Translations under genes and position numbers: made by a program | Notes under the pieces: model-generated | Seen by the model: only the letters and a program-made list of their open reading frames with translations | Database searches by the model: none | What the model was told of the DNA's origin: nothing | NCBI RefSeq assembly: GCF_014204865.1 | Contig: NZ_JACHMG010000001.1 | Span: forward strand, 3,994,501 to 4,058,500 | From: Amycolatopsis jiangsuensis | GTDB taxonomy: Bacteria > Actinomycetota > Actinomycetes > Mycobacteriales > Pseudonocardiaceae | DNA length: 64,000 nt | Direction of reading: 5' to 3' | In this document: piece after piece, positions 1 to 64,000 of the stretch | How the letters are laid out: every line of letters begins with the position of its first letter | Position numbering within the stretch: the first letter of the stretch is position 1

Positions 1-555
1 CCGGACGATCCGCACGACCGGCTGACCGTCTACCGTGCGACGGCCGAGCACGAGGACGAACCGCAGGTCGTGTTCAGCACCGTGTTGGCCGGGTCTCGCG
101 CGCGCGTGGTCGCGATGTCCGGTGAGCTGACCGCGGTGGCGCTGCCGGAACAGAAGCTGCTGGTCACCTTCGACGCCGACGGCGCCGAGAAAACCGCCTA
201 CCCCCTCGACCTCCCGGCCACCGACCTGGCCGGCGACCCGGCAGGCGGCACCGAGCAGACCACCCGCACCGCGAGCGCGATCTATTGGTTCACCGGAACG
301 AAAACCGTGGCCCTGTCCCGAGATACCCTCGCGCCACGCTGGACCCTCGACCGTACCCTCGGCCCCGGCATCACGTTCGCGAACCAGCTGGTGGTCCCGA
401 TCCCCGGCGGACTGGCAGTCCTCGACGAAGCCACCGGCGCGACGCTGCGCACAGTAGGCGTGGACCGTGGCACCTACTCCGGCCCGGTCCGCCTCACCGC
501 ATTGGGCCCGATTCTGTTGGAGCAACGCGGTTCGACAGTCGCCGCGCTGCGCTGA
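1..555 (+). CDS. C-terminal part of a PQQ-like beta-propeller protein (partial)
   Basis: The frame is open from the first base and ends with TGA at 553-555, so about 184 C-terminal residues of a longer protein are seen. The sequence is built of short beta-strand repeats with Trp and Gly turns (for example around AIYWFTGTK and GGLAVLDEATG), the pattern of YncE/BamB-like or PQQ-enzyme-like propellers. No catalytic motif is visible. The N-terminus, and with it any signal peptide or membrane anchor, lies outside the window. Function is not known; the propeller call is by repeat pattern only. Confidence 0.6.
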   Translation, partial: PDDPHDRLTVYRATAEHEDEPQVVFSTVLAGSRARVVAMSGELTAVALPEQKLLVTFDADGAEKTAYPLDLPATDLAGDPAGGTEQTTRTASAIYWFTGTKTVALSRDTLAPRWTLDRTLGPGITFANQLVVPIPGGLAVLDEATGATLRTVGVDRGTYSGPVRLTALGPILLEQRGSTVAALR

Positions 556-738
556 GCGCGTGGCGGGCCAACGTGTCGAGGCCGAGCGATTCCCCGAACT
601 GGCGCGGAGCACTTCGCCTTCCTCGTCTTCGGCGCCGCGCTGGACCGTGCGCTGTTCGAAACGAAGGCACCCACCGCCGAGCACATCCAGACGCACGTCC
701 ACGCCGGCGTCGACACGTTCCTCCGTGCCTACCGATGA
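556..738 (+). pseudogene. Decayed C-terminal remnant of a TetR-family regulator
   Basis: Directly after the propeller gene, the plus strand encodes a TetR-like C-terminal tail. It reads RVEAERFPELAR in frame 2 (from 572) and continues in frame 1 from about 601 as AEHFAFLVFGAALDRALF, ending in a helix and TGA at 736-738. No helix-turn-helix region or start codon precedes it, and the two pieces lie in different frames. This looks like the tail of a regulator that lost its DNA-binding half and took a frameshift. It could have been the regulator of the neighbouring esterase or efflux genes; that is inference. Confidence 0.55.
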
Positions 739-749
739 CGTTGCCGCGA

Positions 750-1691
750 TCAGCGGCGCGTGTGCTCCGCGATGAACCGCCGGAGCTCCGCGTCGAGTTC
801 CCGATCCTCGGGGGCACCGCCGAAACCGCCGTGCGGCATCGCCTCTCCGACGTGCAGCTCCGCGGGTACGCCGGCCGCGCGCAGCTTCCGGTGCATCCGC
901 ACGGTGCCGGACAGCAGCGTGTCGCGGGTGCCCGATTGCAGGTAGGTCGGCGGGAAGTGGCTCAGGTCCGCAAATAGCGGTGAGAGACAAGGATCTTCCA
1001 GTGGTCGGCCCGCCGCGTAGAGCAGGTTGACCGCTGCCAGCGACTGCAACTCGTCGACCGCGGCCAGCGTCCGGTGGGTGTCCCCGGACTCGGTGAGGTC
1101 GACCACCGGAGTCAGCAACACGGCCGCGGCCGGCATCGGCAGGCCCTCCTCGCGCGCCCGTACCAGCAGCGCCGCGGCGATGTTCCCGCCGGCCGACCCG
1201 CCACCCACCACGATGTCGCAAGGATCGTGCTCGGCCAGCAGCCGGCGGTAAGCGGTGATCGCGTCATCGAGGGCCGCCGGGAACGGGTGCTCGGGCGGCA
1301 TCCGGTAGTCGACGGCGTAGCTCGTGATGCCGCTGCTGGTGGTGGCGAGCGCGCCGGAGACCCGGCATGCCTCGCCGGCGCCGAAGCTCAGCGCGCCGCC
1401 GTGGAAGAACAGCTGGACCGGTCCGCCGTCGCCCGCTCCCGGGGCCCGCGAGAGGTAGGTGTGGACTCCGTCGAGGTAGCACTCCTCGGCGCCGGCCGAC
1501 AGCCCGTTGTCCATCCGGGCCAACCGGCCCTTCGCCTCCCTCTCCCAGTTCGCGACCAGCTCCTGCCATCCCGCGTAGTCGTCGAGGGCGGGAAACCGGA
1601 TCTTCGGACGGGGATTACGCAGGCTGTCGATCGCCTTGGCGCTGAGCCCTGCCGGGGGCGGGAACTCGGGGCCGATCACGGTGGTGTGCAT
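750..1691 (-). CDS. Alpha/beta hydrolase, HSL-type acetyl esterase/lipase
   Basis: A 313-residue protein of the hormone-sensitive-lipase (GDXG) group. It shows the oxyanion-hole motif FFHGGA (about residue 103), the nucleophile elbow GGGSAGGN (about 170), a late Asp in GTRDTLL and a His in MPHGG, the complete serine hydrolase triad pattern. The expected role is hydrolysis of short acyl esters in the cytoplasm. The ATG at 1691 has a strong ribosome site (AAGAGGAGG) eight bases upstream; a longer open frame extends further but overlaps the MFS gene. It lies 25 bp behind the MFS stop on the same strand, so the two probably form one transcript controlled by the divergent TetR. Confidence 0.85.
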   Translation of the reverse strand: MHTTVIGPEFPPPAGLSAKAIDSLRNPRPKIRFPALDDYAGWQELVANWEREAKGRLARMDNGLSAGAEECYLDGVHTYLSRAPGAGDGGPVQLFFHGGALSFGAGEACRVSGALATTSSGITSYAVDYRMPPEHPFPAALDDAITAYRRLLAEHDPCDIVVGGGSAGGNIAAALLVRAREEGLPMPAAAVLLTPVVDLTESGDTHRTLAAVDELQSLAAVNLLYAAGRPLEDPCLSPLFADLSHFPPTYLQSGTRDTLLSGTVRMHRKLRAAGVPAELHVGEAMPHGGFGGAPEDRELDAELRRFIAEHTRR

Positions 1692-1716
1692 GGGATCCTC
1701 CTCTTCGTGGGACCGA

Positions 1717-3186
1717 TCAGTTCGCGGTCGCCGGGGTTGTGGTGGGCACGAGGCCCGGGCGGGTGCGGCGCATCGCCCAGCCGACCAGTGCCGCGGAAAC
1801 GACGGTGAGCACCGCACCGGAGACGGTGACCGCCTCGTGGAACTGCCCGTTCTGCTCGGGGCTCCAGTGCCCGGCGGCAACGTTTCCGGCGAACAGCGCG
1901 GCGAGCACAGTGCCGACCACGGCGACGCCGAGTGCGGCGGTGACCTCGGCGGCGGTGTCGACCAGCGCCGCACCGGTGGAGGTGCGGTTGCGGGGCAGGC
2001 CGTCCAGGACGTTGACGCCGGCGGCGGCGCCGACCACGCGCATTCCGGCGGCGACGAGGACCAGCGCGGCGGCCACGCCGGGATAGCCGAGGTTGCCGAA
2101 CAGCGTGTAGACGGCGAGTCCGGTGACGATCGATCCGGCGCTGATCCACGCGGCCCGGTCGATGCCGGCCCATTCGACGAACCGGTGGACGAATGGCCCG
2201 CCTGCGATCAGCACGACGACCTGGGGCAGCATGCCGATCGACGCGAGCGCGGGCGGCCAGCCCAGGTCGAGCTGCAGCTGCAGCGTCACCAGGTAGGCGA
2301 GCCCGGCGTTGCCGAGCCCGGCGGCGGCCTTGTAGGCGAGGCCGCCGGAGACCTTCGCCACGGCGACCAGCGAAAGGTCGAGCAGCGGGTGCCGGGCCGA
2401 GCGCTCTCGCAGGACGAACAGGATCGCCGCCACGACGACGCCGGCGACGGCGGCCCAGGGTGCCCAGGATCCGGCGCCCGAATCGACGAACAGGGTCGGC
2501 GCGACGAGCGCGAGCACGATCGTCGCGGTGCCCAGCACGCCACCAGGCAGGTCCACCGGCGCGCGGTGCAGATCGGCCGGGTCGTCGGCCGGGACGCCGA
2601 TCCGGATCCCGACGATCGCGAGCACCACGATCGGCACGTTCACCAGCAGCAGGACCTGCCACGGGGCGAAGGAAAGTACGAAGCCGCCGACAGTCGGACC
2701 GATCGCCAGCCCGACCATGCCGACGGTGGAGATCAGCGTGATCGCCCGGACCCGCAGACCTTCCTCGCCGAACAGCCGGAAGGCCATCGCCATCGTTCCG
2801 GGCGTGGTCATCGCGGCCGCGAGACCCAGCACAGCGCGGACGGCGATGAGTTCACCGGTGGTGGTGACGGCCGCCGTCGCGAGGCTCGCGAGGCCGAGCA
2901 GCACCAGGCCGATGAGCATCACGCGACGCCGGCCGAGCCGGTCGGCGACCACGCCGAACACCAGCATCAGGCCGCCGAACACGACCGAGTAGCCGTTCGT
3001 GACCCACTGCAGGGCGACTGTCGGAGCGGCGAGCTCGCGCCCGATCGAGGGCAGCGCGACGTTGAGGACGGTGTTGCTCATCATTTCGAACAGGAAGACC
3101 GCGGAGAGGCCCGCCAGCGCGACCCAGGCCGCACGCAGGGAACGGAACGCGCCGGGTGGACGCTCCTGGACGTCAGGGGAAGTCAT
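1717..3186 (-). CDS. MFS drug efflux transporter, DHA2 (EmrB/QacA-like)
   Basis: A 489-residue polytopic membrane protein with about 14 hydrophobic segments and the MFS motif A (VADRLGRRRVML) in the loop after the second helix, typical of proton-driven drug exporters of the DHA2 group. The ATG at 3186 was chosen because GAGAGGA precedes it; an upstream ATG at 3252 would run through the operator region. It is divergent from a TetR gene with three GAAC-N3-GTTC dyads in between, the classic layout of a repressor controlling its own pump. The esterase gene follows on the same strand. Substrate unknown. Confidence 0.88.
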   Translation of the reverse strand: MTSPDVQERPPGAFRSLRAAWVALAGLSAVFLFEMMSNTVLNVALPSIGRELAAPTVALQWVTNGYSVVFGGLMLVFGVVADRLGRRRVMLIGLVLLGLASLATAAVTTTGELIAVRAVLGLAAAMTTPGTMAMAFRLFGEEGLRVRAITLISTVGMVGLAIGPTVGGFVLSFAPWQVLLLVNVPIVVLAIVGIRIGVPADDPADLHRAPVDLPGGVLGTATIVLALVAPTLFVDSGAGSWAPWAAVAGVVVAAILFVLRERSARHPLLDLSLVAVAKVSGGLAYKAAAGLGNAGLAYLVTLQLQLDLGWPPALASIGMLPQVVVLIAGGPFVHRFVEWAGIDRAAWISAGSIVTGLAVYTLFGNLGYPGVAAALVLVAAGMRVVGAAAGVNVLDGLPRNRTSTGAALVDTAAEVTAALGVAVVGTVLAALFAGNVAAGHWSPEQNGQFHEAVTVSGAVLTVVSAALVGWAMRRTRPGLVPTTTPATAN

Positions 3187-3228
3187 CGGAGTTCCTCTCC
3201 GGAAGGGTTCGGGTCGCCTCCGGTTGAC

Positions 3229-3276
3229 GAACGCCGTTCTTCGCACGAACACTGTTCTACGTTAGGAACGACGTTC
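3229..3276. promoter_or_regulatory. Three evenly spaced GAAC-N3-GTTC operator dyads
   Basis: Three 11-bp dyads, GAACGCCGTTC (3229-3239), GAACACTGTTC (3247-3257) and GAACGACGTTC (3266-3276), lie 18 and 19 bp apart between the divergent MFS and tetR genes. Arms are identical and only the three central bases vary. Spacing near two helical turns suggests cooperative binding of the adjacent TetR protein. The N3 spacer separates them from the N4 actinobacterial LexA box. Confidence 0.65.
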
Positions 3277-3285
3277 GCGTCAAGC

Positions 3286-3291
3286 TATGCT
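3286..3291 (+). promoter_or_regulatory. -10 element (TATGCT) of the tetR gene, leaderless type
   Basis: TATGCT lies six bases before the ATG at 3298, which would place the transcription start at the initiation codon. It sits just downstream of the third operator dyad. Confidence 0.4.
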
Positions 3292-3297
3292 GTGGTC

Positions 3298-4035
3298 ATG
3301 GCCAACAGAAGCGCTCCCGATCGCGCCGAAGCACGTGCCGGCTGGGCCGCGAAGATCGCCGCGCTGGGCGAGGCGGGCAAGACCGCGCGGCCGGGCAAGG
3401 CCCCGATCACGGTCGAGCGGATCATGGACGCGGCCTTCGGGCTGATCGAGACCGAGGGCTTCGAAGCCCTGACGATGCGCCGGGTCGCCGCCGCGTTGCA
3501 GACCGGTCCGGCGTCGCTGTACGCGCACGTCCGCAACAAGGCCGAACTGGACGAACTGCTGATCAGCGCGGTGTGCGCGCGGGTGCCGTTGCCGGAGCCG
3601 AACCCGGCGCAGTGGATCGAACAGATGCTCGACGTCTGCCGCGCGCTGCGGGACGAGTTCCTGCGCTACCCCGGGATTTCCCGCGCCGCGCTGGCCGCCG
3701 CCCCGGACAGCCTGGACGCGCTGCGGCTCAGCGAAGGCATGCTGACGATTCTGCTGACCGGCGGCGTCCTCCCGCAGCCCGCCGCGTGGGCGATCGACGC
3801 CGCGTTCCTCTACGTCTCGGCGTACTGCTTCGAGGCCTCGTTGCGATTCCACCCCGGCAGCGGCCTCGATCAGCGGGTCCTGGACCGGGAAGATCTCGTC
3901 GAGCGCTACCGGATGCTGCCCGTCGACACCTTCCCGAGCACCGTCGCGCACATCCGGGAGCTCACCTCCGGCGAGGGACACGAACGCTTCGAGTTCACCC
4001 TGACGACGTTGCTGCGCGGACTTCCCATGTCGTGA
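3298..4035 (+). CDS. TetR-family repressor of the divergent efflux pump
   Basis: A 245-residue regulator. The N-terminal 45 residues are basic, followed by a TetR helix-turn-helix (ITVERIMDAAFGLI ... MRRVAAALQTGPASLYAHV, about residues 38-82). The rest is an all-helical ligand-binding domain. The ATG at 3298 is taken rather than far upstream in-frame starts, because those run antisense through the MFS gene. It is divergent from the MFS gene and next to three dyad operators, so it most likely represses both itself and the pump-esterase unit until a substrate binds. Ligand unknown. Confidence 0.85.
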   Translation: MANRSAPDRAEARAGWAAKIAALGEAGKTARPGKAPITVERIMDAAFGLIETEGFEALTMRRVAAALQTGPASLYAHVRNKAELDELLISAVCARVPLPEPNPAQWIEQMLDVCRALRDEFLRYPGISRAALAAAPDSLDALRLSEGMLTILLTGGVLPQPAAWAIDAAFLYVSAYCFEASLRFHPGSGLDQRVLDREDLVERYRMLPVDTFPSTVAHIRELTSGEGHERFEFTLTTLLRGLPMS

Positions 4036-4050
4036 CCTTCACGACCGCAC

Positions 4051-4791
4051 TCAGAGCAGCCAGAGCACCGTGAGCGCGACTGCCGCGACCACCAGCACCG
4101 CGGCTCCGGCGAACCCGGCCACCCGGCCGTTCCGCCGGTCCGCGACCCGCTGCAACAGCAATGCGGCGACCGCTGCGACCGGGTGTCCGACCAGCAGCGG
4201 TACGCCGGGGCCAGGCGCGCCATTGGCGAGACACGCCACGCCGACACCCAGCACCCCGACCGCCAGCACAGCCAGTCCTGCCGCGACCGAGCCGGTGAAT
4301 CCGCGCCACCGCCGGCCACGCGCTTTTCCTTGCACCGCCGCAACGCCCTGCCGCGGCTCCTCCGCCGGAACGATCCGCGGCAAGTCCGCTGCCGAACCGT
4401 CCCGTCGCGGCTCTTCTGCCGGGCTGTCCCGCCGCGGCTCCTCCACCGGATCGATCCGCCGCGGCCGCGCTTCCTGCCCGTGGTCCGTCCCGTCGGGAGC
4501 GTCCCGGACACCGCGCGCTCGCACGCCTTCACCGCTGCGCACAGCAACGCCGAGATCGGCCGCGGGCGCCACAACTCCCCCTGCGCCAACGACTCCGCCC
4601 GGTAACGCATCCTCCACTTCGACGGCTTTCGCCACCGCGTCACGAGACGAACCTGCCGCCGCACCGGAAACCTCGGCCGCGCCGACGCCATCCGGCTCGG
4701 CCGACCGGGAAACGCCGTCTCGCCGCTCCACAATGGCCGGGTCGGCGGGATGCGGGACGGCGGCCAGTGCCTCGGTGTCGGATGACGCCAC
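4051..4791 (-). CDS. Hypothetical protein with charged N-half and C-terminal membrane segments
   Basis: Not recognised. About 246 residues from a GTG at 4791: a hydrophilic, Ala/Arg/Glu/Asp-rich first 150 residues with repeated EEPRRD-like words (PVEEPRRDSPAEEPRRD, PAEEPRQ), then roughly three hydrophobic helices to the C-terminus (VAAGLAVLAVGVLGVGVACL, LVGHPVAAVAALLL, AGAAVLVVAAVALTVLWLL). The start is uncertain because no clear ribosome site is seen; an in-frame GTG lies downstream near 4730. It follows the RecB-like gene on the same strand with a 31-bp gap and may be cotranscribed with it. Confidence 0.5.
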   Translation of the reverse strand: MASSDTEALAAVPHPADPAIVERRDGVSRSAEPDGVGAAEVSGAAAGSSRDAVAKAVEVEDALPGGVVGAGGVVAPAADLGVAVRSGEGVRARGVRDAPDGTDHGQEARPRRIDPVEEPRRDSPAEEPRRDGSAADLPRIVPAEEPRQGVAAVQGKARGRRWRGFTGSVAAGLAVLAVGVLGVGVACLANGAPGPGVPLLVGHPVAAVAALLLQRVADRRNGRVAGFAGAAVLVVAAVALTVLWLL

Positions 4792-4822
4792 GGTGTTCGG
4801 GTCCAATCGTCGTCGCGGGTGG

Positions 4823-5683
4823 CTACGGTGCGAGCAGGTCCCAGGGCTGCGCGGCCGGGCCGATTTCCCGGCCCACGGCGCAGCTCGGGCGGAAGTCGCA
4901 CCAGGAGCAGCGGCGCTCGGGCCGGGCGGGGAACAGCACGTCGCCGTCTCCGCCCGCGTCCAGGGTATCGGTGGCCAGGCGCAGATCTCCGGCGGTCTGT
5001 TCGGCGCGTTCCAGGTGCCTGCGCAAGGTTTCCGGGGTGTGCTCGGCCGCCGCGACCGTGCCGGTGGGCAGGTGGTGCAGCTCGACAGTGGTGCACGGCA
5101 GACGCAACGTGCGCGCCGACGCCACCGCGTACATGGCCAGCGCCTGCGAAGCCCGCGCCTCGTGTTCGTCGGGGGCACGCCGCCCGGTCTTGTAGTCCAC
5201 CACGACGAGTTCACCCTGCCGCTGGTCGATCCGGTCGGCCCGCCCCTCGATGATCATCGACGGCCGGCCGCCGGACGTGCTGACCGGCGCGGACACCCAC
5301 CGTTCGAGGCCGACCGGATCCTCGCTCACGTCGTGGTCCTCGACGTACTCCGCGACCCAGCCCTTCGCCCGCGCCCGGTACCGCGCGGCCTGCTCGTCGT
5401 CCGCGAAACCGGCGTCCTTCCAGTGTTCGGCGACGAGCGCCATCGCCCGCTGCGGGGTGCGCTTGACCACCGGCAGGTCGAACAACGCGCGCAAAGCGTT
5501 GTGTACCACCGCACCGAGGGTGCTGTGCGCCCACGGCCCGGTGCGCTGCGGCGTCGGCCGATCCAGGTAGGTGAGCCGATAGCGGCGCGGGCAGTCGTCG
5601 AACGTGCTCAGCCGCGCCGGCGACACCTTGGTGAGCCGCTGCGGCTGCTCCACCCCGAAGTCGAACCCCAGTTGTTCCTTCAC
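4823..5683 (-). CDS. RecB-family PD-(D/E)XK exonuclease with Fe-S cysteines
   Basis: A 286-residue nuclease-like protein. The PD-(D/E)XK core is visible as GRADRID followed by GELVVVDYKTGR (about residues 155-180). An early Cys (FDDCPRRY, about residue 31) plus a C-terminal CSWCDFRPSC cluster match the four-cysteine iron-sulfur arrangement of AddB/Cas4-like nucleases. Stand-alone proteins of this size are common in actinobacteria (Rv2119 type) and no Cas genes are nearby. The GTG at 5683, preceded by GGGGGTG, gives the family's usual length; a longer frame to 5731 exists. Substrate is inferred to be DNA ends. Confidence 0.8.
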   Translation of the reverse strand: MKEQLGFDFGVEQPQRLTKVSPARLSTFDDCPRRYRLTYLDRPTPQRTGPWAHSTLGAVVHNALRALFDLPVVKRTPQRAMALVAEHWKDAGFADDEQAARYRARAKGWVAEYVEDHDVSEDPVGLERWVSAPVSTSGGRPSMIIEGRADRIDQRQGELVVVDYKTGRRAPDEHEARASQALAMYAVASARTLRLPCTTVELHHLPTGTVAAAEHTPETLRRHLERAEQTAGDLRLATDTLDAGGDGDVLFPARPERRCSWCDFRPSCAVGREIGPAAQPWDLLAP

Positions 5684-5761
5684 GACACCCCCATCCGGTT
5701 CGCGCCCCACGCTACGCACCACCACCGACACTTTCCGGAGCAGGGCGCTCGGCAGCGGCCG

Positions 5762-6391
5762 CTATCCCGCGCCGGAGATGAAGCCCTTCACCGAATTCGC
5801 CACCAGTTCCACCGCGATCGCGGCCAGCAGCAGACCGGCGATCTTCGCCAGCAGGGTGATGCCGCTTTCCTTGATCAGCCGGATCACCACCCCGGAGAAC
5901 CGCATGCACGTGTACAACACGAAGTGCACGGCGATGATCGCCAGGCCGAGCGCGATGTAGGCGCCGAGGTGCCCGTTGGCCTGGCGGACGAACACGATGG
6001 TCGCCGCGATGGCACCGGGACCGGCGAGCAGCGGCGTGCCGAGCGGGACGAGGGCGACGTTGACGTCGTCGGCCGCCTCGGGTTCGCTGCCGTCCTTGCC
6101 GGTCAGCAGTTGCAGTGCGATGAGCAGCAGAAGCAGCCCACCCGCGCCCTGCAGCGCCGGGATCCCGATGCCGAGGTAGGCCAGGATCGCCTGCCCCGCC
6201 ACCGCGAACAGCGTGATGACCAGCAGCGACACCAGGACCGCCTGTCGCGCAGCCTTCACCCGCACGGCCATCGGCTTGCGGCCGACGAGGCTCAGGAACA
6301 CCGGAACCGTACCGGGCGGGTCCATGATGACCACCAGCGTGATCGTGGCGCTGATGAACAGCTTGGCGTCGAAGAAATCCGCGAAGGCCAT
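5762..6391 (-). CDS. MarC family integral membrane protein
   Basis: A 209-residue protein with six hydrophobic helices, the family's usual length and topology (N-terminal FFDAKLFISATITLVVIMDPPG, central LLAGPGAIAATIV). The MDPPGTVPVF and GPGAI words are characteristic of MarC/UPF0056 proteins, whose biochemical role is unsettled; the old link to multiple antibiotic resistance is not well supported. It starts one base after the PHP gene's stop on the same strand, so the two are almost certainly cotranscribed. Confidence 0.88.
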   Translation of the reverse strand: MAFADFFDAKLFISATITLVVIMDPPGTVPVFLSLVGRKPMAVRVKAARQAVLVSLLVITLFAVAGQAILAYLGIGIPALQGAGGLLLLLIALQLLTGKDGSEPEAADDVNVALVPLGTPLLAGPGAIAATIVFVRQANGHLGAYIALGLAIIAVHFVLYTCMRFSGVVIRLIKESGITLLAKIAGLLLAAIAVELVANSVKGFISGAG

Positions 6392-6392
6392 C

Positions 6393-7256
6393 TCAGCCCT
6401 TCACGACCTGGTACCCGCTCGCCCGGCCCACCAGCTCCTCGAACTGGTCCGGTTCGGTGGTTTCCTGGCCGAGCGCGATCGTCTTGTTCGTGCCGTGGTA
6501 ATCGCTCGAACCGGTGTGCACCAGCCCGAGCTCGGCCGCCAGCTCACGGGTGCGCACCCGGGTGTCCGGATCGTGGTTCGGGTGCTGCGCCTCGACCCCG
6601 GTGAGGCCGCGCCGGGCCAGGCCGGCCAGGGTGTCTTCGCTGATCGTGGCGCCTCGGCTGTAGGCGAACGGATGCGCGATCACGGTGACGCCGCCGGCCG
6701 CCGCGATCATGTCGATGGCCTCTTCGACCGGGGTGTCACGCCGCGCCACGTAGTAGCCGCGGCGGCTGCTCAGGTAGTGCGCGAACGCCTCGTCGACCGA
6801 ATCGACGAGACCGGCACGCACGAGCGCCTGCGCCAGGTGCGGGCGCCCGGCCGGCGAGTCGGCGGGCAGCAGGCCCATGATCTCGTCCGCGTCCACCGGC
6901 AGGCCGTCCGCGGCCATCCGCTCGGCCATCGCCCGCAGCCGGGTGCGCCGTTCGGCACGCAGGCGCGTCTGCTCGGCCACGAGCGCGGGCGCGGTCGGAT
7001 CGAACAGGTAGGCCAGCAGGTGCACGCTGATCCGGTAGCCGGTGTCCGGGTCGACCGACACCGTGGACAGCTCGGCGCCGGGGACGAGGGTGAGCCCGGC
7101 GGGCAGCGCCGCGGCGGCGGGTTCCCATCCGGCGGTGGTGTCGTGGTCGGTCAGCGCGACCACGTCGAGACCGGCGCACGCGGCGGCGCCGACGAGCTCG
7201 GCCGGGCTGTCGGTACCGTCGGAGGCGGTGGAGTGGGCGTGCAGATCGATGCGCAT
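6393..7256 (-). CDS. PHP-domain phosphoesterase
   Basis: A 287-residue protein of the polymerase-and-histidinol-phosphatase superfamily. The metal-binding motifs LHAHSTASDG (residues 5-14), ALTDHDTT, GAELS, VIAHPF and GSSDYHG are all present in order, so the trinuclear metal site appears intact. Related single-domain proteins (YciV/RNase AM type) hydrolyse 5'-phosphorylated nucleotides or short RNAs; the precise substrate here is not known. The start at 7256 puts the first motif at the N-terminus as is usual. It is followed after one base by marC. Confidence 0.87.
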   Translation of the reverse strand: MRIDLHAHSTASDGTDSPAELVGAAACAGLDVVALTDHDTTAGWEPAAAALPAGLTLVPGAELSTVSVDPDTGYRISVHLLAYLFDPTAPALVAEQTRLRAERRTRLRAMAERMAADGLPVDADEIMGLLPADSPAGRPHLAQALVRAGLVDSVDEAFAHYLSSRRGYYVARRDTPVEEAIDMIAAAGGVTVIAHPFAYSRGATISEDTLAGLARRGLTGVEAQHPNHDPDTRVRTRELAAELGLVHTGSSDYHGTNKTIALGQETTEPDQFEELVGRASGYQVVKG

Positions 7257-7323
7257 CGGACCCATTCTCGACGATGCTCCGGCCCGCACTGCGGCCGGGA
7301 CCTGGGACGACGAGCCGCTCCGG

Positions 7324-7884
7324 TCAGCCGACCAGCTTCTTGCCCCGCGCCGCGCGCTGCGCCTTGATCATCGAGAACCGTTCGGCCTGCTTCTGCTTGT
7401 CGCCGAAGACGAGCTCGGAGATCGTGTCGTAGAACTCCTCGGGCCGCGGCAGGTAGTCGATCCGGTTGAGCGCCTGGATCTGCCCGGCGGACTCGACGAC
7501 CATGGTGCCGTAGCCGAGCATCCGGCCCCAGGCCGAACGCTGGTAGGTGAGGTCGGTGACCTTGCTGATCGGCATCATCAGCACCTTCGTGGTGAACACG
7601 CCGGTGGTCATCACGAACCGCTTGTCGGTGACGACCAGCCGCTCGACCCACCACTCGACGACCACGTAGGCGAAGCGCAGCACGACCACCAGCGCGACGT
7701 ACCACAGGATGTTCTGCACCACCCACATCGACGGCGGGAGCAGATAGGAGATGAGGACACAGACCGCCAGCAGGGCAGCCGCCTCGAAGGTGTCCCAGAG
7801 CAGCACGGACCAGTGCCGGCGGATCCGGATGACCCGTCGTTCCGTGTCGAGGAGGTACTCGTCGGGGTCGCGTGGCGCGAACAT
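7324..7884 (-). CDS. Membrane protein with bacterial PH domain (bPH2/YdbT-like)
   Basis: A 186-residue protein: two adjacent hydrophobic helices (about residues 33-75, LLAVCVLISYLL and WYVALVVVLRFAYVVV) followed by a bacterial PH domain (ERLVVTDKRFVMTTGVFTTKVLMMPISKVTDLTY). The YxxTxxR-like signature matches the bPH2 family. The C-terminus is basic. Family members are membrane-anchored and often linked to cell-envelope functions; no specific role can be assigned. A TACCCT -10 element lies six bases before its ATG, so it likely has its own leaderless promoter. Confidence 0.82.
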   Translation of the reverse strand: MFAPRDPDEYLLDTERRVIRIRRHWSVLLWDTFEAAALLAVCVLISYLLPPSMWVVQNILWYVALVVVLRFAYVVVEWWVERLVVTDKRFVMTTGVFTTKVLMMPISKVTDLTYQRSAWGRMLGYGTMVVESAGQIQALNRIDYLPRPEEFYDTISELVFGDKQKQAERFSMIKAQRAARGKKLVG

Positions 7885-7890
7885 GGGTCC

Positions 7891-7896
7891 AGGGTA
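7891..7896 (-). promoter_or_regulatory. -10 element (TACCCT) of the PH-domain gene
   Basis: On the minus strand TACCCT is followed by six bases and the ATG at 7884, the same leaderless arrangement seen at many genes in this window. Confidence 0.45.
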
Positions 7897-7905
7897 TCCC
7901 CGGCG

Positions 7906-8067
7906 TCAGTTGAAGATGCTGCTGACGAACGTGATCACCGATTCGGCCGAATTGCGGAGGAAGTCGACGACGTTGCCGACGAGCCCCGCGGCCTGGCCCG
8001 GCTGGGCGATCACGAAGAACAGCACCAACGCGATACCCACGAGACCCGCAAGCTTCTTCGCGTTCAC
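7906..8067 (-). CDS. Small single-pass membrane protein, 53 residues
   Basis: A short frame from GTG at 8067 to TGA at 7906-7908. It encodes [19 protein letters not shown], a typical hydrophobic helix after a short basic N-terminus, then an amphipathic stretch ([18 protein letters not shown]) ending in Phe-Asn. The lysines before the helix predict the N-terminus inside. Codon third positions are G/C-biased as in neighbouring genes. It lies 21 bp upstream of the PH-domain gene on the same strand, which would suit a small envelope partner; function unknown. Confidence 0.6.
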
Positions 8068-8136
8068 AGCGATCAATCCCGTCTCTTACGTGGCACCCGG
8101 AAACTGACTTTCTACGTTGTACCGCACTGACCACCC

Positions 8137-8158
8137 GCGCGGGAGCAAAGTCCCGCGC
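8137..8158. promoter_or_regulatory. Perfect 8-bp inverted repeat in divergent intergenic region
   Basis: GCGCGGGA and TCCCGCGC flank a six-base loop. The element lies between the small membrane protein (minus) and the NUDIX gene (plus), 89 bp before the NUDIX start. There is no T-run, so an operator or RNA hairpin is more likely than a terminator. Confidence 0.35.
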
Positions 8159-8234
8159 ATGGGTCAGCAAGGCGCTCGAAGTGTACCGTACGGCTACTCT
8201 CCGTGTACAGCTTCCCGGAAAGGCAGGGGTGGGC

Positions 8235-8240
8235 TACCTT
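8235..8240 (+). promoter_or_regulatory. -10 element (TACCTT) of the NUDIX gene
   Basis: TACCTT, six bases, then ATG at 8247: leaderless-type start. Confidence 0.45.
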
Positions 8241-8246
8241 CGCCGG

Positions 8247-8672
8247 ATGGCGCACCTCGAACGCTGCGTCGGCGGCATAGTGGTCGACGACCTGGGCAGA
8301 CTCCTGCTCATCCAGCGTGGGCACGACCCCGGCAAGGGGCTCTGGTCACTGCCCGGCGGACGGGTCGAAAAGGGCGAAACGGACGCCGAAGCAGTGGTCC
8401 GGGAGCTGCGTGAGGAGACCGGTCTCGACGTGACTCCGCACACACTGATCGGCGCCGTCGTCCGCGGTCACTACGCGATCAACGACTACGAATGCACGGT
8501 CTCCTCCGGCACACTCACAGCCGGCGACGACGCCGCCGACGCACGCTGGGTCGATTCCGCCGAACTGGTCGCCATGCACACGGCCGGCCGCTTGACGGAG
8601 AAGCTTTTCGTGACTTTGCGTGACTGGGGTGCCCTGCCCCGGACGTGCCCCCGCGACGCCCATTCCGGATAG
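8247..8672 (+). CDS. NUDIX hydrolase
   Basis: A 141-residue protein whose Nudix box is complete: [15 protein letters not shown] followed by RELREETGL (about residues 37-60) fits G-X5-E-X7-R-E-U-X-E-E-X-G-U. It is expected to hydrolyse a nucleoside diphosphate linked to another moiety using Mg2+; length and simple architecture resemble MutT/ADP-ribose pyrophosphatase-like enzymes, and the substrate cannot be told from sequence. The ATG at 8247 is preferred over an upstream ATG at 8181 because it places the first beta strand ([17 protein letters not shown]) at the start and has a -10 box six bases upstream. Confidence 0.85.
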
Positions 8673-9090
8673 CACCCGGGTACCCGCGTGAATCATCGGA
8701 CGCATTGCCGATCAGCGGATCCCGGAATCGACGCCATGAGCACCGAGAATGCGGCCGGGGCGGTATTCGGTATCAATGCCCGCGCATGAGTCCGCGCCAC
8801 ACGGACACCGGCACGGCGACCGTCGAGCGTGACTGATGGGGTGAATGTGACACACGTTACACAGGGTGTCAGCCGGATTGGCGAGGGTTGGCAGGGCTGC
8901 CCGGCTCGCGAGCGCAGGGCGGTCGACGCAAGGCGGTCGACGCAGGGCGGTCGACGCAAGGGGGACGGCGGCTCACCGACGCGAGGTGGCCGCGCAAGGT
9001 GGTCGGCGCAGGGCGGCCAGCGCAGCTCACCGACGCGAGGTGGCCGCGCAAGGCGGTCGTCGAGGTCCCGCGTCGCCGGGGGGCGGCGGT
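8673..9090. other. Intergenic region without a convincing gene
   Basis: About 420 bp between the NUDIX stop and the DUF2332 stop. No frame has both a ribosome site and family-like protein sequence. The right half is the direct-repeat tract at 8920-9053. A TGTGA-N8-TACACA partial dyad lies at 8846-8863. Confidence 0.5.
8920..9053. repeat. Short GC-rich direct repeats
   Basis: A roughly 14-bp unit (CGCAGGGCGGTCGA and CGCAAGGCGGTCGA) repeats three to four times up to about 8960. Then a 29-bp sequence beginning GCTCACCGACGCGAGG occurs identically at 8971-8999 and 9025-9053, 54 bp apart. Confidence 0.6.
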
Positions 9091-10242
9091 TCAGGCGGGT
9101 AGCCAGGTCATCCGCTGTCCGTGGGGCGTGGTCCGCGCCAGTGGACGGGCCGAGGGCTTTCCCTCCGACCACGTCGTCAGGCCCAGTACTGCCTGCAGCG
9201 GGTCGGACGGCGTCGAACCGGAGCCGGAAGCCGCACCCGCACCTGATGGGCCCGAAGCCAGGTCCTCCCGGCCGGGAAGGACGAGTTCCAGTCCCGCCCG
9301 GTAGAACTCCTGGCTGACCCACCACACCGGCCGTTCGCCGGCAAGGCGGGTCAGTTCGGTGACGAAATCCGCCCTGCGGTCGCCGAGGTAGGCCAGGGCG
9401 TGGCTGGTCAGCACGACCAGGGGCAGCTCCGCCGGCACCGTGGCGGCGGCGGTCGCCAGGTCGGTCACCGCGTCGCCGGCCAGCAGGTTCGGCGCGTGTT
9501 TGCGTTGTTCGGCCGCCGCGGTGCGCAGCAGGCGGATCCGGTCCACCTGGTCGGCCCACACGCACGCTTCCAGCCAGGCGAGCTCGTCCTCGTCGGACAG
9601 GTCCACGGGCGCTCGGTCCAGGCCGGTGCGGGCCGCCACGGCCACCTTCTTCGGCAGCTTCGGCAGCACGCCGCCGGGGGCCAGGTCCAGTGCGCAGTGC
9701 AGCCCGACGGCGGCCTTCGCCGGGCCGGCCACCAGCTGTTCGCCGCCATCGCACTGGTAGCGGTAGGCGAAACGGTCCAAACCCAGCAGCAGACCCGCAC
9801 TGCAGCCGACCTCCAGCAGGCCGATCTTGCCGCCCGCTTCCTTCGCCGCCGCGGCCACCGCCGGATAGACCAGCGCGGCGCGCCGGACCTCGTTCGTCTG
9901 GGTGTACCTCGTCGCGATCAGTTCCCGTGCCCGGTCCGCGCGCTCCAGCAGGAACGAGCGGAACAGCGGCCAGGTCTCCGTGTCGACACCGTCGAAGCCG
10001 CCCACCGACGGGTAGTACCGCGACAGCGGGTGGATCGGATCGGCCTGGATCAGCCGGTGCGCGACGGCCAGCAGCAGATTGGCGCGCGCCTCGCCACCGC
10101 GGGCGTCGGCGAGCAGGGCGGCGACGTCGTCGTCTTCGGCCGCCTTCGTGGCCAGGTGCTCATACAGCGGGGAAACGCCGCGCGCCTCCGTCTCGGCGAA
10201 CGTACGCAGGGACTGCTTGATCTTCTCCAGGGCGATGGCCAC
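9091..10242 (-). CDS. DUF2332 family protein
   Basis: A 383-residue protein of the actinobacterial DUF2332 family. It contains a Rossmann-type glycine motif (GLLEVGCSAGLLLGLDRFAYRY, about residues 141-162) resembling the SAM-binding loop of methyltransferases, so a methyltransferase-like fold is plausible but unproven. Before the C-terminus a Gly/Ser/Ala-rich linker (ASGPSGAGAASGSGSTPSD) interrupts the conserved part. The GTG at 10242 follows AAGAGGAG. It lies 28 bp behind the MaoC gene on the same strand and is probably cotranscribed. Confidence 0.8.
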   Translation of the reverse strand: MAIALEKIKQSLRTFAETEARGVSPLYEHLATKAAEDDDVAALLADARGGEARANLLLAVAHRLIQADPIHPLSRYYPSVGGFDGVDTETWPLFRSFLLERADRARELIATRYTQTNEVRRAALVYPAVAAAAKEAGGKIGLLEVGCSAGLLLGLDRFAYRYQCDGGEQLVAGPAKAAVGLHCALDLAPGGVLPKLPKKVAVAARTGLDRAPVDLSDEDELAWLEACVWADQVDRIRLLRTAAAEQRKHAPNLLAGDAVTDLATAAATVPAELPLVVLTSHALAYLGDRRADFVTELTRLAGERPVWWVSQEFYRAGLELVLPGREDLASGPSGAGAASGSGSTPSDPLQAVLGLTTWSEGKPSARPLARTTPHGQRMTWLPA

Positions 10243-10270
10243 CCGTGCTCCTCTTTCCGCTGCGGCCCGG

Positions 10271-10774
10271 TCACTCGTGCGGGATCGGACGGCCGGGCTG
10301 CTCGCCGCCGCGAGCGTCCCCGTAGGACTGCTTCGGCACCATCACCTTGCGCCGGAAGGTGCACACGATCGTGCCGTCCTGGTTGTACCCACGGGTCTCC
10401 ACGTACACCACCCCGCGGTCGTCCTTGGACTTCGACGGGGTCTTGTCCAGCACCTCGGTCTCGCCGTAGATGGTGTCGCCGTGAAATGTCGGCTTCACGT
10501 GTTTCAGGGACTCCACCTCGAGGTTCGCGATGGCCTTCCCGGACACGTCCGGCACCGACATGCCGAGCAGCAGCGAGTAGACGTAGTTGCCCACGACCAC
10601 GTTCCTGCCGAAGTCGGTGGTCTCGCCCGCGTAGTGCGCGTCGAGGTGCAGCGGGTGATGGTTCATCGTGATCAGGCAGAACAGGTGGTCGTCGTATTCG
10701 GTGACGGTCTTGCCGGGCCAGTGCTTGTACACCGCGCCGACCTCGAACTCCTCGTAGTACCGCCCGAATTGCAC
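10271..10774 (-). CDS. MaoC family dehydratase (hotdog fold)
   Basis: A 167-residue single hotdog-domain protein. The hydratase-2 motif is seen as YDDHLFCLITMNHHPLHLD (about residues 25-43), with Asp and His in the usual places, followed by the hydrophobic helix VGNYVYSLLLGM. The expected reaction is reversible hydration of an enoyl thioester in fatty-acid or related metabolism. GTG at 10774 is preceded by AGGAGG; a longer frame to 10882 reads into the intergenic region. The minus-strand DUF2332 gene follows; corA with its leader is divergent. Confidence 0.85.
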   Translation of the reverse strand: MQFGRYYEEFEVGAVYKHWPGKTVTEYDDHLFCLITMNHHPLHLDAHYAGETTDFGRNVVVGNYVYSLLLGMSVPDVSGKAIANLEVESLKHVKPTFHGDTIYGETEVLDKTPSKSKDDRGVVYVETRGYNQDGTIVCTFRRKVMVPKQSYGDARGGEQPGRPIPHE

Positions 10775-10837
10775 CGTCCGCCTCCTGTCCGGGTGACACC
10801 TGACGAGCCAGGTGCGACACGCATTCGTGGTGAGGAG

Positions 10838-10918
10838 TACCCTCGACCATCGGTGTTCGTGGGTCAACACGACCCCCGTCACTCCGCACGCCGCGGCGTG
10901 CCCGATCGGAAGGAGGTG
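10838..10918 (+). promoter_or_regulatory. Putative promoter and structured 5' leader of corA
   Basis: TACCCT at 10838-10843 can serve as a -10 box. It is followed by two small hairpins, GGGTC-AACAC-GACCC at 10861-10875 and the perfect 16-bp palindrome GCACGCCGCGGCGTGC at 10886-10901. These come directly before a near-perfect anti-SD complement (GGAAGGAGGTGA, from 10908) that serves the leader ORF. The layout suggests post-transcriptional control; no known riboswitch class was recognised. Confidence 0.4.
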
Positions 10919-10929
10919 AGGAACCGACC

Positions 10930-11007
10930 ATGAGTAGTGGTGATAGTCCGCTCCCTAGTAGTCCCCGCGTTCCCGCCTCGCCGGCCGGCTCCTTCGGCAC
11001 CTGGTAG
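10930..11007 (+). CDS. Short leader ORF (25 residues) upstream of corA
   Basis: ATG at 10930 to TAG at 11005-11007, about 11 bases after a very strong ribosome site (AAGGAGGTGA). It encodes MSSGDSPLPSSPRVPASPAG followed by SFGTW. Five of 25 codons are AGT serine, which is hardly used in the surrounding high-GC genes, and six are proline (CCG, CCT, CCC). Such codon bias at the front suggests ribosome stalling rather than a functional product. It ends 91 bp before the corA ATG. Proline-rich leader peptides control the Mg2+ transporter MgtA in Salmonella; a similar role here is inference. Confidence 0.5.
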   Translation: MSSGDSPLPSSPRVPASPAGSFGTW

Positions 11008-11098
11008 GCGTTCCGGGAACAGCGGTGCTGCCGGACGGACACCGCGGTCCGCCTGGCCGTCGTCATTCGCGTTCCACGACGTCAGCCCAGGAGTAATC

Positions 11099-12187
11099 AT
11101 GCCTGCCATTCCCTCGCTCGGCGGCCTTCGCGGCCGCGGCGGCAACCGTGCCAAGGCCGCCCTCGGCCGGCCGATCCCGGTGCCGCTCTCGGCGTACGTC
11201 GTCGACTGCGCGGTGTACATCGAGGGCAAGCGGCTGCCCGGTCGCTGGACCCACGCCGAGGCGATCGCCGAGGTGCGCAAGCAGCACGCCGGGTTCGTCT
11301 GGATCGGGCTGCACGAGCCGGACTCCGAGCAGATCCAGGGCATCGCGGAGACGTTCGGGCTGCACGAGCTGGCGGTGGAGGACGCGCTGGAGGCGCACCA
11401 GCGGCCGAAGCTGGAGCGCTACGACGAGACGCTGTTCCTGGTGCTGAAGACCGTCCGCTACGTCGAGCACCAGTCGCCGACCACGGCCAACGAGATCGTG
11501 GAGACCGGGGAGCTGATGGTCTTCCTCGGCCGCGACTTCGTGATCACCGTCCGGCACGGCAACCACTCCGGTCTCGCCCGGCTGCGCCGCGATCTCGACG
11601 ACGACCCGGAGCGCCTCGACCTGGGCCCGGCCGCGGTCGTGCACGCGATCGCCGACCACGTGGTCGACCACTACCTGGAGGTCACCAGCCGGATCGAGGC
11701 GGACATCGACGAGATCGAGGCACAGGTGTTCGCGCCCCGCTCGTCGGTGAGCGCCGAGCAGATCTACCTGATGAAGCGGGAGGTGCTCGAGCTGCGGCGC
11801 GCGGTGATGCCGCTGGCCACCCCGGTCTCCCGGCTCGCCGAGGGCTACACGCGGCTGGTGCCGGACGAGGTCCGCTCGTACTTCCGCGACGTCGCCGACC
11901 ACCTGGCGACGGTGTCCGAGCGGGTGGCCGCGTTCGACGAACTGCTGAGCACCCTGGTCGATGCCACGGTCGCGAAGATCTCCCTGCAGCAGAACACCGA
12001 CATGCGCAAGATCACCGCCTGGGCGGCGATCATCACCGTGCCCACCATGATCGCGGGCATCTACGGCATGAACTTCGACTACATGCCCGAGCTGCACTGG
12101 CAGTTCGGCTATCCGATCGTGGTCACCGTGATCCTCGGGATCTGCCTGCTGCTGTACCGAATATTCCGGAAGAACGGCTGGTTGTAG
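11099..12187 (+). CDS. corA: CorA-family magnesium transport protein
   Basis: A 362-residue protein with the CorA signature YGMN at residues 322-325 between the last two membrane helices (AWAAIITVPTMIAGI and PIVVTVILGICLLLYRIF), a basic C-terminus, and a large cytoplasmic helical domain before them. The family forms pentameric channels for Mg2+ and sometimes Co2+ or Ni2+. ATG at 11099 follows CAGGAGT. Gene order around it (sugCBA-lpqY next door) matches Rv1239c. The structured leader with a small ORF upstream and a 38-residue membrane protein downstream are unusual additions. Confidence 0.92.
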   Translation: MPAIPSLGGLRGRGGNRAKAALGRPIPVPLSAYVVDCAVYIEGKRLPGRWTHAEAIAEVRKQHAGFVWIGLHEPDSEQIQGIAETFGLHELAVEDALEAHQRPKLERYDETLFLVLKTVRYVEHQSPTTANEIVETGELMVFLGRDFVITVRHGNHSGLARLRRDLDDDPERLDLGPAAVVHAIADHVVDHYLEVTSRIEADIDEIEAQVFAPRSSVSAEQIYLMKREVLELRRAVMPLATPVSRLAEGYTRLVPDEVRSYFRDVADHLATVSERVAAFDELLSTLVDATVAKISLQQNTDMRKITAWAAIITVPTMIAGIYGMNFDYMPELHWQFGYPIVVTVILGICLLLYRIFRKNGWL

Positions 12188-12242
12188 CCGCCCCCGCGGT
12201 CCCCGTTTCTTGTTTTCCCGGTAGCCGGACAGGAGTATCCCC

Positions 12243-12359
12243 ATGTCTCGTTTCCTGACCAACCTCAAGTTCTGGGCGGTGACGCTCACCCTCGCCTGGA
12301 TCGTCGGCATCGTCGCCGTGATCGCGGCCAACCCCGGGTTCGCGCACGGCATGAACTGA
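12243..12359 (+). CDS. 38-residue membrane protein behind corA
   Basis: ATG at 12243 to TGA at 12357-12359, with AGGAG eight bases upstream. One hydrophobic helix (FWAVTLTLAWIVGIVAVIAA) is followed by NPGFAHGMN and stop. The last three residues are Gly-Met-Asn, the CorA pore signature, placed like the GMN after a CorA membrane helix. It starts 55 bp after corA on the same strand. It could be a small CorA-interacting subunit, or the tripeptide may be chance; no family is recognised. Confidence 0.6.
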   Translation: MSRFLTNLKFWAVTLTLAWIVGIVAVIAANPGFAHGMN

Positions 12360-12373
12360 CGCGCGCAGGGGCT

Positions 12374-12379
12374 TACCCT
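12374..12379 (+). promoter_or_regulatory. -10 element (TACCCT) of the metallophosphoesterase gene
   Basis: TACCCT plus six bases to the ATG at 12386, leaderless-type. Confidence 0.45.
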
Positions 12380-12385
12380 GGGCGG

Positions 12386-13090
12386 ATGCCGAAGGCGCTG
12401 GTGGTGGCGGACGAGGTCGACGAGCGGCTCTGGACCGCGGCGGTCGCCTCGCTCGCCGTCGACCTCGTCATCGGTGCCGGTGATCTGCCGTACGAGTACC
12501 TGGAGTTCCTCGCCACCGCGCTCGACGTGCCGTGCGTGTTCGTGCCCGGCAACCACGATCCGGACCTGAGCGGCTACACCCGCTACGGCGGACTGTCCAT
12601 GAAGGACGGTTTTCCGTCCGAGTGGCCCGGCCCGGCGGGCGGGGTCGACGCGGACGGCCGGGTGGTCGACGTCGCCGGGCTCCGGTTCGCCGGGCTCGGC
12701 GGGTCGATCCGTTACCACGACGGCCCGAACCAGTGGACGCAGCGCCAGCAGGCCCGCCGAGCCAGAAGGCTCGAACGCCGCGCGCGGTGGCGCCGCCGGC
12801 GTGACGGACGGGAGGTCGACGTGCTGCTCACCCATTCCCCGCCGCGACACCTCGGGGACCGCGAAGACCCACCACACCACGGTTTCTCGTGCCTGCACCG
12901 GACGATCGAAACGCTGCGGCCGCGGTGGCTGCTGCACGGCCACATCCATCCACACGGCGAGCCGGTGCCCGACCGGGTGGCCGGGCACACCCGGATCCGC
13001 AACGTGGTCGGTCACCAGGTCCTCGACCTCACGCGGCCCGGCTGCCCCGCCGCGGACGGCGGGGTGGCGATCCGGAGGTACCCGCGATGA
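12386..13090 (+). CDS. Calcineurin-like metallophosphoesterase
   Basis: A 234-residue protein with the ordered metal-binding motifs of the family: GAGDLPYE (about residue 32), PGNHDPD (about 52), LLTHSPPRH (about 150) and HGHIHPHG (about 190). The first motif is VADEVDE instead of the usual D-X-H, so one metal ligand may be altered. Arg-rich region near residues 115-140 could bind nucleic acid. Its stop overlaps the start of the ParB-like gene (ATGA), so the two are translated as a unit. Substrate unknown. Confidence 0.83.
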   Translation: MPKALVVADEVDERLWTAAVASLAVDLVIGAGDLPYEYLEFLATALDVPCVFVPGNHDPDLSGYTRYGGLSMKDGFPSEWPGPAGGVDADGRVVDVAGLRFAGLGGSIRYHDGPNQWTQRQQARRARRLERRARWRRRRDGREVDVLLTHSPPRHLGDREDPPHHGFSCLHRTIETLRPRWLLHGHIHPHGEPVPDRVAGHTRIRNVVGHQVLDLTRPGCPAADGGVAIRRYPR

Positions 13091-13929
13091 CCAGGCCCAC
13101 CGGTTTTCCCCGTGCCGACGCCGAAAACGACTTCCTGCGCGCCCGCCGCAGGCAGGTCCTGTCCCGGCTGTCCACCTGGCTGCGTCGGGAACCCGACGAC
13201 GTCAACATCATGCTGCCGTACCAGGAGGTGGTGGACGCGCTCGGTTACGCGGGGGAATCCCGGCTGGGTCTGCGAGTGATCACTGTGGACTCGATCGTGG
13301 GCACCGTGGACCGCAGCCGCGATTTCGACCGGCGGTTCCGCCCGACCACCGGACGGGTCCGGCAGCGCTGGGAGCGGCTCGCGCTCGCCGCCCGGCGCGG
13401 CGAGGAGATTCCACCGATCGAGGTGTACCGGGTGGGCGAACTGCACTTCATCGTCGACGGGCACCACCGGGTGTCCGTCGCGCTCGCCCAAGGACTGTCC
13501 ACCATAGAAGCGTATGTCACGGTCGTGCGGACCACCTTGGACCCGAGCGGCATCCGCTACCGCGGCGACCTGATCGTGAAGGACTATCGCAGGCTGTTCC
13601 TGGCCAGGGTCCCGCTGACCGGTCACGCGCGGGCGTCGGTGATCGTGTCGGACCCGTGGGATTACGCGCTGCTCGGCGAACACGTCGAAGCCTGGGGCTT
13701 CCGGCTGATGCAGGACGAGAACCGGTTCACCGGCCGGACGGAAATCGCCCAGCGCTGGTTCGACGAGGAATTCACCCCGGTGGTCGCCATGCTGCGGCAA
13801 GCCGACCTGATCGGCGAACGCACCGAGGCCGAGGCGTACCTGTGGGTCGCCGGCGAACGCTACCGGCTGATCCGCACCCACCGCTGGGACGACGAGGTAC
13901 TGACCACACTGCGTGGCCGCCACCAGTGA
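13087..13929 (+). CDS. ParB/Srx-like domain protein
   Basis: A 280-residue protein whose middle carries a ParB N-terminal-type motif: PPIEVYRVGELHFIVDGHHRVSVAL (about residues 116-140), where the GHHR replaces the GERR/GHRR of ParB. No ParA gene is adjacent and the protein lacks an obvious ParB helix-turn-helix, so it is unlikely to be the chromosomal partition protein. The fold also covers CTP-binding enzymes and sulfiredoxin-like proteins. ATG at 13087 overlaps the preceding stop by four bases, which ties its job to the metallophosphoesterase. Conserved pair of unknown function. Confidence 0.7.
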   Translation: MTRPTGFPRADAENDFLRARRRQVLSRLSTWLRREPDDVNIMLPYQEVVDALGYAGESRLGLRVITVDSIVGTVDRSRDFDRRFRPTTGRVRQRWERLALAARRGEEIPPIEVYRVGELHFIVDGHHRVSVALAQGLSTIEAYVTVVRTTLDPSGIRYRGDLIVKDYRRLFLARVPLTGHARASVIVSDPWDYALLGEHVEAWGFRLMQDENRFTGRTEIAQRWFDEEFTPVVAMLRQADLIGERTEAEAYLWVAGERYRLIRTHRWDDEVLTTLRGRHQ

Positions 13930-13938
13930 CCCTGACGC

Positions 13939-13995
13939 AGTCTGTGAAGGTCCCCTCCAGAAACTTGAGTTCCGTCGAGGGGACCTTCACGGACT
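13939..13995. terminator. Bidirectional hairpin terminator, GTGAAGG family
   Basis: A perfect 14-bp stem (13944-13957 with 13977-13990, GTGAAGGTCCCCTC) extended outward by AGTC/GACT through a T-G wobble, with a 19-base loop. It lies between the convergent ParB-like and MFS genes. The same GTGAAGG start recurs in hairpins at 17713 and 30519. Confidence 0.8.
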
Positions 13996-14007
13996 CTTGG
14001 CCCCGAA

Positions 14008-15510
14008 TTACAGATGCACCGTGGTCGTCGTCGGATGGTGCTTCGGGACACCTGGGCGAAGCAGCAGTCCGGTGAGGACTGCGCCGGCCGCGAAGATCGC
14101 TGCGGCCCAGGTGAACGCTGTCGCGTAGCTGTGTACCGCGGCCTGGGCCGCGAGTTGCGGCGTTGCCGGGTGACTGGCCACAAAGGACGCGGCGGCGTTG
14201 CTCGCCAGCGTACTCAGCAGTGCGGTTCCGATGGAGGCCCCGATCTGCTGCATGGTGTTCACCGTCGCCGAGGCGACACCCGCATCGTGCTCCGCGACGC
14301 CGAGCGTCGCCACGCTGATCGCCGGCGCCATCGACAGGCCGATGCCCACGCCCATCAGCACGAGCGGGCCGAGCACGCCGCCCACGTAACCGGTGTCCGG
14401 GTCGATGGCGCTGAGCCAGAACATCCCGGCGGCGGCGATCACCATTCCGGTGGGCACCAGAGGTTTCGGCCCGAACCGCGGCAGCAGCCGGCTGCTCGCA
14501 CTGGTCGCGGCCACCATCAGTGGGACGACCATCGGCAGGAAGCCGAATCCGCTCTGAATCGGGGTGAAGTCCAGGTTCTGCTGCAAGTAGAACGTCAGGA
14601 ACAGGAAGATCGAGAACATGCCGATCGCGATCAGGAACATCGCCAGGTAGGAACCACCGCGGTCCCGGTCGAGCAGCACGCGCAGTGGCAACAGCGGATG
14701 CCGCACCCGCTGCTGCAGCACCACGAAAACGACCAGCAACAGCATTCCGGCCAGCAGGAAACCCCACACCGAAGCCGAACCCCACGAATCCCGTTCCGCG
14801 TTGGAGAAGCCGAAGACGAGCGAGAACAGGCCGGCCGACGCGGTGAGCGTGCCAGGCAGGTCGAGCTTCGGCCGCGGACCGTCGGGCTCCTGGCGGCGCA
14901 ACAGGACCGCACCGCCCGCGAACGAAACAACCGCGAAAACGACGTTGACGAACATGCACCAGCGCCAGTCGAGGTACTCGGTGAGCACGCCGCCGAGCAG
15001 CAACCCGAGCGCGGCACCCCCGCCGCCGATCGCGCCGAACACACCGAACGCCCGGCCGCGTTCCTTCGGATCGGTGAACGTGGTGGTGAGCAACGAAAGC
15101 GCGGCCGGCGCGAGCAGCGCCCCGAAGACACCCTGTGCGGCACGGGCGACCAGCAGCATCTCGATGCTGCTCGCGGCGCCACCGATCGCCGACACCACGG
15201 CGAAGCCGGCGAGCCCCACGAGGAACGTGGTTTTGCGGCCGAACAGATCCGCGAGGCGGCCGCCGAGCAGCAACAGGCTGCCGAAGGCGAGAGCGTACGC
15301 GGTGACGACCCACTGACGGGCGTCGTCGGAGAAGCCGAGGTCGGCCTGTGCCGAAGGCAGCGCGATGTTCACGACGGTCGCGTCGACCGCGACCATCATC
15401 TGGGCCAGGCCGATCATCACGAGGATCAGCCATCTCCGGGAGTGGTGGGCGTTCGCGGCGGCCGGCTCGTCCGCCCCCGGACGATCGAGCGTGGGTGTGG
15501 GCTCGGTCAT
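14008..15510 (-). CDS. MFS drug efflux transporter, DHA2 (14 TM)
   Basis: A 500-residue polytopic protein with about 14 hydrophobic segments. DHA2 signatures are visible: DATVVNIALP in the first helix, GGRLADLFGRK (motif A) and the motif-C region APAALSLLTTTF. Expected to export drugs or metabolites in exchange for protons. It is divergent from a TetR gene with dyads in the 118-bp gap, a typical repressor-pump pair, and independent of the similar pair at 1.7-4 kb. Substrate unknown. Confidence 0.9.
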   Translation of the reverse strand: MTEPTPTLDRPGADEPAAANAHHSRRWLILVMIGLAQMMVAVDATVVNIALPSAQADLGFSDDARQWVVTAYALAFGSLLLLGGRLADLFGRKTTFLVGLAGFAVVSAIGGAASSIEMLLVARAAQGVFGALLAPAALSLLTTTFTDPKERGRAFGVFGAIGGGGAALGLLLGGVLTEYLDWRWCMFVNVVFAVVSFAGGAVLLRRQEPDGPRPKLDLPGTLTASAGLFSLVFGFSNAERDSWGSASVWGFLLAGMLLLVVFVVLQQRVRHPLLPLRVLLDRDRGGSYLAMFLIAIGMFSIFLFLTFYLQQNLDFTPIQSGFGFLPMVVPLMVAATSASSRLLPRFGPKPLVPTGMVIAAAGMFWLSAIDPDTGYVGGVLGPLVLMGVGIGLSMAPAISVATLGVAEHDAGVASATVNTMQQIGASIGTALLSTLASNAAASFVASHPATPQLAAQAAVHSYATAFTWAAAIFAAGAVLTGLLLRPGVPKHHPTTTTVHL

Positions 15511-15548
15511 GTCATCCCTTGTGCAGAGTGGTCACAACGTTATGTGGA

Positions 15549-15560
15549 GGAGGCACCTCC
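15549..15560. promoter_or_regulatory. Candidate TetR operator GGAGGCACCTCC
   Basis: A 12-bp dyad (GGAGG-CA-CCTCC) in the middle of the MFS/tetR divergent region. A second, weaker dyad (CACA-N7-GTG) lies just before it. Assignment to the adjacent TetR is by position. Confidence 0.35.
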
Positions 15561-15615
15561 CCTTACGTCGGCCACCGTACACAAGAAACGGAGGTGGTGT
15601 CTCGACTTCTTTTGG

Positions 15616-15621
15616 TAACCT
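15616..15621 (+). promoter_or_regulatory. -10 element (TAACCT) of tetR
   Basis: TAACCT plus seven bases to the ATG at 15629, leaderless-type. Confidence 0.45.
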
Positions 15622-15628
15622 GGACGCC

Positions 15629-16309
15629 ATGACATCCGACGCTGGTCCGGCCGCGGCGGCACGGCCGTTGCGGCGCGATGCCGAACGCAACCGGCGGCGC
15701 ATTCTCGAGGCCGCGCGCGAGGTGTTCGGCCGCCGCGGCCTGGAAGCGACGCTGGACGACGTCGCGCAGCACGCGGGTCTCGGCGTCGGCACCGTGTACC
15801 GCCGTTTTCCCAGTAAGGAACACCTGGTCGAGGCGATGTTCGCGGAACGACTGGACGCGATGGCCGACCTGGCGCAGCAGGCACTGCAGGTGCCCGACCC
15901 GTGGCAGGGCTTCGTCGGATTCGTGTGGCAGACCGTGGAGCTGCACTCCCACGATCGCGGGCTGCGCGAGGTCATGCTGTCCACGGCGTTCGGTCACGAG
16001 CGCGTCGCCGAGGCGAAAGCCCGGATGGTGCCGTTGATCACTCAGCTCGTCGAGCGGGCCCAGGCTTCCGGCCAGCTGCGGGCGGATGTGGTGCCGACCG
16101 ATCTGACGCTGTTGCACCAGATGGTCGGCGCGGTGTCCGAGTACATCGGGCACGTGGAACCGCACGTGTGGCGGCGTTGCCTCGCCCTGCTGATCGACGG
16201 CCTGCGCACCGAAGCCGGCCCGCTGAGCGAGCTGCCGAGTCCCGGGCTGGCCGCGGACGCGATCGAACAGGCGATGGGCACCTGGCGGCAACCGCGTAAC
16301 CACAGCTGA
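15629..16309 (+). CDS. TetR/AcrR family regulator
   Basis: A 226-residue regulator with a standard TetR N-terminus: RRRILEAAREVF ... TLDDVAQHAGLGVGTVYRRFPSKEHL (about residues 22-68). The recognition helix ends in the usual YRRF. The remainder is a helical effector domain. The ATG at 15629 is selected because a -10 box sits seven bases upstream and the upstream part of the frame overlaps the divergent promoter. Probably represses the divergent MFS gene. Confidence 0.87.
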   Translation: MTSDAGPAAAARPLRRDAERNRRRILEAAREVFGRRGLEATLDDVAQHAGLGVGTVYRRFPSKEHLVEAMFAERLDAMADLAQQALQVPDPWQGFVGFVWQTVELHSHDRGLREVMLSTAFGHERVAEAKARMVPLITQLVERAQASGQLRADVVPTDLTLLHQMVGAVSEYIGHVEPHVWRRCLALLIDGLRTEAGPLSELPSPGLAADAIEQAMGTWRQPRNHS

Positions 16310-16348
16310 GGCGGCCGCCTTAGCCGCGAGCAGCGCGCGCTGCAGACG

Positions 16349-16388
16349 GAAAAGCCGGAGCGGTCCACCTGGTCCGCTCCGGCTTTTC
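16349..16388. terminator. Bidirectional terminator hairpin
   Basis: GAAAAGCCGGAGCGG (16349-16363) pairs with CCGCTCCGGCTTTTC (16374-16388) in a 15-bp stem with a 10-base loop. A/T runs at the outer ends give U-tracts in both directions. It separates convergent tetR and pspC. Confidence 0.85.
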
Positions 16389-16401
16389 GCTCGTCAGTGG
16401 T

Positions 16402-16596
16402 TCATTCGCTGGGCATGATCGCCCAGAGGATCAGGTAGGCGACGAACTGCGGGCCGGGCAGCAGGCAGGACAGCAGGGCGATGAGCCGCATAGTGCCCGT
16501 CTTGATGCCGAAGCGGCGGGCCAGTCCGGCGCACACTCCGCCGATCATGCGGTCCCCGCGCGGCCGGCTCAGCCGGTGAGTGACAGGTACGGTCAT
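16402..16596 (-). CDS. PspC-domain membrane protein
   Basis: A 64-residue protein consisting of a PspC domain: RLSRPRGDRMIGGVCAGLAR, then RFGIKTGTMRLIALLSCLLPGPQFVAYLILWAIMP with two short membrane segments. PspC proteins are envelope-stress membrane sensors; in actinobacteria the short stand-alone form is common and often of unknown partner. ATG at 16596 follows GGAGGGG. Confidence 0.87.
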   Translation of the reverse strand: MTVPVTHRLSRPRGDRMIGGVCAGLARRFGIKTGTMRLIALLSCLLPGPQFVAYLILWAIMPSE

Positions 16597-16812
16597 CTTC
16601 GTTCCCCTCCAGGTGGTTGCGTGCCTCCATGGCATCACGTGCGGGCGGGGTCGCGCATCGCTCCCGGGAGCTATCCGGGCCCCTAGGGGACGGGCGGAAA
16701 ACCCCGGTACCGGCTCCGGGTTTTTCCGCCGACCAGCGGTGATGACGCAGCGAAGTGTGGGATTTCCCGATCCGGGCTGGCGTTTTCCCGCCTGATCGCG
16801 ATACTGCACCCC

Positions 16813-17712
16813 GTGCGTACCCCATTCGGAGCCGTCGCCCTCGGCGCCGCGCTGCTGCTGGCCGGTTGTTCGACGGCGCCCGCGGCGGCTCCCCCGAGCT
16901 CCGAAGCGCCCGGTCCGCTCACCGCGGTGAGCGCGCTCGGGGACCTCGGCACGCTCGACTACTGCAGTCTCCTCGACCCCGCCCTGCTCGAGGGCAGCAC
17001 CGTCGCCACGCCGGACTCGTCGTTCACCGACTGCCAGGCCGACCTCGTGCAGAAGGGCCGCCGGGGCTCGGTGACGATCGGACCGCCGGCCGCCGACCGT
17101 GATCCGAACCTGCGGCAGTACGCCTATCCCGGTCGGCTGCCCGACGGGATCACCGTGCGGCAGACCGGCTTCGCCCCGGAGCAGGCCTGTGCCCGCGCGA
17201 TCATCTTCGCCGACGGGACACGGCTGCCCGTGTCCGTCTCCGGCGGCGACCCCGCGGCCCGGTGCGGCGGTGCGGACGCCGTCGTCGGCGGAGTGCTGGC
17301 CGCGCTGACCGGCAACGGCGTGCGGCACGTGCAGTTCCCCGACCGGTCCTGGGGCCGCGTCGACTCGTGCGCTCTCCTGCAGGGCCACGACCTCGCCCCG
17401 GCGGCAGGCGCTGGCACCGAGACGTCCGAAGGGATGACCGGGCACTCGTGCATCCGCGGCACCGTCAGCGTGGACTTCGCCGTGGTGAAGCAGGCACCGG
17501 CCGGGCCACCGGAGACCCTCGGCGGCCGGACGGCCCGGGTCGCCACCGACGGCGCGTTCTGCCGGGCCCGCACCGTGCAGCCCTCCCCCGCCGTGGCGGG
17601 CCGGGCCGAACAGGTCACCGTGAGCGTGGTGGACACCACCGGCTCCGGTGGTGACGCCGCCTGCGCCGGCACGCGCACCGCCGCCGCGCTGGTGTTCGCG
17701 AAGATCCCGTGA
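16813..17712 (+). CDS. Secreted lipoprotein, DUF3558-like
   Basis: A 299-residue lipoprotein precursor. The signal peptide ends in a lipobox LLAGC (Cys19), followed by a Pro/Ala/Ser linker. The mature part has regularly spaced cysteines (for example LDYCSLLD, FTDCQADL, EQACARA, AARCGG, VDSCALL, HSCIRG, AFCRA, AACAG), suggesting disulfides and two similar halves, each beginning with a D-x-C-x-L-L motif, as in DUF3558-like proteins. GTG start at 16813. Function unknown; likely anchored on the outer face of the membrane. Confidence 0.72.
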   Translation: MRTPFGAVALGAALLLAGCSTAPAAAPPSSEAPGPLTAVSALGDLGTLDYCSLLDPALLEGSTVATPDSSFTDCQADLVQKGRRGSVTIGPPAADRDPNLRQYAYPGRLPDGITVRQTGFAPEQACARAIIFADGTRLPVSVSGGDPAARCGGADAVVGGVLAALTGNGVRHVQFPDRSWGRVDSCALLQGHDLAPAAGAGTETSEGMTGHSCIRGTVSVDFAVVKQAPAGPPETLGGRTARVATDGAFCRARTVQPSPAVAGRAEQVTVSVVDTTGSGGDAACAGTRTAAALVFAKIP

Positions 17713-17750
17713 CCGTGAAGGCCTCCTTTTCCGCAAGGAGGCCTTGACGG
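17713..17750. terminator. Bidirectional hairpin terminator, GTGAAGG family
   Basis: CCGTGAAGGCCTCCTT pairs with AAGGAGGCCTTGACGG with one mismatch and a six-base loop. It fills the 40 bp between the convergent lipoprotein and sugC genes and shares its stem with the hairpin at 30519. Confidence 0.8.
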
Positions 17751-17752
17751 CG

Positions 17753-18928
17753 TCATCCCCGGTAGGTGAGGTTCTTCCCGCTCGCCGGGTCGAACAGCTT
17801 GATCTTCTCGACGTCGAACCACATCCGCAGGTCGCTGTTCTCGGTGACCGGGGACTCGGCGGAAAGCCGTGCCACGATCAGCGATTCCGCACCCGGAACG
17901 TCCGCCGAACCGCTGTCCGCGGCCAGTTCCGCCAACTCGGCCGACGAAGCCACCTCACCGTCGACAGTGAAGTGGGCGAACTTCTCCGAACCCATCGACT
18001 CCAGCACGTCGACGTGCGCGGTGAAGGTGGCCCCGGTGTGCGCGGAGTCGACCAGCGACGCGTCCTCGAAGTGCTCCGGACGCACACCCATGATCACCTC
18101 GCGGGGCGCGTTCGCCTCCTCCGCCGTGCGGCGGAGCCGGTCCGGCAGCGGCGTCGTACCGAGCGCACTGTGCAGCTCACCGTTTTCCAGCGTGGCCGGC
18201 ACGAAGTTCATCGACGGCGAGCCGATGAAGCCCGCCACGAAGAGGTTCGCCGGGTTGTCGTAGAGGAACTGCGGCGAGCCGATCTGCTGCACGTAGCCTG
18301 CCCGCAGCACCACCACCCGGTCGCCGAGGGTCATCGCCTCGGTCTGGTCGTGTGTCACGTACAGCGTGGTCGTACCCAGCTGCTTCTGGATCTTCGACAC
18401 CGACGTGCGCATCTGACCGCGCAGCTTCGCGTCCAGATTGGACAGTGGTTCGTCCATCAGGAACGCCTTGGGGTTGCGCACGATCGCCCGTCCCATGGCC
18501 ACCCGCTGGCGCTGGCCACCGGACAGGTTGGCCGGCTTGCGGTCCAGGTGCTGGGTGAGGTCGAGGATCTGTGCCGCCTCCTCGACCTTCGACCGGACCG
18601 TCCCGTCGTCCACTTTGGCCAGCCGCAGCGGGAAGGCCATGTTCTCCCGCACACTCATGTGCGGGTAGAGCGCGTAAGACTGGAACACCATGGCGATGTC
18701 CCGGTCCTTCGGCGCCTTCTCGTTGACCCGCTTGCCGTCGATGCGCAGTTCCCCGCCGGAGATGTCCTCCAGCCCGGCGACCATGTTGAGGGTGGTCGAT
18801 TTCCCGCAGCCGGACGGGCCGACCAGGATGATGAACTCGCCGTCGGCGATGGTGATGTCCACTTCGGACACCGCGAGCGCACCGTCGGGGTAGCGCTTGG
18901 ACACCTTGTCGAGAACGATTTCAGCCAT
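17753..18928 (-). CDS. sugC: ABC transporter ATP-binding protein of the trehalose importer
   Basis: A 391-residue ATPase of the MalK/UgpC/MsmK group. Walker A GPSGCGKST (about residues 38-46), Q-loop VFQSYALYPHM, signature LSGGQRQR, Walker B FLMDEP and the H-loop YVTHD are all intact, followed by a C-terminal TOBE regulatory domain. It is the last gene of lpqY-sugA-sugB-sugC, three bases behind sugB. In M. tuberculosis the same operon recycles trehalose released during mycolate transfer. The sugar here is inferred from gene order and similarity of the set. Confidence 0.9.
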   Translation of the reverse strand: MAEIVLDKVSKRYPDGALAVSEVDITIADGEFIILVGPSGCGKSTTLNMVAGLEDISGGELRIDGKRVNEKAPKDRDIAMVFQSYALYPHMSVRENMAFPLRLAKVDDGTVRSKVEEAAQILDLTQHLDRKPANLSGGQRQRVAMGRAIVRNPKAFLMDEPLSNLDAKLRGQMRTSVSKIQKQLGTTTLYVTHDQTEAMTLGDRVVVLRAGYVQQIGSPQFLYDNPANLFVAGFIGSPSMNFVPATLENGELHSALGTTPLPDRLRRTAEEANAPREVIMGVRPEHFEDASLVDSAHTGATFTAHVDVLESMGSEKFAHFTVDGEVASSAELAELAADSGSADVPGAESLIVARLSAESPVTENSDLRMWFDVEKIKLFDPASGKNLTYRG

Positions 18929-18931
18929 GCC

Positions 18932-19774
18932 TCAGCCCTTCACCGCACCGGACGTCAGCCCCGCCACGATGCGACGCTGGAAGAACAACACGAACAGGAT
19001 GATCGGGACGGTGATCACGACCGCGGCCGCGCTCACCTGCCCCGTCGGATCCTCGAACTGCGAGGAACCGGTGAAGAACGACAGCGCGGCCGGCACCGTA
19101 CGCGACGATTCGGTGGACGTCAGCGAGATGGCGAACAGGAAGTCGTTCCAGCAGAAGATGAACACCAGGATCGCCGTGGTGAACACGCCCGGCGCGGCCA
19201 GCGGCGCGATCACCTTGCGGAACGCCTGCGAGGGCGTCGCCCCGTCCATCTTCGCCGCCTTTTCCAGCTCCCACGGGATTTCCCGGAAGAACGCGGACAG
19301 CGTGTAGATCGACAACGGCAGCGCGAACGTGATGTAGGGCAGGATCAGTCCCGGCCAGGTGTCGAAAAGGCCGAGCCCGCGTTCGATGTTGAACAGCGGG
19401 GTGACCAGCGAAACCTGCGGGAACATCGCGATCAGCAGGGAAAGCCCCACCAGCAGCTGTTTGCCCGGGAACTCCAGCCGAGCGATGGCGTAGGCGGCCA
19501 TCGTGCCGAGCACCACGGCGATCACCGTGGAGATCACCGCGATGCCGATCGAATTCACCAGCGCCCGGATGAACTCGGTGGTCCGGAAAATGTCGGCGTA
19601 GTTCTCGAGCGTCCATTCCTGTGGGATGAAACTGCCGTCGGTCAGGGTGTCCTTCGTCTTGAACGAAAGCGACACCACCCACAGCACCGGGACGATCGCG
19701 AACACCACCACGAGAATGTCCAGCAGGCTCCAGCGGATCTTGCGGCCGGTCGTGACCGCACCACCCATGACCAT
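18932..19774 (-). CDS. sugB: ABC transporter permease, trehalose importer
   Basis: A 280-residue permease with six hydrophobic helices and the cytoplasmic EAA loop ([25 protein letters not shown]), the coupling site for the ATPase. The start ATG at 19774 overlaps the sugA stop by one base (TGATG), implying translational coupling; ATG at 19768 is an alternative. Paired with SugA to form the membrane channel of the LpqY-SugABC system. Confidence 0.9.
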
Positions 19775-20721
19775 CAGCGCTTCCCCCCGTTGTCCGAACC
19801 CGGTGCCGCCGTGCCGAACACCTTGATGAAGATGAACGCGATGATCGCCACCGTGATGAAGATCAGCACCGCCATGGTGGAGCCGATACCCAGGTTGAGC
19901 CCCTTGACCAGGTTGTCGTAGGTCTGCATGGACACCGATCCGGTGTCCTGCGCGCCATTGGTGAGCACGTAGATGTTGTCGAAGATCCGGAAGGCGTCGA
20001 GCGTGCGGAACAGCAGCGCGACCAGGATCGCCGGCTTCATCACCGGCAGCATCACCTTGGTGAAGCGCTGCCACGCGGACGCACCGTCCATCGACGCGGC
20101 CTTGAGCAGGTCGTCGGGCACCAGCGCCAGTCCGGCCATCAGCAGCAGCGCCATGAACGGCGTGGTCTTCCACACCTCGGCGAGAATGATGATGAACAGC
20201 GACGGCCACTGGTCGGTCAGCGGCGCCGCGTCGGAGGCCAGCAGGTTCGCGAGGTAACCGGTTTTCGGCGTCCACGCGAAGTACCACGAGAACGCCGCCA
20301 CCACCGTGACGATGCCGTACGGGATCAGCGCGACGGTGCGCACCAGACCGCGGCCGACGAGCGTGCGGTGCATGATCAGCGCCAGCGCCATGCCGAGCAC
20401 GAACTCGATCACCACCGACACCACGGTGAGGAACATCGTCGTGCCGAAAGCGGTCCACCAGTAGGAGTTCGTGAGCACCGCGGCGTAGTTGGCGAAGCCG
20501 ATGAACTCGTGCTGCGCCGGGAACCGAAGATCGTAACGCTGCAACGACAACCAGATCGAGTACACGATCGGATAGCCGGTGACCGCGATCATCACGAGAA
20601 ACGCCGGGGCACACAACCACAGCCCCAGCCGTCGTTCCGCCTTTTTGCCTTCCGACAGCTCGGTTTTCCCGGTGCGGCGGGTCGCCGGCGCGGCTTCGGT
20701 CGAGGAGTCCTGGACGGTCAC
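19774..20721 (-). CDS. sugA: ABC transporter permease, trehalose importer
   Basis: A 315-residue permease with a hydrophilic N-terminal tail of about 30 residues, six membrane helices and the EAA motif ([20 protein letters not shown]). The GTG start at 20721 overlaps the lpqY stop by four bases (GTGA). It forms a heterodimer with SugB in the carbohydrate uptake CUT1 family. Confidence 0.9.
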
Positions 20722-22052
20722 GGGATCACCCCCTTCGACTGGAGCGCGTCATCCAGCTGTTCGCGCAGCTTGTCCGCGGTCGCCTGCGGATCGATCGCGG
20801 ACGGCGGCGACAGGACCTTCGACATCACCGTGGACGCGTTCTGGTACGCCGGCGAAAGCGGACGCAGCGCGGCGGCCTTGAGCGCATCGAGAATGGTGTC
20901 GCGCATCGGGTACTTCACGGCCATGTTCGGGTTGTCCGTGGACGCCGGCTTCGCCGGATCGAGCGGCACGTCGTCGTGGTAGACCGATTCGATGGTCGGC
21001 GGCACCCCGTCGTTGATCGCGGAGTACTTCTGGTTTTCCGGGCTGCGCAAGCACAACGCCGCCTCGAACGCCTCCGGTTTGTGCTGCGAGTAGGTGCTCA
21101 CCGCGAGGTCGTAACCGCCGATCGTGGTCTTGGCCGGCTGGCCGGCCTTCGCCTCCGGGTAAACCGCCCATTTGAAGTGCGCCAGGTCGTCCGGGTTCTC
21201 CTCGGCGTAGGAGGCGTAGACGAACGGCCAGTTCAGCTCGAAGGCGGCGTCCCCGCGCTGGAAGGTCTGCCGGACGTCGTCCTCCTTCTGGTTGGTCAGC
21301 GACGGATCGGTGATCCCGGTCGAGGTGACCTCCTTGAGCAGCCGCAACGCCTCCACCGCACCCTGGTCCATCACCACGGACTTGCCGTCGTCGGAGAGGA
21401 TGTGCCCGCCGAGCGATTCGACGAGCGTGTTGTAGACGACCACCAGGCCCTCGTACTGCGCGCCGGTGAAGACCACGGAGTACGGCTTGTGCTCGCTTTT
21501 CAGCTGCTGCGACATGCGCATCATCTCGTCCCACGTCTTCGGCGGACGCGGGGTGATGCGATCGTCGTACCAGAGCAGCTGGATGTTGGTGTTCTTCGGC
21601 GCCGAGTACAGCTTTCCCTGGTAGCCGGCGGTCTCCAGCGGGCCTTCCAGCACCCCGGCGGACGCGGCTGCCTTGTTCTGCCCCGTCCACTCCTGCGCCC
21701 AGCCGGCCTCGGCGAACTCCGGAACCCAGGTCACGTCGAGACCCAGCACGTCCATCGAGGTGTCCCCGGCGGCGAGCCGGCGCGCCATCTGGATCCGCTG
21801 GTCGTCGGAACCGCGCTGGAGCTTGTTGTAGACGATCCGGTACCGCCCGGCCGCCGCCTTGTTGCAGTTGTCCACCACGTCCTGGAAATGGTCCTCCGGC
21901 GCGTAGTAGACGTTGACCGTGAGCCCGGAACCGGAGGAGCATCCGGCGATCAGCCCGGTACCCACCAGGCCGGCGGCCAGCAGCGCCGCCGACCGCGCGG
22001 GTGCTCGCCCCGCCCCGCCGGGCTGCTGCCCACCCGGACGTTTCTTCCCCAT
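20718..22052 (-). CDS. lpqY: Trehalose-binding lipoprotein of the ABC importer
   Basis: A 444-residue extracellular solute-binding protein (family 1). A twin-basic N-terminus and hydrophobic segment end in the lipobox LIAGC (Cys about 37), so the protein is exported and lipidated. Conserved features of the fold follow, including the long helical C-terminal lobe and the motif [11 protein letters not shown] at 22052 has GAGGAGG upstream. First gene of lpqY-sugABC, the same order as Rv1235-Rv1238. Confidence 0.88.
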
Positions 22053-22334
22053 CGAAGCCTCCTCAGGCCGCGTGCACGCCGCGTTTCCGCGACGCCCCCA
22101 GGCAGCCACGATGCCGCCGACCGACCGGTGTCGGACAACTTATGCCGGGGGATCACCCCCCGCAAGCAGTGGCGGTAACGATTCAGCCCAGTGCCGGACG
22201 AAACGCCGGAATGGTGGCGGGCGCGCGGAACCGGATCGCGACAGTACTGCGCCGCGCACAAAAATTCCTCAATTGTCCGCCGCGACTGTTCAAGTGCGGC
22301 GCGGATGGTCCGGGTGGGTGACGGGCCGGCTCGC
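22053..22334. promoter_or_regulatory. Upstream region of lpqY operon
   Basis: A 282-bp gap with no gene. It contains a small hairpin CGGGGG-ATCAC-CCCCCG at 22146-22162 and an A/T-rich patch near 22258-22275 (CACAAAAATTCCTC), unusual for this DNA, that likely marks the lpqY promoter. No precise -35/-10 pair could be fixed. Confidence 0.35.
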
Positions 22335-22856
22335 TCAGGCTGTCGCCGGCGGCCGCAGTGCCAGCTTCGCGAGCAGTTCCCGGCCCTGTTCGGCGGTCCG
22401 CGGCTGGCAGAGCACGTCGTACCGGCCGGCGACGAGCTGGCTCGCCGAGGAGAAATCGCGGCGGCCGCGGGACATGCCGTAACCGATCGCGGCGAACAGC
22501 AGCCCGAAAAGCACGCCGAGGACGAGCCCGGTGACCAGCTGCAGAGCGAACGCGCCCTGTCCCGCGAACATCCCGAGCAGCAGTCCGGCGAACAGGCCGA
22601 ACCATGCGCCGGACATCGCCCCCGCGCCGAGCACCCGTCCCCAGGACATCCGGCCGATCACCCGTTCCACCAGCATCAGGTCGACGCCGACGATGGTCAC
22701 GTCGCTGACCTCGAACTCGTTCTCCGCGAGGTAGTCCACCGCCTGCTGCGCTTCGCGGTAGGTGCCGTACGAGCCGATCGGCCACCCGGTGGGCGGCGTC
22801 GGGAGCCGCGGCGGCCCTGCCGGGCGCTGACCGCTAAGGGGACTGCTCACCATCAT
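22335..22856 (-). CDS. Membrane protein of the general-stress 17M-like type (Rv1234-like)
   Basis: A 173-residue protein. The soluble N-terminal half contains the GSYGTYREAQQAVDYLAENEF motif of the GSP17M/YflT domain; two hydrophobic helices follow (AMSGAWFGLFAGLLLGMF and LVTGLVLGVLFGLLFAAI). Its place directly upstream of lpqY matches Rv1234. Start taken at ATG 22856; other in-frame ATG and GTG codons lie at 22853 and 22850, and the ribosome site is weak. Role unknown, possibly linked to envelope stress. Confidence 0.75.
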   Translation of the reverse strand: MMVSSPLSGQRPAGPPRLPTPPTGWPIGSYGTYREAQQAVDYLAENEFEVSDVTIVGVDLMLVERVIGRMSWGRVLGAGAMSGAWFGLFAGLLLGMFAGQGAFALQLVTGLVLGVLFGLLFAAIGYGMSRGRRDFSSASQLVAGRYDVLCQPRTAEQGRELLAKLALRPPATA

Positions 22857-22940
22857 CACCTGCGCACTCGTGGGCGTCCGGGGGCTCCATCTTGTCAAGA
22901 ACCGGCGAACCGTGCGAATCCCCTGCCGAGCGGGCCCCGA

Positions 22941-24137
22941 TCAGGACTGCGACCTGTACTCCCGCAGCAGGCCACGGCTGATGATGGTTTTCTGGATTTC
23001 GCTGGTGCCCTCGCCGATGAGCAGGAACGGCGCCTCACGCATGAGCCGTTCGATCTCGTACTCCTTGGAGTAGCCGTATCCGCCGTGGATGCGGAAGGAC
23101 TCCTGGGTGACCTCGGCGCAGTACTCGCTCGCGATGAGCTTGGCCATGCCCGCCTCGACGTCGTTGCGCGCACCGGAATCCTTGAGCCGGGCGGCGTTGA
23201 CCATCATGAGGTGCGCGGCCTCCACCTTGGTGGCCATCTCGGCGAGCTTGAACGCGATCACCTGGTGCTGCGCGATCGGTTTGCCGAACGTGCTGCGCTG
23301 CTGGGCGTAGGCCACCGCGAGCTCGAACGCGCGGATCGCGATCCCGCACGCGCGGGCGGCGACGTTGACCCGGCCGACCTCGACGCCGTCCATCATGAAC
23401 GAGAAGCCCTTGCCCGGCGCCCCGCCGAGCACCTGGTCCGCCCCGATGCGGAAGCCGTCGAACACCGCCTCGGTGGTGTCCACGCCCTTGTAGCCCATCT
23501 TGTCGAGCTTGCCGGGAATCCTCAGCCCCGGGGCGACCTCGCCGAACCCGGCCGGCTTCTCGACCAGGAACGTGGTCAGGTTCTGATGCGCCTTGTCCGC
23601 GCCTTCGTCGGTCTTGACCAGCAGAGCGATGAGGTTCGACGAACCGCCGTTGGTCAGCCACATCTTCGCGCCGTCGATCACGTAGGCATCGCCGTCCCGG
23701 CGGGCGCGGGTCTTGATCGCCGCCACGTCCGAGCCCAGGTCCGGCTCCGACATGGAGAAGCTGCCGCGGACCTCGCCGGTGGCCATCCGGGGCAGGAAGT
23801 GCTGCTTCTGCTCGTCCGTGCCATGCCGGGAAATCATGTGCGCCACGATGAAGTGCGTGTTGATCACGCCGGAAACGCTCATCCAGCCCCGCGCGATCTC
23901 CTCCACCACCAGCGCGTAGGTGAGCAGCGATTCGCCCAGCCCGCCGTACTCCTCCGGGATGGTGAGCCCGAACAGGCCCATGTCCTTCATGCCCTCGACG
24001 ATCTCCGCCGGGTACTCGTCGGCGTGCTCGAGTTCCTGGGCGTGCGGAATGATCTCCTTGTCCACGAAGGACCGCACCGTGCTGAGGATTTCCTGCTGAA
24101 CGTCGGTGAGACCGGCGGTCTGGGCGAGACGGGCCAT
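22941..24137 (-). CDS. Acyl-CoA dehydrogenase
   Basis: A 398-residue flavoprotein. The three-domain ACAD layout is clear: an N-terminal helical domain with EEYGGLGES, the middle beta domain with FSMSEPDLGSDVAAIKT and MWLTNGG, and the C-terminal helical domain with RIHGGYGYSKEYEIERLMR. The catalytic glutamate position is occupied in IGEGTSEIQ. It oxidises acyl-CoA to enoyl-CoA, passing electrons to ETF; chain-length preference is not evident. It stands alone between the stress-protein gene and the divergent DUF4190 genes. Confidence 0.92.
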   Translation of the reverse strand: MARLAQTAGLTDVQQEILSTVRSFVDKEIIPHAQELEHADEYPAEIVEGMKDMGLFGLTIPEEYGGLGESLLTYALVVEEIARGWMSVSGVINTHFIVAHMISRHGTDEQKQHFLPRMATGEVRGSFSMSEPDLGSDVAAIKTRARRDGDAYVIDGAKMWLTNGGSSNLIALLVKTDEGADKAHQNLTTFLVEKPAGFGEVAPGLRIPGKLDKMGYKGVDTTEAVFDGFRIGADQVLGGAPGKGFSFMMDGVEVGRVNVAARACGIAIRAFELAVAYAQQRSTFGKPIAQHQVIAFKLAEMATKVEAAHLMMVNAARLKDSGARNDVEAGMAKLIASEYCAEVTQESFRIHGGYGYSKEYEIERLMREAPFLLIGEGTSEIQKTIISRGLLREYRSQS

Positions 24138-24292
24138 TCTCGGACTCCCTTCGGCGGGAACGCCGGCTCCCGGCGCTGGGTTACCGGCGAGTATGACGGG
24201 TCCCGGGACGTACTGCTATGAGGGTGCTCACGCCCCGGGCGTATTTCGCCGGTTAGGGTGCGATTCCACCCCCGCCGACCCGGGAGACCACG

Positions 24293-24619
24293 ATGCACGA
24301 GGGCGACGACGGCCGCGAGGGCTGGGAATCCCCGGCCTTCGAGCACCAGCCGTATCCGCCGCAGGGCCCACCACCCGGTCCGGGGCTCGCGATCGCGTCA
24401 CTGGTGTGCTCGATCGCCGGGTTCGTGGTCTGCGCGCCGCTCGCGATCGCCGGGATCGTGATGGGGCACGTCGCGCACTCCCGGGCCCGCCGCGGCCGCG
24501 CGCCCGCAGGCGCGGTGGCGGTCGCCGGCTTCGTCGTCGGCTATGGCGCACTCCTCGTGTGGGGGATCATGATTCCGTTGATCGTGCAAGCGCTCGTGAA
24601 GTCCGGGGCCTTCGGCTGA
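24293..24619 (+). CDS. DUF4190 membrane protein, short
   Basis: A 108-residue protein: a 30-residue Pro/Gly-rich hydrophilic head, then two hydrophobic helices linked by a basic loop (GLAIASLVCSIAGFVVCAP ... IVMGHVAHSRARRGR ... VAVAGFVVGYGALLVWGIM), the DUF4190 pattern. ATG at 24293 with CGGGAG upstream. Followed after 30 bp by a longer relative. Function unknown. Confidence 0.75.
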   Translation: MHEGDDGREGWESPAFEHQPYPPQGPPPGPGLAIASLVCSIAGFVVCAPLAIAGIVMGHVAHSRARRGRAPAGAVAVAGFVVGYGALLVWGIMIPLIVQALVKSGAFG

Positions 24620-24649
24620 GGCCCGCCCACCCGTACCCGAGGAACCCCG

Positions 24650-25459
24650 ATGACCAACCCGTCCGATCGCGAAGAGCCTCCCGCGACCGCCGACCCGACC
24701 GGCTCCGAACCACCTGCGACCGCCGAACCGGCGCCGTTCGATTCCCCCGTCACGGGCGAGCCGCCTGCCGGTGCTGCCGGGCCGTCCACTTCGGAATCCG
24801 GCGGGACTCCCGCGCCGCCGCCCGGCTGGAGCGCCTCGGGCAGCACGAACGCGGCCTCGCCGGAGTCCGGGTTCCCCGCGCCGGGCAGCGACCCGACCGG
24901 ATACCACGTACCCGGCGTCGACCCCAGCGGCATGACCACCTACGGCAGCACCGGCGCCGGGCAGTATCCGCCCTACGGCCAGCCCGGGCAGGTGGGGCAG
25001 CCGGGTCAGTCAGCGCAGCCCGGCCAGCCGGGGCAGCTCAGCCAGCCGGGGCAATCCAGCGCACCGGGCCAGTTCAGCCAGCCGGTGCCTGCGCAGCCGG
25101 GCTACCCGACCGCTGATCCGTACGCTCCGCCGGCCGCGCAGTATCCGGGCTATCCGCAGCCGTACGGGCAGGCGCAGCCCTACGGGCAGCCGTATCCGCC
25201 GTACGGGCCGCCGCCGGAACAGAACGGGCTCGCCATCGGGGCGCTGATCTGTTCGCTGCTCGGGATAGTGACCTGTGTGAGCACCATCCCCGGCCTCGTC
25301 ATGGGGCACCTCGCGCTGGCCAAGTACCAGCGTGGCGAGGCGGGCGGCCGGGGCATGGCGATCGCCGCGATCGTGGTCGGCTACGTGATCGTGGCGCTGT
25401 ACGTCGGGTTCGTGGTCACCATCACGATCCTCGGCGTCAACGGCTACCTGGACAGCTGA
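24650..25459 (+). CDS. DUF4190 membrane protein with long Pro/Gln/Gly-rich head
   Basis: A 269-residue protein. The first about 195 residues are of low complexity: an acidic Pro/Thr/Glu segment, then many GQPGQ, SQPGQ and QPYGQ units, ending in PPYGPPPEQNG. The last 75 residues are two DUF4190 helices (LAIGALICSLLGIVTCVS ... VMGHLALAKYQRGE ... AIAAIVVGYVIVALYVGFVV). Its 3' end overlaps the convergent SPFH gene by 16 bp. A duplicate of the upstream short gene with a repeat-expanded cytoplasmic or external tail; role unknown. Confidence 0.72.
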   Translation: MTNPSDREEPPATADPTGSEPPATAEPAPFDSPVTGEPPAGAAGPSTSESGGTPAPPPGWSASGSTNAASPESGFPAPGSDPTGYHVPGVDPSGMTTYGSTGAGQYPPYGQPGQVGQPGQSAQPGQPGQLSQPGQSSAPGQFSQPVPAQPGYPTADPYAPPAAQYPGYPQPYGQAQPYGQPYPPYGPPPEQNGLAIGALICSLLGIVTCVSTIPGLVMGHLALAKYQRGEAGGRGMAIAAIVVGYVIVALYVGFVVTITILGVNGYLDS

Positions 25460-26469
25460 TCCGCATCGCCGGACACCGGACCAGACTGCGAGTCCGCCCG
25501 GGTATCCGGCTCACCGGACAACGAACCCGGCAGCGCATCCGACAGCGAACCCGGCCGCGCGCCCGGCCGTGCCTCCGACAACAAGCCCGGCCCTGCGTCC
25601 GGCAACGAACCCGATTGCACGTCCGGCTGCGAGTCCGCCTGCGGACCCGGTTCGCCGGGCAGCGGATCGCTCTCCGGCCGGGGACGTGGCGGGCCCTCGG
25701 CCGCCGGCGCGGTCGGCTCCGAGGTCTTCGCGTCGAGGAAGCGCAGCAGTTCCACCGGGAACGGCAGCACGAGCGTCGAGTTCTTCTCCGCGGACACCTG
25801 CACCACCGTCTCCAGCAGACGCAGCTGCAGTGCCGCCGGCGTCGACTCCATCGCCGCGGCGGCCTGGGCCAGCTTGTGCGAGGCCTGCAGTTCGCCGTCC
25901 GCGGAGATCACCCGGGCACGGCGTTCGCGTTCGGCCTCGGCCTGGCGTGACATCGACCGCTTCATCGACTCCGGCAGTGCGACGTCCTTGATCTCCACCC
26001 GGTCGATGTGAATGCCCCAGTCCAGCGCCGGACTGTCGATCATCAGCTCCAAGCCCTCGTTGAGCCGCTCCCGGTTGGACAACAGATCATCGAGGTCGCT
26101 CTTGCCGATGATGGACCGCAGCGAGGTCTGCGCGACCTGGCCGATCGCGGCGGTGTAGTCCTGCACGTGGACCGCCGCGAGCACCGGGTCGACCACCTTG
26201 AAGTACACCACCGCGTCGACCCGTACCGTGACGTTGTCGCGGGTGATGCCGTCCTGCCCGGGCACGGGCATGGTGACGACCTGCATGTTCACCTTCTGCA
26301 TCCGGTCGACGACCGGAACCAGCAGGGTGAGCCCCGGCCCGCGCACCTGCGGCCGGACCCGGCCGAACCGGAACACGAGGCCCTTTTCGAACTGCTTCAC
26401 CACACGTACCGCGGACGCGAGCCACAGCCCGCCCGCGACGACCACTGCGCTGGCGATCTCGACGATCAT
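25444..26469 (-). CDS. SPFH/band-7 (stomatin-like) membrane protein
   Basis: A 341-residue protein: one N-terminal membrane helix (EIASAVVVAGGLWLASA), then the SPFH domain with KQFEKGLVFRFGRV, GPGLTLLVPVVDRM and DWGIHIDRVEIKDV, and the charged coiled coil RQAEAERERRARVI. The final about 75 residues are a Pro/Gly/Ser/Asp repeat tail (SLPDAGPG, SLSDALPG, SLSGEPD) absent from ordinary stomatins. Family members scaffold membrane microdomains. ATG at 26469 chosen so the helix is N-terminal. No NfeD gene is adjacent. Confidence 0.85.
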   Translation of the reverse strand: MIVEIASAVVVAGGLWLASAVRVVKQFEKGLVFRFGRVRPQVRGPGLTLLVPVVDRMQKVNMQVVTMPVPGQDGITRDNVTVRVDAVVYFKVVDPVLAAVHVQDYTAAIGQVAQTSLRSIIGKSDLDDLLSNRERLNEGLELMIDSPALDWGIHIDRVEIKDVALPESMKRSMSRQAEAERERRARVISADGELQASHKLAQAAAAMESTPAALQLRLLETVVQVSAEKNSTLVLPFPVELLRFLDAKTSEPTAPAAEGPPRPRPESDPLPGEPGPQADSQPDVQSGSLPDAGPGLLSEARPGARPGSLSDALPGSLSGEPDTRADSQSGPVSGDADQLSR

Positions 26470-26562
26470 GACAGCTCCCGGGTTCGCGGAACCCCTGCTC
26501 ACTCACTGTACGCGCGCACCACGGCCGGCGAAACGGGTTGCACGCCCGGCCAGGATGGGTTC

Positions 26563-27462
26563 GTGCCCCCGCTGCGGATCCCGCCTGCCTTCGCCGCCCG
26601 CGCGCCTCGCGTACTGGGCCCGGGATCCGGGCCGTGGCTGACCGGGCTGCCCGCGCTCGCCGCACGGTACGCGCGCGAGTGGGGGCTTGAGTTCGAGGAT
26701 ACCGCGCGGCACGGCTTCACCGGCGTCGTACAGCCCGCGCGACGGACTGACGGCACCCGGGTGATGCTCAAACTCGGGTGGCCCCACGAGGAGTCCCGTG
26801 ACGAACCGCTTGCACTGTCCACATGGGCCGGTCGTGGTTCCGTGCTGCTGCTGGCATCCGCGGCCGACGACGGGGTGCTACTGCTGGAGCGGCTGGACGA
26901 TTCCCGCACCCTGCAGGACGAACCGCTGTTGCCCGCGGTCGAGGTGATGAGCGGGCTCGCCCGACGGCTCGCGGTGCCCGCGCCCGCGTCGCTCACCCGT
27001 TCGGTGGCCGCCGAGGCCGAGCGACTGCGGGCCGAGCTCCCCCGGTCGTGGCAGGAACTGGACCGGCCGCTGCCCCGCCGGGACCTGGACGCGGCACTCG
27101 AGGTCTGCCGCGACCTCGGTCCGGAATCCGGATCCACGCTGGTCAACGAGGACCTGCACTACGAGAACGTGCTGGCGGGCGAACGTGCACCATGGCTGGT
27201 GATCGACCCCAAGCCGATTGCCGGAGACCTGGAGTACGGCGTGTTCTCCTTGTTGTGGAACCGGTTCAGTGAGTCCACAGTGGAGTCAAAGCTCGCCGCG
27301 ACCGGACTGGACGCGGACCGGGCACGGGCCTGGACGCTGGTGCGCTCGGTGCAGAACCGGCTGTGGTTCGCCGAGGACCTGCGGGACACCGGGAGTCTCG
27401 GCAGCGAGGGGCCGTCCGCCGCGCACCTGCCCGCGTTGACCCGCTGGGCCATGCGGACCTGA
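26563..27462 (+). CDS. Aminoglycoside/hydroxyurea-type antibiotic kinase (APH(6)-like)
   Basis: A 299-residue protein resembling the streptomycin 6-kinase group. The kinase-like C-lobe shows NEDLHYENVL (about residues 203-212), the Brenner-type catalytic loop with its Asp and Asn, and LVIDPKP, the second metal-binding Asp. The N-lobe has VMLKLGWP with a candidate ATP-binding Lys. The catalytic loop begins NED rather than the usual HGD. GTG at 26563 follows AGGATGGG. It may phosphorylate an aminoglycoside or an endogenous metabolite; resistance is not proven by sequence. Confidence 0.78.
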   Translation: MPPLRIPPAFAARAPRVLGPGSGPWLTGLPALAARYAREWGLEFEDTARHGFTGVVQPARRTDGTRVMLKLGWPHEESRDEPLALSTWAGRGSVLLLASAADDGVLLLERLDDSRTLQDEPLLPAVEVMSGLARRLAVPAPASLTRSVAAEAERLRAELPRSWQELDRPLPRRDLDAALEVCRDLGPESGSTLVNEDLHYENVLAGERAPWLVIDPKPIAGDLEYGVFSLLWNRFSESTVESKLAATGLDADRARAWTLVRSVQNRLWFAEDLRDTGSLGSEGPSAAHLPALTRWAMRT

Positions 27463-27509
27463 GCGGCGGAACGCCGGAAACGTCCCGAGCGCGGCCGCCT
27501 GCCAGCCGA

Positions 27510-27515
27510 TAGTGT
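27510..27515 (+). promoter_or_regulatory. -10 element (TAGTGT) of the MgtE-N/CBS gene
   Basis: TAGTGT plus seven bases to the ATG at 27523, leaderless-type. Confidence 0.4.
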
Positions 27516-27522
27516 CGGCCCC

Positions 27523-28839
27523 ATGGCAGGTGTGAACCGGGTCTTCGCAGCTCAGCTGACAGGTCTGCCGGTGTTCGGCCCCGATGGCGAGTCCATCGGC
27601 AAGGTCCGCGACGTGGTCGCCGGGCTCCGGCTGGACCAGCAGCCGCCGCGGGTGCTCGGGCTGGTCGTCGAACTGGCCACCCGGCGCCGGGTGTTCGTGC
27701 CCATGCTCCGGGTCACCTCGATCGAACCGAACGCGGTGACGCTGGCCACCGGTTCGGTGAACATGCGGCATTTCACCCAGCGCCCCAACGAGGTCCTGGT
27801 GTGCGGCCAGCTGCTCGACGCGCACGCGATGCGCAGCGACGGCAGCACCCGGCTGACGGTCACCGACGCCGCGATGGAGCCCACCCGTACCCGCGACTGG
27901 GTGCTGGCGAAGCTCGCCGTGCGGGAACGGTCCACGCGGCTGGCATTGGGCAGGCGCCGGGCCGCCACGCAGGTCCTGCCCTGGAACGAGGTGGCCGGAC
28001 TCGGCCTGACCGACCTCGCCGGCCATCCTCAGGGCGCCGGGCAGCTGCTGATGCTGTTCGACACCATGCGAGCGGTCGACGTCGCGGCCACCGTGCGTGA
28101 TCTGCCGCTCAAGCGCCGGCACGAGGTGGCCGACGAGATGGACGACGAACGGCTCGCCGACGTCATCGAGGAGCTGCCCGAGGACGACCAGAAGGAGCTG
28201 CTCGGCTACCTGCCCGAGGAGCGGGCCGCGGACGTGCTCGAGGCGATGAACCCGGACGACGCCGCCGACCTGCTGGCCGAACTGGCCCCGGCCGAGCAGA
28301 ACCGGTTGCTGGAGCTGATGGAGCCGGAGGAGTCGGCCCCGGTCAAGCGGCTGCTGGCGTACTCCTCGGACACCGCGGGCGGGTTGATGACGCCGGAGCC
28401 GGTGGTGCTCGCCCCGGACGCCACCATCGCCGAGGCGCTGGCGCACATCCGCAACGCGGAGCTGCCCGCCGCGCTCGCGACCGTGGTCTTCGTGTGCCGG
28501 CCGCCCAGCGCGACGCCCACCGGCCGGTTCGTCGGCGTCGTGCACTTCCAGCGGCTGCTGCGCGAACCGCCTGCCGAGCTGGTCGCCTCCGCGGTGGACA
28601 CCGACCTCACCGCGCTCCGCCCGGAGGCGCCGCTGGCGGAGGTCACCCGCTACTTCGCCGCCTACAACCTCGCCTGCGGGCCGGTGGTCGACGCCGAGGA
28701 CCACCTGCTGGGCGCGGTCACCGTGGACGACGTCCTCGACCACCTGCTGCCCGACGACTGGCGGGAGACCGGACTGCACGATTTCGGCCTCGACCCGGCC
28801 GACTCCCCCGCCGAACCCGAGGAGGCCGACCGTGCCTGA
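27523..28839 (+). CDS. MgtE N-terminal domain and CBS protein without transporter part (Rv1232c-like)
   Basis: A 438-residue soluble protein. An N-terminal PRC-barrel-like segment (FGPDGESIGKVRDVV), then an MgtE_N superhelix with repeated acidic DDERLADVIEELPEDDQ and PDDAADLLAEL units (about residues 200-280), then a CBS pair (GGLMTPEPVVL ... ACGPVVDAEDHLLGAVT). The five-helix MgtE channel domain is missing. The Mg2+-sensing half of MgtE therefore exists alone and overlaps by eight bases with a DUF1003 membrane protein, which may be its effector. Matches Rv1232c in length and neighbours. Confidence 0.85.
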   Translation: MAGVNRVFAAQLTGLPVFGPDGESIGKVRDVVAGLRLDQQPPRVLGLVVELATRRRVFVPMLRVTSIEPNAVTLATGSVNMRHFTQRPNEVLVCGQLLDAHAMRSDGSTRLTVTDAAMEPTRTRDWVLAKLAVRERSTRLALGRRRAATQVLPWNEVAGLGLTDLAGHPQGAGQLLMLFDTMRAVDVAATVRDLPLKRRHEVADEMDDERLADVIEELPEDDQKELLGYLPEERAADVLEAMNPDDAADLLAELAPAEQNRLLELMEPEESAPVKRLLAYSSDTAGGLMTPEPVVLAPDATIAEALAHIRNAELPAALATVVFVCRPPSATPTGRFVGVVHFQRLLREPPAELVASAVDTDLTALRPEAPLAEVTRYFAAYNLACGPVVDAEDHLLGAVTVDDVLDHLLPDDWRETGLHDFGLDPADSPAEPEEADRA

Positions 28840-29329
28840 ACCGTCCTCCGGCCGCAGGCTCGACCAGCCGCGCAGCCAGGCCCGGCTGCGGCTGAACATC
28901 GATCCGGACACCTTCGGCCGGTTCACCGAGCGGATCGCGCGGTTCCTCGGCACCGGCAAATACCTGTTCTGGCAGACGCTGATCGTGGTCGTCTGGATCG
29001 TGCTGAACCTCACCGCGCTGTCGCTGCGCTGGGACCCGTACCCGTTCATCCTGCTCAACCTGGCCTTCTCCACGCAGGCCGCGTACGCCGCGCCGCTGAT
29101 CCTGCTGGCGCAGAACCGCCAGGACGACCGCGACCGCGTTTCGCTGGAAGAGGACCGTGCGCGGGCCACGCAGACCAAGGCCGACACCGAGTACCTGGCA
29201 CGCGAGCTGGCCGCGTTGCGGCTGGCGATCGGCGAGGTCGCCACCCGCGACTACCTCCGCAGCGAACTGGACCGGCTGCGGGACGACCTCGACGTGGAGA
29301 CGAAGCCGCGCAAGACCAAGCAGGCGTGA
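28832..29329 (+). CDS. DUF1003 membrane protein (Rv1231c-like)
   Basis: A 165-residue protein with two hydrophobic helices (FWQTLIVVVWIVLNLTAL and FILLNLAFSTQAAYAAPLIL) and a long charged C-terminal helix (ARATQTKADTEYLARELAAL), the DUF1003 layout. The GTG start at 28832 lies inside the end of the preceding gene, with GAGGAGG as ribosome site. Function of the family is unknown; the tight coupling to an MgtE-N/CBS protein suggests a joint role. Confidence 0.83.
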   Translation: MPEPSSGRRLDQPRSQARLRLNIDPDTFGRFTERIARFLGTGKYLFWQTLIVVVWIVLNLTALSLRWDPYPFILLNLAFSTQAAYAAPLILLAQNRQDDRDRVSLEEDRARATQTKADTEYLARELAALRLAIGEVATRDYLRSELDRLRDDLDVETKPRKTKQA

Positions 29330-29353
29330 AAACACCCGCCGCGTACCGGTACG

Positions 29354-29359
29354 TAACAT
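29354..29359 (+). promoter_or_regulatory. -10 element (TAACAT) of mrp
   Basis: TAACAT plus seven bases to the GTG at 29367. It supports GTG 29367 over the ATG at 29358, which overlaps the box itself. Confidence 0.45.
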
Positions 29360-29366
29360 GGGTTGC

Positions 29367-30512
29367 GTGACTGGTACACAGCAGCTCCCCAGCGTCGACG
29401 ACGTCCGCACCGCGCTGAAGGACGTGTACGACCCGGAGATCAAGAAACCGATCACCGACCTCGGCATGGTCAAGGACGTGGCGGTCGACGACGACGGTGT
29501 GGTCACCGTCGGCATCTACCTCACCGTGGCGGGCTGCCCGCTCAAGGCGACGCTGACCCAGGACACCACCAAGGCCGTCGAGAAGCTCCCCGGCGTCGCC
29601 GACGTCCGGGTCGAGCTGGACGTGATGAGCGACGAGCAGCGCACCGAACTGCGCAAATCACTGCGCGGGGACGCGGCGGAGCCGGTGATCCCGTTCGCGC
29701 AGCCGGGTTCGATGACCCGGGTGTACTGCGTGGCCTCGGGCAAGGGCGGAGTCGGCAAGTCGTCGGTCACGGTGAACCTCGCGGTCGCGATGGCCGAGCG
29801 CGGGCTGTCGGTCGGCGTGGTCGACGCGGACATCTACGGGCACTCGGTCCCGCGCATGCTGGGCGCGCGCGAGAAGCCGACCAAGGTCGACACGATGATC
29901 ATGCCGCCGCAGGCACATGGCGTGAAGGTGATCTCTATCGGCATGTTCACCCCGGGCAACGCACCGGTGGTGTGGCGCGGCCCGATGCTGCACCGCGCGC
30001 TGCAGCAGTTCCTCGCCGACGTGTTCTGGGGCGACCTGGACATCCTGCTGCTGGACCTGCCGCCGGGCACCGGCGACATCGCGATCTCGGTGGCGCAGCT
30101 GATCCCGAACGCGGAGATCCTGGTCGTCACCACCCCGCAGCAGGCGGCCGCCGAGGTCGCCGAGCGCGCGGGCGCGATCGCCCTGCAGACCCGCCAGCGG
30201 GTGGCCGGCGTGATCGAGAACATGTCCTGGCTGGAGACGCCCTCGGGTGAGCGGATGGAGGTGTTCGGCAGCGGCGGCGGCCAGACCGTGGCCGATTCGC
30301 TGTCGAAGTCGGTGGGCTCGCAGGTGCCGCTGCTGGGTCAGGTCCCGCTCGACCCGCGCCTGCGCGAACAGGGCGACGAGGGCACCCCGCTGGTGCTGGC
30401 CGAACCCGAAGCGCCCGCCTCGCAGGTACTCAGGGACGCGGCCAAGCAGCTGTCCGTCCGCGCCCGCGGCCTGGCGGGAATGATGCTGAACGTGAGCCCC
30501 GCCGGCCGCTGA
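29367..30512 (+). CDS. mrp: Mrp/ApbC family Fe-S cluster carrier ATPase
   Basis: A 381-residue protein. The N-terminal MIP18/DUF59 domain (VYDPEIKKPITDLGMV ... VAGCPLK) is followed by a deviant Walker A P-loop, GKGGVGKSS (about residues 125-133), the switch motif VDADIYGHSVP and LLDLPPGTGD. These mark an Mrp/NBP35-type scaffold that carries and transfers iron-sulfur clusters. The CxxC cluster-binding motif of many Mrp proteins is not seen near the C-terminal third. Position and orientation match Rv1229c. Confidence 0.9.
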   Translation: MTGTQQLPSVDDVRTALKDVYDPEIKKPITDLGMVKDVAVDDDGVVTVGIYLTVAGCPLKATLTQDTTKAVEKLPGVADVRVELDVMSDEQRTELRKSLRGDAAEPVIPFAQPGSMTRVYCVASGKGGVGKSSVTVNLAVAMAERGLSVGVVDADIYGHSVPRMLGAREKPTKVDTMIMPPQAHGVKVISIGMFTPGNAPVVWRGPMLHRALQQFLADVFWGDLDILLLDLPPGTGDIAISVAQLIPNAEILVVTTPQQAAAEVAERAGAIALQTRQRVAGVIENMSWLETPSGERMEVFGSGGGQTVADSLSKSVGSQVPLLGQVPLDPRLREQGDEGTPLVLAEPEAPASQVLRDAAKQLSVRARGLAGMMLNVSPAGR

Positions 30513-30518
30513 CCGGCG

Positions 30519-30560
30519 CTGTGAAGGCCTCCTTCATTTCTGGAGGAGGCCTTCACGGCA
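30519..30560. terminator. Bidirectional hairpin terminator, GTGAAGG family
   Basis: GTGAAGGCCTCC (30522-30533) pairs with GGAGGCCTTCAC (30546-30557), with further outer pairing through a wobble. It separates the convergent mrp and lipoprotein genes. Confidence 0.8.
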
Positions 30561-30570
30561 CTTACGGCGG

Positions 30571-31062
30571 TCAGACCGCGTGCACAGTGGTCAGCAGGGT
30601 GTTCGACTCGCGCAGCGTCACGCGAGTGTCACCGGGCTTGGTCACTGTCCAGTCGATTCCCTCGGGCTCGTCGGGGTCCACGTCCGCGGACTTGTCCGGC
30701 ATGCCCTGCACGTCGATGTTCTGCGACTTGTCCGACGTCACCTCGACCTTGACCCGATCGCCCACCTGCGCGTCGACCGCACCGGCGGGCGGGGTGACCT
30801 TGCCACCGGCGTACTTCACCGTGATCAGCACGTCCACGCCGGCCTCGCCGGTCTCCGCGCCGCGCTTGACGTTGGCCGGCTGCCCGGCGGCGCTGCTCGC
30901 GGGCGCGCTCGAAGCGGACGAGGACGACGGCGCGACCGGCCCGGGCACCGAGGTGTGGGTGGCGGGCGGCTCGGTGCTCGGCTCGTCGTCGGCGTTGCAC
31001 CCGGCAGCCAGCAGGGCCGCCGCCGCGATCGTTCCGGCCAGCGCAGCACCGCGACGAGACAT
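30571..31062 (-). CDS. Lipoprotein with cupredoxin-like C-terminal domain
   Basis: A 163-residue precursor. The signal peptide ends at lipobox LAAGC (Cys22), followed by a Ser/Pro/Ala linker to about residue 65. The last 90 residues read as a beta sandwich (VLITVKYAGGKVTPPAGAV ... GDRVKVEVTSD ... VTKPGDTRVTL), like cupredoxin-type domains, but no Cys/Met/His copper ligand set is evident. ATG at 31062 with GGAGGTT upstream. Surface-anchored protein of unknown function. Confidence 0.7.
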   Translation of the reverse strand: MSRRGAALAGTIAAAALLAAGCNADDEPSTEPPATHTSVPGPVAPSSSSASSAPASSAAGQPANVKRGAETGEAGVDVLITVKYAGGKVTPPAGAVDAQVGDRVKVEVTSDKSQNIDVQGMPDKSADVDPDEPEGIDWTVTKPGDTRVTLRESNTLLTTVHAV

Positions 31063-31146
31063 GTCAGGAACCTCCAGGATCGTTGAGCTGATCCCCCGAG
31101 GCTACCCAGTCTGATCAGGGCTCTATCACCAGGCCGGATCGCCCGC

Positions 31147-31563
31147 TCAGGTGGCGTCCGGGTCCACCGGCGGGCGTTCGCCGGGCTTCAGCGGCTCCGG
31201 CTGCGGCACGCTGCTCTGCGGTTTGACCGCGCCGGCCGACCCGTTGCTGCCGTTCGATCCGTTGCCATTCACCGAGTTCAGGCCCAGCGGGTCCGAATCG
31301 CCGTCGAACAGGTGCTGCGTGACCACCCGTTTCGGGTCGAAGTTGCGCAGCCCGCGCAGATCCTCCAGCGGCTTGCGCAGCTGGTCGAACTCCGGGCCCA
31401 TCTCCTCGCGCAGCTGCTCGCGCGCGCCGGTGGCGAACTCGCGAACCTTGCGGACGCTCTTGGCCATCCAGGCCGCCGCCTCGGGCAGCCGTTCGGGGCC
31501 GAGGATGAAGAGACCGGCGATGATGAGGACGAGGATCTCGCCCCAGCCGATGCTGTCGAACAC
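31147..31563 (-). CDS. tatB: Sec-independent translocase subunit TatB
   Basis: A 138-residue protein: N-terminal membrane helix with the TatA/B signature ([26 protein letters not shown] split over residues 2-28), the amphipathic helix [23 protein letters not shown], and a disordered Asn/Gly/Ser and Pro-rich tail ([11 protein letters not shown]). It forms the twin-arginine signal receptor with TatC. Placed directly downstream of htrA as in Rv1224, inside the sigE neighbourhood. Confidence 0.92.
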
Positions 31564-31663
31564 CCGTGAACCTCCGCTCGGTGCTGGCCCGCTCAGGATA
31601 CTCGCGCCCGGCCGGGGTCCGGCAGGCCCGATGGTGCTCGGGCAGCCGAAGTCCCGGTGAACC

Positions 31664-33199
31664 TCAGTCGGTGCCCAGGGTCACGTCCACGACCAGCAGC
31701 GCGCCGCCGCGGGCCAGCTGCACCGGAACGACCTCGCCCGGCTCGTGGTTGCGCACGGCCACGGTCAGCTCGGCCGAATCGCGGACCAGCCGGTCACCGA
31801 CCTTCGTGATCACGTCGCCCTCCTTGATCCCGGCGCCCGCGGCCGGTCCGTTCGGGACGACGTTCTGCACCTGCGCGCCCATGCTCGTGGACCCGGCCAC
31901 CGACGCCGCATTGATCCCGATGTCGGCGTGCGTGACCTTGCCGCTGCGGATCAGCTCCTCGGCGATCTTGATCGCGTAGTCGCTGGGGATGGCGAACCCG
32001 ATGCCGATACTGCCGCCGTCCGCGCTGGACGAGCGGATCGCGGAGTTGATGCCGACCAGCGCGCCGGTGGAGTCGACGAGCGCGCCGCCGGAGTTGCCGT
32101 GGTTGATCGCCGCGTCGGTCTGGATGGCCTCGTAGGTGACCGGGGGCGCGCCGTTGTCGCCGCCCGCGGTGACCGGCCGGTCGAGTGCGCTGACGATGCC
32201 GGAGGTGATCGAGTTCTGCAGCGCCAGCGGCGAACCGACCGCGATCACCGAATCGCCGACCTGCAGGTCGGCTGATTTGCCGATCTGCATGACCACCGGG
32301 TTGGTCACGGTGACCTTCACGACCGCGAGGTCGGTTTTCTGGTCCGCACCGACGAGCTTGGCCTCGGTGCGGGTGCCGTCGTTGAAGATCGCGGTGATCT
32401 TGACCGAGGAATCGCCGGCCGCGGAGGAGACCACGTGCTCGTTGGTGAGGACGTAACCCTGCGGGTCGATGACCACCCCGGAACCCTGTTCGCCGTTTTC
32501 CGCGCCGGGTTTGACGACCTCGAGCGACACCACCGCGGGCGACACCCGGCGGGCGATGTCGGCCAGCGAGCCGGGTGGACGTTCCTTGGCCGCTTCCGCC
32601 TCGGAGATCGTGGCGCTGCCGGTCAGCTCGGATCCGGTGTCGGCGATCCACCAGGCGGCCAGCCCGCCGATCGCGCCGACCAGCAGCGCGACCACCCCGA
32701 GCAGCGCGAGTGCCCTCGGCTTGACCCGGCGGCCGAACAGCACCTCGGGCAGGCTGAGCAGCGCCCCGGAGGGTCGGGTCTCGGATGCGGACCCGGACTC
32801 CTCACCGGCCACCGCGGGCCCGGCCAGCACGGCCCCCGCGGCGGGGTCCCGCCACGGATCGCGCTGGTCGGTCCACAGCGGTTCCTCCGGCGCGGGTGGC
32901 TCCCCGGTGGCTTCGAGCGGCCGCTGCAGCACCACGTCCTCGGCCCCCGGCGGACGGCGGAACGCCTCGGCCAGCGACTCGGGTGGCGGCGGGGCCAGCT
33001 CGAAACCACGGCCACCACCGTTGCCGTTCGGCGGCGGGGTGTAGAGCTTGTCGAACGCGCCCTCGACCCCCCGCGGCCTGCCGAAGACGGCGGTCTGCGC
33101 CGGATCGACCGCGGGCCGCTCGAGCGGCCGCGGCTCCAGCCGGTCCGCGCCCACGGCACCGGGCTGGGCAGAGTTCGCGTTCGGCTGGTCGGTCATCAT
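31664..33199 (-). CDS. htrA: HtrA/DegP-type serine protease with PDZ domain
   Basis: A 511-residue protein: a 160-residue Pro-rich cytoplasmic region, one membrane helix at about residues 162-184, a trypsin-like domain with the full triad (His255 in TNEHVV, Asp290 in KTDLAVV, Ser370 in GNSGGA) and a C-terminal PDZ domain. It degrades misfolded or damaged extracytoplasmic proteins and, in the SigE system, belongs to the envelope stress response. Gene order matches Rv1223. ATG at 33199 or 33196 possible. Confidence 0.92.
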
Positions 33200-33807
33200 T
33201 CCCCGGGGCTGCGTTCAGTGGCTGGGCCTCGACGATACCCAAGGCTGCAGAACCCGAGTGTGCCCACCGGACGGTGAAGTGGCTGTTTCCTGCCTGGGCT
33301 GGTCTGGGTAGCGGACGAACGCAGGGCTGCGGGACAGACGGCAGAGGCAGACGGCGGAAGCCGGTGCGGCGGCAGAGGGCAGGATGCGGGTCAGACGGCA
33401 GGGCGGTACGGGTGTCAGGGCACTGCGGGCGGCAGCAGTCTCCTGCCCGAGCCGACACGACGAGACCCGCCAACTGGGTGCCGCAGTTCTCGCGGCGGTG
33501 GGCGAGTTCCTCGACCGCACAGAGCATCGCGCTCGGCAGCCGGGCTACTCCACGGCGTCTGCGGCGGGCGGCCTGGGGCTACAGCGCGGACTCCCTGTTC
33601 GTTCAGACGCCAGCCGGGCGAAGCGACCAGATTTCCCGCACGGTCGTTGCAGCCGTGCCAGTCGCTTGCCCCAGCCGAGACGGCAGCGACCCTCGTACTG
33701 GCCCGACGTAGCAGCGGCAATCACCCATGACGGGCCCTGGCGGCGGCACTCCCTCCTGGCCGCGGGAACCAGCGATCCCTCCCCGCCCCGAGACAGCGGG
33801 CTGCGGT
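33200..33807. other. 608-bp gap between rseA and htrA without a convincing gene
   Basis: Open frames here lack ribosome sites and family-like sequence. The part at about 33330-33410 holds scattered copies of CAGACGGCAG-like words. As rseA ends at 33808 and htrA starts at 33199 on the minus strand, the region may carry a separate htrA promoter; none was pinpointed. Confidence 0.4.
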
Positions 33808-34530
33808 TCAGTGAGCCGGGACCGGCTGCACCCGATCGTCCACCGGGCGTACCGGGGGTGCCGGACTCGGCGGTGCCGGCGAGCCGGTCGGCTGGGTGGG
33901 CAGACTCGGCTGGGCGGGCTGGCTCGGCTGGGGGCGGGAGACACCCATGTGGGCGGGCAGCAGGTTCGCGTTCGGCTGCGGGGCCGGGCCCGGGTCGGAG
34001 CCGTCACCACTGTCGGCGGCCGTGCCGACGAGGGCCAGCGCGCTCAGCACCAGACCCGACACGACCACGCCCGCTCCCTGTGCCGCGCGTTTGCGGCTGA
34101 AGGCGAACCGACCGCCGCCCAGCACGTTCGCCGACTGGCCGAGCGGCGCGGTTGTTCCCAACGGCGCCGCACCTCCCAGCACGCCGTCACGCAGGCCGGA
34201 GTCACGCAGACCGGCGACCCGGTCCGGACGCTGGATCGCGACGAGCTGACCGTCGGCCGTGACCGCCAGGTTGTCCGGTGCGCCGGGCAGGTCGGTGTGT
34301 TCCGGGATGGAGCTCAGCCTGGCCAGGAAACCGGCCGACATCATCGGGTCGCCCGCCTGCTTCACCGCCGCGCCCGCCTGCCGCTGCGCTGCGACCTCGG
34401 CGACACAGCCGGGGCAGCACGCGAGGTGCGCGGCGGCCCGGTCCCGCGCGCCCGCGGTCAGTTCGCCATCGACGAACGCGACCACCACATCGGGCAGCAA
34501 ATGGGATTCACGAAGGCCCCAGCCGGTCAT
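33808..34530 (-). CDS. rseA: Anti-sigma factor RseA with zinc-binding motif
   Basis: A 240-residue anti-sigma factor. The zinc-associated motif H-X3-C-X2-C is complete (His35, Cys39, Cys42 in AHLACCPGC). A membrane helix ([19 protein letters not shown], about residues 165-185) precedes a Pro/Gln/Ser-rich exported tail ([14 protein letters not shown]). It binds and silences SigE. Its ATG overlaps the sigE stop by four bases (ATGA), enforcing stoichiometric synthesis. Equivalent to Rv1222, though the predicted membrane helix and long tail are larger than in a minimal cytosolic form. Confidence 0.88.
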
Positions 34531-35141
34531 ACGGACACCTTCACAGACTCTTCCCGCTCCGCGCGACGACGCTCCAGCGAAGCCCGCAGCGCCGAGCGCC
34601 CGCGGTGGATCCGGCTGCGCACCGTGCCCAGTTTCACACCCAGGGTGGCGCCGATCTCCTCGTACGACAGCCCTTCGACGTCGCACAGCACAACCGCGGC
34701 GCGGAACTCCGGCGGCAGCTCGTCGAGCGCGGCGTCGAGGTCCGGGTCCAGGTGCGTGTCGCTGTAGTGCTGCTCCGGGCTCGGGTCGTCGCCGACGATC
34801 CGGTCGGTGTCCTCGGGCAGCCCTTCCATCCGCACGCGCTGGCGGCGGCGGGCCATGTCGAGGAACAGGTTGGTGGTGATCCGGTGCAGCCAGCCCTCGA
34901 AGGTGCCCGGCTTGTAGGACGCCAGCGAGCGGAAGACCCGGATGAAGGTCTCCTGCGTGAGGTCCTCGGCGTCGTGTGTGTTGCCGGTCAGGCGGTAGGC
35001 CAGCCGGTAGACCCGGTCGGCGTGCTCGCGCACGACCTGGTCCCACGACGGCGGCGTCCAGGCCGCCTCGGCGGGCTCCACGGCCACCGTCTCGGCGACC
35101 GGTGTCTCGGCGTTCTGCATCGGGGGAGCAGGCACCTCCAT
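34527..35141 (-). CDS. sigE: ECF RNA polymerase sigma factor SigE
   Basis: A 204-residue group IV sigma factor with region 2 ([20 protein letters not shown], then [18 protein letters not shown]) and region 4 ([40 protein letters not shown]). It directs transcription of envelope-stress genes and is held by RseA encoded immediately downstream. A GGGAAC-N17-CGTT promoter lies 27 bp upstream, indicating control by an ECF sigma factor such as SigH/SigR or by itself. ATG at 35141 with AGAGGAG upstream. Confidence 0.93.
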
Positions 35142-35167
35142 CTGCGTAACTCCTCTTCTGCTCAGCC

Positions 35168-35194
35168 AACGCGGATCGGGCGCACGGTGTTCCC
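35168..35194 (-). promoter_or_regulatory. ECF-type promoter of sigE
   Basis: On the minus strand GGGAAC (35194-35189), 17 bases, CGTT (35171-35168). The extended form GGGAACA-N16-CGTT equals the SigH/SigR-type consensus and also fits the SigE class. It lies just upstream of the sigE start. Confidence 0.65.
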
Positions 35195-35318
35195 GTGCGG
35201 TCTGGATCCAGTCTGTCCGGTCTTCCCGTGGTTCTGGTGAGACGGGACTGAGAGCAGCCTGAGAAGTTGTTCCGACGGCTTACCAGGGAGCCTTCGCGGT
35301 TTTGTCGACACCCAGCGC

Positions 35319-35324
35319 TAACCT
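35319..35324 (+). promoter_or_regulatory. -10 element (TAACCT) of the O-methyltransferase gene
   Basis: TAACCT plus six bases to the GTG at 35331, leaderless-type, divergent from the sigE promoter. Confidence 0.45.
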
Positions 35325-35330
35325 TCGCGC

Positions 35331-35984
35331 GTGAGTTCCGGGACGCGTGCGGCGTCGGAGGCCGACCCGATGAGTGCCGAGTACATCGACGGGTACCTGC
35401 CCGACGACGATGTGCTGGCCGCGGCACGCGGGCGCGCGGCCGAGCTGGGCTGCTCCCCGCTCGCTCCCGGGGCGGGCACCACGCTGCGGTTCCTCGCCGC
35501 GACGCTGGGCGCGCGGGCGGTCGTGGAGGTCGGGACCGGTTCCGGGGTGAGCGGGCTGTGTCTGCTGCGCGGGATGGCCGGCGACGGCGTGCTGACCTCG
35601 ATCGACGTCGAGCCGGAGCACCAGCGCGCGGCCCGGCGCACGTTCCTCGAGGCCGGCTACCCGCCGGGACGGATGCGGCTCATCGTCGGCCGCGCGCTCG
35701 ACGTGCTGCCGCGGCTCACCCCGGGCGGCTACGACCTGGTGTTCGTGGACGCCGCCCGGATCGAGTACCCCGGCTACTACGAGCAGGGGGTGGCGCTGCT
35801 GCGCCGGGGCGGGATCATCGCTTTCCACAACGTGCTGGCCGGCGGCCGGATGGTCGACCCGTCGCGGCGGGACCCGGAAACCCTCGCCCTGCGTGAGGTG
35901 GCCCGGGCCATCCGCGAGGACGAACGCCTGGTCCCGGCCCTGCTCCCGGTCGGCGGCGGGCTGCTCGTCGCGGCGCTGGGCTGA
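35331..35984 (+). CDS. O-methyltransferase (Rv1220c-like, caffeoyl-CoA OMT family)
   Basis: A 217-residue class I methyltransferase. SAM-binding motif I is VVEVGTGSGVSGL (about residues 64-76), then the acidic SIDVEPEHQ, and YDLVFVDAA with metal-binding-type Asp. The gene is divergent from sigE, exactly as Rv1220c. Substrate unknown. GTG at 35331 is supported by the -10 box; an ATG 39 bases downstream is the alternative start. Confidence 0.87.
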   Translation: MSSGTRAASEADPMSAEYIDGYLPDDDVLAAARGRAAELGCSPLAPGAGTTLRFLAATLGARAVVEVGTGSGVSGLCLLRGMAGDGVLTSIDVEPEHQRAARRTFLEAGYPPGRMRLIVGRALDVLPRLTPGGYDLVFVDAARIEYPGYYEQGVALLRRGGIIAFHNVLAGGRMVDPSRRDPETLALREVARAIREDERLVPALLPVGGGLLVAALG

Positions 35985-35990
35985 CGCCGC

Positions 35991-37190
35991 TCACGACGGG
36001 GCGAGCTGGCGTTCAGCGCGGGCGGCTGTGCCGACCGCGATCGCCGCACCGGCCAGCGCGAGCCACACCACCACGGCTGCGATCAGCCACGTCCAGCCGG
36101 TGCGGCCGTAGATGACGCTGCCGACCGCCCCGCCGACGCTGCTGCCGAGGTAGTACATCAGCGTGTAGAGGCCACCGACCTGGCCGCGCGCGTTCTCCGG
36201 GGCCTCGGCGGCGGCCCAGCCGTTCGCGATCGAGTGCGCGGCGAAGAACGCGGCCGTCAGCACCACGAAGCCGAGCACGATCAACGGCAGCGCATCGGAA
36301 ATCGTCAACACGCCACCGATCGCCATCGCCAGCAGTACGCCGAGGATCGCCCGCCGTCGTCCGACGCGAGCGGCGAGCCGGCCCGCGGTGGCCGAGGAGA
36401 CCGACCCGAGTGCGTAGGCGAGGAACACCAGCGACGCGACCGCGGGCGTGAGGTTCAACGGCGCACCGGTGAGCCGGAAACCCGCCGCGTTGTACAGCGC
36501 GACGAAGGAGCCCATACCCAGCAACGCGACCGCGTACTGGGCAAGAAGCACCGGCTGGCGCACGGCGGCGAGCAACCCCGCGCCGACGTCCCGGAGGGTC
36601 TGCCGCTCGCCTCCCGGCCCGCCGTCCGACCGCGGCAGCGCGACCACCGTCACCACGGCACAGACCGCCGAGACACCGGCGACCACGTACAGCGCCCCGC
36701 GCCAGCCGAGTGGACCGGCGGTGAACCCGGTGGCCAGGCGTCCGGTCATGCCGCCGATGGAGTTGCCCGCGATCATCGCGCCGACCGCCGCGGCGACCCC
36801 GGCTCTGCCCAGCCGTTCCGCGAGGTACGCCGTGGCGACTCCGGGGAATCCGGCGATCGCGACCCCCTGCACCGCGCGGAGCACGAGCAGCAGCGAGTAG
36901 TCCGGCATGAGCGGCAACAGCAGTCCGAGCACCGTGGAAAGCACCACGGACGCGAGAATCACCGGCCGCCGTCCGACCACTTCGGACAGTGCCGCGATGG
37001 GCAGCACGGAGATGGCGAGGGCGCCAGTGGCCACGCTCACCGCGAGCGAGGCGCTCCCCGGGTCGAGGTGGTACTGCGCGGCGAGCTGCGGCAGCACCGG
37101 CTGCGGCGCGTAGAGCAGGGCGAACGAGGTGAAACCGGCGGCGGCCACGGCGACCTTGACGCGGCGGGCAGGACGGACGGAGATGGTCAC
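35991..37190 (-). CDS. MFS transporter, YnfM/Bcr-like (12 TM)
   Basis: A 399-residue protein with 12 hydrophobic segments. It has the opening LYAPQPVLPQLAAQY and SEVVGRRPVILAS (motif A) typical of arabinose-efflux/Bcr-type MFS exporters. The GTG start at 37190 removes a non-conserved upstream extension. It is divergent from a LysR gene with only 63 bp between, the standard arrangement for a LysR-activated exporter. Substrate unknown. Confidence 0.87.
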   Translation of the reverse strand: MTISVRPARRVKVAVAAAGFTSFALLYAPQPVLPQLAAQYHLDPGSASLAVSVATGALAISVLPIAALSEVVGRRPVILASVVLSTVLGLLLPLMPDYSLLLVLRAVQGVAIAGFPGVATAYLAERLGRAGVAAAVGAMIAGNSIGGMTGRLATGFTAGPLGWRGALYVVAGVSAVCAVVTVVALPRSDGGPGGERQTLRDVGAGLLAAVRQPVLLAQYAVALLGMGSFVALYNAAGFRLTGAPLNLTPAVASLVFLAYALGSVSSATAGRLAARVGRRRAILGVLLAMAIGGVLTISDALPLIVLGFVVLTAAFFAAHSIANGWAAAEAPENARGQVGGLYTLMYYLGSSVGGAVGSVIYGRTGWTWLIAAVVVWLALAGAAIAVGTAARAERQLAPS

Positions 37191-37240
37191 CGAATCGAAA
37201 GTAAGCCGTGCTAAACAATGCGTCCAATACGTCTGTGGCC

Positions 37241-37246
37241 GATAAT
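37241..37246 (+). promoter_or_regulatory. -10 element (GATAAT) of lysR
   Basis: GATAAT, five of six matches to TATAAT, seven bases before the GTG at 37254. The short divergent region is unusually A/T-rich. Confidence 0.45.
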
Positions 37247-37253
37247 TCATGCT

Positions 37254-38162
37254 GTGGTGGATGAAAGACTGACTGCGCAGCTCGCCCCGCATCTGCTGTT
37301 GCTCGCCACGCTTCGGGAGACCGGGAACGTCACCCGCACAGCGGAGCTGCTGGGGGTGCCGCAGCCGACGGTCAGCCGGCGGCTGGCCGCGTTGAGCCGT
37401 TCACTCGGTGCTCCGCTGACCGTGCCGGACGGCAGGGGCGTGCGGCTGACCCGGGCCGCCGAACTGCTCGCCGAAGCCGCGGAGCGGGCGCTGACCGCGG
37501 TCGATGCCGGTGCCCGGCTGGCCCGCGAGGAGATCGAACCGGCGAGCGGCCGGATCGTGCTGGGGTTCCTGCACCTGCTCGGCCGTGCCCTCGTACCGGA
37601 GCTGCTGCGCGGCTACCGCGCGCACGCGCCCGGCGCCCGGTTCACCCTCGTCCAGGGCTCCCGGCAGGACATGCTGGACCGGCTGACCGCGGGCGAGCTG
37701 GACCTGGCGCTGCTCGCCCCGCTGCCGGAGGACGAACGGCTGGAGTCCGTCGCGCTCGACGAGCAGCCGATCGTGCTTTCGGTCCCCGCGGGACACCGTC
37801 TGGCCGGCCGACGCACCGTGCGGGTGGCGGAGCTGGCGGACGAGCCGTTCGTGCTCCTGGAACCGGGCTACGGCCTCCGCCGCATCACCGACGACCTGTG
37901 CGCCGCCGCCGGTTTCACGCCGAAAGTCGCGTTCGAAGGCCAGGAGTCGGACACCGTACGCGGCCTCGTCGCGGCCGGGCTGGGAGTCGCACTACTGCCA
38001 CTGTTCGAACCCGGCACCCCCGCCGGAGTCACCGAAATCACCCTCACCCCACCAGCCAGCCGCACCATCGGCCTCGCCTGGCGCACCGGCGAACCACAAC
38101 CACCCGCCGTCCACAACTTCCGCAACCACGTCCTCGCCAGCCGCCGGGATCACCCGGCGTAG
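37254..38162 (+). CDS. LysR-family transcriptional regulator
   Basis: A 302-residue regulator: N-terminal winged helix (LLLLATLRETGNVTRTAELL, then GVPQPTVSRRLAALSRSLGA) and a two-lobed effector domain (GRIVLGFLHLLGRALVPELL ... VAAGLGVALLPLF). Start GTG at 37254 (or 37257) is chosen by the -10 box. It very likely controls the divergent MFS exporter. Its 3' end overlaps the convergent aminopeptidase gene by 13 bp. Confidence 0.9.
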   Translation: MVDERLTAQLAPHLLLLATLRETGNVTRTAELLGVPQPTVSRRLAALSRSLGAPLTVPDGRGVRLTRAAELLAEAAERALTAVDAGARLAREEIEPASGRIVLGFLHLLGRALVPELLRGYRAHAPGARFTLVQGSRQDMLDRLTAGELDLALLAPLPEDERLESVALDEQPIVLSVPAGHRLAGRRTVRVAELADEPFVLLEPGYGLRRITDDLCAAAGFTPKVAFEGQESDTVRGLVAAGLGVALLPLFEPGTPAGVTEITLTPPASRTIGLAWRTGEPQPPAVHNFRNHVLASRRDHPA

Positions 38163-39571
38163 GAAGCCGCCAGCTCCACCAGCGTTCGCGCCGCGAATCC
38201 CGATGCGCCGGGGACCACGTCGTCGTATGCCTTGTCCGCACGGGCCGGGCCGGCGATGTCCAGGTGGGCCCACGGCAGGCCCTCGGTGAACTCCCGCAGG
38301 AACAGCGCCGCCATGATGCCGCCCGGGCCGCCGGGTGCCTGGCGCACATCACCGAGCGTGCCTTCCACACCGCTCGCGTAGTCCTCCACCAGCGGCATCC
38401 GCCACCACGCCTCGCCGACACGGGCACCGGCCTCGACGACGCGTTTCGCGATCGCGTCCTCGGTCGCGAAGACGCCTCCGGTGCGCAGTCCGAGGGAAAC
38501 CTTCATCGCGCCGGTCAGGGTGGCCACGTCGACCACCAGGTCCGGCTTGAAACGTTCGATGCCGTACGCCAGCGCGTCGGCCATCACCATCCGGCCTTCG
38601 GCGTCGGTGTTGCCGACCTCGGTGGTCCGGCCGCCGTAGTGCCGCACGATGTCGCCCGGCCGGTACGAACCGCCGGACACGTGGTTCTCCGCCGCCGGGA
38701 CCAGCGCGGTCACCCGCACGGGCAGGCCGAGCTCGGCGATCGCGCGCACCGCGCCGAGCACGGCCGCCCCGCCCGCCATGTCGGTGCGCATCAGGTGCAT
38801 TCCGTCGTTCGGCTTCAGCGACAGGCCACCGGTGTCGAACGTGATGCCCTTGCCCACGAGCAACAGGTGCTGCGCCGCGCTACGCGGGCGGTAGTCGAGT
38901 TCGATCAGCCGCGGCGGCGAGGCGGAGCCGCCGCCGACCGCCAGTACGCCGCCGAACCCGTTCTCCGCCAGCCACTTCTCGTCCCGCACGGTCACCCGTA
39001 CCGGCTCCCCGACGACCTTGGCCGCGGTGTTCGCCAGCCACGCCGGGTTCTTCACATTCGACGGGGCGTTCGCCAGGTCCCGGGTGAACGCGGCGGCCGC
39101 GGCCAGCGTCCGCACCCGCGCCACCTCGCGGGCGAACTCCGCCGCCGGACCGTCCCCGGCGATCAGCCGCACCGCCGGCACCGGCGGCTTCGGCTCGCTC
39201 GCGGTGACCACGAAGCGGTAGCCGCCCAGCGACAAACCGGTCGCCAGCTCGCCGACCTGCGCCGCGGTGACGCTCTCGGGCAGCGTCACCTGCACTGTCC
39301 GGATCGGACTCTCCGCCGCCGCGTCGCGCAGCGAGCGCGCCAGCGCCGCACCGGCGCGGCGGAAGTCCTTCGGCTCGCCTTCCCCGATTCCCGCGACCCA
39401 GCGCGGTGAATCCCCGTCTTCGGCGAGCTCGCGCACCTCACCGGCACGCACCGCCTCTTCACCCTCGGCGGGCGCCGCGGCCAGCGTGGCTCGCGGGATC
39501 CCTCGCCGGGCCGCGGCGACGACCTCGATCTCGGGCAGTTTCGTGGGGACGGCTGGTAGTGGATTACGCAC
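38150..39571 (-). CDS. pepA: Leucyl aminopeptidase (M17, PepA-like)
   Basis: A 473-residue two-domain enzyme. The C-terminal catalytic domain has GKGITFDTGGLSLKP (Lys and Asp of the dimetal site) and the M17 signature NTDAEGRM, with TLTGAMKVSLG further on. It removes N-terminal residues, leucine preferred, using two metal ions. The N-terminal macro-like domain is present, so the length is normal. GTG start at 39571. Confidence 0.92.
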   Translation of the reverse strand: MRNPLPAVPTKLPEIEVVAAARRGIPRATLAAAPAEGEEAVRAGEVRELAEDGDSPRWVAGIGEGEPKDFRRAGAALARSLRDAAAESPIRTVQVTLPESVTAAQVGELATGLSLGGYRFVVTASEPKPPVPAVRLIAGDGPAAEFAREVARVRTLAAAAAFTRDLANAPSNVKNPAWLANTAAKVVGEPVRVTVRDEKWLAENGFGGVLAVGGGSASPPRLIELDYRPRSAAQHLLLVGKGITFDTGGLSLKPNDGMHLMRTDMAGGAAVLGAVRAIAELGLPVRVTALVPAAENHVSGGSYRPGDIVRHYGGRTTEVGNTDAEGRMVMADALAYGIERFKPDLVVDVATLTGAMKVSLGLRTGGVFATEDAIAKRVVEAGARVGEAWWRMPLVEDYASGVEGTLGDVRQAPGGPGGIMAALFLREFTEGLPWAHLDIAGPARADKAYDDVVPGASGFAARTLVELAASYAG

Positions 39572-39660
39572 AGCGAGCTACCTTCGGGCGCAGACGAACC
39601 GCGACCCCGGCCTCCAGCGGAGACCGGGGTGCACATCGGACAGAGTGGATGGAGCCGGAA

Positions 39661-39828
39661 TCAGCCGGTGACCTCCTGCAATGCCACGCCGAGGTCCTTC
39701 GCTTCCTCCGCGGACAGTTCGACGACCAACCGGCCGCCACCCTCCAGTGGCACCCGCATCACGAGGCCCCGCCCCTCCTTGGTCACTTCGAGGGGACCAT
39801 CTCCGGTCCGGGGCTTCATGGCCGCCAT
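39661..39828 (-). CDS. DUF3117 protein (Rv1211-like)
   Basis: A 55-residue protein, almost entirely the conserved DUF3117 sequence: MAAMKPRTGDGPLE, then RGLVMRVPLEGGGRLVVELS and AEEAKDLG. ATG at 39828 follows GGAGGGAG. Conserved across actinobacteria, always small and basic-to-neutral; function unknown. Confidence 0.9.
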   Translation of the reverse strand: MAAMKPRTGDGPLEVTKEGRGLVMRVPLEGGGRLVVELSAEEAKDLGVALQEVTG

Positions 39829-40027
39829 AGCGTGCTCCCTCCGTCTCAACCGGCGCGCCCGGGTCGCGCACTCCCATGCCAGCCGGGTCCAGGACTCCAT
39901 TGTCCCTCATCAGCGGCCGGGCGCGAACGCGGACCGATCATTTGCGGACGCATCCGTGCTGGTATGCCGCCCGGCGGGGGTGAAAGACTCGGCGGCGGAC
40001 CGACTCACCGCCCGCAGAGGAGCACCA

Positions 40028-40822
40028 GTGACCACATCCGAAGTCCTGCTGTCCGCCGACGCCGACGGCGTGCGCACGCTGACCCTGAACCGGCCGCAGG
40101 CGTACAACTCGCTGACCGTCGAGCTCAAGGAGCGGCTGCTGGCCGAGCTGCGCGCCGCCGCCGAGGACGCCGGCGTGCGTGCGGTCGTGCTCACCGGCAC
40201 CGGCAAGGCGTTCTGCGCCGGGCAGGACCTGAAGGAGCACGTGGGGCTGCTGCAGGCGAACGACCCGGCGCCGCTGAACACGGTCAGCGAGCACTACAAC
40301 CCGATGGTCCGGGCGATCATCGGCATGCCGAAGCCGGTGATCGCGGCCGTGAACGGCACCGCGGCCGGGGCGGGCGCGGCGCTCGCCTACGCCTGCGACC
40401 TGAGGATCGCGGCCGAGTCCTCGTCGTTCCTGATGGCGTTCGCGAACGTCGGTCTCGGACCGGACTCCGGTGCGTCGTGGACGTTGCAGCGGCTGATCGG
40501 TCTCGGCCGCGCCTCCGAGCTGATGCTGCTCGGGCGCAAGGTCGACTCCGCGGAGGCGCTGCGCATCGGGATCGTCGGCGAGGTCGTGCCGGACGAGGAG
40601 CTGACCGCACGCGTACAGGCCGCGGCCACGAAGCTGGCGGCCGGCCCGACCGTGGCCTACTCGAAGATCAAGCACGTGCTTGCCGTGGCCGCGCAGTCCT
40701 CTCTGGACGAAGCGCTGGAGGCGGAGGACGCCGCGCAGGGCGCGCTCGGCAAGACCGCCGACCACGGCGAAGCCGTGGAAGCCTTTGTCACCAAGCGCAA
40801 GCCGGACTTCCAGGGCAAGTGA
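40028..40822 (+). CDS. Enoyl-CoA hydratase/isomerase
   Basis: A 264-residue crotonase-fold protein. Oxyanion-hole segments KAFCAGQDLKEH (about residues 58-69) and NGTAAGAGAALAYACDLRIA (about 105-124) are intact, with FANVGLGPDSGASW after them where catalytic residues usually sit; Asp rather than Glu suggests the PaaG/isomerase subgroup. GTG at 40028 with GAGGAG upstream. It could act in aromatic-acid (phenylacetate) or fatty-acid breakdown; no pathway genes adjoin it. Confidence 0.88.
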   Translation: MTTSEVLLSADADGVRTLTLNRPQAYNSLTVELKERLLAELRAAAEDAGVRAVVLTGTGKAFCAGQDLKEHVGLLQANDPAPLNTVSEHYNPMVRAIIGMPKPVIAAVNGTAAGAGAALAYACDLRIAAESSSFLMAFANVGLGPDSGASWTLQRLIGLGRASELMLLGRKVDSAEALRIGIVGEVVPDEELTARVQAAATKLAAGPTVAYSKIKHVLAVAAQSSLDEALEAEDAAQGALGKTADHGEAVEAFVTKRKPDFQGK

Positions 40823-40824
40823 GA

Positions 40825-40872
40825 CCTCGTGAGTGCTGACGCCGGTTAGAACCGGCTTCAGCACTCACGAGG
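40825..40872. terminator. Long bidirectional hairpin terminator
   Basis: CCTCGTGAGTGCTGA (40825-40839) pairs with TCAGCACTCACGAGG (40858-40872), and the interior GCCGGT/ACCGGC closes a TAGA tetraloop after one mismatch. It separates convergent genes and contains the last codons and stop of tag. Confidence 0.8.
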
Positions 40873-41428
40873 CGCGGAAGCAGTCCCGGAGGTGGTCGTC
40901 GACCATGCCGGTCGCCTGCATGAGCGCGTAACAGGTGGTCGGGCCGAGAAAGGCGAAGCCGCGCTTCTTCAGGTCCTTCGCCATCGCCTTCGACTCGTCG
41001 GTCACCGCGGGCACGTCGGCGAGCGTGCGCGGACGCCGGTGCTTCTTCGGGGCGAACGACCACAGCAGCTCGTCGAGCGGACGGTCGAGGTCGGCGATGG
41101 CACGGGCGTTGTTCACCGCCGCCTCGATCTTCGCGCGGTTGCGCACGATCGACGCGTCCTGCATCAGCCGAGCCACGTCGGCCTCGCCGAACCGGGCCAC
41201 CTTCGCCGGCACGAAGCCATGGAACGCCTTCCGGAAGTTCTCCCGCTTGCGCAGGATGGTGATCCAGGACAGCCCGGACTGGAACGATTCGAGGCACAGC
41301 CGCTCGTACAGCTCCGGCTCACCGTGCAGCGGGAAGCCCCACTCCTCGTCGTGGTAGGCCGCGTAGTCCGGCGCCGAGTTGCCCCACGGGCAGCGCGCCA
41401 CCCCGTCGTCGCCGAGCAGGTCGGTCAC
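40865..41428 (-). CDS. tag: DNA-3-methyladenine glycosylase I
   Basis: A 187-residue Tag/TagA enzyme that excises 3-methyladenine from alkylated DNA. The zinc-snap ligands are all present: Cys13 in RCPWG and His26 near the start, and His/Cys in DDHLRDC at the end. The middle carries EWGFPLHGEPELYE and GLSWITILRKRENF, typical of the family. GTG at 41428 overlaps the stop of the SRPBCC gene by four bases. Corresponds to Rv1210. Confidence 0.92.
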   Translation of the reverse strand: MTDLLGDDGVARCPWGNSAPDYAAYHDEEWGFPLHGEPELYERLCLESFQSGLSWITILRKRENFRKAFHGFVPAKVARFGEADVARLMQDASIVRNRAKIEAAVNNARAIADLDRPLDELLWSFAPKKHRRPRTLADVPAVTDESKAMAKDLKKRGFAFLGPTTCYALMQATGMVDDHLRDCFRAS

Positions 41429-41883
41429 TGCTGGTCCCCCATCGAATAGTTTTCCGCGAACCGCGCGAACTGCCGCAGCGACTGCCGTACGCCGAGCGCG
41501 AACGCCGGGCGCACCACCGGCCAGCCTGCCCGGCCGACGACTCCGAACGGCAGGCTCAGATGTTCCGCCCAGACCAGCGTGCAGTCCCCCGCGCCCTTCG
41601 CGACCACCTGGAAGGTACCGGTGCCGCGCACGATCCGGCCGAGGTGGCGCACGGTGCACCGCAGCGGCGGCTCCCACGAGGTGATCTCCATGGTGTCGGT
41701 GAAACCGACCCCGGCAATCCCGGTGAACGCGGAGAGCCGGGAGCCCACGCTGCGCCCGTTGCCCTCGGTCACGCGCACCGACGTGCCGAGCATCCATTCG
41801 CCCTGGCGGTTCCAGTCGGTGAGCGCGAGCCAGGTCGTACCGGCGGGTGCCGCGACGTCGACCGACAGGACCAGGTCACTCAC
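41425..41883 (-). CDS. SRPBCC (polyketide cyclase/START-like) family protein
   Basis: A 152-residue single START-like domain: VSDLVLSVDVAAPAGTTWLA, DWNRQGEWMLGTSV, then the hydrophobic helix at the end. Such proteins bind lipophilic ligands in a cavity; specific function unknown. Overlaps the DivIVA-like gene by eight bases and tag by four, so the three are one transcript. Confidence 0.82.
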   Translation of the reverse strand: MSDLVLSVDVAAPAGTTWLALTDWNRQGEWMLGTSVRVTEGNGRSVGSRLSAFTGIAGVGFTDTMEITSWEPPLRCTVRHLGRIVRGTGTFQVVAKGAGDCTLVWAEHLSLPFGVVGRAGWPVVRPAFALGVRQSLRQFARFAENYSMGDQQ

Positions 41884-42199
41884 CCGCGGGCCCCCGGTGC
41901 GCGCCGCCGGCCTTCGCCGCCTCCAGCCGGGCGACGTGCGCGCGCAGCTCGTCCAGCTCCCCGCCCAGCCGGCGCAGCACCCAGTCCACTTCGGACATCT
42001 TGTAGCCACGCAGCACGAGCTGGAACCGCACCTGCCGCACGTCGTCGCCGTGGATGTCCTCGGCGGGCAGCCGGGTGGGCGAACTGCCCGGCGGCAGCGG
42101 GGCGAGTTCCTCGCCGCGGCCGAACACCACCGCGGCCAGCAGGAACACGACGGCGGCCACCAGCAGCATGACTACGAGGTAGATCAGCGCGGTCGTCAC
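41876..42199 (-). CDS. DivIVA-domain membrane protein (Rv1209-like)
   Basis: A 107-residue protein: one N-terminal membrane helix (ALIYLVVMLLVAAVVFLLAAV) and a short DivIVA-type segment VRFQLVLRGYKMSEVDWVLR followed by a coiled coil (LGGELDELRAHVARLEA). The GYKMSEVD pattern is the DivIVA-type N-terminal motif. GTG at 42199. Its neighbours tag and gpgS match Rv1210 and Rv1208. It may localise at membranes of growing poles; unproven. Confidence 0.83.
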   Translation of the reverse strand: MTTALIYLVVMLLVAAVVFLLAAVVFGRGEELAPLPPGSSPTRLPAEDIHGDDVRQVRFQLVLRGYKMSEVDWVLRRLGGELDELRAHVARLEAAKAGGAHRGPAGE

Positions 42200-42266
42200 C
42201 TCCCGATCGTGGCACACCGGTGCGCGCACCGTCGCGTGAGCACGCCCGGGTCCACTTCGGACGTGC

Positions 42267-43175
42267 TCAGCTCCCGGCGCGCCCGGCCAGCACCTCCCGC
42301 ATCGGCGGCCGTCCGGCCAGCGGCACCTCGGTCACGTCCGGCAGCCATTCCCCGGACACCGGCACGAACTGGGTGAACCGGTCCGTTTCGCCGGCCGGCA
42401 TCCCGGAGCGCTCCAGCGCCGCGGCGAGGATCTGGCGGGACATCACGCCCAGTTGCAGCAGCGACCGGTTGCGGTGCTTGCGCACGCCGAGGTTGACCTG
42501 GGCGAGCGCGTCCAGTCCGTAGCGGGCCTCGGCGTCCATCAGCAGGCCGATCTCCACGCCGTACCCGCCGGCGAACGGCACCGTTTCGAGGAATTCGCGG
42601 GTGCCCGCGTACTCGCCGCCCAGCGGTTGCACCAGTTCGGCCAGCGCCGGGCGCAACGCGGACAGCACCGGACGGGCCAGCAGCTCGGTCACCCGGCCGC
42701 CGCCGGTGCTCTCCAGCCGCAGCGGACGGCGGTAGAAGCCCTTCACCAGGTGCACACCCGTCTCGGTGAGCATCGGCCCGAGCAGCGCGGGCACGAACGA
42801 CGGGTCCGGGTCGACCAGGTCGGAGTCGAGGAACACGAGCACGTCGCCGGTGGTCGCGGCCAGCGAACGCCACAGCACCTCACCTTTGCCCGGACGCGGC
42901 GGCACCTCCGGCAACACGTCCTCGCGCCGCACCACCCGCGCTCCCGCGGCGGCGGCCACCTCGGCGGTCGCGTCGGTGGAGCCGGAGTCGACCACGACCA
43001 GTTCGTCCACCACGGTGCCGAGCAGCGGCCGCACCGAGGCGACCACTTCGGCAACGGTCTGCTCCTCGTTCAACGCCGGCAACACCACCGACACCGTGCG
43101 GCCCCGCTTCGCCGCCAGGATGGCCGCGGTGCTCCACCCGGGCTCCTGCCAGGTGCGCCGCTCGAACCAGCTCAT
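42267..43175 (-). CDS. gpgS: Glucosyl-3-phosphoglycerate synthase
   Basis: A 302-residue GT-A glycosyltransferase (GT81). VSVVLPALNEEQTV binds the donor nucleotide, FLDSDLVDPDP carries the metal-binding DSD motif (about residues 130-140), and PLGGEYAGTREFLE matches the acceptor region. It transfers glucose from NDP-glucose to 3-phosphoglycerate, the first step of methylglucose lipopolysaccharide synthesis in mycobacteria. Rv1208 ortholog by position. ATG at 43175; divergent from plsC. Confidence 0.92.
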   Translation of the reverse strand: MSWFERRTWQEPGWSTAAILAAKRGRTVSVVLPALNEEQTVAEVVASVRPLLGTVVDELVVVDSGSTDATAEVAAAAGARVVRREDVLPEVPPRPGKGEVLWRSLAATTGDVLVFLDSDLVDPDPSFVPALLGPMLTETGVHLVKGFYRRPLRLESTGGGRVTELLARPVLSALRPALAELVQPLGGEYAGTREFLETVPFAGGYGVEIGLLMDAEARYGLDALAQVNLGVRKHRNRSLLQLGVMSRQILAAALERSGMPAGETDRFTQFVPVSGEWLPDVTEVPLAGRPPMREVLAGRAGS

Positions 43176-43229
43176 GGCGGCGATCGTGCCATGCTGGAGT
43201 CGGTGCCCGGTCCACCGGAGGGAGAACTC

Positions 43230-43904
43230 TTGCTGTCCCTGCTCGTCCGCTTCGTGCTCGGCCCGCTCGTCCGCGTGCTCTACCGGCCGCGGGTCGAGGG
43301 GGTGGAGAACGTGCCGGGACACGGTCCGGTGCTCCTGGCCGCCAACCACCGGGCGGCGCTGGACACCGGTGTGATCACCTTCACCACCCCGCGCAAGGTG
43401 CGTTTCCTCGGCAAGGCCGAGTACTTCACCGGCAAGGGCCTCAAGGGCCGGTTCATCGCCCGCTCACTCGACGCGCTCGGGTACGTGCCGGTGGAACGCG
43501 GCAACGCGCAGGCCGGGCTGGCCGCGCTGGAAGCCGGCCGCAAGGTGCTCGAGGACGGCGGCGTCTTCGCGATCTACCCGGAGGGCACGCGCTCTCTCGA
43601 CGGCCGCCTGCACCGCGGGCACACCGGCGTCGCGGCGCTCGCGCTGTCCACCGGCGCGAAGGTGGTCCCGGTCGCGCTCTTCGGCACCGAAGGCCTGCAG
43701 CCGGACGGCGCCCGGATCCCGCGGCCGGCGAAGATCCGGGTGCGTTTCGGTGCTCCGCTGGACTTCTCCCGTTACGAGGGCATGGAGTCGGCGTCGGCGA
43801 TCCGCCGTTCGGTCACCGACGAGATCATGTACGCGATCCTCGAGCTGTCCGGCCAGGAGTACGTGGACAGCTATCACAAGAGACCGGACGACAAGTCCGC
43901 CTGA
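43230..43904 (+). CDS. 1-acyl-glycerol-3-phosphate acyltransferase (PlsC-like)
   Basis: A membrane-associated acyltransferase of about 224 residues. The HX4D motif is NHRAALD, and the second conserved block is FAIYPEGTRSLDG. It acylates lysophosphatidic acid or a related lysolipid. Two starts compete: TTG at 43230 with a perfect GGAGGG seven bases upstream (chosen) and ATG at 43191 without any ribosome site, which would add 13 residues. The N-terminus VRFVLGPLVRVLYRPRVEG is hydrophobic and basic, suited to membrane contact. Confidence 0.85.
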   Translation: MLSLLVRFVLGPLVRVLYRPRVEGVENVPGHGPVLLAANHRAALDTGVITFTTPRKVRFLGKAEYFTGKGLKGRFIARSLDALGYVPVERGNAQAGLAALEAGRKVLEDGGVFAIYPEGTRSLDGRLHRGHTGVAALALSTGAKVVPVALFGTEGLQPDGARIPRPAKIRVRFGAPLDFSRYEGMESASAIRRSVTDEIMYAILELSGQEYVDSYHKRPDDKSA

Positions 43905-43919
43905 ACCGAGGAGAAACCC

Positions 43920-44534
43920 GTGGGCGCGGTCATCCTGCACAGTGTGGTGTCGGTGGACGGCTTCATCGCGGACGAGCACGACGACGTCGGGCCGTTGCAC
44001 GAGTGGTACTTCGGCGGGGACACCCCGATCCGGCCGGCCCGTGACGAGCGGCAGTACGACCATTCCGGCGCCGGAAGCGACTTCCGGGTGTCGAGCGCCT
44101 CGGCCGGGTACGTGCGGGAGATGTGGGCCTCCCTCGGCGCGATCGTCCTGGGCCGCAGCCTGTTCGACCTGGTGAACGGCTGGGAAGGCCAGCCGCCCGC
44201 CGGGGACCACCTGGTCGTGGTGTCACACCGGCCCAAGCCCGAAGGCTGGCATCCGGAGGCGTCCTGCCACTTCGTCGGCGAGGTGCCCGCGGCGATCGCC
44301 AAGGCGCGAGAGCTCGCCGGGGAACGCGCGGTCGCGGTGAACGCCGGCCAGGTGGGCGGCCAGGTTCTCGCGGCCGGGCTCGTCGACGAAGTGGCGATGG
44401 ACGTGGTGCCCGTGGTGTTCGGCACGGGCAAGCGCTACTTCGGTGCCCTCGAAGGCCGGCAGCTGCTGGCCGATCCGCATGTGGTCATCCAGGGCGAGGG
44501 CGTGCTGCACCTGCGGTTCAAGGTGCGGCGCTGA
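43920..44534 (+). CDS. Dihydrofolate reductase-like protein (RibD C-terminal family)
   Basis: A 204-residue protein of the RibD_C fold: [17 protein letters not shown] at the start, [16 protein letters not shown] in the middle, and [17 protein letters not shown] for the NADPH-binding face. True folate-reductase residues are not evident; the family covers many uncharacterised NADPH reductases. GTG at 43920 follows GAGGAG, 15 bp behind plsC. Its end overlaps the convergent LOG gene by 17 bp. Confidence 0.85.
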
Positions 44535-45066
44535 TCCCGGTGAGCTTGTCCACCAGTTTCGCCGCGTCAGCCTCCACGGTCAGCAGGGCGCGGGTGTCCT
44601 GGCGCAGGAAGCCTTCGGTGACCATGTGGTCGGCGAAGGACACCAGCTGCGCGTAGTACCCGCCGACGTCCAGCAATCCGATCGGCTTGCTGTGCAGCCC
44701 GAGCTGGGCCCAGGTCCACACCTCGAACAGCTCCTCCAGCGTGCCCGCACCGCCGGGCAGCGCGACGAACGCGTCGGACAGTGCGGCCATCTTCGCCTTG
44801 CGCTGGTGCATGTCGGCCACCACGTGCAGTTCGGTGAGGCCGCCGTGCGCGATTTCCACGCTGGAAAGCACTTCCGGGATCACGCCCTGTACTTCGCCGC
44901 CCGCGGCCAGCGCCGCGTCGGCCACCACTCCCATGGTGCCCACGCTCGCGCCGCCGTAGACCAGCCCGATCCCGCGCTGCGCCAGCAGCTTGCCGACTCC
45001 GGCGGCGGCTTCGGCGTACTCCGGGGAGAACCCGGTGGACGAGCCGCAGAACACACAGATCCGCAT
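44518..45066 (-). CDS. LOG family protein (cytokinin-activating type)
   Basis: A 182-residue protein with CVFCGSSTG at the N-terminus, [13 protein letters not shown] and the LOG motif PGGAGTLEE (about residues 103-111). The family hydrolyses nucleoside 5'-monophosphates to free bases plus ribose 5-phosphate and was long misnamed lysine decarboxylase. Matches Rv1205. Its ATG overlaps the stop of the second LOG gene by one base. Confidence 0.9.
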
Positions 45067-45851
45067 CAGTGCGTGTCCTCCCAGGCCTGGTAGGACTCCT
45101 GAACCACGCGTACCGCGTCGTCGATGTCGTCGGTCAGGTGCAGCAGCTCCAGGTCCTTCTCGCCGATCTTGCCGCCGTCGAGCACCGATTTGGCGATCCA
45201 GTCGTAGAGCCCGCCCCAGTACTCGGTGCCGAAGAGCACCACGGGGAACTTGGTGACCTTCTTCGTCTGCACGAGGGTGAGCGCCTCGAACAGCTCGTCC
45301 AGCGTGCCGAACCCGCCGGGCAGGCAGATGAAGGCCTGCGAGTACTTGATGAACATGGTCTTGCGGGCGAAGAAGTAGCGGAAGTTCACCCCGAGGTCGA
45401 CCCACGGGTTCAGGCCCTGTTCGAACGGCAGCTCGATACCCAGCCCGATGGAGAAGCCACCGGCCTCGGCCGCGCCGCGGTTCACCGCCTCCATCGCACC
45501 CGGCCCACCACCGGTGATCACCGCGAACCCGGCCGAGGCGAGCGATCCGCCGAGCTTGCGGCCCAGCTCGTACTCCGGGTTGTCCCGCTTCGTACGCGCG
45601 GACCCGAACACGGTCACCGCCCGCGGCACTTCGGCCAGCGCGCCGAAGCCCTCCACGAACTCGGCCTGGATGCGCAGCACCCGCCACGGGTCGGTGTGCA
45701 CCCAGTCGCTCGGCCCCCGCGAGTCGAGCAGCCGCTGGTCGGTGGTGCTGCCCTGGTCACGCCGGTCGCGCCGGAGCACGACCGGGCCCTTGTGCCGTTC
45801 CACCGGACGCTCGGGGTACTGGCCGTCGGGGAACTCAGACTGTTCGCTCAC
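45066..45851 (-). CDS. Second, longer LOG family protein
   Basis: A 261-residue LOG protein with an extra about 75-residue hydrophilic N-terminus. Core motifs are [30 protein letters not shown] and [14 protein letters not shown]. The two LOG proteins are clearly distinct subgroups (short and type-II long), not a recent duplication. The GTG at 45851 has a TAGGCT box six bases upstream. Substrate and division of labour unknown. Confidence 0.88.
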
Positions 45852-46195
45852 CAGCCAAGCCTACGGGCCGGAGTGACCACCGGGCCGCGCGCGTCGGCAC
45901 CACAGCGTGACGAGTCGGTGACCCGGAAGTGAACGTCCGGACCGGACCACCGGTATGCCTACGAACGGCCGGTTCCCGGCGATTCCCTACGAAAGTCGGC
46001 CATTCCCGGCAGCGGTGAGGAATTCGCTGCTGTGCATGGGTTTTCCGGTACCTGATCACCACGCGGGCAGCGCGCGCTGGGCCGTTCGGCGCATTGACCG
46101 GCCCCGTGACCACCCCTTTACTCACGGTGTCCGCGGGCTTGATCACCCCGTGCACCGGACTCCCCTTCCCCATCCGTGCACCCGAAAGGACCCCG
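45852..46195. other. Divergent intergenic region with putative M4 protease promoter
   Basis: 344 bp with no gene. A plausible sigma-70-type promoter for the protease is TTGACC (46094-46099), 17 bases, TTTACT (46117-46122), leaving a leader of about 65 bases. Imperfect copies of CGGCC(GG)TTCCCGGC lie at about 45966 and 46000. Confidence 0.35.
45858..45863 (-). promoter_or_regulatory. -10 element (TAGGCT) of the LOG gene pair
   Basis: TAGGCT plus six bases to the GTG at 45851 on the minus strand, leaderless-type. Confidence 0.45.
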
Positions 46196-47791
46196 ATGCC
46201 GTCCAAATCCGGGCTCACCACCGGTGTGGCCGCTGCCGGTCTCGCCCTCTCCCTGCTCGCCCTGCCGGTGACGCCGGCGGCCGCGGCTCCCGCCCCGCCT
46301 CCCGCCGATCCGCTCGCGGTCGCCGCCGCGGCGGCCGACAGCGGCGTGGCCGCACTGCTGAAGGGCCCGGCCGAAGCGTTCCACCGCGTCGGCACCACCG
46401 CCGGTGACGCGGGACTGTTCTACAACGCCTACGAACGCACTTACCAGGGCCTGCGCGTGGTCGGCGGGGACGCGGTGGTCACCAGCGACAGCGCCGGTCA
46501 CGTCCGGGGCACCGCGGCCGCGAACACCGCGGCGATCAAGGTGGGCACCACGCCGGGTGTGGACGCGAACCGCGCGGCCGGCGTCGCCCGCAAGCAGCTG
46601 GCCACTGTGGACAGTGTGCGCGAACCGGAGCTGGTCGTGTTCGGCGGTGCCGAGCCGAAGCTGGCCTACGAGGTGGTCGTCGCCGGCCGCTCAGTGACCA
46701 CGCCGACCACGCCGAGCAACCTGCACGTGCTCGTCGACGCCGCGAACGGATCGGTGCTGGCCCAGCGCGACGACGTGAAGTCGGAAGCGCCGACCGGGTC
46801 CGCTGCCCAACCGGGAACGGCGAAAACCGTTGCCGGTCAAGGGAACAGCTACTACGTCGGCGACGTGGACATCGACACCACCGGCGACGGCGGCACGTAC
46901 TCGATGACCGACCCCGGCCGTTCCGGCATCAGCTGCGGCGAAGAGGGCGGCGACGTGTTCTCCGGCCCCGACGACCAGTGGGGCGACGGTTCCGGCACGA
47001 GCCTGGAAACGGCCTGCGTCGACGCGCTCTTCAGCGTGCAGACCGAGTGGAAGATGCTGAAGGACTGGCTGGGCCGCGACGGAATCGACGGCAACGGCAA
47101 GGGCTTCCCCGCCTCGGTCGGACTCGACGACGCGAACGCCTACTGGGACGGCCATTCCACGCACTTCGGCCATGCCTCGGACAACCAGCGCCAGGCGAGT
47201 TCGATGGACGTGGTGGCGCACGAGTTCGGCCACGGCGTCTTCCAGAACACCCCCGGCGGCTCGGGCTTCGGCAACGAGAACGGCGGCCTCAACGAGTCGA
47301 CCGGCGACATCTTCGGCGCGCTGACCGAGGCGTACGCGAACAACCCGAAGGACACCCCGGACTACGAGGTCGGCGAGGGCGTGAACCTGGTCGGCGACGG
47401 GCCGATCCGGTACATGTACGACCCGTCGAAGGTCGGCGACCCGAACTGCTACTCCGACGACATCCCGAACACCGAGGTGCACGCCGCGGCCGGCCCGCAG
47501 AACCACTGGTTCTACCTGCTGGCCGAGGGTTCCGCGCCGGAGGGCAAGCCGGCCAGCCCGACCTGTGACGACAGCACGGTGACCGGGGTCGGCATCCAGA
47601 AGGCGGGCGAGATCTTCTACAACGGCCTGCTCAAGAAGACCTCGTCGTGGGACCACCAGGCCGCCCGTGAGGCCACCCTGGAGGCCGCCAAGGAGCTGTA
47701 CCCGGACAGCTGCACCGAGTTCGACACCGTCAAGGCGGCGTGGAGCGCGATCAGCGTGCCCGAGGTGAGCGGCGAGCCGACCTGCGGCTGA
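46196..47791 (+). CDS. Secreted M4 (thermolysin-like) metalloprotease precursor
   Basis: A 531-residue preproenzyme. A Sec signal peptide ends near residue 31 (PVTPAAAA), an FTP/PepSY-type propeptide extends to about 210, then the catalytic domain with zinc motif HEFGH (His342, Glu343, His346) and NESTGDIFG supplying the third ligand Glu367. The late motif HAAAGPQNHWFYLL corresponds to the catalytic-His region of thermolysins. Secreted neutral protease for nutrient scavenging. ATG at 46196 with AAAGGA upstream. Confidence 0.92.
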   Translation: MPSKSGLTTGVAAAGLALSLLALPVTPAAAAPAPPPADPLAVAAAAADSGVAALLKGPAEAFHRVGTTAGDAGLFYNAYERTYQGLRVVGGDAVVTSDSAGHVRGTAAANTAAIKVGTTPGVDANRAAGVARKQLATVDSVREPELVVFGGAEPKLAYEVVVAGRSVTTPTTPSNLHVLVDAANGSVLAQRDDVKSEAPTGSAAQPGTAKTVAGQGNSYYVGDVDIDTTGDGGTYSMTDPGRSGISCGEEGGDVFSGPDDQWGDGSGTSLETACVDALFSVQTEWKMLKDWLGRDGIDGNGKGFPASVGLDDANAYWDGHSTHFGHASDNQRQASSMDVVAHEFGHGVFQNTPGGSGFGNENGGLNESTGDIFGALTEAYANNPKDTPDYEVGEGVNLVGDGPIRYMYDPSKVGDPNCYSDDIPNTEVHAAAGPQNHWFYLLAEGSAPEGKPASPTCDDSTVTGVGIQKAGEIFYNGLLKKTSSWDHQAAREATLEAAKELYPDSCTEFDTVKAAWSAISVPEVSGEPTCG

Positions 47792-47801
47792 CGCATCGAG
47801 C

Positions 47802-47848
47802 ATCGAAGGGCCGCCGTGGACCTGTCCGCGGCGGCCCTTCGATTTGTC
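47802..47848 (+). terminator. Strong rho-independent terminator of the M4 protease gene
   Basis: ATCGAAGGGCCGCCG (47802-47816) pairs with CGGCGGCCCTTCGAT (47829-47843), 15 bp with a 12-base loop, followed by TTGTCT. Confidence 0.85.
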
Positions 47849-47937
47849 TAGACCACCCGAACGCCGGTACGCAACGACGTCCGCGGCGGCCTAGTGTGCA
47901 GCGCAACCGGGGGAACCGTGCTCAGACGGGAGCCGTC

Positions 47938-49071
47938 ATGTTCGGTCGGAAATCTCGGAACGCTCTGTGGTCGCGGAAAGTCCTGTCATCACGAAAAGCG
48001 CTGTGGTCGCGGAAACCACTGCGGTCACGGAAAGTGCTGTGGTCCGTACCGGTACTGGCCGGATTGCTCGTCCTGCCGCTGGCCGGGACGGCGCCCGCCG
48101 GGGCGGCACCGCAGGCGGACACCTGCGCGGTGAAGTCCCGGCCGGACGGCCCGGTCCTGCAGGGTTACTGGGAGAACTGGGACGGCGAGGCGAACGGGGT
48201 CCATCCCGGTCTCGGCTGGGTGCCGATCACCGACGCGCGCATCGGACAGCACGGTTACACCGTGCTGAACGCGGCCTTCCCGGTGATCAGCTCGGACGGC
48301 ACCGTGCTGTGGCAGGACGGGATGGACACCGGGGTCAAGGTCGCCACACCGGCGGAGATGTGCGCCGCGAAAGCCGCCGGTGCCACCATCCTGATGTCGA
48401 TCGGCGGCGCGACGGCGGGCATCGACCTGTCGTCCAGCACGGTCGCGGACCGGTTCGTGGACACCATCGTGCCGATCCTGCAGAAGTACAACTTCGACGG
48501 GATCGACATCGACATCGAGACCGGCCTGTCCGGCAGCGGGGACATCACGACACTGTCGGCTTCCCAGGCCAATCTGGTGCGCATCATCGACGGCGTGCTC
48601 GCCCGGATGCCGGCGAACTTCGGGCTCACCATGGCCCCGGAAACCGCGTACGTCACCGGCGGATCCGTCACCTACGGCTCGATCTGGGGATCGTATCTGC
48701 CGATCATCAAGAAGTACCTGGACAACGGCCGGCTGTGGTGGCTGAACATGCAGTACTACAACGGCTCGATGTACGGCTGCTCGGGCGACAGCTACGAGGC
48801 GGGCACCGTCCAGGGCTTCACCGTGCAGACGCAGTGCCTGGAGCAGGGCCTGACCGTGCAGGGCACCACGGTGAAGATCCCGCTGGACAAACAGGTTCCC
48901 GGACTGCCGGCCCAGCAGGGGGCCGGTGGCGGGTACCTGTCGCCGGATCTGGTGTCCGAGGCCTACCGGAGCGTGCCGGGGCTCAAGGGCCTGATGACCT
49001 GGTCGCTCAACTGGGACGGCTCGAAGGGCTGGAGCTTCGGCGACACCGTGAAGTCACTGCAGGGCCGCTGA
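47938..49071 (+). CDS. Secreted GH18 chitinase
   Basis: A 377-residue glycoside hydrolase family 18 protein. Catalytic motif DGIDIDIE at residues 187-194 (acid/base Glu194), upstream SIGGA strand motif, and a closing MTWSLNWD. It hydrolyses chitin. The signal peptide is unusual: residues 5-40 are six hexapeptides (KSRNAL, WSRKVL, SSRKAL, WSRKPL, RSRKVL, WSVPVL) leading into the hydrophobic core and the AGAA-type cleavage site near residue 57. No carbohydrate-binding module is attached. Confidence 0.9.
   Translation: MFGRKSRNALWSRKVLSSRKALWSRKPLRSRKVLWSVPVLAGLLVLPLAGTAPAGAAPQADTCAVKSRPDGPVLQGYWENWDGEANGVHPGLGWVPITDARIGQHGYTVLNAAFPVISSDGTVLWQDGMDTGVKVATPAEMCAAKAAGATILMSIGGATAGIDLSSSTVADRFVDTIVPILQKYNFDGIDIDIETGLSGSGDITTLSASQANLVRIIDGVLARMPANFGLTMAPETAYVTGGSVTYGSIWGSYLPIIKKYLDNGRLWWLNMQYYNGSMYGCSGDSYEAGTVQGFTVQTQCLEQGLTVQGTTVKIPLDKQVPGLPAQQGAGGGYLSPDLVSEAYRSVPGLKGLMTWSLNWDGSKGWSFGDTVKSLQGR
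47950..48057 (+). repeat. Six 18-bp tandem repeats within the chitinase signal peptide
   Basis: Units of 18 bp (consensus TGGTCGCGGAAAGTGCTG) encode W/S-S-R-K-x-L. The first and last units have drifted; the four central ones are close copies. Confidence 0.75.
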
Positions 49072-49074
49072 CCT

Positions 49075-49106
49075 CTCATGCGGGTCAGGTACCCGGCCCG
49101 CATGAG
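49075..49106. terminator. Hairpin between convergent chitinase and dapE
   Basis: CTCATGCGGG (49075-49084) and CCCGCATGAG (49097-49106) form a 10-bp stem with a 12-base loop. Confidence 0.65.
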
Positions 49107-49145
49107 TTCGCCGGCCGGCAGGCCGCACGAAACCCGCCGACCTCT

Positions 49146-50219
49146 TCACGCCAGGAACGTGCGCAGTGTGTCCGCGACCTGCCGGATCTCCGCGACCCGC
49201 ACGTGCTCCTGCTGCGTGTGCGCGAGCGTGGGATCGCCGGGGCCGAAGTTGACCGCGGGCATGCCCAGTGCGGCGAACCGGGCCACGTCCGTCCAGCCGA
49301 GTTTGGCCGCCGCCCGTCCGCCGGCCGCGGCCACCAGTTCCGCGGCCGCCGGTGCGGACAGCCCGGGCAGCGCCGCCGGTGAAAGGTCCACAAGGGACAC
49401 GTCGAACCCGTCGAACACCTTGCGCACATGGGCTTCGGCCTGCGGTGAACTACGGTCCGGGGCGAACCGGTGGTTCACCGTCAGCACCGCCGCGTCCGGC
49501 ACCACGTTCCCGGCCACGCCGCCGGAAATACCGGTGGCCTGCAAGCCTTCGCGGTAGGTGAGGCCGTCGATGTCCACCACCCGCGGCGAGTATCCGGCCA
49601 GCCGGCCCAACGGCTCGGCAAGCGCGTGGATCGCGTTCTCCCCCATCCACGCGCGTGCCGTGTGCGCGCGGGCACCACTCGTGCGCACCTCGACGCGGAG
49701 CGTGCCCTGGCAGCCGGCCTCGATCACGCCGTTCGACGGTTCGCCGACGATCGCCAGGTCACCGGCGAGCCATTCGGGCAGCTCGCGCTCGATGCGGCCG
49801 AGACCGTTGCGGGTGGCCTCGACTTCCTCGTTGTCGTAGAAGACGAACGTGATGTCGTGCTTCGGCTCCGGCAAGGTGGCGGCCAGGTGCAGGAACACCG
49901 CGTCGCCGCCCTTCATGTCGACCGAGCCCAGGCCGTGCAGCACCTCGTCGCCGCCGGAGCCGGTGCGCCGCGAGGGCAGGTTCCCGTTCTCGGGCACGGT
50001 GTCCAGGTGCCCGGCCAGCACGACGCGCGAGCCGCGGCCGAGCTGCGTGCGGGCGAGCACGGCGTCGCCGTTGCGCACCACTTCGAGGTGCGGCGCCTGC
50101 TCGACGAGCGCGGCCTGCACCGCGTCCGCCAGCTTCGCCTCCTGGCCCGAAACGCTGAACACGTCCACCAGAGCGGCAGTGAGGTCGGCAGGGTCGGCAC
50201 GCAGGTCGAGCGAGGTCAT
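49146..50219 (-). CDS. dapE: Succinyl-diaminopimelate desuccinylase
   Basis: A 357-residue M20-family metalloenzyme of the lysine/meso-DAP pathway. Dimetal ligands: AGHLDTVP (His, then Asp), GSVDMKGG (Asp), [11 protein letters not shown] (Glu catalytic and ligand) and the final HTQQEHV. It releases succinate from N-succinyl-LL-DAP for peptidoglycan and lysine synthesis. The gene is close to dapD; Rv1202 ortholog. ATG at 50219 preceded by a TACGGT box at N6. Confidence 0.92.
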
Positions 50220-50225
50220 ACCGGC

Positions 50226-50231
50226 ACCGTA
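50226..50231 (-). promoter_or_regulatory. -10 element (TACGGT) of dapE
   Basis: TACGGT plus six bases to the ATG at 50219, minus strand, leaderless-type. Confidence 0.45.
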
Positions 50232-50249
50232 CCCAGGTCAGGCGGGGGC

Positions 50250-50255
50250 TACCGT
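50250..50255 (+). promoter_or_regulatory. -10 element (TACCGT) of the small lipoprotein gene
   Basis: TACCGT plus seven bases to the GTG at 50263. Confidence 0.45.
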
Positions 50256-50262
50256 GAGGGAC

Positions 50263-50703
50263 GTGCGCACGCGAACCTCCCTGGTCGCTCTGGGCGTCCT
50301 TACCGTCGTCCTGACCGGCTGCAGCCACGAGGCGGGTCCCACGCCCGGCCCCAACCCGGGTACCCCGGGCCCGGACGCCCTGCCGATCAAACTCGACGCG
50401 CTCTCCGCGGACGCCTGCTACAGCAGCCCGGAGACGCAGCTGCCCCGCGGCTGTGAGAAGTACGTCACCGAGGTCGGCGGCACCGCAGGCGCCGTGCACC
50501 AGCGGGCGCAGGCGGGCAAGACCGTCAACCGGCCGCTCGACGCCCAGGGCACCGCGCTGGACCAGGCAGTCGGCGCGTTCCGCGGCGCCGGGTGCACCAC
50601 CGTGCCTTCGCCGGGCGGCGCGTGCACGAAGGCGCTCAGCGACATCGCGACCGCCATCACCGCGGTGAAGAAGCAGGTGAACCAGCAGGCCACCACGGGC
50701 TGA
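50263..50703 (+). CDS. Small lipoprotein
   Basis: About 146 residues: signal peptide with lipobox VLTGC (Cys19), a Pro/Gly linker ([13 protein letters not shown]) and a mainly helical mature domain of about 100 residues with four cysteines (ACYSS, RGCEKY, AGCTT, GACTKAL). GTG 50263 is preferred by the promoter box; GTG 50254 would add three residues. Inserted between dapE and dapD. No family recognised. Confidence 0.68.
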
Positions 50704-50719
50704 GGCGGCGCGGCTCGGC

Positions 50720-50725
50720 TACCGT
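50720..50725 (+). promoter_or_regulatory. -10 element (TACCGT) of dapD
   Basis: TACCGT plus seven bases to the GTG at 50733, leaderless-type. Confidence 0.45.
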
Positions 50726-50732
50726 GACCGGC

Positions 50733-51713
50733 GTGAGCGAGCAGACCCCTGACCCCGAGAAGACCGGCGCCGTCGGCGTCGGGCTGGCCACCGTGACGTC
50801 CGACGGGACGGTGCTGGACACCTGGTATCCGCAGCCGAAGCTGACCGGGCCGGGTACTTCCGGCACGGAGCGGCTGACCGCGGAACAGACCGCGGAGCTG
50901 CTCGGCGAGGCCGCTGCCGCGCTGCTGGGCCTGGACACCGACCGCGGTGCCGAGGTCGTCGCGGTGCGCGTCACGATCGGCAGCCTTGCCGCCGCCCCCG
51001 CCGACGCGCACGACGTGTACCTGCGCCTGCACCTGCTTTCGCACCGGCTGGTCCGGCCGCACGGACAGAGCCTCGACGGCATCTTCGGCCTGCTGGCCAA
51101 CGTCGTGTGGACCAACCACGGGCCGTGCCCGGTCGAAGGCTTCGAGCAGACCCGGCTGCGGTTGCGTTCCCGCGGCGCGGTCACCGTGTACGGGGTGGAC
51201 AAGTTCCCGCGCATGGTCGACTACGTCACGCCCACCGGCGTCCGCATCGCCGACGCGGACCGCGCGCGCCTCGGCGCCCACCTGGCACCGGGCACCACCG
51301 TCATGCACGAAGGCTTCGTGAACTACAACGCGGGCACGCTCGGCGCGTCGATGGTCGAGGGACGCATCTCGGCCGGTGTCGTCGTCGGCGACGGCAGCGA
51401 CATCGGTGGCGGCGCGTCGATCATGGGCACGCTCTCCGGCGGCGGGACCGAGGTGATCTCCGTCGGCGAGCGCTGCCTGATCGGCGCGAACGGCGGTATC
51501 GGCATCTCCCTCGGCGACGACACGGTGGTTGAGGCCGGCCTGTACGTGACCTCCGGTACCAAGGTCGAGGTCGACGGCAAGACGGTGAAGGCCCGCGAGC
51601 TCACCGGCATTTCCGGCGCCGTGTTCCGGCGCAACTCCGCGACCGGCGCGGTGGAGGTCGTGCCGAGGACCGGTGCGGGCATTGAGCTGAACGCCGCACT
51701 GCACGCCAACTGA
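50733..51713 (+). CDS. dapD: Tetrahydrodipicolinate N-succinyltransferase
   Basis: A 326-residue enzyme of the actinobacterial DapD type. The C-terminal half is a left-handed beta helix made of hexapeptides ([51 protein letters not shown]), the succinyl-CoA-binding region. It catalyses the first succinylase-branch step to meso-DAP. Rv1201c ortholog by position next to dapE. GTG start at 50733. Confidence 0.92.
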
Positions 51714-51741
51714 ACGGGCGAGCAGTCCGGCCACCGGACAG

Positions 51742-51773
51742 CGGGTGTCTCCCTTGCAGGAGGCACCCGTTTT
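51742..51773 (+). terminator. Rho-independent terminator after dapD
   Basis: CGGGTGTCTCC (51742-51752) with GGAGGCACCCG (51759-51769), one G-T pair, six-base loop, then TTTT. Confidence 0.8.
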
Positions 51774-51801
51774 CCGTCTCCGCAGGCGCCGTTCGTTCAC
51801 C

Positions 51802-51807
51802 TACCAT
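51802..51807 (+). promoter_or_regulatory. -10 element (TACCAT) of the CHAD gene
   Basis: TACCAT plus seven bases to the ATG at 51815. Confidence 0.45.
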
Positions 51808-51814
51808 TGAGGTG

Positions 51815-52768
51815 ATGACCACCACACCGACGCCGCACGCACCGGAACCGACCACACCGGCCGCGCTCGGGCTCCCCCGGAAGCCGCGGAAAGCCGGTCC
51901 GGCAGCGCCGGCCGCCACGCACCTGCGCGTCGGGCTCGAGCGCGAGCTCCGGAAACTGCTCGCGCACGAACCGGGTGCCCGAGCCGGTACCGATCCGGAG
52001 GACGTGCACCGGATGCGGGTCGCGCTGCGCCGGATGCGCAGCACGCTCAGGGCGTCCGGACGGCTGCTCGGGCCGGCGAGCGAACAGGTCCGGGCGGAGC
52101 TGGCCTGGCTGGGCCAGGCGCTGGGCGAGGTCCGCGACTACGACGTGCTGATCGACCACCTCCGCGAGGTCGTGGCCACGTTCGAGGTCCGTGACCAGCC
52201 CGCAGGGCGCCGGCTGGTGTCCCTCTTCGTCGCCGAACGCGCAGCGGCCCGCGAGCGGCTGGCCGAGGCCATGGCCGCCCCGCGCTACGCGACGCTGCTG
52301 CAGAGCGTCGCCCAGCTCACCCGGCTTCCCGACCACGAGATCGACGAGACCCCGGCTGCCGAGCCGAACCTCGCCGCCGACGTGCGCAAGCGGTACCGGA
52401 AGCTGACCAAGGCGGTCCGCGCGCTGCCGTCCCCGCCCCCGGACGGCGACCTGCACCGGCTGCGCATCCACGGCAAGAAGCTGCGCTACACCGCGGAGCT
52501 GGCGCGTGCGTCGGCGAAGAAGAAGCAAGCCGCGAAGCTCGCCGGACTGATCAAAGCGACGCGCAAGTTCCAGACCGCGCTCGGCGATCACCAGGACGCC
52601 GTGGTGGCCGCCGAGAAGGTACGCGCCGCCGTCGCCGGTACCGACGCCGAGCTGGGCTTCATCGCGGGCCGCGTCGCCGAACACGAGCTGGCCAAACAGG
52701 CCGAAACACGAGCCGCGTGGCCCGGACGGTGGAAGCGCATCCGCAAAGCCGCCCGCCCCGTCTCCTGA
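51815..52768 (+). CDS. CHAD-domain protein (polyphosphate binding)
   Basis: A 317-residue helical protein with the CHAD domain: HRMRVALRRMRSTLRA (conserved His and Arg/Lys rows), DYDVLIDHL and RLRIHGKKLRYTAEL. These basic helices bind inorganic polyphosphate; eukaryotic and bacterial CHAD proteins localise to polyP granules. Residues 1-35 are Pro/Thr-rich. No CYTH/TTM domain is attached and none is nearby. The leaderless box supports the ATG at 51815. Confidence 0.85.
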   Translation: MTTTPTPHAPEPTTPAALGLPRKPRKAGPAAPAATHLRVGLERELRKLLAHEPGARAGTDPEDVHRMRVALRRMRSTLRASGRLLGPASEQVRAELAWLGQALGEVRDYDVLIDHLREVVATFEVRDQPAGRRLVSLFVAERAAARERLAEAMAAPRYATLLQSVAQLTRLPDHEIDETPAAEPNLAADVRKRYRKLTKAVRALPSPPPDGDLHRLRIHGKKLRYTAELARASAKKKQAAKLAGLIKATRKFQTALGDHQDAVVAAEKVRAAVAGTDAELGFIAGRVAEHELAKQAETRAAWPGRWKRIRKAARPVS

Positions 52769-53080
52769 CCGGCGACGCCCCGCCTGGCCGGCTTCGGCCG
52801 GGCCGGCTTCGGCCGGGCTGGGCTTCGGCCTGCCGGTGAGTCCGGATTCGGCCGGATTCGGCCGGGCCGGCTTCGGCAGCGCTTCGGCCGGCCCGGGTCT
52901 GGCCGGGCTTCTGCCGGGCCGGACCGACCTGGCCGGTGAGGCCGGATTCGGCCGGGCTTCCGCCGGCCCAGGTCTGGCCGGACTCGGCCGGGCTTCCGCC
53001 GGGCCTCGGCAGCGCCGGACCGACCTGACCGGCGAGCCGGACCCGGCCGTGCCGTTCGCGCCACCACCCCGCTGCGGCGA
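52769..53080. repeat. GC-rich degenerate repeat tract (array A)
   Basis: Non-coding tract built of CGGCTTCGGCCGGGC-like 15-bp units, some in exact tandem near 52790-52825, plus a larger duplicated segment starting GCCGGACCGACCTG near 52915 and again near 53020. Frames crossing it give only Gly/Ala/Arg repeats. Confidence 0.65.
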
Positions 53081-53115
53081 GCCGGGGATGCCTTGCCGTG
53101 CAAGGCATCCCCGGC
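53081..53115. repeat. Strong hairpin between the two repeat arrays
   Basis: GCCGGGGATGCCTTG and CAAGGCATCCCCGGC form a perfect 15-bp stem with a CCGTG loop, directly between array A and array B. Confidence 0.7.
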
Positions 53116-53164
53116 GGCACGACTCGACTTCCCGGCGCACCGCAACTCAGCAACGGCAGCGCGG

Positions 53165-53524
53165 CCACCCGGCTCACCCCACCAGCAACGCAACCACGCC
53201 CCACCCGGCACGAGCCCCCAGCCCACCCACCAGCCGCCACGACCACCCGGCTCACCCCACCAGCAACGCAACCACGCCCCACCCGGCACGAGCCCCCAGC
53301 CCACCCACCAGCCGCCACGACCACCCGGCTCACCCCACCAGCAACGCAACCACGCCCCACCCGGCACGATCGCCCAGCTCACCCACCGGCAGCGCGCCCC
53401 CCGGATCGCCCCACCGGCAGCCACAACCACCCGGCTCACCTCACCAGCAACGCAGCCACGCCCCACCCGGCACGAGCACCCAGCTCACCTCACCTGCCGG
53501 GCACAACCGCCCGGCTCACCCGCC
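53165..53524. repeat. 78-bp tandem repeat array (array B)
   Basis: A 78-bp unit starting CCACCCGGCTCACCCCACCA recurs at 53165, 53243 and 53321. The first two copies are identical, the third is exact for about half and then diverges, and a further degenerate copy begins near 53427. The length is a multiple of three, so reading frames of 26-residue Pro/Thr repeats result, but none has a ribosome site. The array ends at the stop of the monooxygenase gene. Confidence 0.85.
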
Positions 53525-54943
53525 TCAGTCCACCGACCAGACGTACCCGTCCGGCCGGACCACGACTCGGCGGCCGGGCTCGGCGGCGTACGCCGCGAAC
53601 GCGTGGCCGCTCATGTCGACCAGCTCCTCGCCCTTCGCGACCGAACCGGCGGGCACCACGCGGTACGCCGGGTGCTGCGAGCCGAGCGGGCCGTCCCCGA
53701 ACCGGAGTTCGGTCGCGTGCGGACCGCGGAACAGGTCGAACAGGCGCACCTGCTTGCCGTTCGCGTCGGCCAGCGGAGCGTCCGGCGCACGGTCGCCCGG
53801 ACGCAGCGCGCCCGTCCCGGCCGGTGCCAGCGGGCCGCCCCGGTAGGTGATGTCGAGGCCCTTCGTCTCGTCGCCACGCCGGTGCGCGTCCTCGGCGCCG
53901 TCGAGGTACTTCTCCAGCAGCTCGGTGGAAACGCCGATCGCGCGGGCAGCCACCGCCCGGCGTTCCGGTTCGTAGCTGGCCAGCACCTCCGGCGTGCCGT
54001 CGGCGAGCTTCCAGCCGAGGTTGTACGCGTCCTGCACGCCGGTGTTGAGCCCCTGGCCACCGGTCGGCGGGTTGACGTGCGCGGCGTCCCCGACGAGGAA
54101 CACCCGGCCGCTTCGGTACTCCGCGGCGAGCCGGATGTTCGGCCGCCAGACCGTGGACCACGCGAGGTCGTGCAGCCGGACTGCGCCGCCGGACATCGCG
54201 TCGAGCCGGGTCTGCAGCGCGGCCAGTGAGGTCTCCGGATCGTGCTCACCCTCGCCGAGTTCCGAGCCGAACTGGAAGTACGGCGTGCCGGCCAGCGGGG
54301 TGAACATCACCCCGGACCTCGGGTCGTCCGAGGTGGCGAACCAGTAGGAGGCGCTGTGGTCCAGGCCTTCGGCCTGCACGTCGCCGAGCAACATCCGCAG
54401 CGATTCGTCCGTGCTGCCCTCGAACGCGATGCCCAGCGTCTTGCGCACCAGGCTCTTCCCGCCGTCGGCACCCACCAGGTACCGCGCGCGCACGGTCTCG
54501 CCGGTGGACAGCTCGGCAGTCACTCCCGCCTCGTCCTGGGTGAAACCCGTCAGCCCACTGCGCAACTCGACCGGCACCCCGAACTCGGCCAGCCGGTCGC
54601 GCAGGATCGCTTCGATCTGTGACTGGCCAAGCATGCAGCCGTTCGGATACGGCGTGTCCGGCGTCGGCTCGGCCAGCTCCCGCATCCATCGCACGGTCGT
54701 GTACTGCCCGTCCAGGTACACCCGCGTCGGATAACCCTCCGCGCCCGCCGCGAGCACCGCGTCCAGCACGCCGAGGTCCTCGAAGACCTCCAGCGTGCGC
54801 GGCTGCAACCCGTCCGCACGGGACCCGGCGAAGTACTCCTGCGCCTGGTCGACCAGGCGCACCGCGACCCCGCGGCGTGCCAGATCGATCGCCAGCGTCA
54901 GCCCGGCCGGCCCCGCTCCCGCGATCAGCACCGTCGTGTCCAT
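53525..54943 (-). CDS. FAD-dependent monooxygenase (aromatic hydroxylase family)
   Basis: A 472-residue flavoprotein of the PHBH-fold class A monooxygenases. FAD-binding GAGPAGLTLAIDLARRGV (residues 8-25), the DG motif GADGGKSLVRK and the second FAD motif FLVGDAAHVNPPTGGQGLNTG are intact; a thioredoxin-like C-terminal domain follows, as in phenol hydroxylase and rifampicin or tetracycline monooxygenases. It hydroxylates an aromatic or polyketide substrate with NAD(P)H and O2. Divergent from a TetR gene with a palindrome in between. Confidence 0.88.
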   Translation of the reverse strand: MDTTVLIAGAGPAGLTLAIDLARRGVAVRLVDQAQEYFAGSRADGLQPRTLEVFEDLGVLDAVLAAGAEGYPTRVYLDGQYTTVRWMRELAEPTPDTPYPNGCMLGQSQIEAILRDRLAEFGVPVELRSGLTGFTQDEAGVTAELSTGETVRARYLVGADGGKSLVRKTLGIAFEGSTDESLRMLLGDVQAEGLDHSASYWFATSDDPRSGVMFTPLAGTPYFQFGSELGEGEHDPETSLAALQTRLDAMSGGAVRLHDLAWSTVWRPNIRLAAEYRSGRVFLVGDAAHVNPPTGGQGLNTGVQDAYNLGWKLADGTPEVLASYEPERRAVAARAIGVSTELLEKYLDGAEDAHRRGDETKGLDITYRGGPLAPAGTGALRPGDRAPDAPLADANGKQVRLFDLFRGPHATELRFGDGPLGSQHPAYRVVPAGSVAKGEELVDMSGHAFAAYAAEPGRRVVVRPDGYVWSVD

Positions 54944-54963
54944 GACCCCTCCAATGAACTATG

Positions 54964-54974
54964 ATTCAGTGAAT
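54964..54974. promoter_or_regulatory. Operator-like palindrome ATTCAGTGAAT
   Basis: A perfect 11-bp palindrome around a central G, in an A/T-rich pocket between the divergent monooxygenase and tetR genes. A second half-site GATTCAG lies 15 bp further at 54978. It probably binds the adjacent TetR. Confidence 0.5.
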
Positions 54975-55025
54975 GTAGATTCAGACTGCTCGCTGCTAGC
55001 GTTCCTGTCAAGGAGGTGCCGGTAC

Positions 55026-55643
55026 ATGACTGCCACGAGCCGCAAGGAGAAGGCCGCCGAGACGGAGGCTGCGCTCAAGGAGGCGGCCATCCGGGTGTTC
55101 GCCCGCAAGGGGTACCTGAACACGAAGATCACCGACGTCACGGCGGAAGCCGGCCGCGCCGCGGGATCGTTCTACAACCACTTCGCCGGCAAGGAGCAGC
55201 TGCTCGAGGCACTGCTGGCCGACCTCGCGGCGGCGAGTGACGTGCGCGCCGGAGACGTGGATCATCTGAGCGACTTCACCGACCCGGAGGCGGTTCGCTG
55301 GCACATCCGCGAGTACTGGGACTACTACCGCTCACACGCGGCGATCATGCTGGCGCTGCGGCAGGCGGCCATGGTGAACGACGAGTTCGCCGCCACGCTC
55401 GCGAGTTTCGGCGCGGCGCAGGCCGCCGACCTCCACGGCCATCTCGACCACATCGGCGCCGCCGGGCACCGGCTGCCCGCGGAGGCGCACGTGTCGATCG
55501 CGATGATGTACCAGCTGGTCGAAGGCTGCGCGCAGCTGTGGCTGCTGAACCCGACGCCCGGCTGGCCACCGCCGACCGACGAGGCCGCCGTGGAGGCCAT
55601 GACCAGGTTCGTCTACCGCGGACTGACCGGCCGCGACTACTGA
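55026..55643 (+). CDS. TetR-family repressor of the monooxygenase
   Basis: A 205-residue regulator with helix-turn-helix KEAAIRVFARKGYLNTKITD, then VTAEAGRAAGSFYNHFAGKEQL (about residues 14-58), and a helical ligand domain. ATG at 55026 has a near-perfect AAGGAGGT upstream. It lies divergently from the monooxygenase gene and next to the ATTCAGTGAAT palindrome. Confidence 0.87.
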   Translation: MTATSRKEKAAETEAALKEAAIRVFARKGYLNTKITDVTAEAGRAAGSFYNHFAGKEQLLEALLADLAAASDVRAGDVDHLSDFTDPEAVRWHIREYWDYYRSHAAIMLALRQAAMVNDEFAATLASFGAAQAADLHGHLDHIGAAGHRLPAEAHVSIAMMYQLVEGCAQLWLLNPTPGWPPPTDEAAVEAMTRFVYRGLTGRDY

Positions 55644-55647
55644 GGGC

Positions 55648-56733
55648 TCAGGCGGAGAGGCGCTGGGCGGCCGCGTCGATGCGTTCGTCGGTCGCGGTGA
55701 GCGCGACGCGCACGTGGGAGCCGCCTGCCGGGCCGTAGAAGGTGCCAGGAGCGACGAGGATGCCGCGCTCGGCCAGCCATTCGACGGTCGTCAGCGCGGG
55801 TTCACCGCGGGTGGCCCACAAATACAGCCCGGCCTCCGAGTGCGAGATTTCGAAACCGTTGTCCTGCAACGCCTTGCGCAGGACCAGCCGGCGCCGCTGG
55901 TAGCGCTCGCGCTGGGCGGCCAGCGCCTCGTCGTCGGTCAGCGCGGCGACCATCGCCCCCTGCACCGGCCGCGGCACGATCATGCCGGCGTGCTTGCGCA
56001 CCTCCAGCAGGTCTTTGACCAGCTTCGGATCGCCGGTCACGAAGCCGGCGCGGTAGCTGGCCAGATTGGCCGACTTGGACAGCGAATGCACCGCGAGCAG
56101 GCCATCCGTCCGTCCACCATGGACGGACGGATGCAGTACGGACAACGGCTGCGCGTCCCAGCCGAGCGAGAGGTAGCACTCGTCGGACACCACGACCGTG
56201 CCGCGCTCGCGGGCCCATTCGACCACCTTGCGCAGGTGGTCGACGCCCAGCACGCGACCGGTCGGGTTCGACGGCGAATTGAGCCAGAGCATCGCCGGGC
56301 GGCGCGGGCCGAGCTGGGTCAGCCCGTCCGCGCGCACCACCTCGGCACCGGCGAGCAGCGCGCCCACCTCATACGTCGGGTACGCCAGCTCCGGGATGAC
56401 CACCACGTCGCCGGGCCCGAAGCCGAGCAGCCGCGGCAGCCAGGCCACCGCCTCCTTCGACCCGATGGTCGGCAGCACCGCGTCCGGTTCGAGGCCGGTG
56501 ATCCCGTGCCGGCGCCCGAGCGCCTCGATCACCGCCGAGCGCAGCGCGGGCGTGCCGTGCGTGGCCGGGTAGCCGGGGATGTCCGAGACCAGCGCGAGCG
56601 CGTCGCGGATGCTCGCCGGCACCGGGTCCACCGGCGTGCCGACGGACAGGTCCACGATCCCACCCTCGACCGCCTGCGCGCGAGCCTTGACCCCGGCGAG
56701 GGAATCCCAGGGGAAGTCCGGCAGCCGGGTCAT
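55648..56733 (-). CDS. dapC: N-succinyl-diaminopimelate aminotransferase
   Basis: A 361-residue PLP-dependent class I aminotransferase. SPSNPTGRV, the substrate loop, [10 protein letters not shown], and the PLP lysine in [12 protein letters not shown] are all present. Order next to ferredoxin matches Rv1178/Rv1177, which in M. tuberculosis is assigned as DapC in the succinylase pathway to meso-DAP; aspartate-type substrates cannot be excluded. Starts with ATG at 56733, overlapping the ferredoxin stop by four bases. Confidence 0.87.
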
Positions 56734-57050
56734 TCGCCCTGCGGGGGCAAAGCCTTGATGAAGGCCGGGTCGTGCGCGGTCTTGCCCACCTTCGACGCGC
56801 CGCCGGGCGAGCCCAGCTCGTCGAAGAAGTCGACGTTGGCCTTGGTGTAATCGGCCCAGTTGTCCGGCACGTCGTCCTCGTAGTAGATCGCCTCGACCGG
56901 GCAGACCGGCTCACAGGCGCCGCAGTCGACACACTCGTCCGGGTGGATGTACAACATCCGCTCGCCCTCGTAGATGCAGTCCACGGGGCACTCGTCGATA
57001 CACGCCTTGTCGAGCACGTCGACGCAGGGCTCGGCGATCACGTAGGTCAC
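56730..57050 (-). CDS. fdxA: Ferredoxin, 7Fe (3Fe-4S/4Fe-4S) type
   Basis: A 106-residue ferredoxin with [29 protein letters not shown] and then [16 protein letters not shown]. The cysteine spacing CX7CX3C followed by CX2CX2CX3CP fits the mycobacterial-type seven-iron ferredoxin. It donates electrons, for example to cytochromes P450. GTG at 57050 with AGGAG upstream. Equivalent to FdxC (Rv1177). Confidence 0.9.
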
Positions 57051-57166
57051 TGCGTACTCCTGCTTTTCTCCTGCTGGGCCGTTGGTGCGGACATTACGCG
57101 CCTGCCGCACCACCGGTAATGGTTAGGCGACCCTTATTCCTGTCCCTGGAACGGAATCCGTGCCGT

Positions 57167-57340
57167 TCAGCGGTCCCGGCGACGGGGCTGCGGGGCGTCG
57201 CGGGCGTCCCCGGTGATGGTGAAACCCGGCCCGGCGGACGTGCCGTCCTCGCGTTTCTCCTCCAGCGTCCGCTTGAAGCCGTCGGCGATCTCGTCGACCA
57301 GGTCGTCGTTGTGCCGGTCGTCCTTGCGCACGTAGCTCAT
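57167..57340 (-). CDS. Small hypothetical hydrophilic protein, 57 residues
   Basis: ATG at 57340 with AGGAGAA upstream gives 57 residues: SYVRKDDRHNDDLVDEIADG, then FKRTLEEKREDGTSAGPGFT and a basic end. Strongly charged, no membrane segment. It stands between ferredoxin and the divergent GNAT gene. No family recognised; the good ribosome site and codon bias support a real gene. Confidence 0.6.
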   Translation of the reverse strand: MSYVRKDDRHNDDLVDEIADGFKRTLEEKREDGTSAGPGFTITGDARDAPQPRRRDR

Positions 57341-57386
57341 GAGGTTCTCCTGGGAATCGGGCACCCTTCTCCGTCACAATCTAACC

Positions 57387-58136
57387 GTGTATGCCGACGA
57401 AGAGCTCGAAATGGTCTGTTCGAAAGCGTGGCCGCCGGTCGTCGGGGAGCCGCTGGGGCAGTGGCGGCTGCGCTGGGCGGACGGCTTCACCGGCCGCGCG
57501 AACAGCGCACTCGCGGTCGGCGACCCCGGCATGACCGTCCCGGCGGCGCTCGCGGCCGTGTGTGACTTCGCCCACGCCCGGGCGATTCCGCCGGCCGTCC
57601 AGGTCGTGCAGGACAGCGAGCAGGAGCGTGCGGTGGCCGCCGCGGGCTGGGGTGAGCAGGTCGGCCACGCGGCCGGTCACCGGGTGAGCGTGCTGACCGG
57701 CCCGCTGCCCGCCGGGCCCGGCCCTGGTGCCGAAGTGCTCGACGGGCCCACCTCGCAGTGGTGGGAGCTGACGGTCGGCACCTCCGAACCGAGCGTCGCC
57801 GAACGGCACGTGATGACCACCGGAAAGGTGGGCTACGGAGTGGTGAGCGCCGACGGTGTCACCGCGGGTGCCGTCCGTGGGGCGATCGTGGACGGCTGGC
57901 TGCACGTCTCGCGGCTCGCCGTGCGGCCGGACTTCCGGCGCCGCGGCCTGGCCCGCGCGGTGCTGTACGCCCTTGCCGCGTGGGGTCGCGCGCAGGGCGC
58001 GGAGCAGTGGGTGCTCCAGGTGGCGGTCGACAACACCGGAGCGCTCGCGCTGTATTCCGGGCTCGGCTGTACCGAGCACCACAGGTACCGGTACTGGGGC
58101 CCGGGGCAGCGGACGTGCGAGGATCCGCAGTCGTGA
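57387..58136 (+). CDS. GNAT-family N-acetyltransferase
   Basis: A 249-residue protein whose C-terminal half has the GNAT acetyl-CoA motif: LAVRPDFRRRGLARAVLYAL (R-X-X-R-G-L/A, about residues 175-195) and VDNTGALALYSGLG. The N-terminal half is a degenerate second GNAT-like domain. GTG at 57387 chosen; ATG at 57411 is the alternative. Its stop overlaps the start of fbiA by four bases (GTGA), so it is cotranslated with the F420 genes. Confidence 0.82.
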   Translation: MYADEELEMVCSKAWPPVVGEPLGQWRLRWADGFTGRANSALAVGDPGMTVPAALAAVCDFAHARAIPPAVQVVQDSEQERAVAAAGWGEQVGHAAGHRVSVLTGPLPAGPGPGAEVLDGPTSQWWELTVGTSEPSVAERHVMTTGKVGYGVVSADGVTAGAVRGAIVDGWLHVSRLAVRPDFRRRGLARAVLYALAAWGRAQGAEQWVLQVAVDNTGALALYSGLGCTEHHRYRYWGPGQRTCEDPQS

Positions 58137-59125
58137 AGATCGTCGTACTGGTCGGCGGGGTGGGCGGCGCCCGCTTCCTGCTCGGGGTCAAGACCGCACT
58201 CGGACTGCCCGCGATCGGCGCCGGGGACTCCCCGCACGAGATCACGGCGCTGGTCAACACCGGCGACGACGTGTGGATGCACGGGCTGCGGATCTGTCCC
58301 GACCTCGACACCTGCATGTACACCCTCGGCGGCGGCATCGACCCTGCCCGCGGCTGGGGGCACGCGGGCGAGACCTGGGTGGTCAAGGAGGAACTCGCCG
58401 CGTACGGGGCCGAGCCGACCTGGTTCGGGCTCGGCGACAAGGACATCGCCACGCACCTCATCCGTTCGCGGATGCTGCGCGCGGGCTACCCGCTCTCCGC
58501 GGTCACCGAGGCGCTGTGCGACCGGTGGCAGCCCGGGGTGCGGCTGCTGCCGATGTCCGACGACCGGGTCGAGACGCACGTGGTGATCGACGATCCGGAT
58601 CAGCCGGAGCAGCAGAAGGCGATCCACTTCCAGGAGTGGTGGGTGCGCTACCAGGCGAGCAGGCCCGCGCATTCGATCGTCGCGGTCGGCAACGACGAAG
58701 CCAAGCCCGGCCCCGGCGTGCTGGACGCGCTGGCCGGTGCGGACGTGGTGCTGCTCGCGCCGTCCAACCCCGTCGTCTCGGTGGGCACCACGCTCGGCGT
58801 GCCCGGCGTGCGCGAAGCGCTGCGGAAATCGCCCGCGAAGGTGGTCGGCATCTCCCCGATCATCGGCGGCAAGGCGGTGCGCGGGATGGCCGACGCGTGC
58901 CTCACCGCGATCGGGGTGGAGACCTCGGCGGAGGCCGTGGGCCGGCACTACGGCGCCCGCTCCGAGGGCGGCGTGCTCGACGGCTGGCTCGTGGCTCCGG
59001 AAGAGCACGAGGTGACGGTGCCGGGCGTGCACGTGCGTGCCGTGCCGTTGCTGATGTCCGATGTGGACGCGACCGCGGCGATGGTCCGCGAAGCACTCGA
59101 TGTGGCAGGGGTTTCCGGTGTCTGA
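58133..59125 (+). CDS. fbiA: 2-phospho-L-lactate transferase, coenzyme F420 synthesis
   Basis: A 330-residue CofD/FbiA enzyme. [11 protein letters not shown] at residues 8-18, [13 protein letters not shown], and [15 protein letters not shown] are characteristic. It transfers the phospho-lactyl (or enolpyruvyl) group from the guanylyl donor to Fo, forming F420-0 (or dehydro-F420-0). Followed by fbiB with an eight-base overlap; Rv3261 ortholog. GTG at 58133. Confidence 0.93.
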
Positions 59126-60488
59126 GCAGAAGCAGTCCGATCCCGCGCGCGCTGATCACGCCTCCGGGAAGGTCGAGATCCTGCCGGTGACCGGCATGCC
59201 GGAGTTCCGCCCCGGCGACGACCTGACCGGCGCCGTGGTGGCCGCCGCGCCGTGGCTGCGTTCGGGCGACGTGCTCGTGGTGACCAGCAAGGTCGTGTCG
59301 AAGACCGAAGGCAGGCTCGTGCGTGTGCCCAGCGATCCCGAGGCCCGCGACGCGGCCCGGCGTGCGCTGGTCGAGCAGGAGTCGGTACGGGTGGTCGCGC
59401 GGGTCGCGCGCACGCTGATCACCGAGAACCGGCTGGGCATCGTGCAGGCGGCGTCCGGTATCGACGCCTCGAACGTGCGTGGCGACGAGGTGGCGCTGCT
59501 GCCCGCCGACCCGGACGCTTCGGCGCTCGCGCTGCGCAACGGCCTGCGGGAACGGCTGGGCGTCGAGGTCGCGGTGGTCGTCACCGACACCATGGGCCGG
59601 GCCTGGCGGGTCGGGCAGACCGACGCTGCGATCGGCGCGTCGGGCCTGCGGGTGCTGCACGGGTACGCGGGGCAGATCGACGCGCAGGGCAACGAGCTCG
59701 CGGTGACCGAGATCGCCGTCGCCGACGAGCTGGCCGCCGCGGCCGACCTGGTGAAGGGCAAGCTCGGCGGGCTCCCGATGGCCGTGGTGCGCGGGCTCAC
59801 GCTGACCGACGACGGTTCCAGCGCCCGTGACCTGGTGCGCCCGGTCGAGGAGGACCTGTTTCGGCTGGGCACCAACGAATCCATCGCGCAGGGCCGCCGG
59901 GAAGCCGTGCCGCACCGGCGTTCGGTGCGGCAGTTCAGCGACGAGCCGGTGGATGCCGGCGCGATGCGCCGCGCGGTGGCCTCGGCGCTCACCGCGCCTG
60001 CTCCGCACCACACGCATCCGGTGCGGTTCCTCTGGCTGCGTGAGCACGGGCTGCGCCGCAAGCTGCTCGACGCGATGCGTGAATCGTGGGAATCGGACCT
60101 GACCGGCGACGGGTTCACCTCCGATCAGATCGCCAAGCGCCTCTCCCGTGGCGACATCCTGTACCGCGCGCCGGAGCTGGTGATCCCCTTCCTTGTGCCG
60201 GAGGGCGCGCACACCTATCGCGACGAACGGCGCAACGGCCACGAGCACACCATGTTCACCGTCGCGGCGGGCGCCGCGGTGCAGGGTTTGCTGGTCGCGC
60301 TGGCTGCGGAGGACCTCGGCTCGTGCTGGATCGGATCCACGATCTTCGCGCCCGGCCTCGTGCGGTCCACCCTGGGGCTGGACGAACAGTGGGAGCCGCT
60401 GGGTTCCGTCGCGATCGGGCATCCGGCAGGCGGAGCGCCGCCCGCGCGCGGACCGCTGTCGGCTGGGGACGGGCTGGTCGAACTGTGA
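59118..60488 (+). CDS. fbiB: F420 gamma-glutamyl ligase/reductase, two-domain
   Basis: A 456-residue fusion. The N-terminal CofE domain (residues 1-about 250) with [12 protein letters not shown] and [12 protein letters not shown] adds glutamates to F420-0, and the C-terminal nitroreductase-fold domain ([13 protein letters not shown] ... [15 protein letters not shown]) reduces dehydro-F420-0 using FMN. This fused form is typical of actinobacteria (Rv3262). GTG at 59118 overlaps fbiA. Confidence 0.93.
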
Positions 60489-61021
60489 CGCTGCACGAAT
60501 CGGCGGTGTCGACGCTGTCGGAGTGGACACCGCCGCTGGCCTCGCAGGAGGCGTTGCGGCAGGCGTTCCTCGGCTTCCTCGCGTCGCGGGCGGACACCTG
60601 TCAGCGCGCCTGCGAGGCGGGGCACCTCACCGCGTCCGCCGTGGTCCTGGACTCGACCGGCACGCAGGTGCTGCTCACGCTGCATCCGCGGGTGGGCAGG
60701 TGGCTGCAGCTGGGCGGGCACTGCGAGCCGTCCGACGAGTCGCTGCTCGACGCGGCGCTGCGCGAAGCGACCGAGGAGTCGGGCATGTCCGGGCTGACGA
60801 TCGGCGAAACGCCGGTGCACCTCGACGTCCACCCGGTCACCTGCTCGCTGGGCGTCCCGACGCGGCATTTCGACGTGCGGTACGTGGTGCGGGCGCCGGC
60901 CGGCGCGGAACCCGTCCGCAGCGACGAATCCGACGACCTGCGCTGGTGGCCGCTCGAGGCGCTGCCCGCCGGTTCGGAGGATCTGACCGAGCTGCTGCGA
61001 GTCGCTACGGTGAGCCGGTGA
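60485..61021 (+). CDS. NUDIX hydrolase in the F420 operon
   Basis: A 178-residue protein with Nudix box [15 protein letters not shown] followed by LREATEESG (about residues 78-101), which fits G-X5-E-X7-R-E-X2-E-E-X-G in altered form: Ala replaces the hydrophobic residue after RE and Ser precedes the last Gly. The GTG overlaps the fbiB stop by four bases (GTGA). A role with F420 nucleotide precursors or nucleotide clean-up is guessed from context only. Confidence 0.8.
61006..61011 (+). promoter_or_regulatory. -10 element (TACGGT) of the gntR gene
   Basis: TACGGT plus six bases to the GTG at 61018, placed inside the end of the NUDIX gene. It would give gntR an internal leaderless promoter. 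Confidence 0.45.
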
Positions 61022-61371
61022 GCGTCAGTTACGACAGCGCGTCGCCGGTGCCGCCGTACGAGCAGGTGCGATCGTCTCTTGCCACGCAGATCAACGACGG
61101 CACGCTGGCGGTCGGCGCGAAGCTGCCCACCGTGCGCGCGCTGGCCGCCGAGCTGGGCATCGCGCCGAACACGGTGGCCCGCGCGTACCGAGAGCTGGAA
61201 GAAGCGGGCTTATTGGAAACCCGCGGCCGCGCCGGCACTTTCGTCGGCTCCGCCGGCGACGAAGTCCTGGCCCGCGCCCGCGCCGCAGCGGCCGAGTACG
61301 CCGCGATCACCCGCCGGCTGGGCATCACGCCGGAACAAGCGCTGGCCATCGCGGAGGCAGCCCTGCGCTGA
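61018..61371 (+). CDS. GntR-family regulator, YtrA-like
   Basis: A 117-residue regulator: winged helix VPPYEQVRSSLATQINDGTL, AVGAKLPTVRALAAELGIAP, NTVARAYRELEEAGLLETRG, followed by a short C-terminal dimerisation helix (about 40 residues), the YtrA subgroup. It overlaps the NUDIX stop by four bases, so it can be read both from the F420 operon and from its own promoter. Confidence 0.87.
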   Translation: MSVSYDSASPVPPYEQVRSSLATQINDGTLAVGAKLPTVRALAAELGIAPNTVARAYRELEEAGLLETRGRAGTFVGSAGDEVLARARAAAAEYAAITRRLGITPEQALAIAEAALR

Positions 61372-61442
61372 GGCCGTTGACCGCCTTCGAGTGCCGTGGT
61401 GATGTCGTAAGGTCACGGCTGTCTATCGAGGGGGGTTTGGTG

Positions 61443-61667
61443 ATGTACCTGCTCATCACGCTTGTGGGCTTGCTTGTCGCGGTGGCCGCGCTGGGCGTCG
61501 CGATCATGGCGTTGAACCGGGCGAACCAGGCCGTGGCACAGCAGCGGCCGGTGGTTCCGCCGTATCCGCAGCAGCCGGGGTTCCCGCCGGCCTACGCGCA
61601 GCCGGAGTTCCCGCGGCAACCCGGCCCGCAGTACCCCGGTCAGCAGCAGTTCCCGCCGCAGCGGTGA
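61443..61667 (+). CDS. Small membrane protein with Pro/Gln-rich tail
   Basis: ATG at 61443 (GTG at 61440 possible) gives 74 residues: one N-terminal membrane helix (LLITLVGLLVAVAALGVAIM) and a tail of Pro/Gln/Tyr repeats (PYPQQPGFPP, YAQPEFPRQPGPQYPGQQQF). GAGGGGGG upstream. It ends one base before the convergent AlkA-type gene. Probably a membrane-anchored disordered tail; role unknown. Confidence 0.62.
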   Translation: MYLLITLVGLLVAVAALGVAIMALNRANQAVAQQRPVVPPYPQQPGFPPAYAQPEFPRQPGPQYPGQQQFPPQR

Positions 61668-61668
61668 G

Positions 61669-62562
61669 TCACATCGCGCGGTAGTCGCGGAGTTCGATGC
61701 GGGGGCCGTACCTCGGGGCGCGGGCGCCGGACGTCTCCAGGTAGCGGATCACCCGTTGCCGTTGCGGGGCGTACGGGGCCAGCAGCTCGGCCATCCCGTC
61801 GTCGTCGACGCGGCGGCCCAGCAGGGTGTGCCCGACCATCGACGGGATGTTGTAGTCACCGAAGCTGACCGCGTCCGGATCGCCCCAGGCACGCTGCGCG
61901 ATCTCCGCCGCGGTCCACACGCCGATGCCCCGCACCTTGCGCAGCCGCGCCCGGCCCTCGGCGCCACCGAGGGCCACCGCCTCCTCCAGCCGTGGTGCCA
62001 CGCGGGCTGCCTCGACCAACGTCGTACGCCGCTTGAGGTCCACGCCGATCCGGTGCCAGTTCCAGTCCACAATGGATCGGATCGCCACCGGATCCGGAGG
62101 CACCCGGAGGAATTCCGGCCCCGGCCCGGGTGCGGGCGTGCCGAACCACCGGCACAGCTCCGCCCACGACCGGATCGCCTCCTTGCCGGTGACCTTCTGC
62201 TCCAGCACGGCCAGCACGAGCGCGTCCCACACCCGGCCCGTCGAGCCCAGCCGTAAGCCGGGAAGTCCGTGCCGCGCTCGCGCGATCGCCTCGTGGTGCG
62301 CGACGAAGCCCGTGTCGTCGTCCTCCGCGCCGAGCAGCGCGGGCACGCCGGCCAGCAGGAACTCCGAGCCGTCGCCCCAGGCCTCGGCTTCGACCACGCC
62401 GTCCGGACGACGCAGCAACGCCAGCGTGCCCTTGCCGACGGGCGTGTTGGCCGCCAGCCACCACACCCCGCGATGGGAGCGGAAGTTGAGCGATCCCCGT
62501 CCACGGCTGAGCGGACCCAGCACCACGGCCAGGTCCAGCGGGAACGTCGGACGCCACTCCAT
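61669..62562 (-). CDS. DNA-3-methyladenine glycosylase II-like (HhH-GPD)
   Basis: A 297-residue HhH-GPD protein. LRKVRGIGVWTAAEIAQRAW is the helix-hairpin-helix, followed by VSFGDYNIP with the catalytic Asp (about residue 240). It releases damaged purines from DNA. ATG at 62562 overlaps the manB stop by one base (TGATG), coupling repair and sugar-nucleotide genes. The N-terminal domain VWWLAANTPVG resembles AlkA's TBP-like domain. Confidence 0.85.
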   Translation of the reverse strand: MEWRPTFPLDLAVVLGPLSRGRGSLNFRSHRGVWWLAANTPVGKGTLALLRRPDGVVEAEAWGDGSEFLLAGVPALLGAEDDDTGFVAHHEAIARARHGLPGLRLGSTGRVWDALVLAVLEQKVTGKEAIRSWAELCRWFGTPAPGPGPEFLRVPPDPVAIRSIVDWNWHRIGVDLKRRTTLVEAARVAPRLEEAVALGGAEGRARLRKVRGIGVWTAAEIAQRAWGDPDAVSFGDYNIPSMVGHTLLGRRVDDDGMAELLAPYAPQRQRVIRYLETSGARAPRYGPRIELRDYRAM

Positions 62563-63641
62563 CACGCGTCGCTCGAAAACCTGATCGCGCCCTCGGGCAG
62601 GGTCACACCCGGCCACACCCGTGCCCCGTCGAGCAGTTCGCAGCCGGAGCCCACGCTCGCGCCATCGCCGAGCACCACACCGCGCACCACCGCCCCGGCT
62701 CCGACCCGCGCCCCGCGTCCCAGCACCGAACGTTCCACAGTGGATCCCGCACCGACCACCGCGTCATCGAACAGCACCGAGCCCGCGACCGTCGCCCCCG
62801 CTTCGACCACGGCGTTCGCGCCGACCGTCGTCCCCCCGGAGAGGGTTGCTGCGGCGTCGACCGAAGCGCTGTCCAAGATGAGGGATTCGCCTGTCGGGCC
62901 GGGCAGCGCGGCCGTGGGCGCGACGCCGCGCACGAGGTCGGCGCTGCCCTGCACGAACGCCTCAGGCGTACCGACGTCGAGCCAGTACGAAGAGTCGACG
63001 AAGCCATGCAGGTGCGCGCCGTCGGCGAGGAGCCCCGGGAAGGTCTCGCGTTCGACCGACACCCGGCGTCCGGCCGGAATGGTCTCGACCACCGAGCGGC
63101 GGAAGACGTAGCAGCCGGCGTTGATCTGGTCGGTGGGTGGATTCGGTGACTTCTCCAGGAACGCGGTGACCCGCCCGTCCGGTCCGGTCGGCACCGAGCC
63201 GAACCGGCTGGGGTCGGAAACCCGTTGCAGGTGCAACGTGATGTCCGCGCCGGAGTCGACGTGGGTACGCAGCTGCGCACGCAGATCGGCCCCGGAGAGG
63301 ATGTCGCCGTTGAAGACGATGGCGTGGTCCGCGCGCAGCCGGTCGTGCACGTTGCGGATCGCCCCACCGGTGTCCAGCGGTTCGTCCTCCACCACGTACT
63401 CCAGTTCCAGCCCGTGCGCGGAGCCGTCGCCGAAGTACTCCTCGAAGACCTCCGCCCGATACGACGTGCCGAGCACGACGTGCCGGATCCCCGCCGCGCG
63501 GATGCGGGAGAACAGGTGACTCAGGTAGGGGGTCCCTGCCGTCGGGAGCATCGGCTTCGGCGCCGAAAGCGTGAGCGGGCGCAGCCGGGTGCCCCGCCCC
63601 CCGACCAGGACGACGGCGTCGGCCTCGATCTCGGACGTCAC
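62562..63641 (-). CDS. manB: Mannose-1-phosphate guanylyltransferase (GDP-mannose pyrophosphorylase)
   Basis: A 359-residue nucleotidyltransferase. The pyrophosphorylase signature VVLVGGRGTRLRPLTLSAPK is at residues 9-28, VFNGDILSGADL carries the metal Asp, and the C-terminal third is a left-handed beta helix (VDAAATLSGGTTVGANAVV). It makes GDP-mannose for glycolipids and lipoarabinomannan-type polymers. Matches Rv3264c, next to fbiA/fbiB as in mycobacteria. GTG at 63641 with AAGGAG at good spacing. Confidence 0.9.
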   Translation of the reverse strand: MTSEIEADAVVLVGGRGTRLRPLTLSAPKPMLPTAGTPYLSHLFSRIRAAGIRHVVLGTSYRAEVFEEYFGDGSAHGLELEYVVEDEPLDTGGAIRNVHDRLRADHAIVFNGDILSGADLRAQLRTHVDSGADITLHLQRVSDPSRFGSVPTGPDGRVTAFLEKSPNPPTDQINAGCYVFRRSVVETIPAGRRVSVERETFPGLLADGAHLHGFVDSSYWLDVGTPEAFVQGSADLVRGVAPTAALPGPTGESLILDSASVDAAATLSGGTTVGANAVVEAGATVAGSVLFDDAVVGAGSTVERSVLGRGARVGAGAVVRGVVLGDGASVGSGCELLDGARVWPGVTLPEGAIRFSSDA

Positions 63642-63716
63642 AGAATTCTCCTTTGTATCACGCGCCGCTGGGCGACAAGCCTGCGGGAAACGTGGGCGGC
63701 GCGGCCCCCGAGGGCC

Positions 63717-63722
63717 TACCCT
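63717..63722 (+). promoter_or_regulatory. -10 element (TACCCT) upstream of the last gene
   Basis: TACCCT lies about 63 bp before the ATG at 63785, so here a leader of about 55 bases with its own ribosome site is expected. No clear -35. Confidence 0.35.
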
Positions 63723-63784
63723 AGACACGAAACAGAGGGGCCTTTCCGCGGAGGGGCCACGGCTCAGTCGGGAGGCCGAGGGGA

Positions 63785-64000
63785 ATGGACCCCCGCGATC
63801 GCGCGGACGCCCTGCTCGCACGTGCACGGGCCCGCGGCGCCTTCGTGGTGACGCCGGACAACATGACGTCGCCGATGGACGCCTCCAACACCCAGCAGAT
63901 TCCCAGATCCGTGGTCTCCGAGCTGGACGGGCAGGACCCGGACACGACGACCCAGCTGCCGGCGTCGCTGATCGAGGAGAACGACCACCCGCTGGACGGG
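63785..64000 (+). CDS. N-terminal part of an unidentified actinobacterial protein (partial)
   Basis: ATG at 63785 with GGAGG and GAGGGGA upstream; the frame is open to the window end (72 residues). It reads MDPRDRADALLARARARGAF, then VVTPDNMTSPMDASNTQQIP and an acidic, Thr/Asp-rich stretch. No membrane segment or catalytic motif. Divergent from manB. Not recognised; possibly a short regulatory protein. Confidence 0.6.
   Translation, partial: MDPRDRADALLARARARGAFVVTPDNMTSPMDASNTQQIPRSVVSELDGQDPDTTTQLPASLIEENDHPLDG

Follow-up and report, generated by a model that had tools for sequence, protein, structure and literature searches.

Several leader open reading frames (ORFs) have been described in the vicinity of magnesium transporter genes, and are summarized here. 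In the case of mgtL, ribosomes leave at the EPDP motif at low Mg2+, with Rho termination thereby prevented and mgtA turned on (PMC11282234), and the prolines of MgtL are located at positions 3, 5, 7, and 9 (PMC6460261). The corA genes of Escherichia coli and Salmonella have a leader ORF of their own, corL (PMC11552253). In mycobacteria, an ORF termed uORF2 or Rv1805A, with homologues Rv1535A and Rv0115A, showed strong reporter expression and was assigned an unclear role; lacZ fusions and ribosome profiling were reported for its translation, and the family, which contains a conserved proline at position 7, was called specific for mycobacteria (PMC12810186). In the mycobacterial M-box leaders, Rho ends the transcripts and the M-box acts as a gate for ORF translation (PMC12810186).

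With respect to corA leaders in actinobacteria and leader peptides in Amycolatopsis, the open-licence matches listed contained nothing on the element described below. An initial annotation of this DNA had remarked that a translational sensor upstream of an actinobacterial corA would be new. That view is uncontradicted among the literature matches listed, but the mycobacterial relatives of the ORF are already in print (PMC12810186), and enterobacteria have a corA leader ORF, corL (PMC11552253).

The corA leader of Amycolatopsis jiangsuensis

The features read or predicted in the window, that is, the whole 64,000-nt stretch of DNA that was analysed, are collected in Table 1. The initial annotation had described two small hairpins, an almost perfect ribosome site, and a 25-codon ORF ending 91 nt upstream of corA. 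All are present in the letters: the first hairpin pairs GGGTC with GACCC, the 16-nt palindrome is perfect, the Shine-Dalgarno (SD) sequence is strong, and the ORF coordinates and the 91-nt spacing between its stop codon and the corA ATG are correct. Its remark on rare serine codons also holds, with AGT used for five of the seven serines of the ORF and for 26 of 823 (3.2%) in the long ORFs of the window (43 ORFs chosen by GC3 as the baseline), an excess with a binomial probability of 6e-7. Its six prolines, in contrast, were miscounted: the peptide contains five, the probability of five or more in 24 being 0.017. No M-box was found in this leader or this genome at the Rfam cut-off, and a match at E 6.9 in the leader search was rejected as chance.

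Table 1. Features of the corA leader and their positions in the window
Feature	Position	Strand	Remarks
Leader ORF MSSGDSPLPSSPRVPASPAGSFGTW	10930..11007	+	Codons 2-9, conserved core; 25 codons, stop TAG at 11005-11007
SD sequence of leader ORF, AAGGAGGTGA	10910..10919	+	Read in the letters; overlaps the invariant GGAGGTGAGG
Predicted -35 element GCGACA	10814..10819	+	18 nt 5' of the -10 element
Predicted -10 element TACCCT	10838..10843	+	Putative transcription start near 10849-10851
Small 5' stem around GTCAACA/GTCAACG	10861..10875	+	Region conserved; consensus pairing weak
Perfect 16-nt palindrome	10886..10901	+	Not conserved
P2 hairpin, 5' arm GCGTTCCC	10967..10974	+	Within codons 13-15 of the leader ORF
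P2 hairpin, 3' arm GGGAACAGCG	11015..11024	+	Shortly past the ORF stop; bulged A here, by eye
P3, possible second hairpin GCCGGACGGAC/GTCCGCCTGGC	11030..11057	+	By eye; without consensus-structure support
P4, possible short stem CGTCGT/ACGACG 5' of the corA SD sequence	11058..11081	+	Weak; slightly above shuffles
SD sequence of corA, AGGAG	11089..11093	+	Read in the letters and in leaders of the genus
corA, 362 aa	11099..12187	+	Sole PF01544 (CorA) match in this genome

The corA frame is open in the 5' direction through the leader-ORF region (10937-12187), as far as a GTG at 10937, so that automatic gene callers may set the corA start inside the leader. Directly 3' of corA, a 38-aa ORF (12243-12359) containing one hydrophobic stretch (MSRFLTNLKFWAVTLTLAWIVGIVAVIAANPGFAHGMN) possibly encodes a small membrane protein.

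Conservation within Amycolatopsis

The leader DNA was matched in 80 of 80 Amycolatopsis genomes (that of the window counted), and all 80 contain the leader ORF, with an ATG start in 76 and a GTG start in four, and with CorA encoded downstream on the same strand. In an alignment of 39 of the 60 distinct Amycolatopsis cores, GGAGGTGAGG (10912-10921) is invariant, as is GATAGTCCGCT save for one nearly invariant T. A -10 element reading TACCCT is located 73-146 nt (median, 84) upstream of the ORF start in 78 of the 80 leaders, and 71 of the 80 contain ACGACA or GCGACA as a -35 element 18 nt 5' of the -10 element. Both elements were predicted with a general promoter pattern, and the transcription start is likewise a predicted one. 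Since this predicted promoter upstream of the ORF is conserved, the corA leader should include the ORF. A weak second match to the leader DNA in the genome of the window (L081) was rejected as unrelated.

Among the elements that the initial annotation had singled out, the ORF, its SD sequence, and the proline and AGT codons are conserved in relatives, and the GTCAACG region of the small stem is kept in the alignment of 30 dereplicated Amycolatopsis leaders; the palindrome, however, is absent or altered in most of these 30, judged by eye in the alignment, and probably plays no part in the mechanism.

Conservation across the Pseudonocardiaceae

Counterparts of the leader ORF were found upstream of corA in 38 of the 46 genera of the family, with part of the assignment made by eye. 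A strict pattern, for which a 41-nt stretch is identical across genera, matched 63 of 390 family genomes in six of 46 genera, with no match to the reversed control pattern, and across the order, with a cut-off of E <= 0.01, a model built from Amycolatopsis only (R1) matched 69 of 397 genomes, representing 18 of 85 genera. A broader model (R2) was searched over 150 family genomes, where weak matches are partly chance and those with E up to 0.05 were excluded from the ORF counts; outside the order, most of the weak R2 matches look like chance and were rejected, with only L198 and L205 convincing.

CorA is encoded downstream on the same strand in all 32 of the non-Amycolatopsis family loci read from R1 matches and in 19 of 20 further family loci, the exception (L250) having an M-box leader and a family ORF without CorA in the stretch fetched. 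CorA was also surveyed in one genome from each of 19 genera, mostly those without a convincing ORF match. In 17 of these the best CorA shows 66-76% identity; an SD sequence and short ORF precede it in 16 of the 17, with L265 (genus g19) as the sole exception; in the other two, g18 has no CorA match and g14 a distant one only. At 13 additional CorA loci with less certain starts (L278-L290), most of them second or distant copies, no ORF was seen within 230 nt upstream.

The assembled set comprises 147 leaders from 38 genera, with counts on 147 left uncorrected for the identity of L149 and L259 (genome G227), which reduces the number of loci to 146. ORF starts were placed by eye in 35 leaders (L241-L249, L251-L264, and L266-L277). 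The genera outside the set are g3, g12, g14, g18, g19, g29, g44, and g45, among which g29 has a strict-pattern match. The start codon is ATG in 115 leaders, GTG in 29, and TTG in three, and the ORF length ranges from 19 to 43 residues. In g27 (L140-L143 and L146), the leader ORFs contain a variable number of SPLST- or SNPLST-like repeats, and no P2 arm was found there by pattern. In g41 (L144 and L145), the leader ORF extends into the start of corA and a good P2 was not seen; a ribosome translating either of these reading frames could directly prevent initiation on its partner.

Selection on the reading frame and the peptide

Codon use was compared in the 24 distinct cores among 95 leaders reading [MVL]S[STP][GS]DSPLP. 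Ser2 is encoded by AGT in 16 cores, AGC in five, TCC in two, and TCG in one; Leu8 by CTC or CTT; and residue 4 by GGC, GGT, or AGC, with D5 (GAT), S6 (AGT), and P7 (CCG) each encoded by a single codon in all 24. Beyond this DSPLP set, codons 5 and 6 vary as well (GAC in L080 and AGC in L147). Furthermore, twelve different distances separate the ORF start from the P2 arm; eight of them are 1 mod 3 and account for 121 of 126 leaders, with the 5' arm starting 37 nt past the ORF start in 87 of the 126. The synonymous exchanges, including those between AGY and TCN serine codons, together with the frame-keeping indels, thus demonstrate selection of the ORF as a coding sequence. On these comparative grounds the leader ORF is real and strongly conserved, and its translation in Amycolatopsis is inferred from the SD sequence, the frame, and the synonymous changes.

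Over the 38 genera, the core varies among GDSPLP, ADSALP, NDPHP, KDPHP, NEPHP, and DPAP. An acidic residue closely followed by proline ([DE]x0-3P within residues 2-11) was found in 138 of the 147 leaders. By genus, the fairer measure because 80 Amycolatopsis leaders dominate the other, it occurs in 31 of 38. Among the controls, the motif was present in 5 of 294 readings in other frames, in 271 (15%) of 1752 windows of ten residues, and at 12 of 59 long-ORF N-termini. It is absent in seven of the 38 genera. As the motif is missing there, and as four ORFs located behind M-boxes in families f31 and f32 lack the acidic residue, an acid-based sensor would not be universal. The C-terminal half of the ORF is variable in length and sequence, with RNA pairing mostly retained.

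The P2 hairpin

The hairpin P2 joins codons 13-15 of the ORF to a sequence a median of 14 nt past its stop codon, and in the window consists of 6 bp plus 3 bp across the bulged A. RNAalifold returned P2 as the sole consensus structure, both in 31 of the 41 candidate rows (the ten omitted from this first fold included several with a weak P2) and in all 41 family rows. In the 41 leaders, 96.8% of P2 cells are paired and 18 cells contain double changes, values each reached in 0 of 500 shuffles, as was the covariation score; slid controls gave 39-53% paired cells. Less telling were two further measures, the count of doubly changed pairs (31 of 500 shuffles) and that of pair types (184 of 500). When the downstream parts were exchanged among 47 leaders representing 35 genera, none of 2000 permutations reached the native value. 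In addition, 15 of 16 GCAT 5' arms face GGATG(C/T), compared with 0 of 120 GCGT arms, although these counts are of related sequences and not of independent events, with the A-U pair present in seven genera.

P2 is not uniform across the family. Its 5' arm was not found by pattern in g27 (five leaders), g13, one leader of g2, and two of Amycolatopsis, and P2 is weak or absent in g33, g38, g40, g30, and g41. Consensus folding of the family leaders gave no conserved pairing alternative to P2. The initial annotation had called the leader structured: its two hairpins can be read in the DNA, yet taken whole the leader folds no better than shuffled sequences (z = -1.04, with 30 of 200 shuffles equally good). 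This stability measure was set aside as too blunt, as were swap energies of the whole duplex (p 0.008), which are dominated by long GC-rich duplexes. P3 and P4, which look good by eye, were rejected as conserved hairpins, neither being a consensus structure and P4 being slightly above shuffles. For a P2-like helix at 52 mycobacterial loci, the mean longest run was 6.9 versus 6.1 in shuffles, a suggestive difference at most, and RNAalifold returned no structure for mycobacterial leaders.

M-box riboswitches and the link to Mg2+

Model R1 also matches in the Mycobacterium family, with relatives of the leader ORF in mycobacteria and Rhodococcus. No CorA was seen downstream in any of the 24 Mycobacterium-family loci read (L158-L181); the neighbours noted there by eye are genes for PPE proteins, for Nramp-type transporters, and for a TrkA-type protein, or a small ORF ahead of ileS. 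Eighteen of these 24 loci, from f4 and f8, were searched against Rfam, and an M-box precedes the ORF in 17 of the 18. Among solved structures, 7qia, an Mg2+-transporting Nramp relative, stands closest by sequence to the Nramp-type products of L163-like M-box loci, as judged from one protein (85 bits versus 31 for the next). These Nramp-type genes appear to be those described as manganese-type M-box genes in PMC12810186. At two mycobacterial loci (L176 and L310), the family ORF is located upstream of a TrkA-type gene, RCK-like by eye, with no M-box found. Recurrent ORFs of about 45-111 aa follow the leader ORF at M-box loci L159, L160, L162, L167, L169-L173, L175, L177, and L181, some with LWRxGVL near the end and others with a TPQERxNL..TPxAV pattern.

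The reverse search of 256 genomes of the class gave 28 M-boxes, located in 15 genomes, and an ORF of the family follows 23 of the 28, 19 assigned by rule and four by eye (L218, L219, L228 with a TTG start, and L235 with an ATT start), with L224-L227 and L230 uncounted. Of the 28 M-boxes, seven come from beyond the order; the ORF accompanies the four of f31 and f32, and the three of f34 have no clear one. The f31 ORFs begin MSSGGSP, MSSGSSP, and MSPGRSP and the f32 ORF MSPGHSP, all lacking an acidic residue; it may be conjectured that behind an M-box sensing by the ORF itself is unnecessary. At L198 (genome G723, f32, a family outside Mycobacteriales; about 1242-2787), an M-box, the ORF MSPGHSPRLSWAGSATPAA, and CorA (43% identity) are combined in one leader, possibly an intermediate between both arrangements.

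An exact-pattern search over GTDB yielded 105 stretches, 80 of which were examined, with M-boxes called by a profile built on the loci of the 28-M-box survey instead of Rfam. In the 26 Pseudonocardiaceae stretches among the 80, CorA follows in 25 (two by short matches), the remaining one reaching the end of its locus; none of the 26 showed an M-box, two having too little upstream DNA to tell. The other 54 include 50 with an M-box upstream, two truncated at the edge of the locus, and two, L304 and L310, without an M-box; CorA was seen in none of the 54, two of which have too little downstream DNA. Within the Pseudonocardiaceae sample, an M-box is present in five of 150 genomes, and in none of its seven Amycolatopsis genomes. 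Because ORFs of the same family are mostly located behind M-box Mg2+ riboswitches, the link of the leader to Mg2+ gains independent support. The interpretation given in the initial annotation is partly supported.

Proposed mechanism and alternatives

The comparative evidence is strong, and the mechanism is a well-motivated hypothesis. With a probability of roughly 0.6, the leader peptide and the P2 hairpin would act in cis to tune corA to Mg2+ in the manner of MgtL and CorL. As to the parts of this reading, the conservation described above indicates that the ORF is very probably translated and cis-regulatory, and Mg2+ is likely to be the signal; by analogy with MgtL, the acid-proline nascent chain may be the sensor, for which the odds seem a little short of even. 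Transcription would start near 10850, and a ribosome loaded on the strong SD sequence at 10910 would translate the short peptide, whose first nine residues may be hard to translate, with an early acidic residue, prolines, and rare AGT codons. Drop-off or a pause around codons 5-9, as opposed to a run to the stop codon at 11007, would then decide on P2 formation, and the state of P2 would set the amount of corA mRNA completed or translated, the presumed output step being either termination by Rho or accessibility of the corA start. With the usual ribosome footprint, the leading edge of a ribosome paused on codons 7-10 would be near nucleotides 35-41 of the ORF, P2 beginning at nucleotide 38, and a ribosome dropping off would leave P2 free to form. 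As a counterpoint, the two P2 arms would be almost unobstructed by a ribosome standing at the ORF stop. The parallel with enterobacterial mgtL suggests that low Mg2+ leads to more CorA here.

The ORF might instead couple translation or shield the transcript from Rho without any sensing of its own, with ribosomes blocking Rho, melting P2, and handing translation to corA. P2 is located where a passing ribosome would melt it, the leader ORF of g41 overlaps the corA start, and two mycobacterial studies report that ppe2 expression requires uORF translation (PMC11260477) and that M-box leaders are ended by Rho while the M-box gates the ORF (PMC12810186); such a device would nevertheless leave the fixed residues 2-9 and the single codons for D5, S6, and P7 in the 24 cores unexplained, and is considered rather unlikely. 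Action of the peptide in trans, as a small protein modulating Mg2+ transporters, was proposed for Rv1805A (PMC12810186), and would be in keeping with the conserved N-terminus and with the strong expression of the mycobacterial reporter constructs in that report. However, conservation is limited to about nine residues of ORFs of 19 to 43, the 3' half is kept mainly as an RNA arm, the downstream proteins are unrelated (CorA, Nramp-type, PPE, and TrkA-type, the last two named by eye), and the published test saw no effect on biofilm formation, all of which makes a trans role improbable.

The conserved stretch could also be mainly an RNA or DNA element, such as a protein or sRNA site or the mini-hairpin GAGU..GGC-GAUA-GUCC..GCUC, with the frame secondary. 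Such an element would account for the 41-nt identity across genera, for the appearance of the mini-hairpin in the consensus fold, and for the retention of TAGTCC after codon 5 in L198 and L205 where the codon 5 residue changes in f31 and f32. Against it are the synonymous swaps, the AGY/TCN exchanges among them, the frame-keeping indels, the start codon kept as ATG, GTG, or TTG in all 147 leaders, and the strong SD sequence, which render it very improbable.

Beyond the cis-acting reading for corA, a wider and still more tentative possibility is that of one actinomycete Mg2+ leader-peptide module (MSxGxSP plus hairpin), coupled to the M-box in mycobacteria, Nocardia, Rhodococcus, and some other families, and free of the M-box upstream of Pseudonocardiaceae corA, where the nascent acid-proline peptide itself would sense Mg2+. 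If so, peptide sensor and riboswitch would be interchangeable inputs to one output module, and this would possibly be a second case, far from enterobacteria, of Mg2+ sensing by the translating ribosome. A leader-peptide family reported as specific for mycobacteria extends to other actinomycetes and, with CorA, is linked to one more Mg2+ transporter in the absence of a riboswitch, and a cis-regulatory role becomes testable in Amycolatopsis.

Comparison with known systems

The M-box (RF00380) controls Mg2+ genes and precedes this ORF family in 23 of 28 actinomycete cases, whereas its aptamer is absent from the leader and the genome studied here. With Rv1805A, Rv1535A, and Rv0115A, as described in PMC12810186, the element shares a short leader ORF, a strong and conserved SD sequence, an N-terminus with Pro7, and adjoining Mg2+ genes, a comparison that runs via the mycobacterial M-box loci found here: MSSGDSP carries Pro7, and R1, made from Amycolatopsis alone, finds MSxGDSP ORFs behind mycobacterial M-boxes. 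The published homologue Rv0115A is likewise without an M-box (PMC12810186). Unlike the Rv1805A family as described there, the element is located upstream of corA, outside mycobacteria, without an M-box, and with a covarying hairpin across the stop codon.

The leader ORF of an Mg2+ transporter is common to MgtL, CorL, and the present locus. Of the two exclusive structures expected in the leader of an attenuator of this type, one covarying hairpin, P2, was found here, with no conserved alternative seen in the consensus folds. The enterobacterial leaders also belong to another phylum and differ in sequence and RNA structure, MgtL having an EPDP pair in place of the mostly single early acidic residue seen here; shared with MgtL, in which EPDP is accompanied by leader stem-loops set by translation, is the combination of an early acidic residue and proline.
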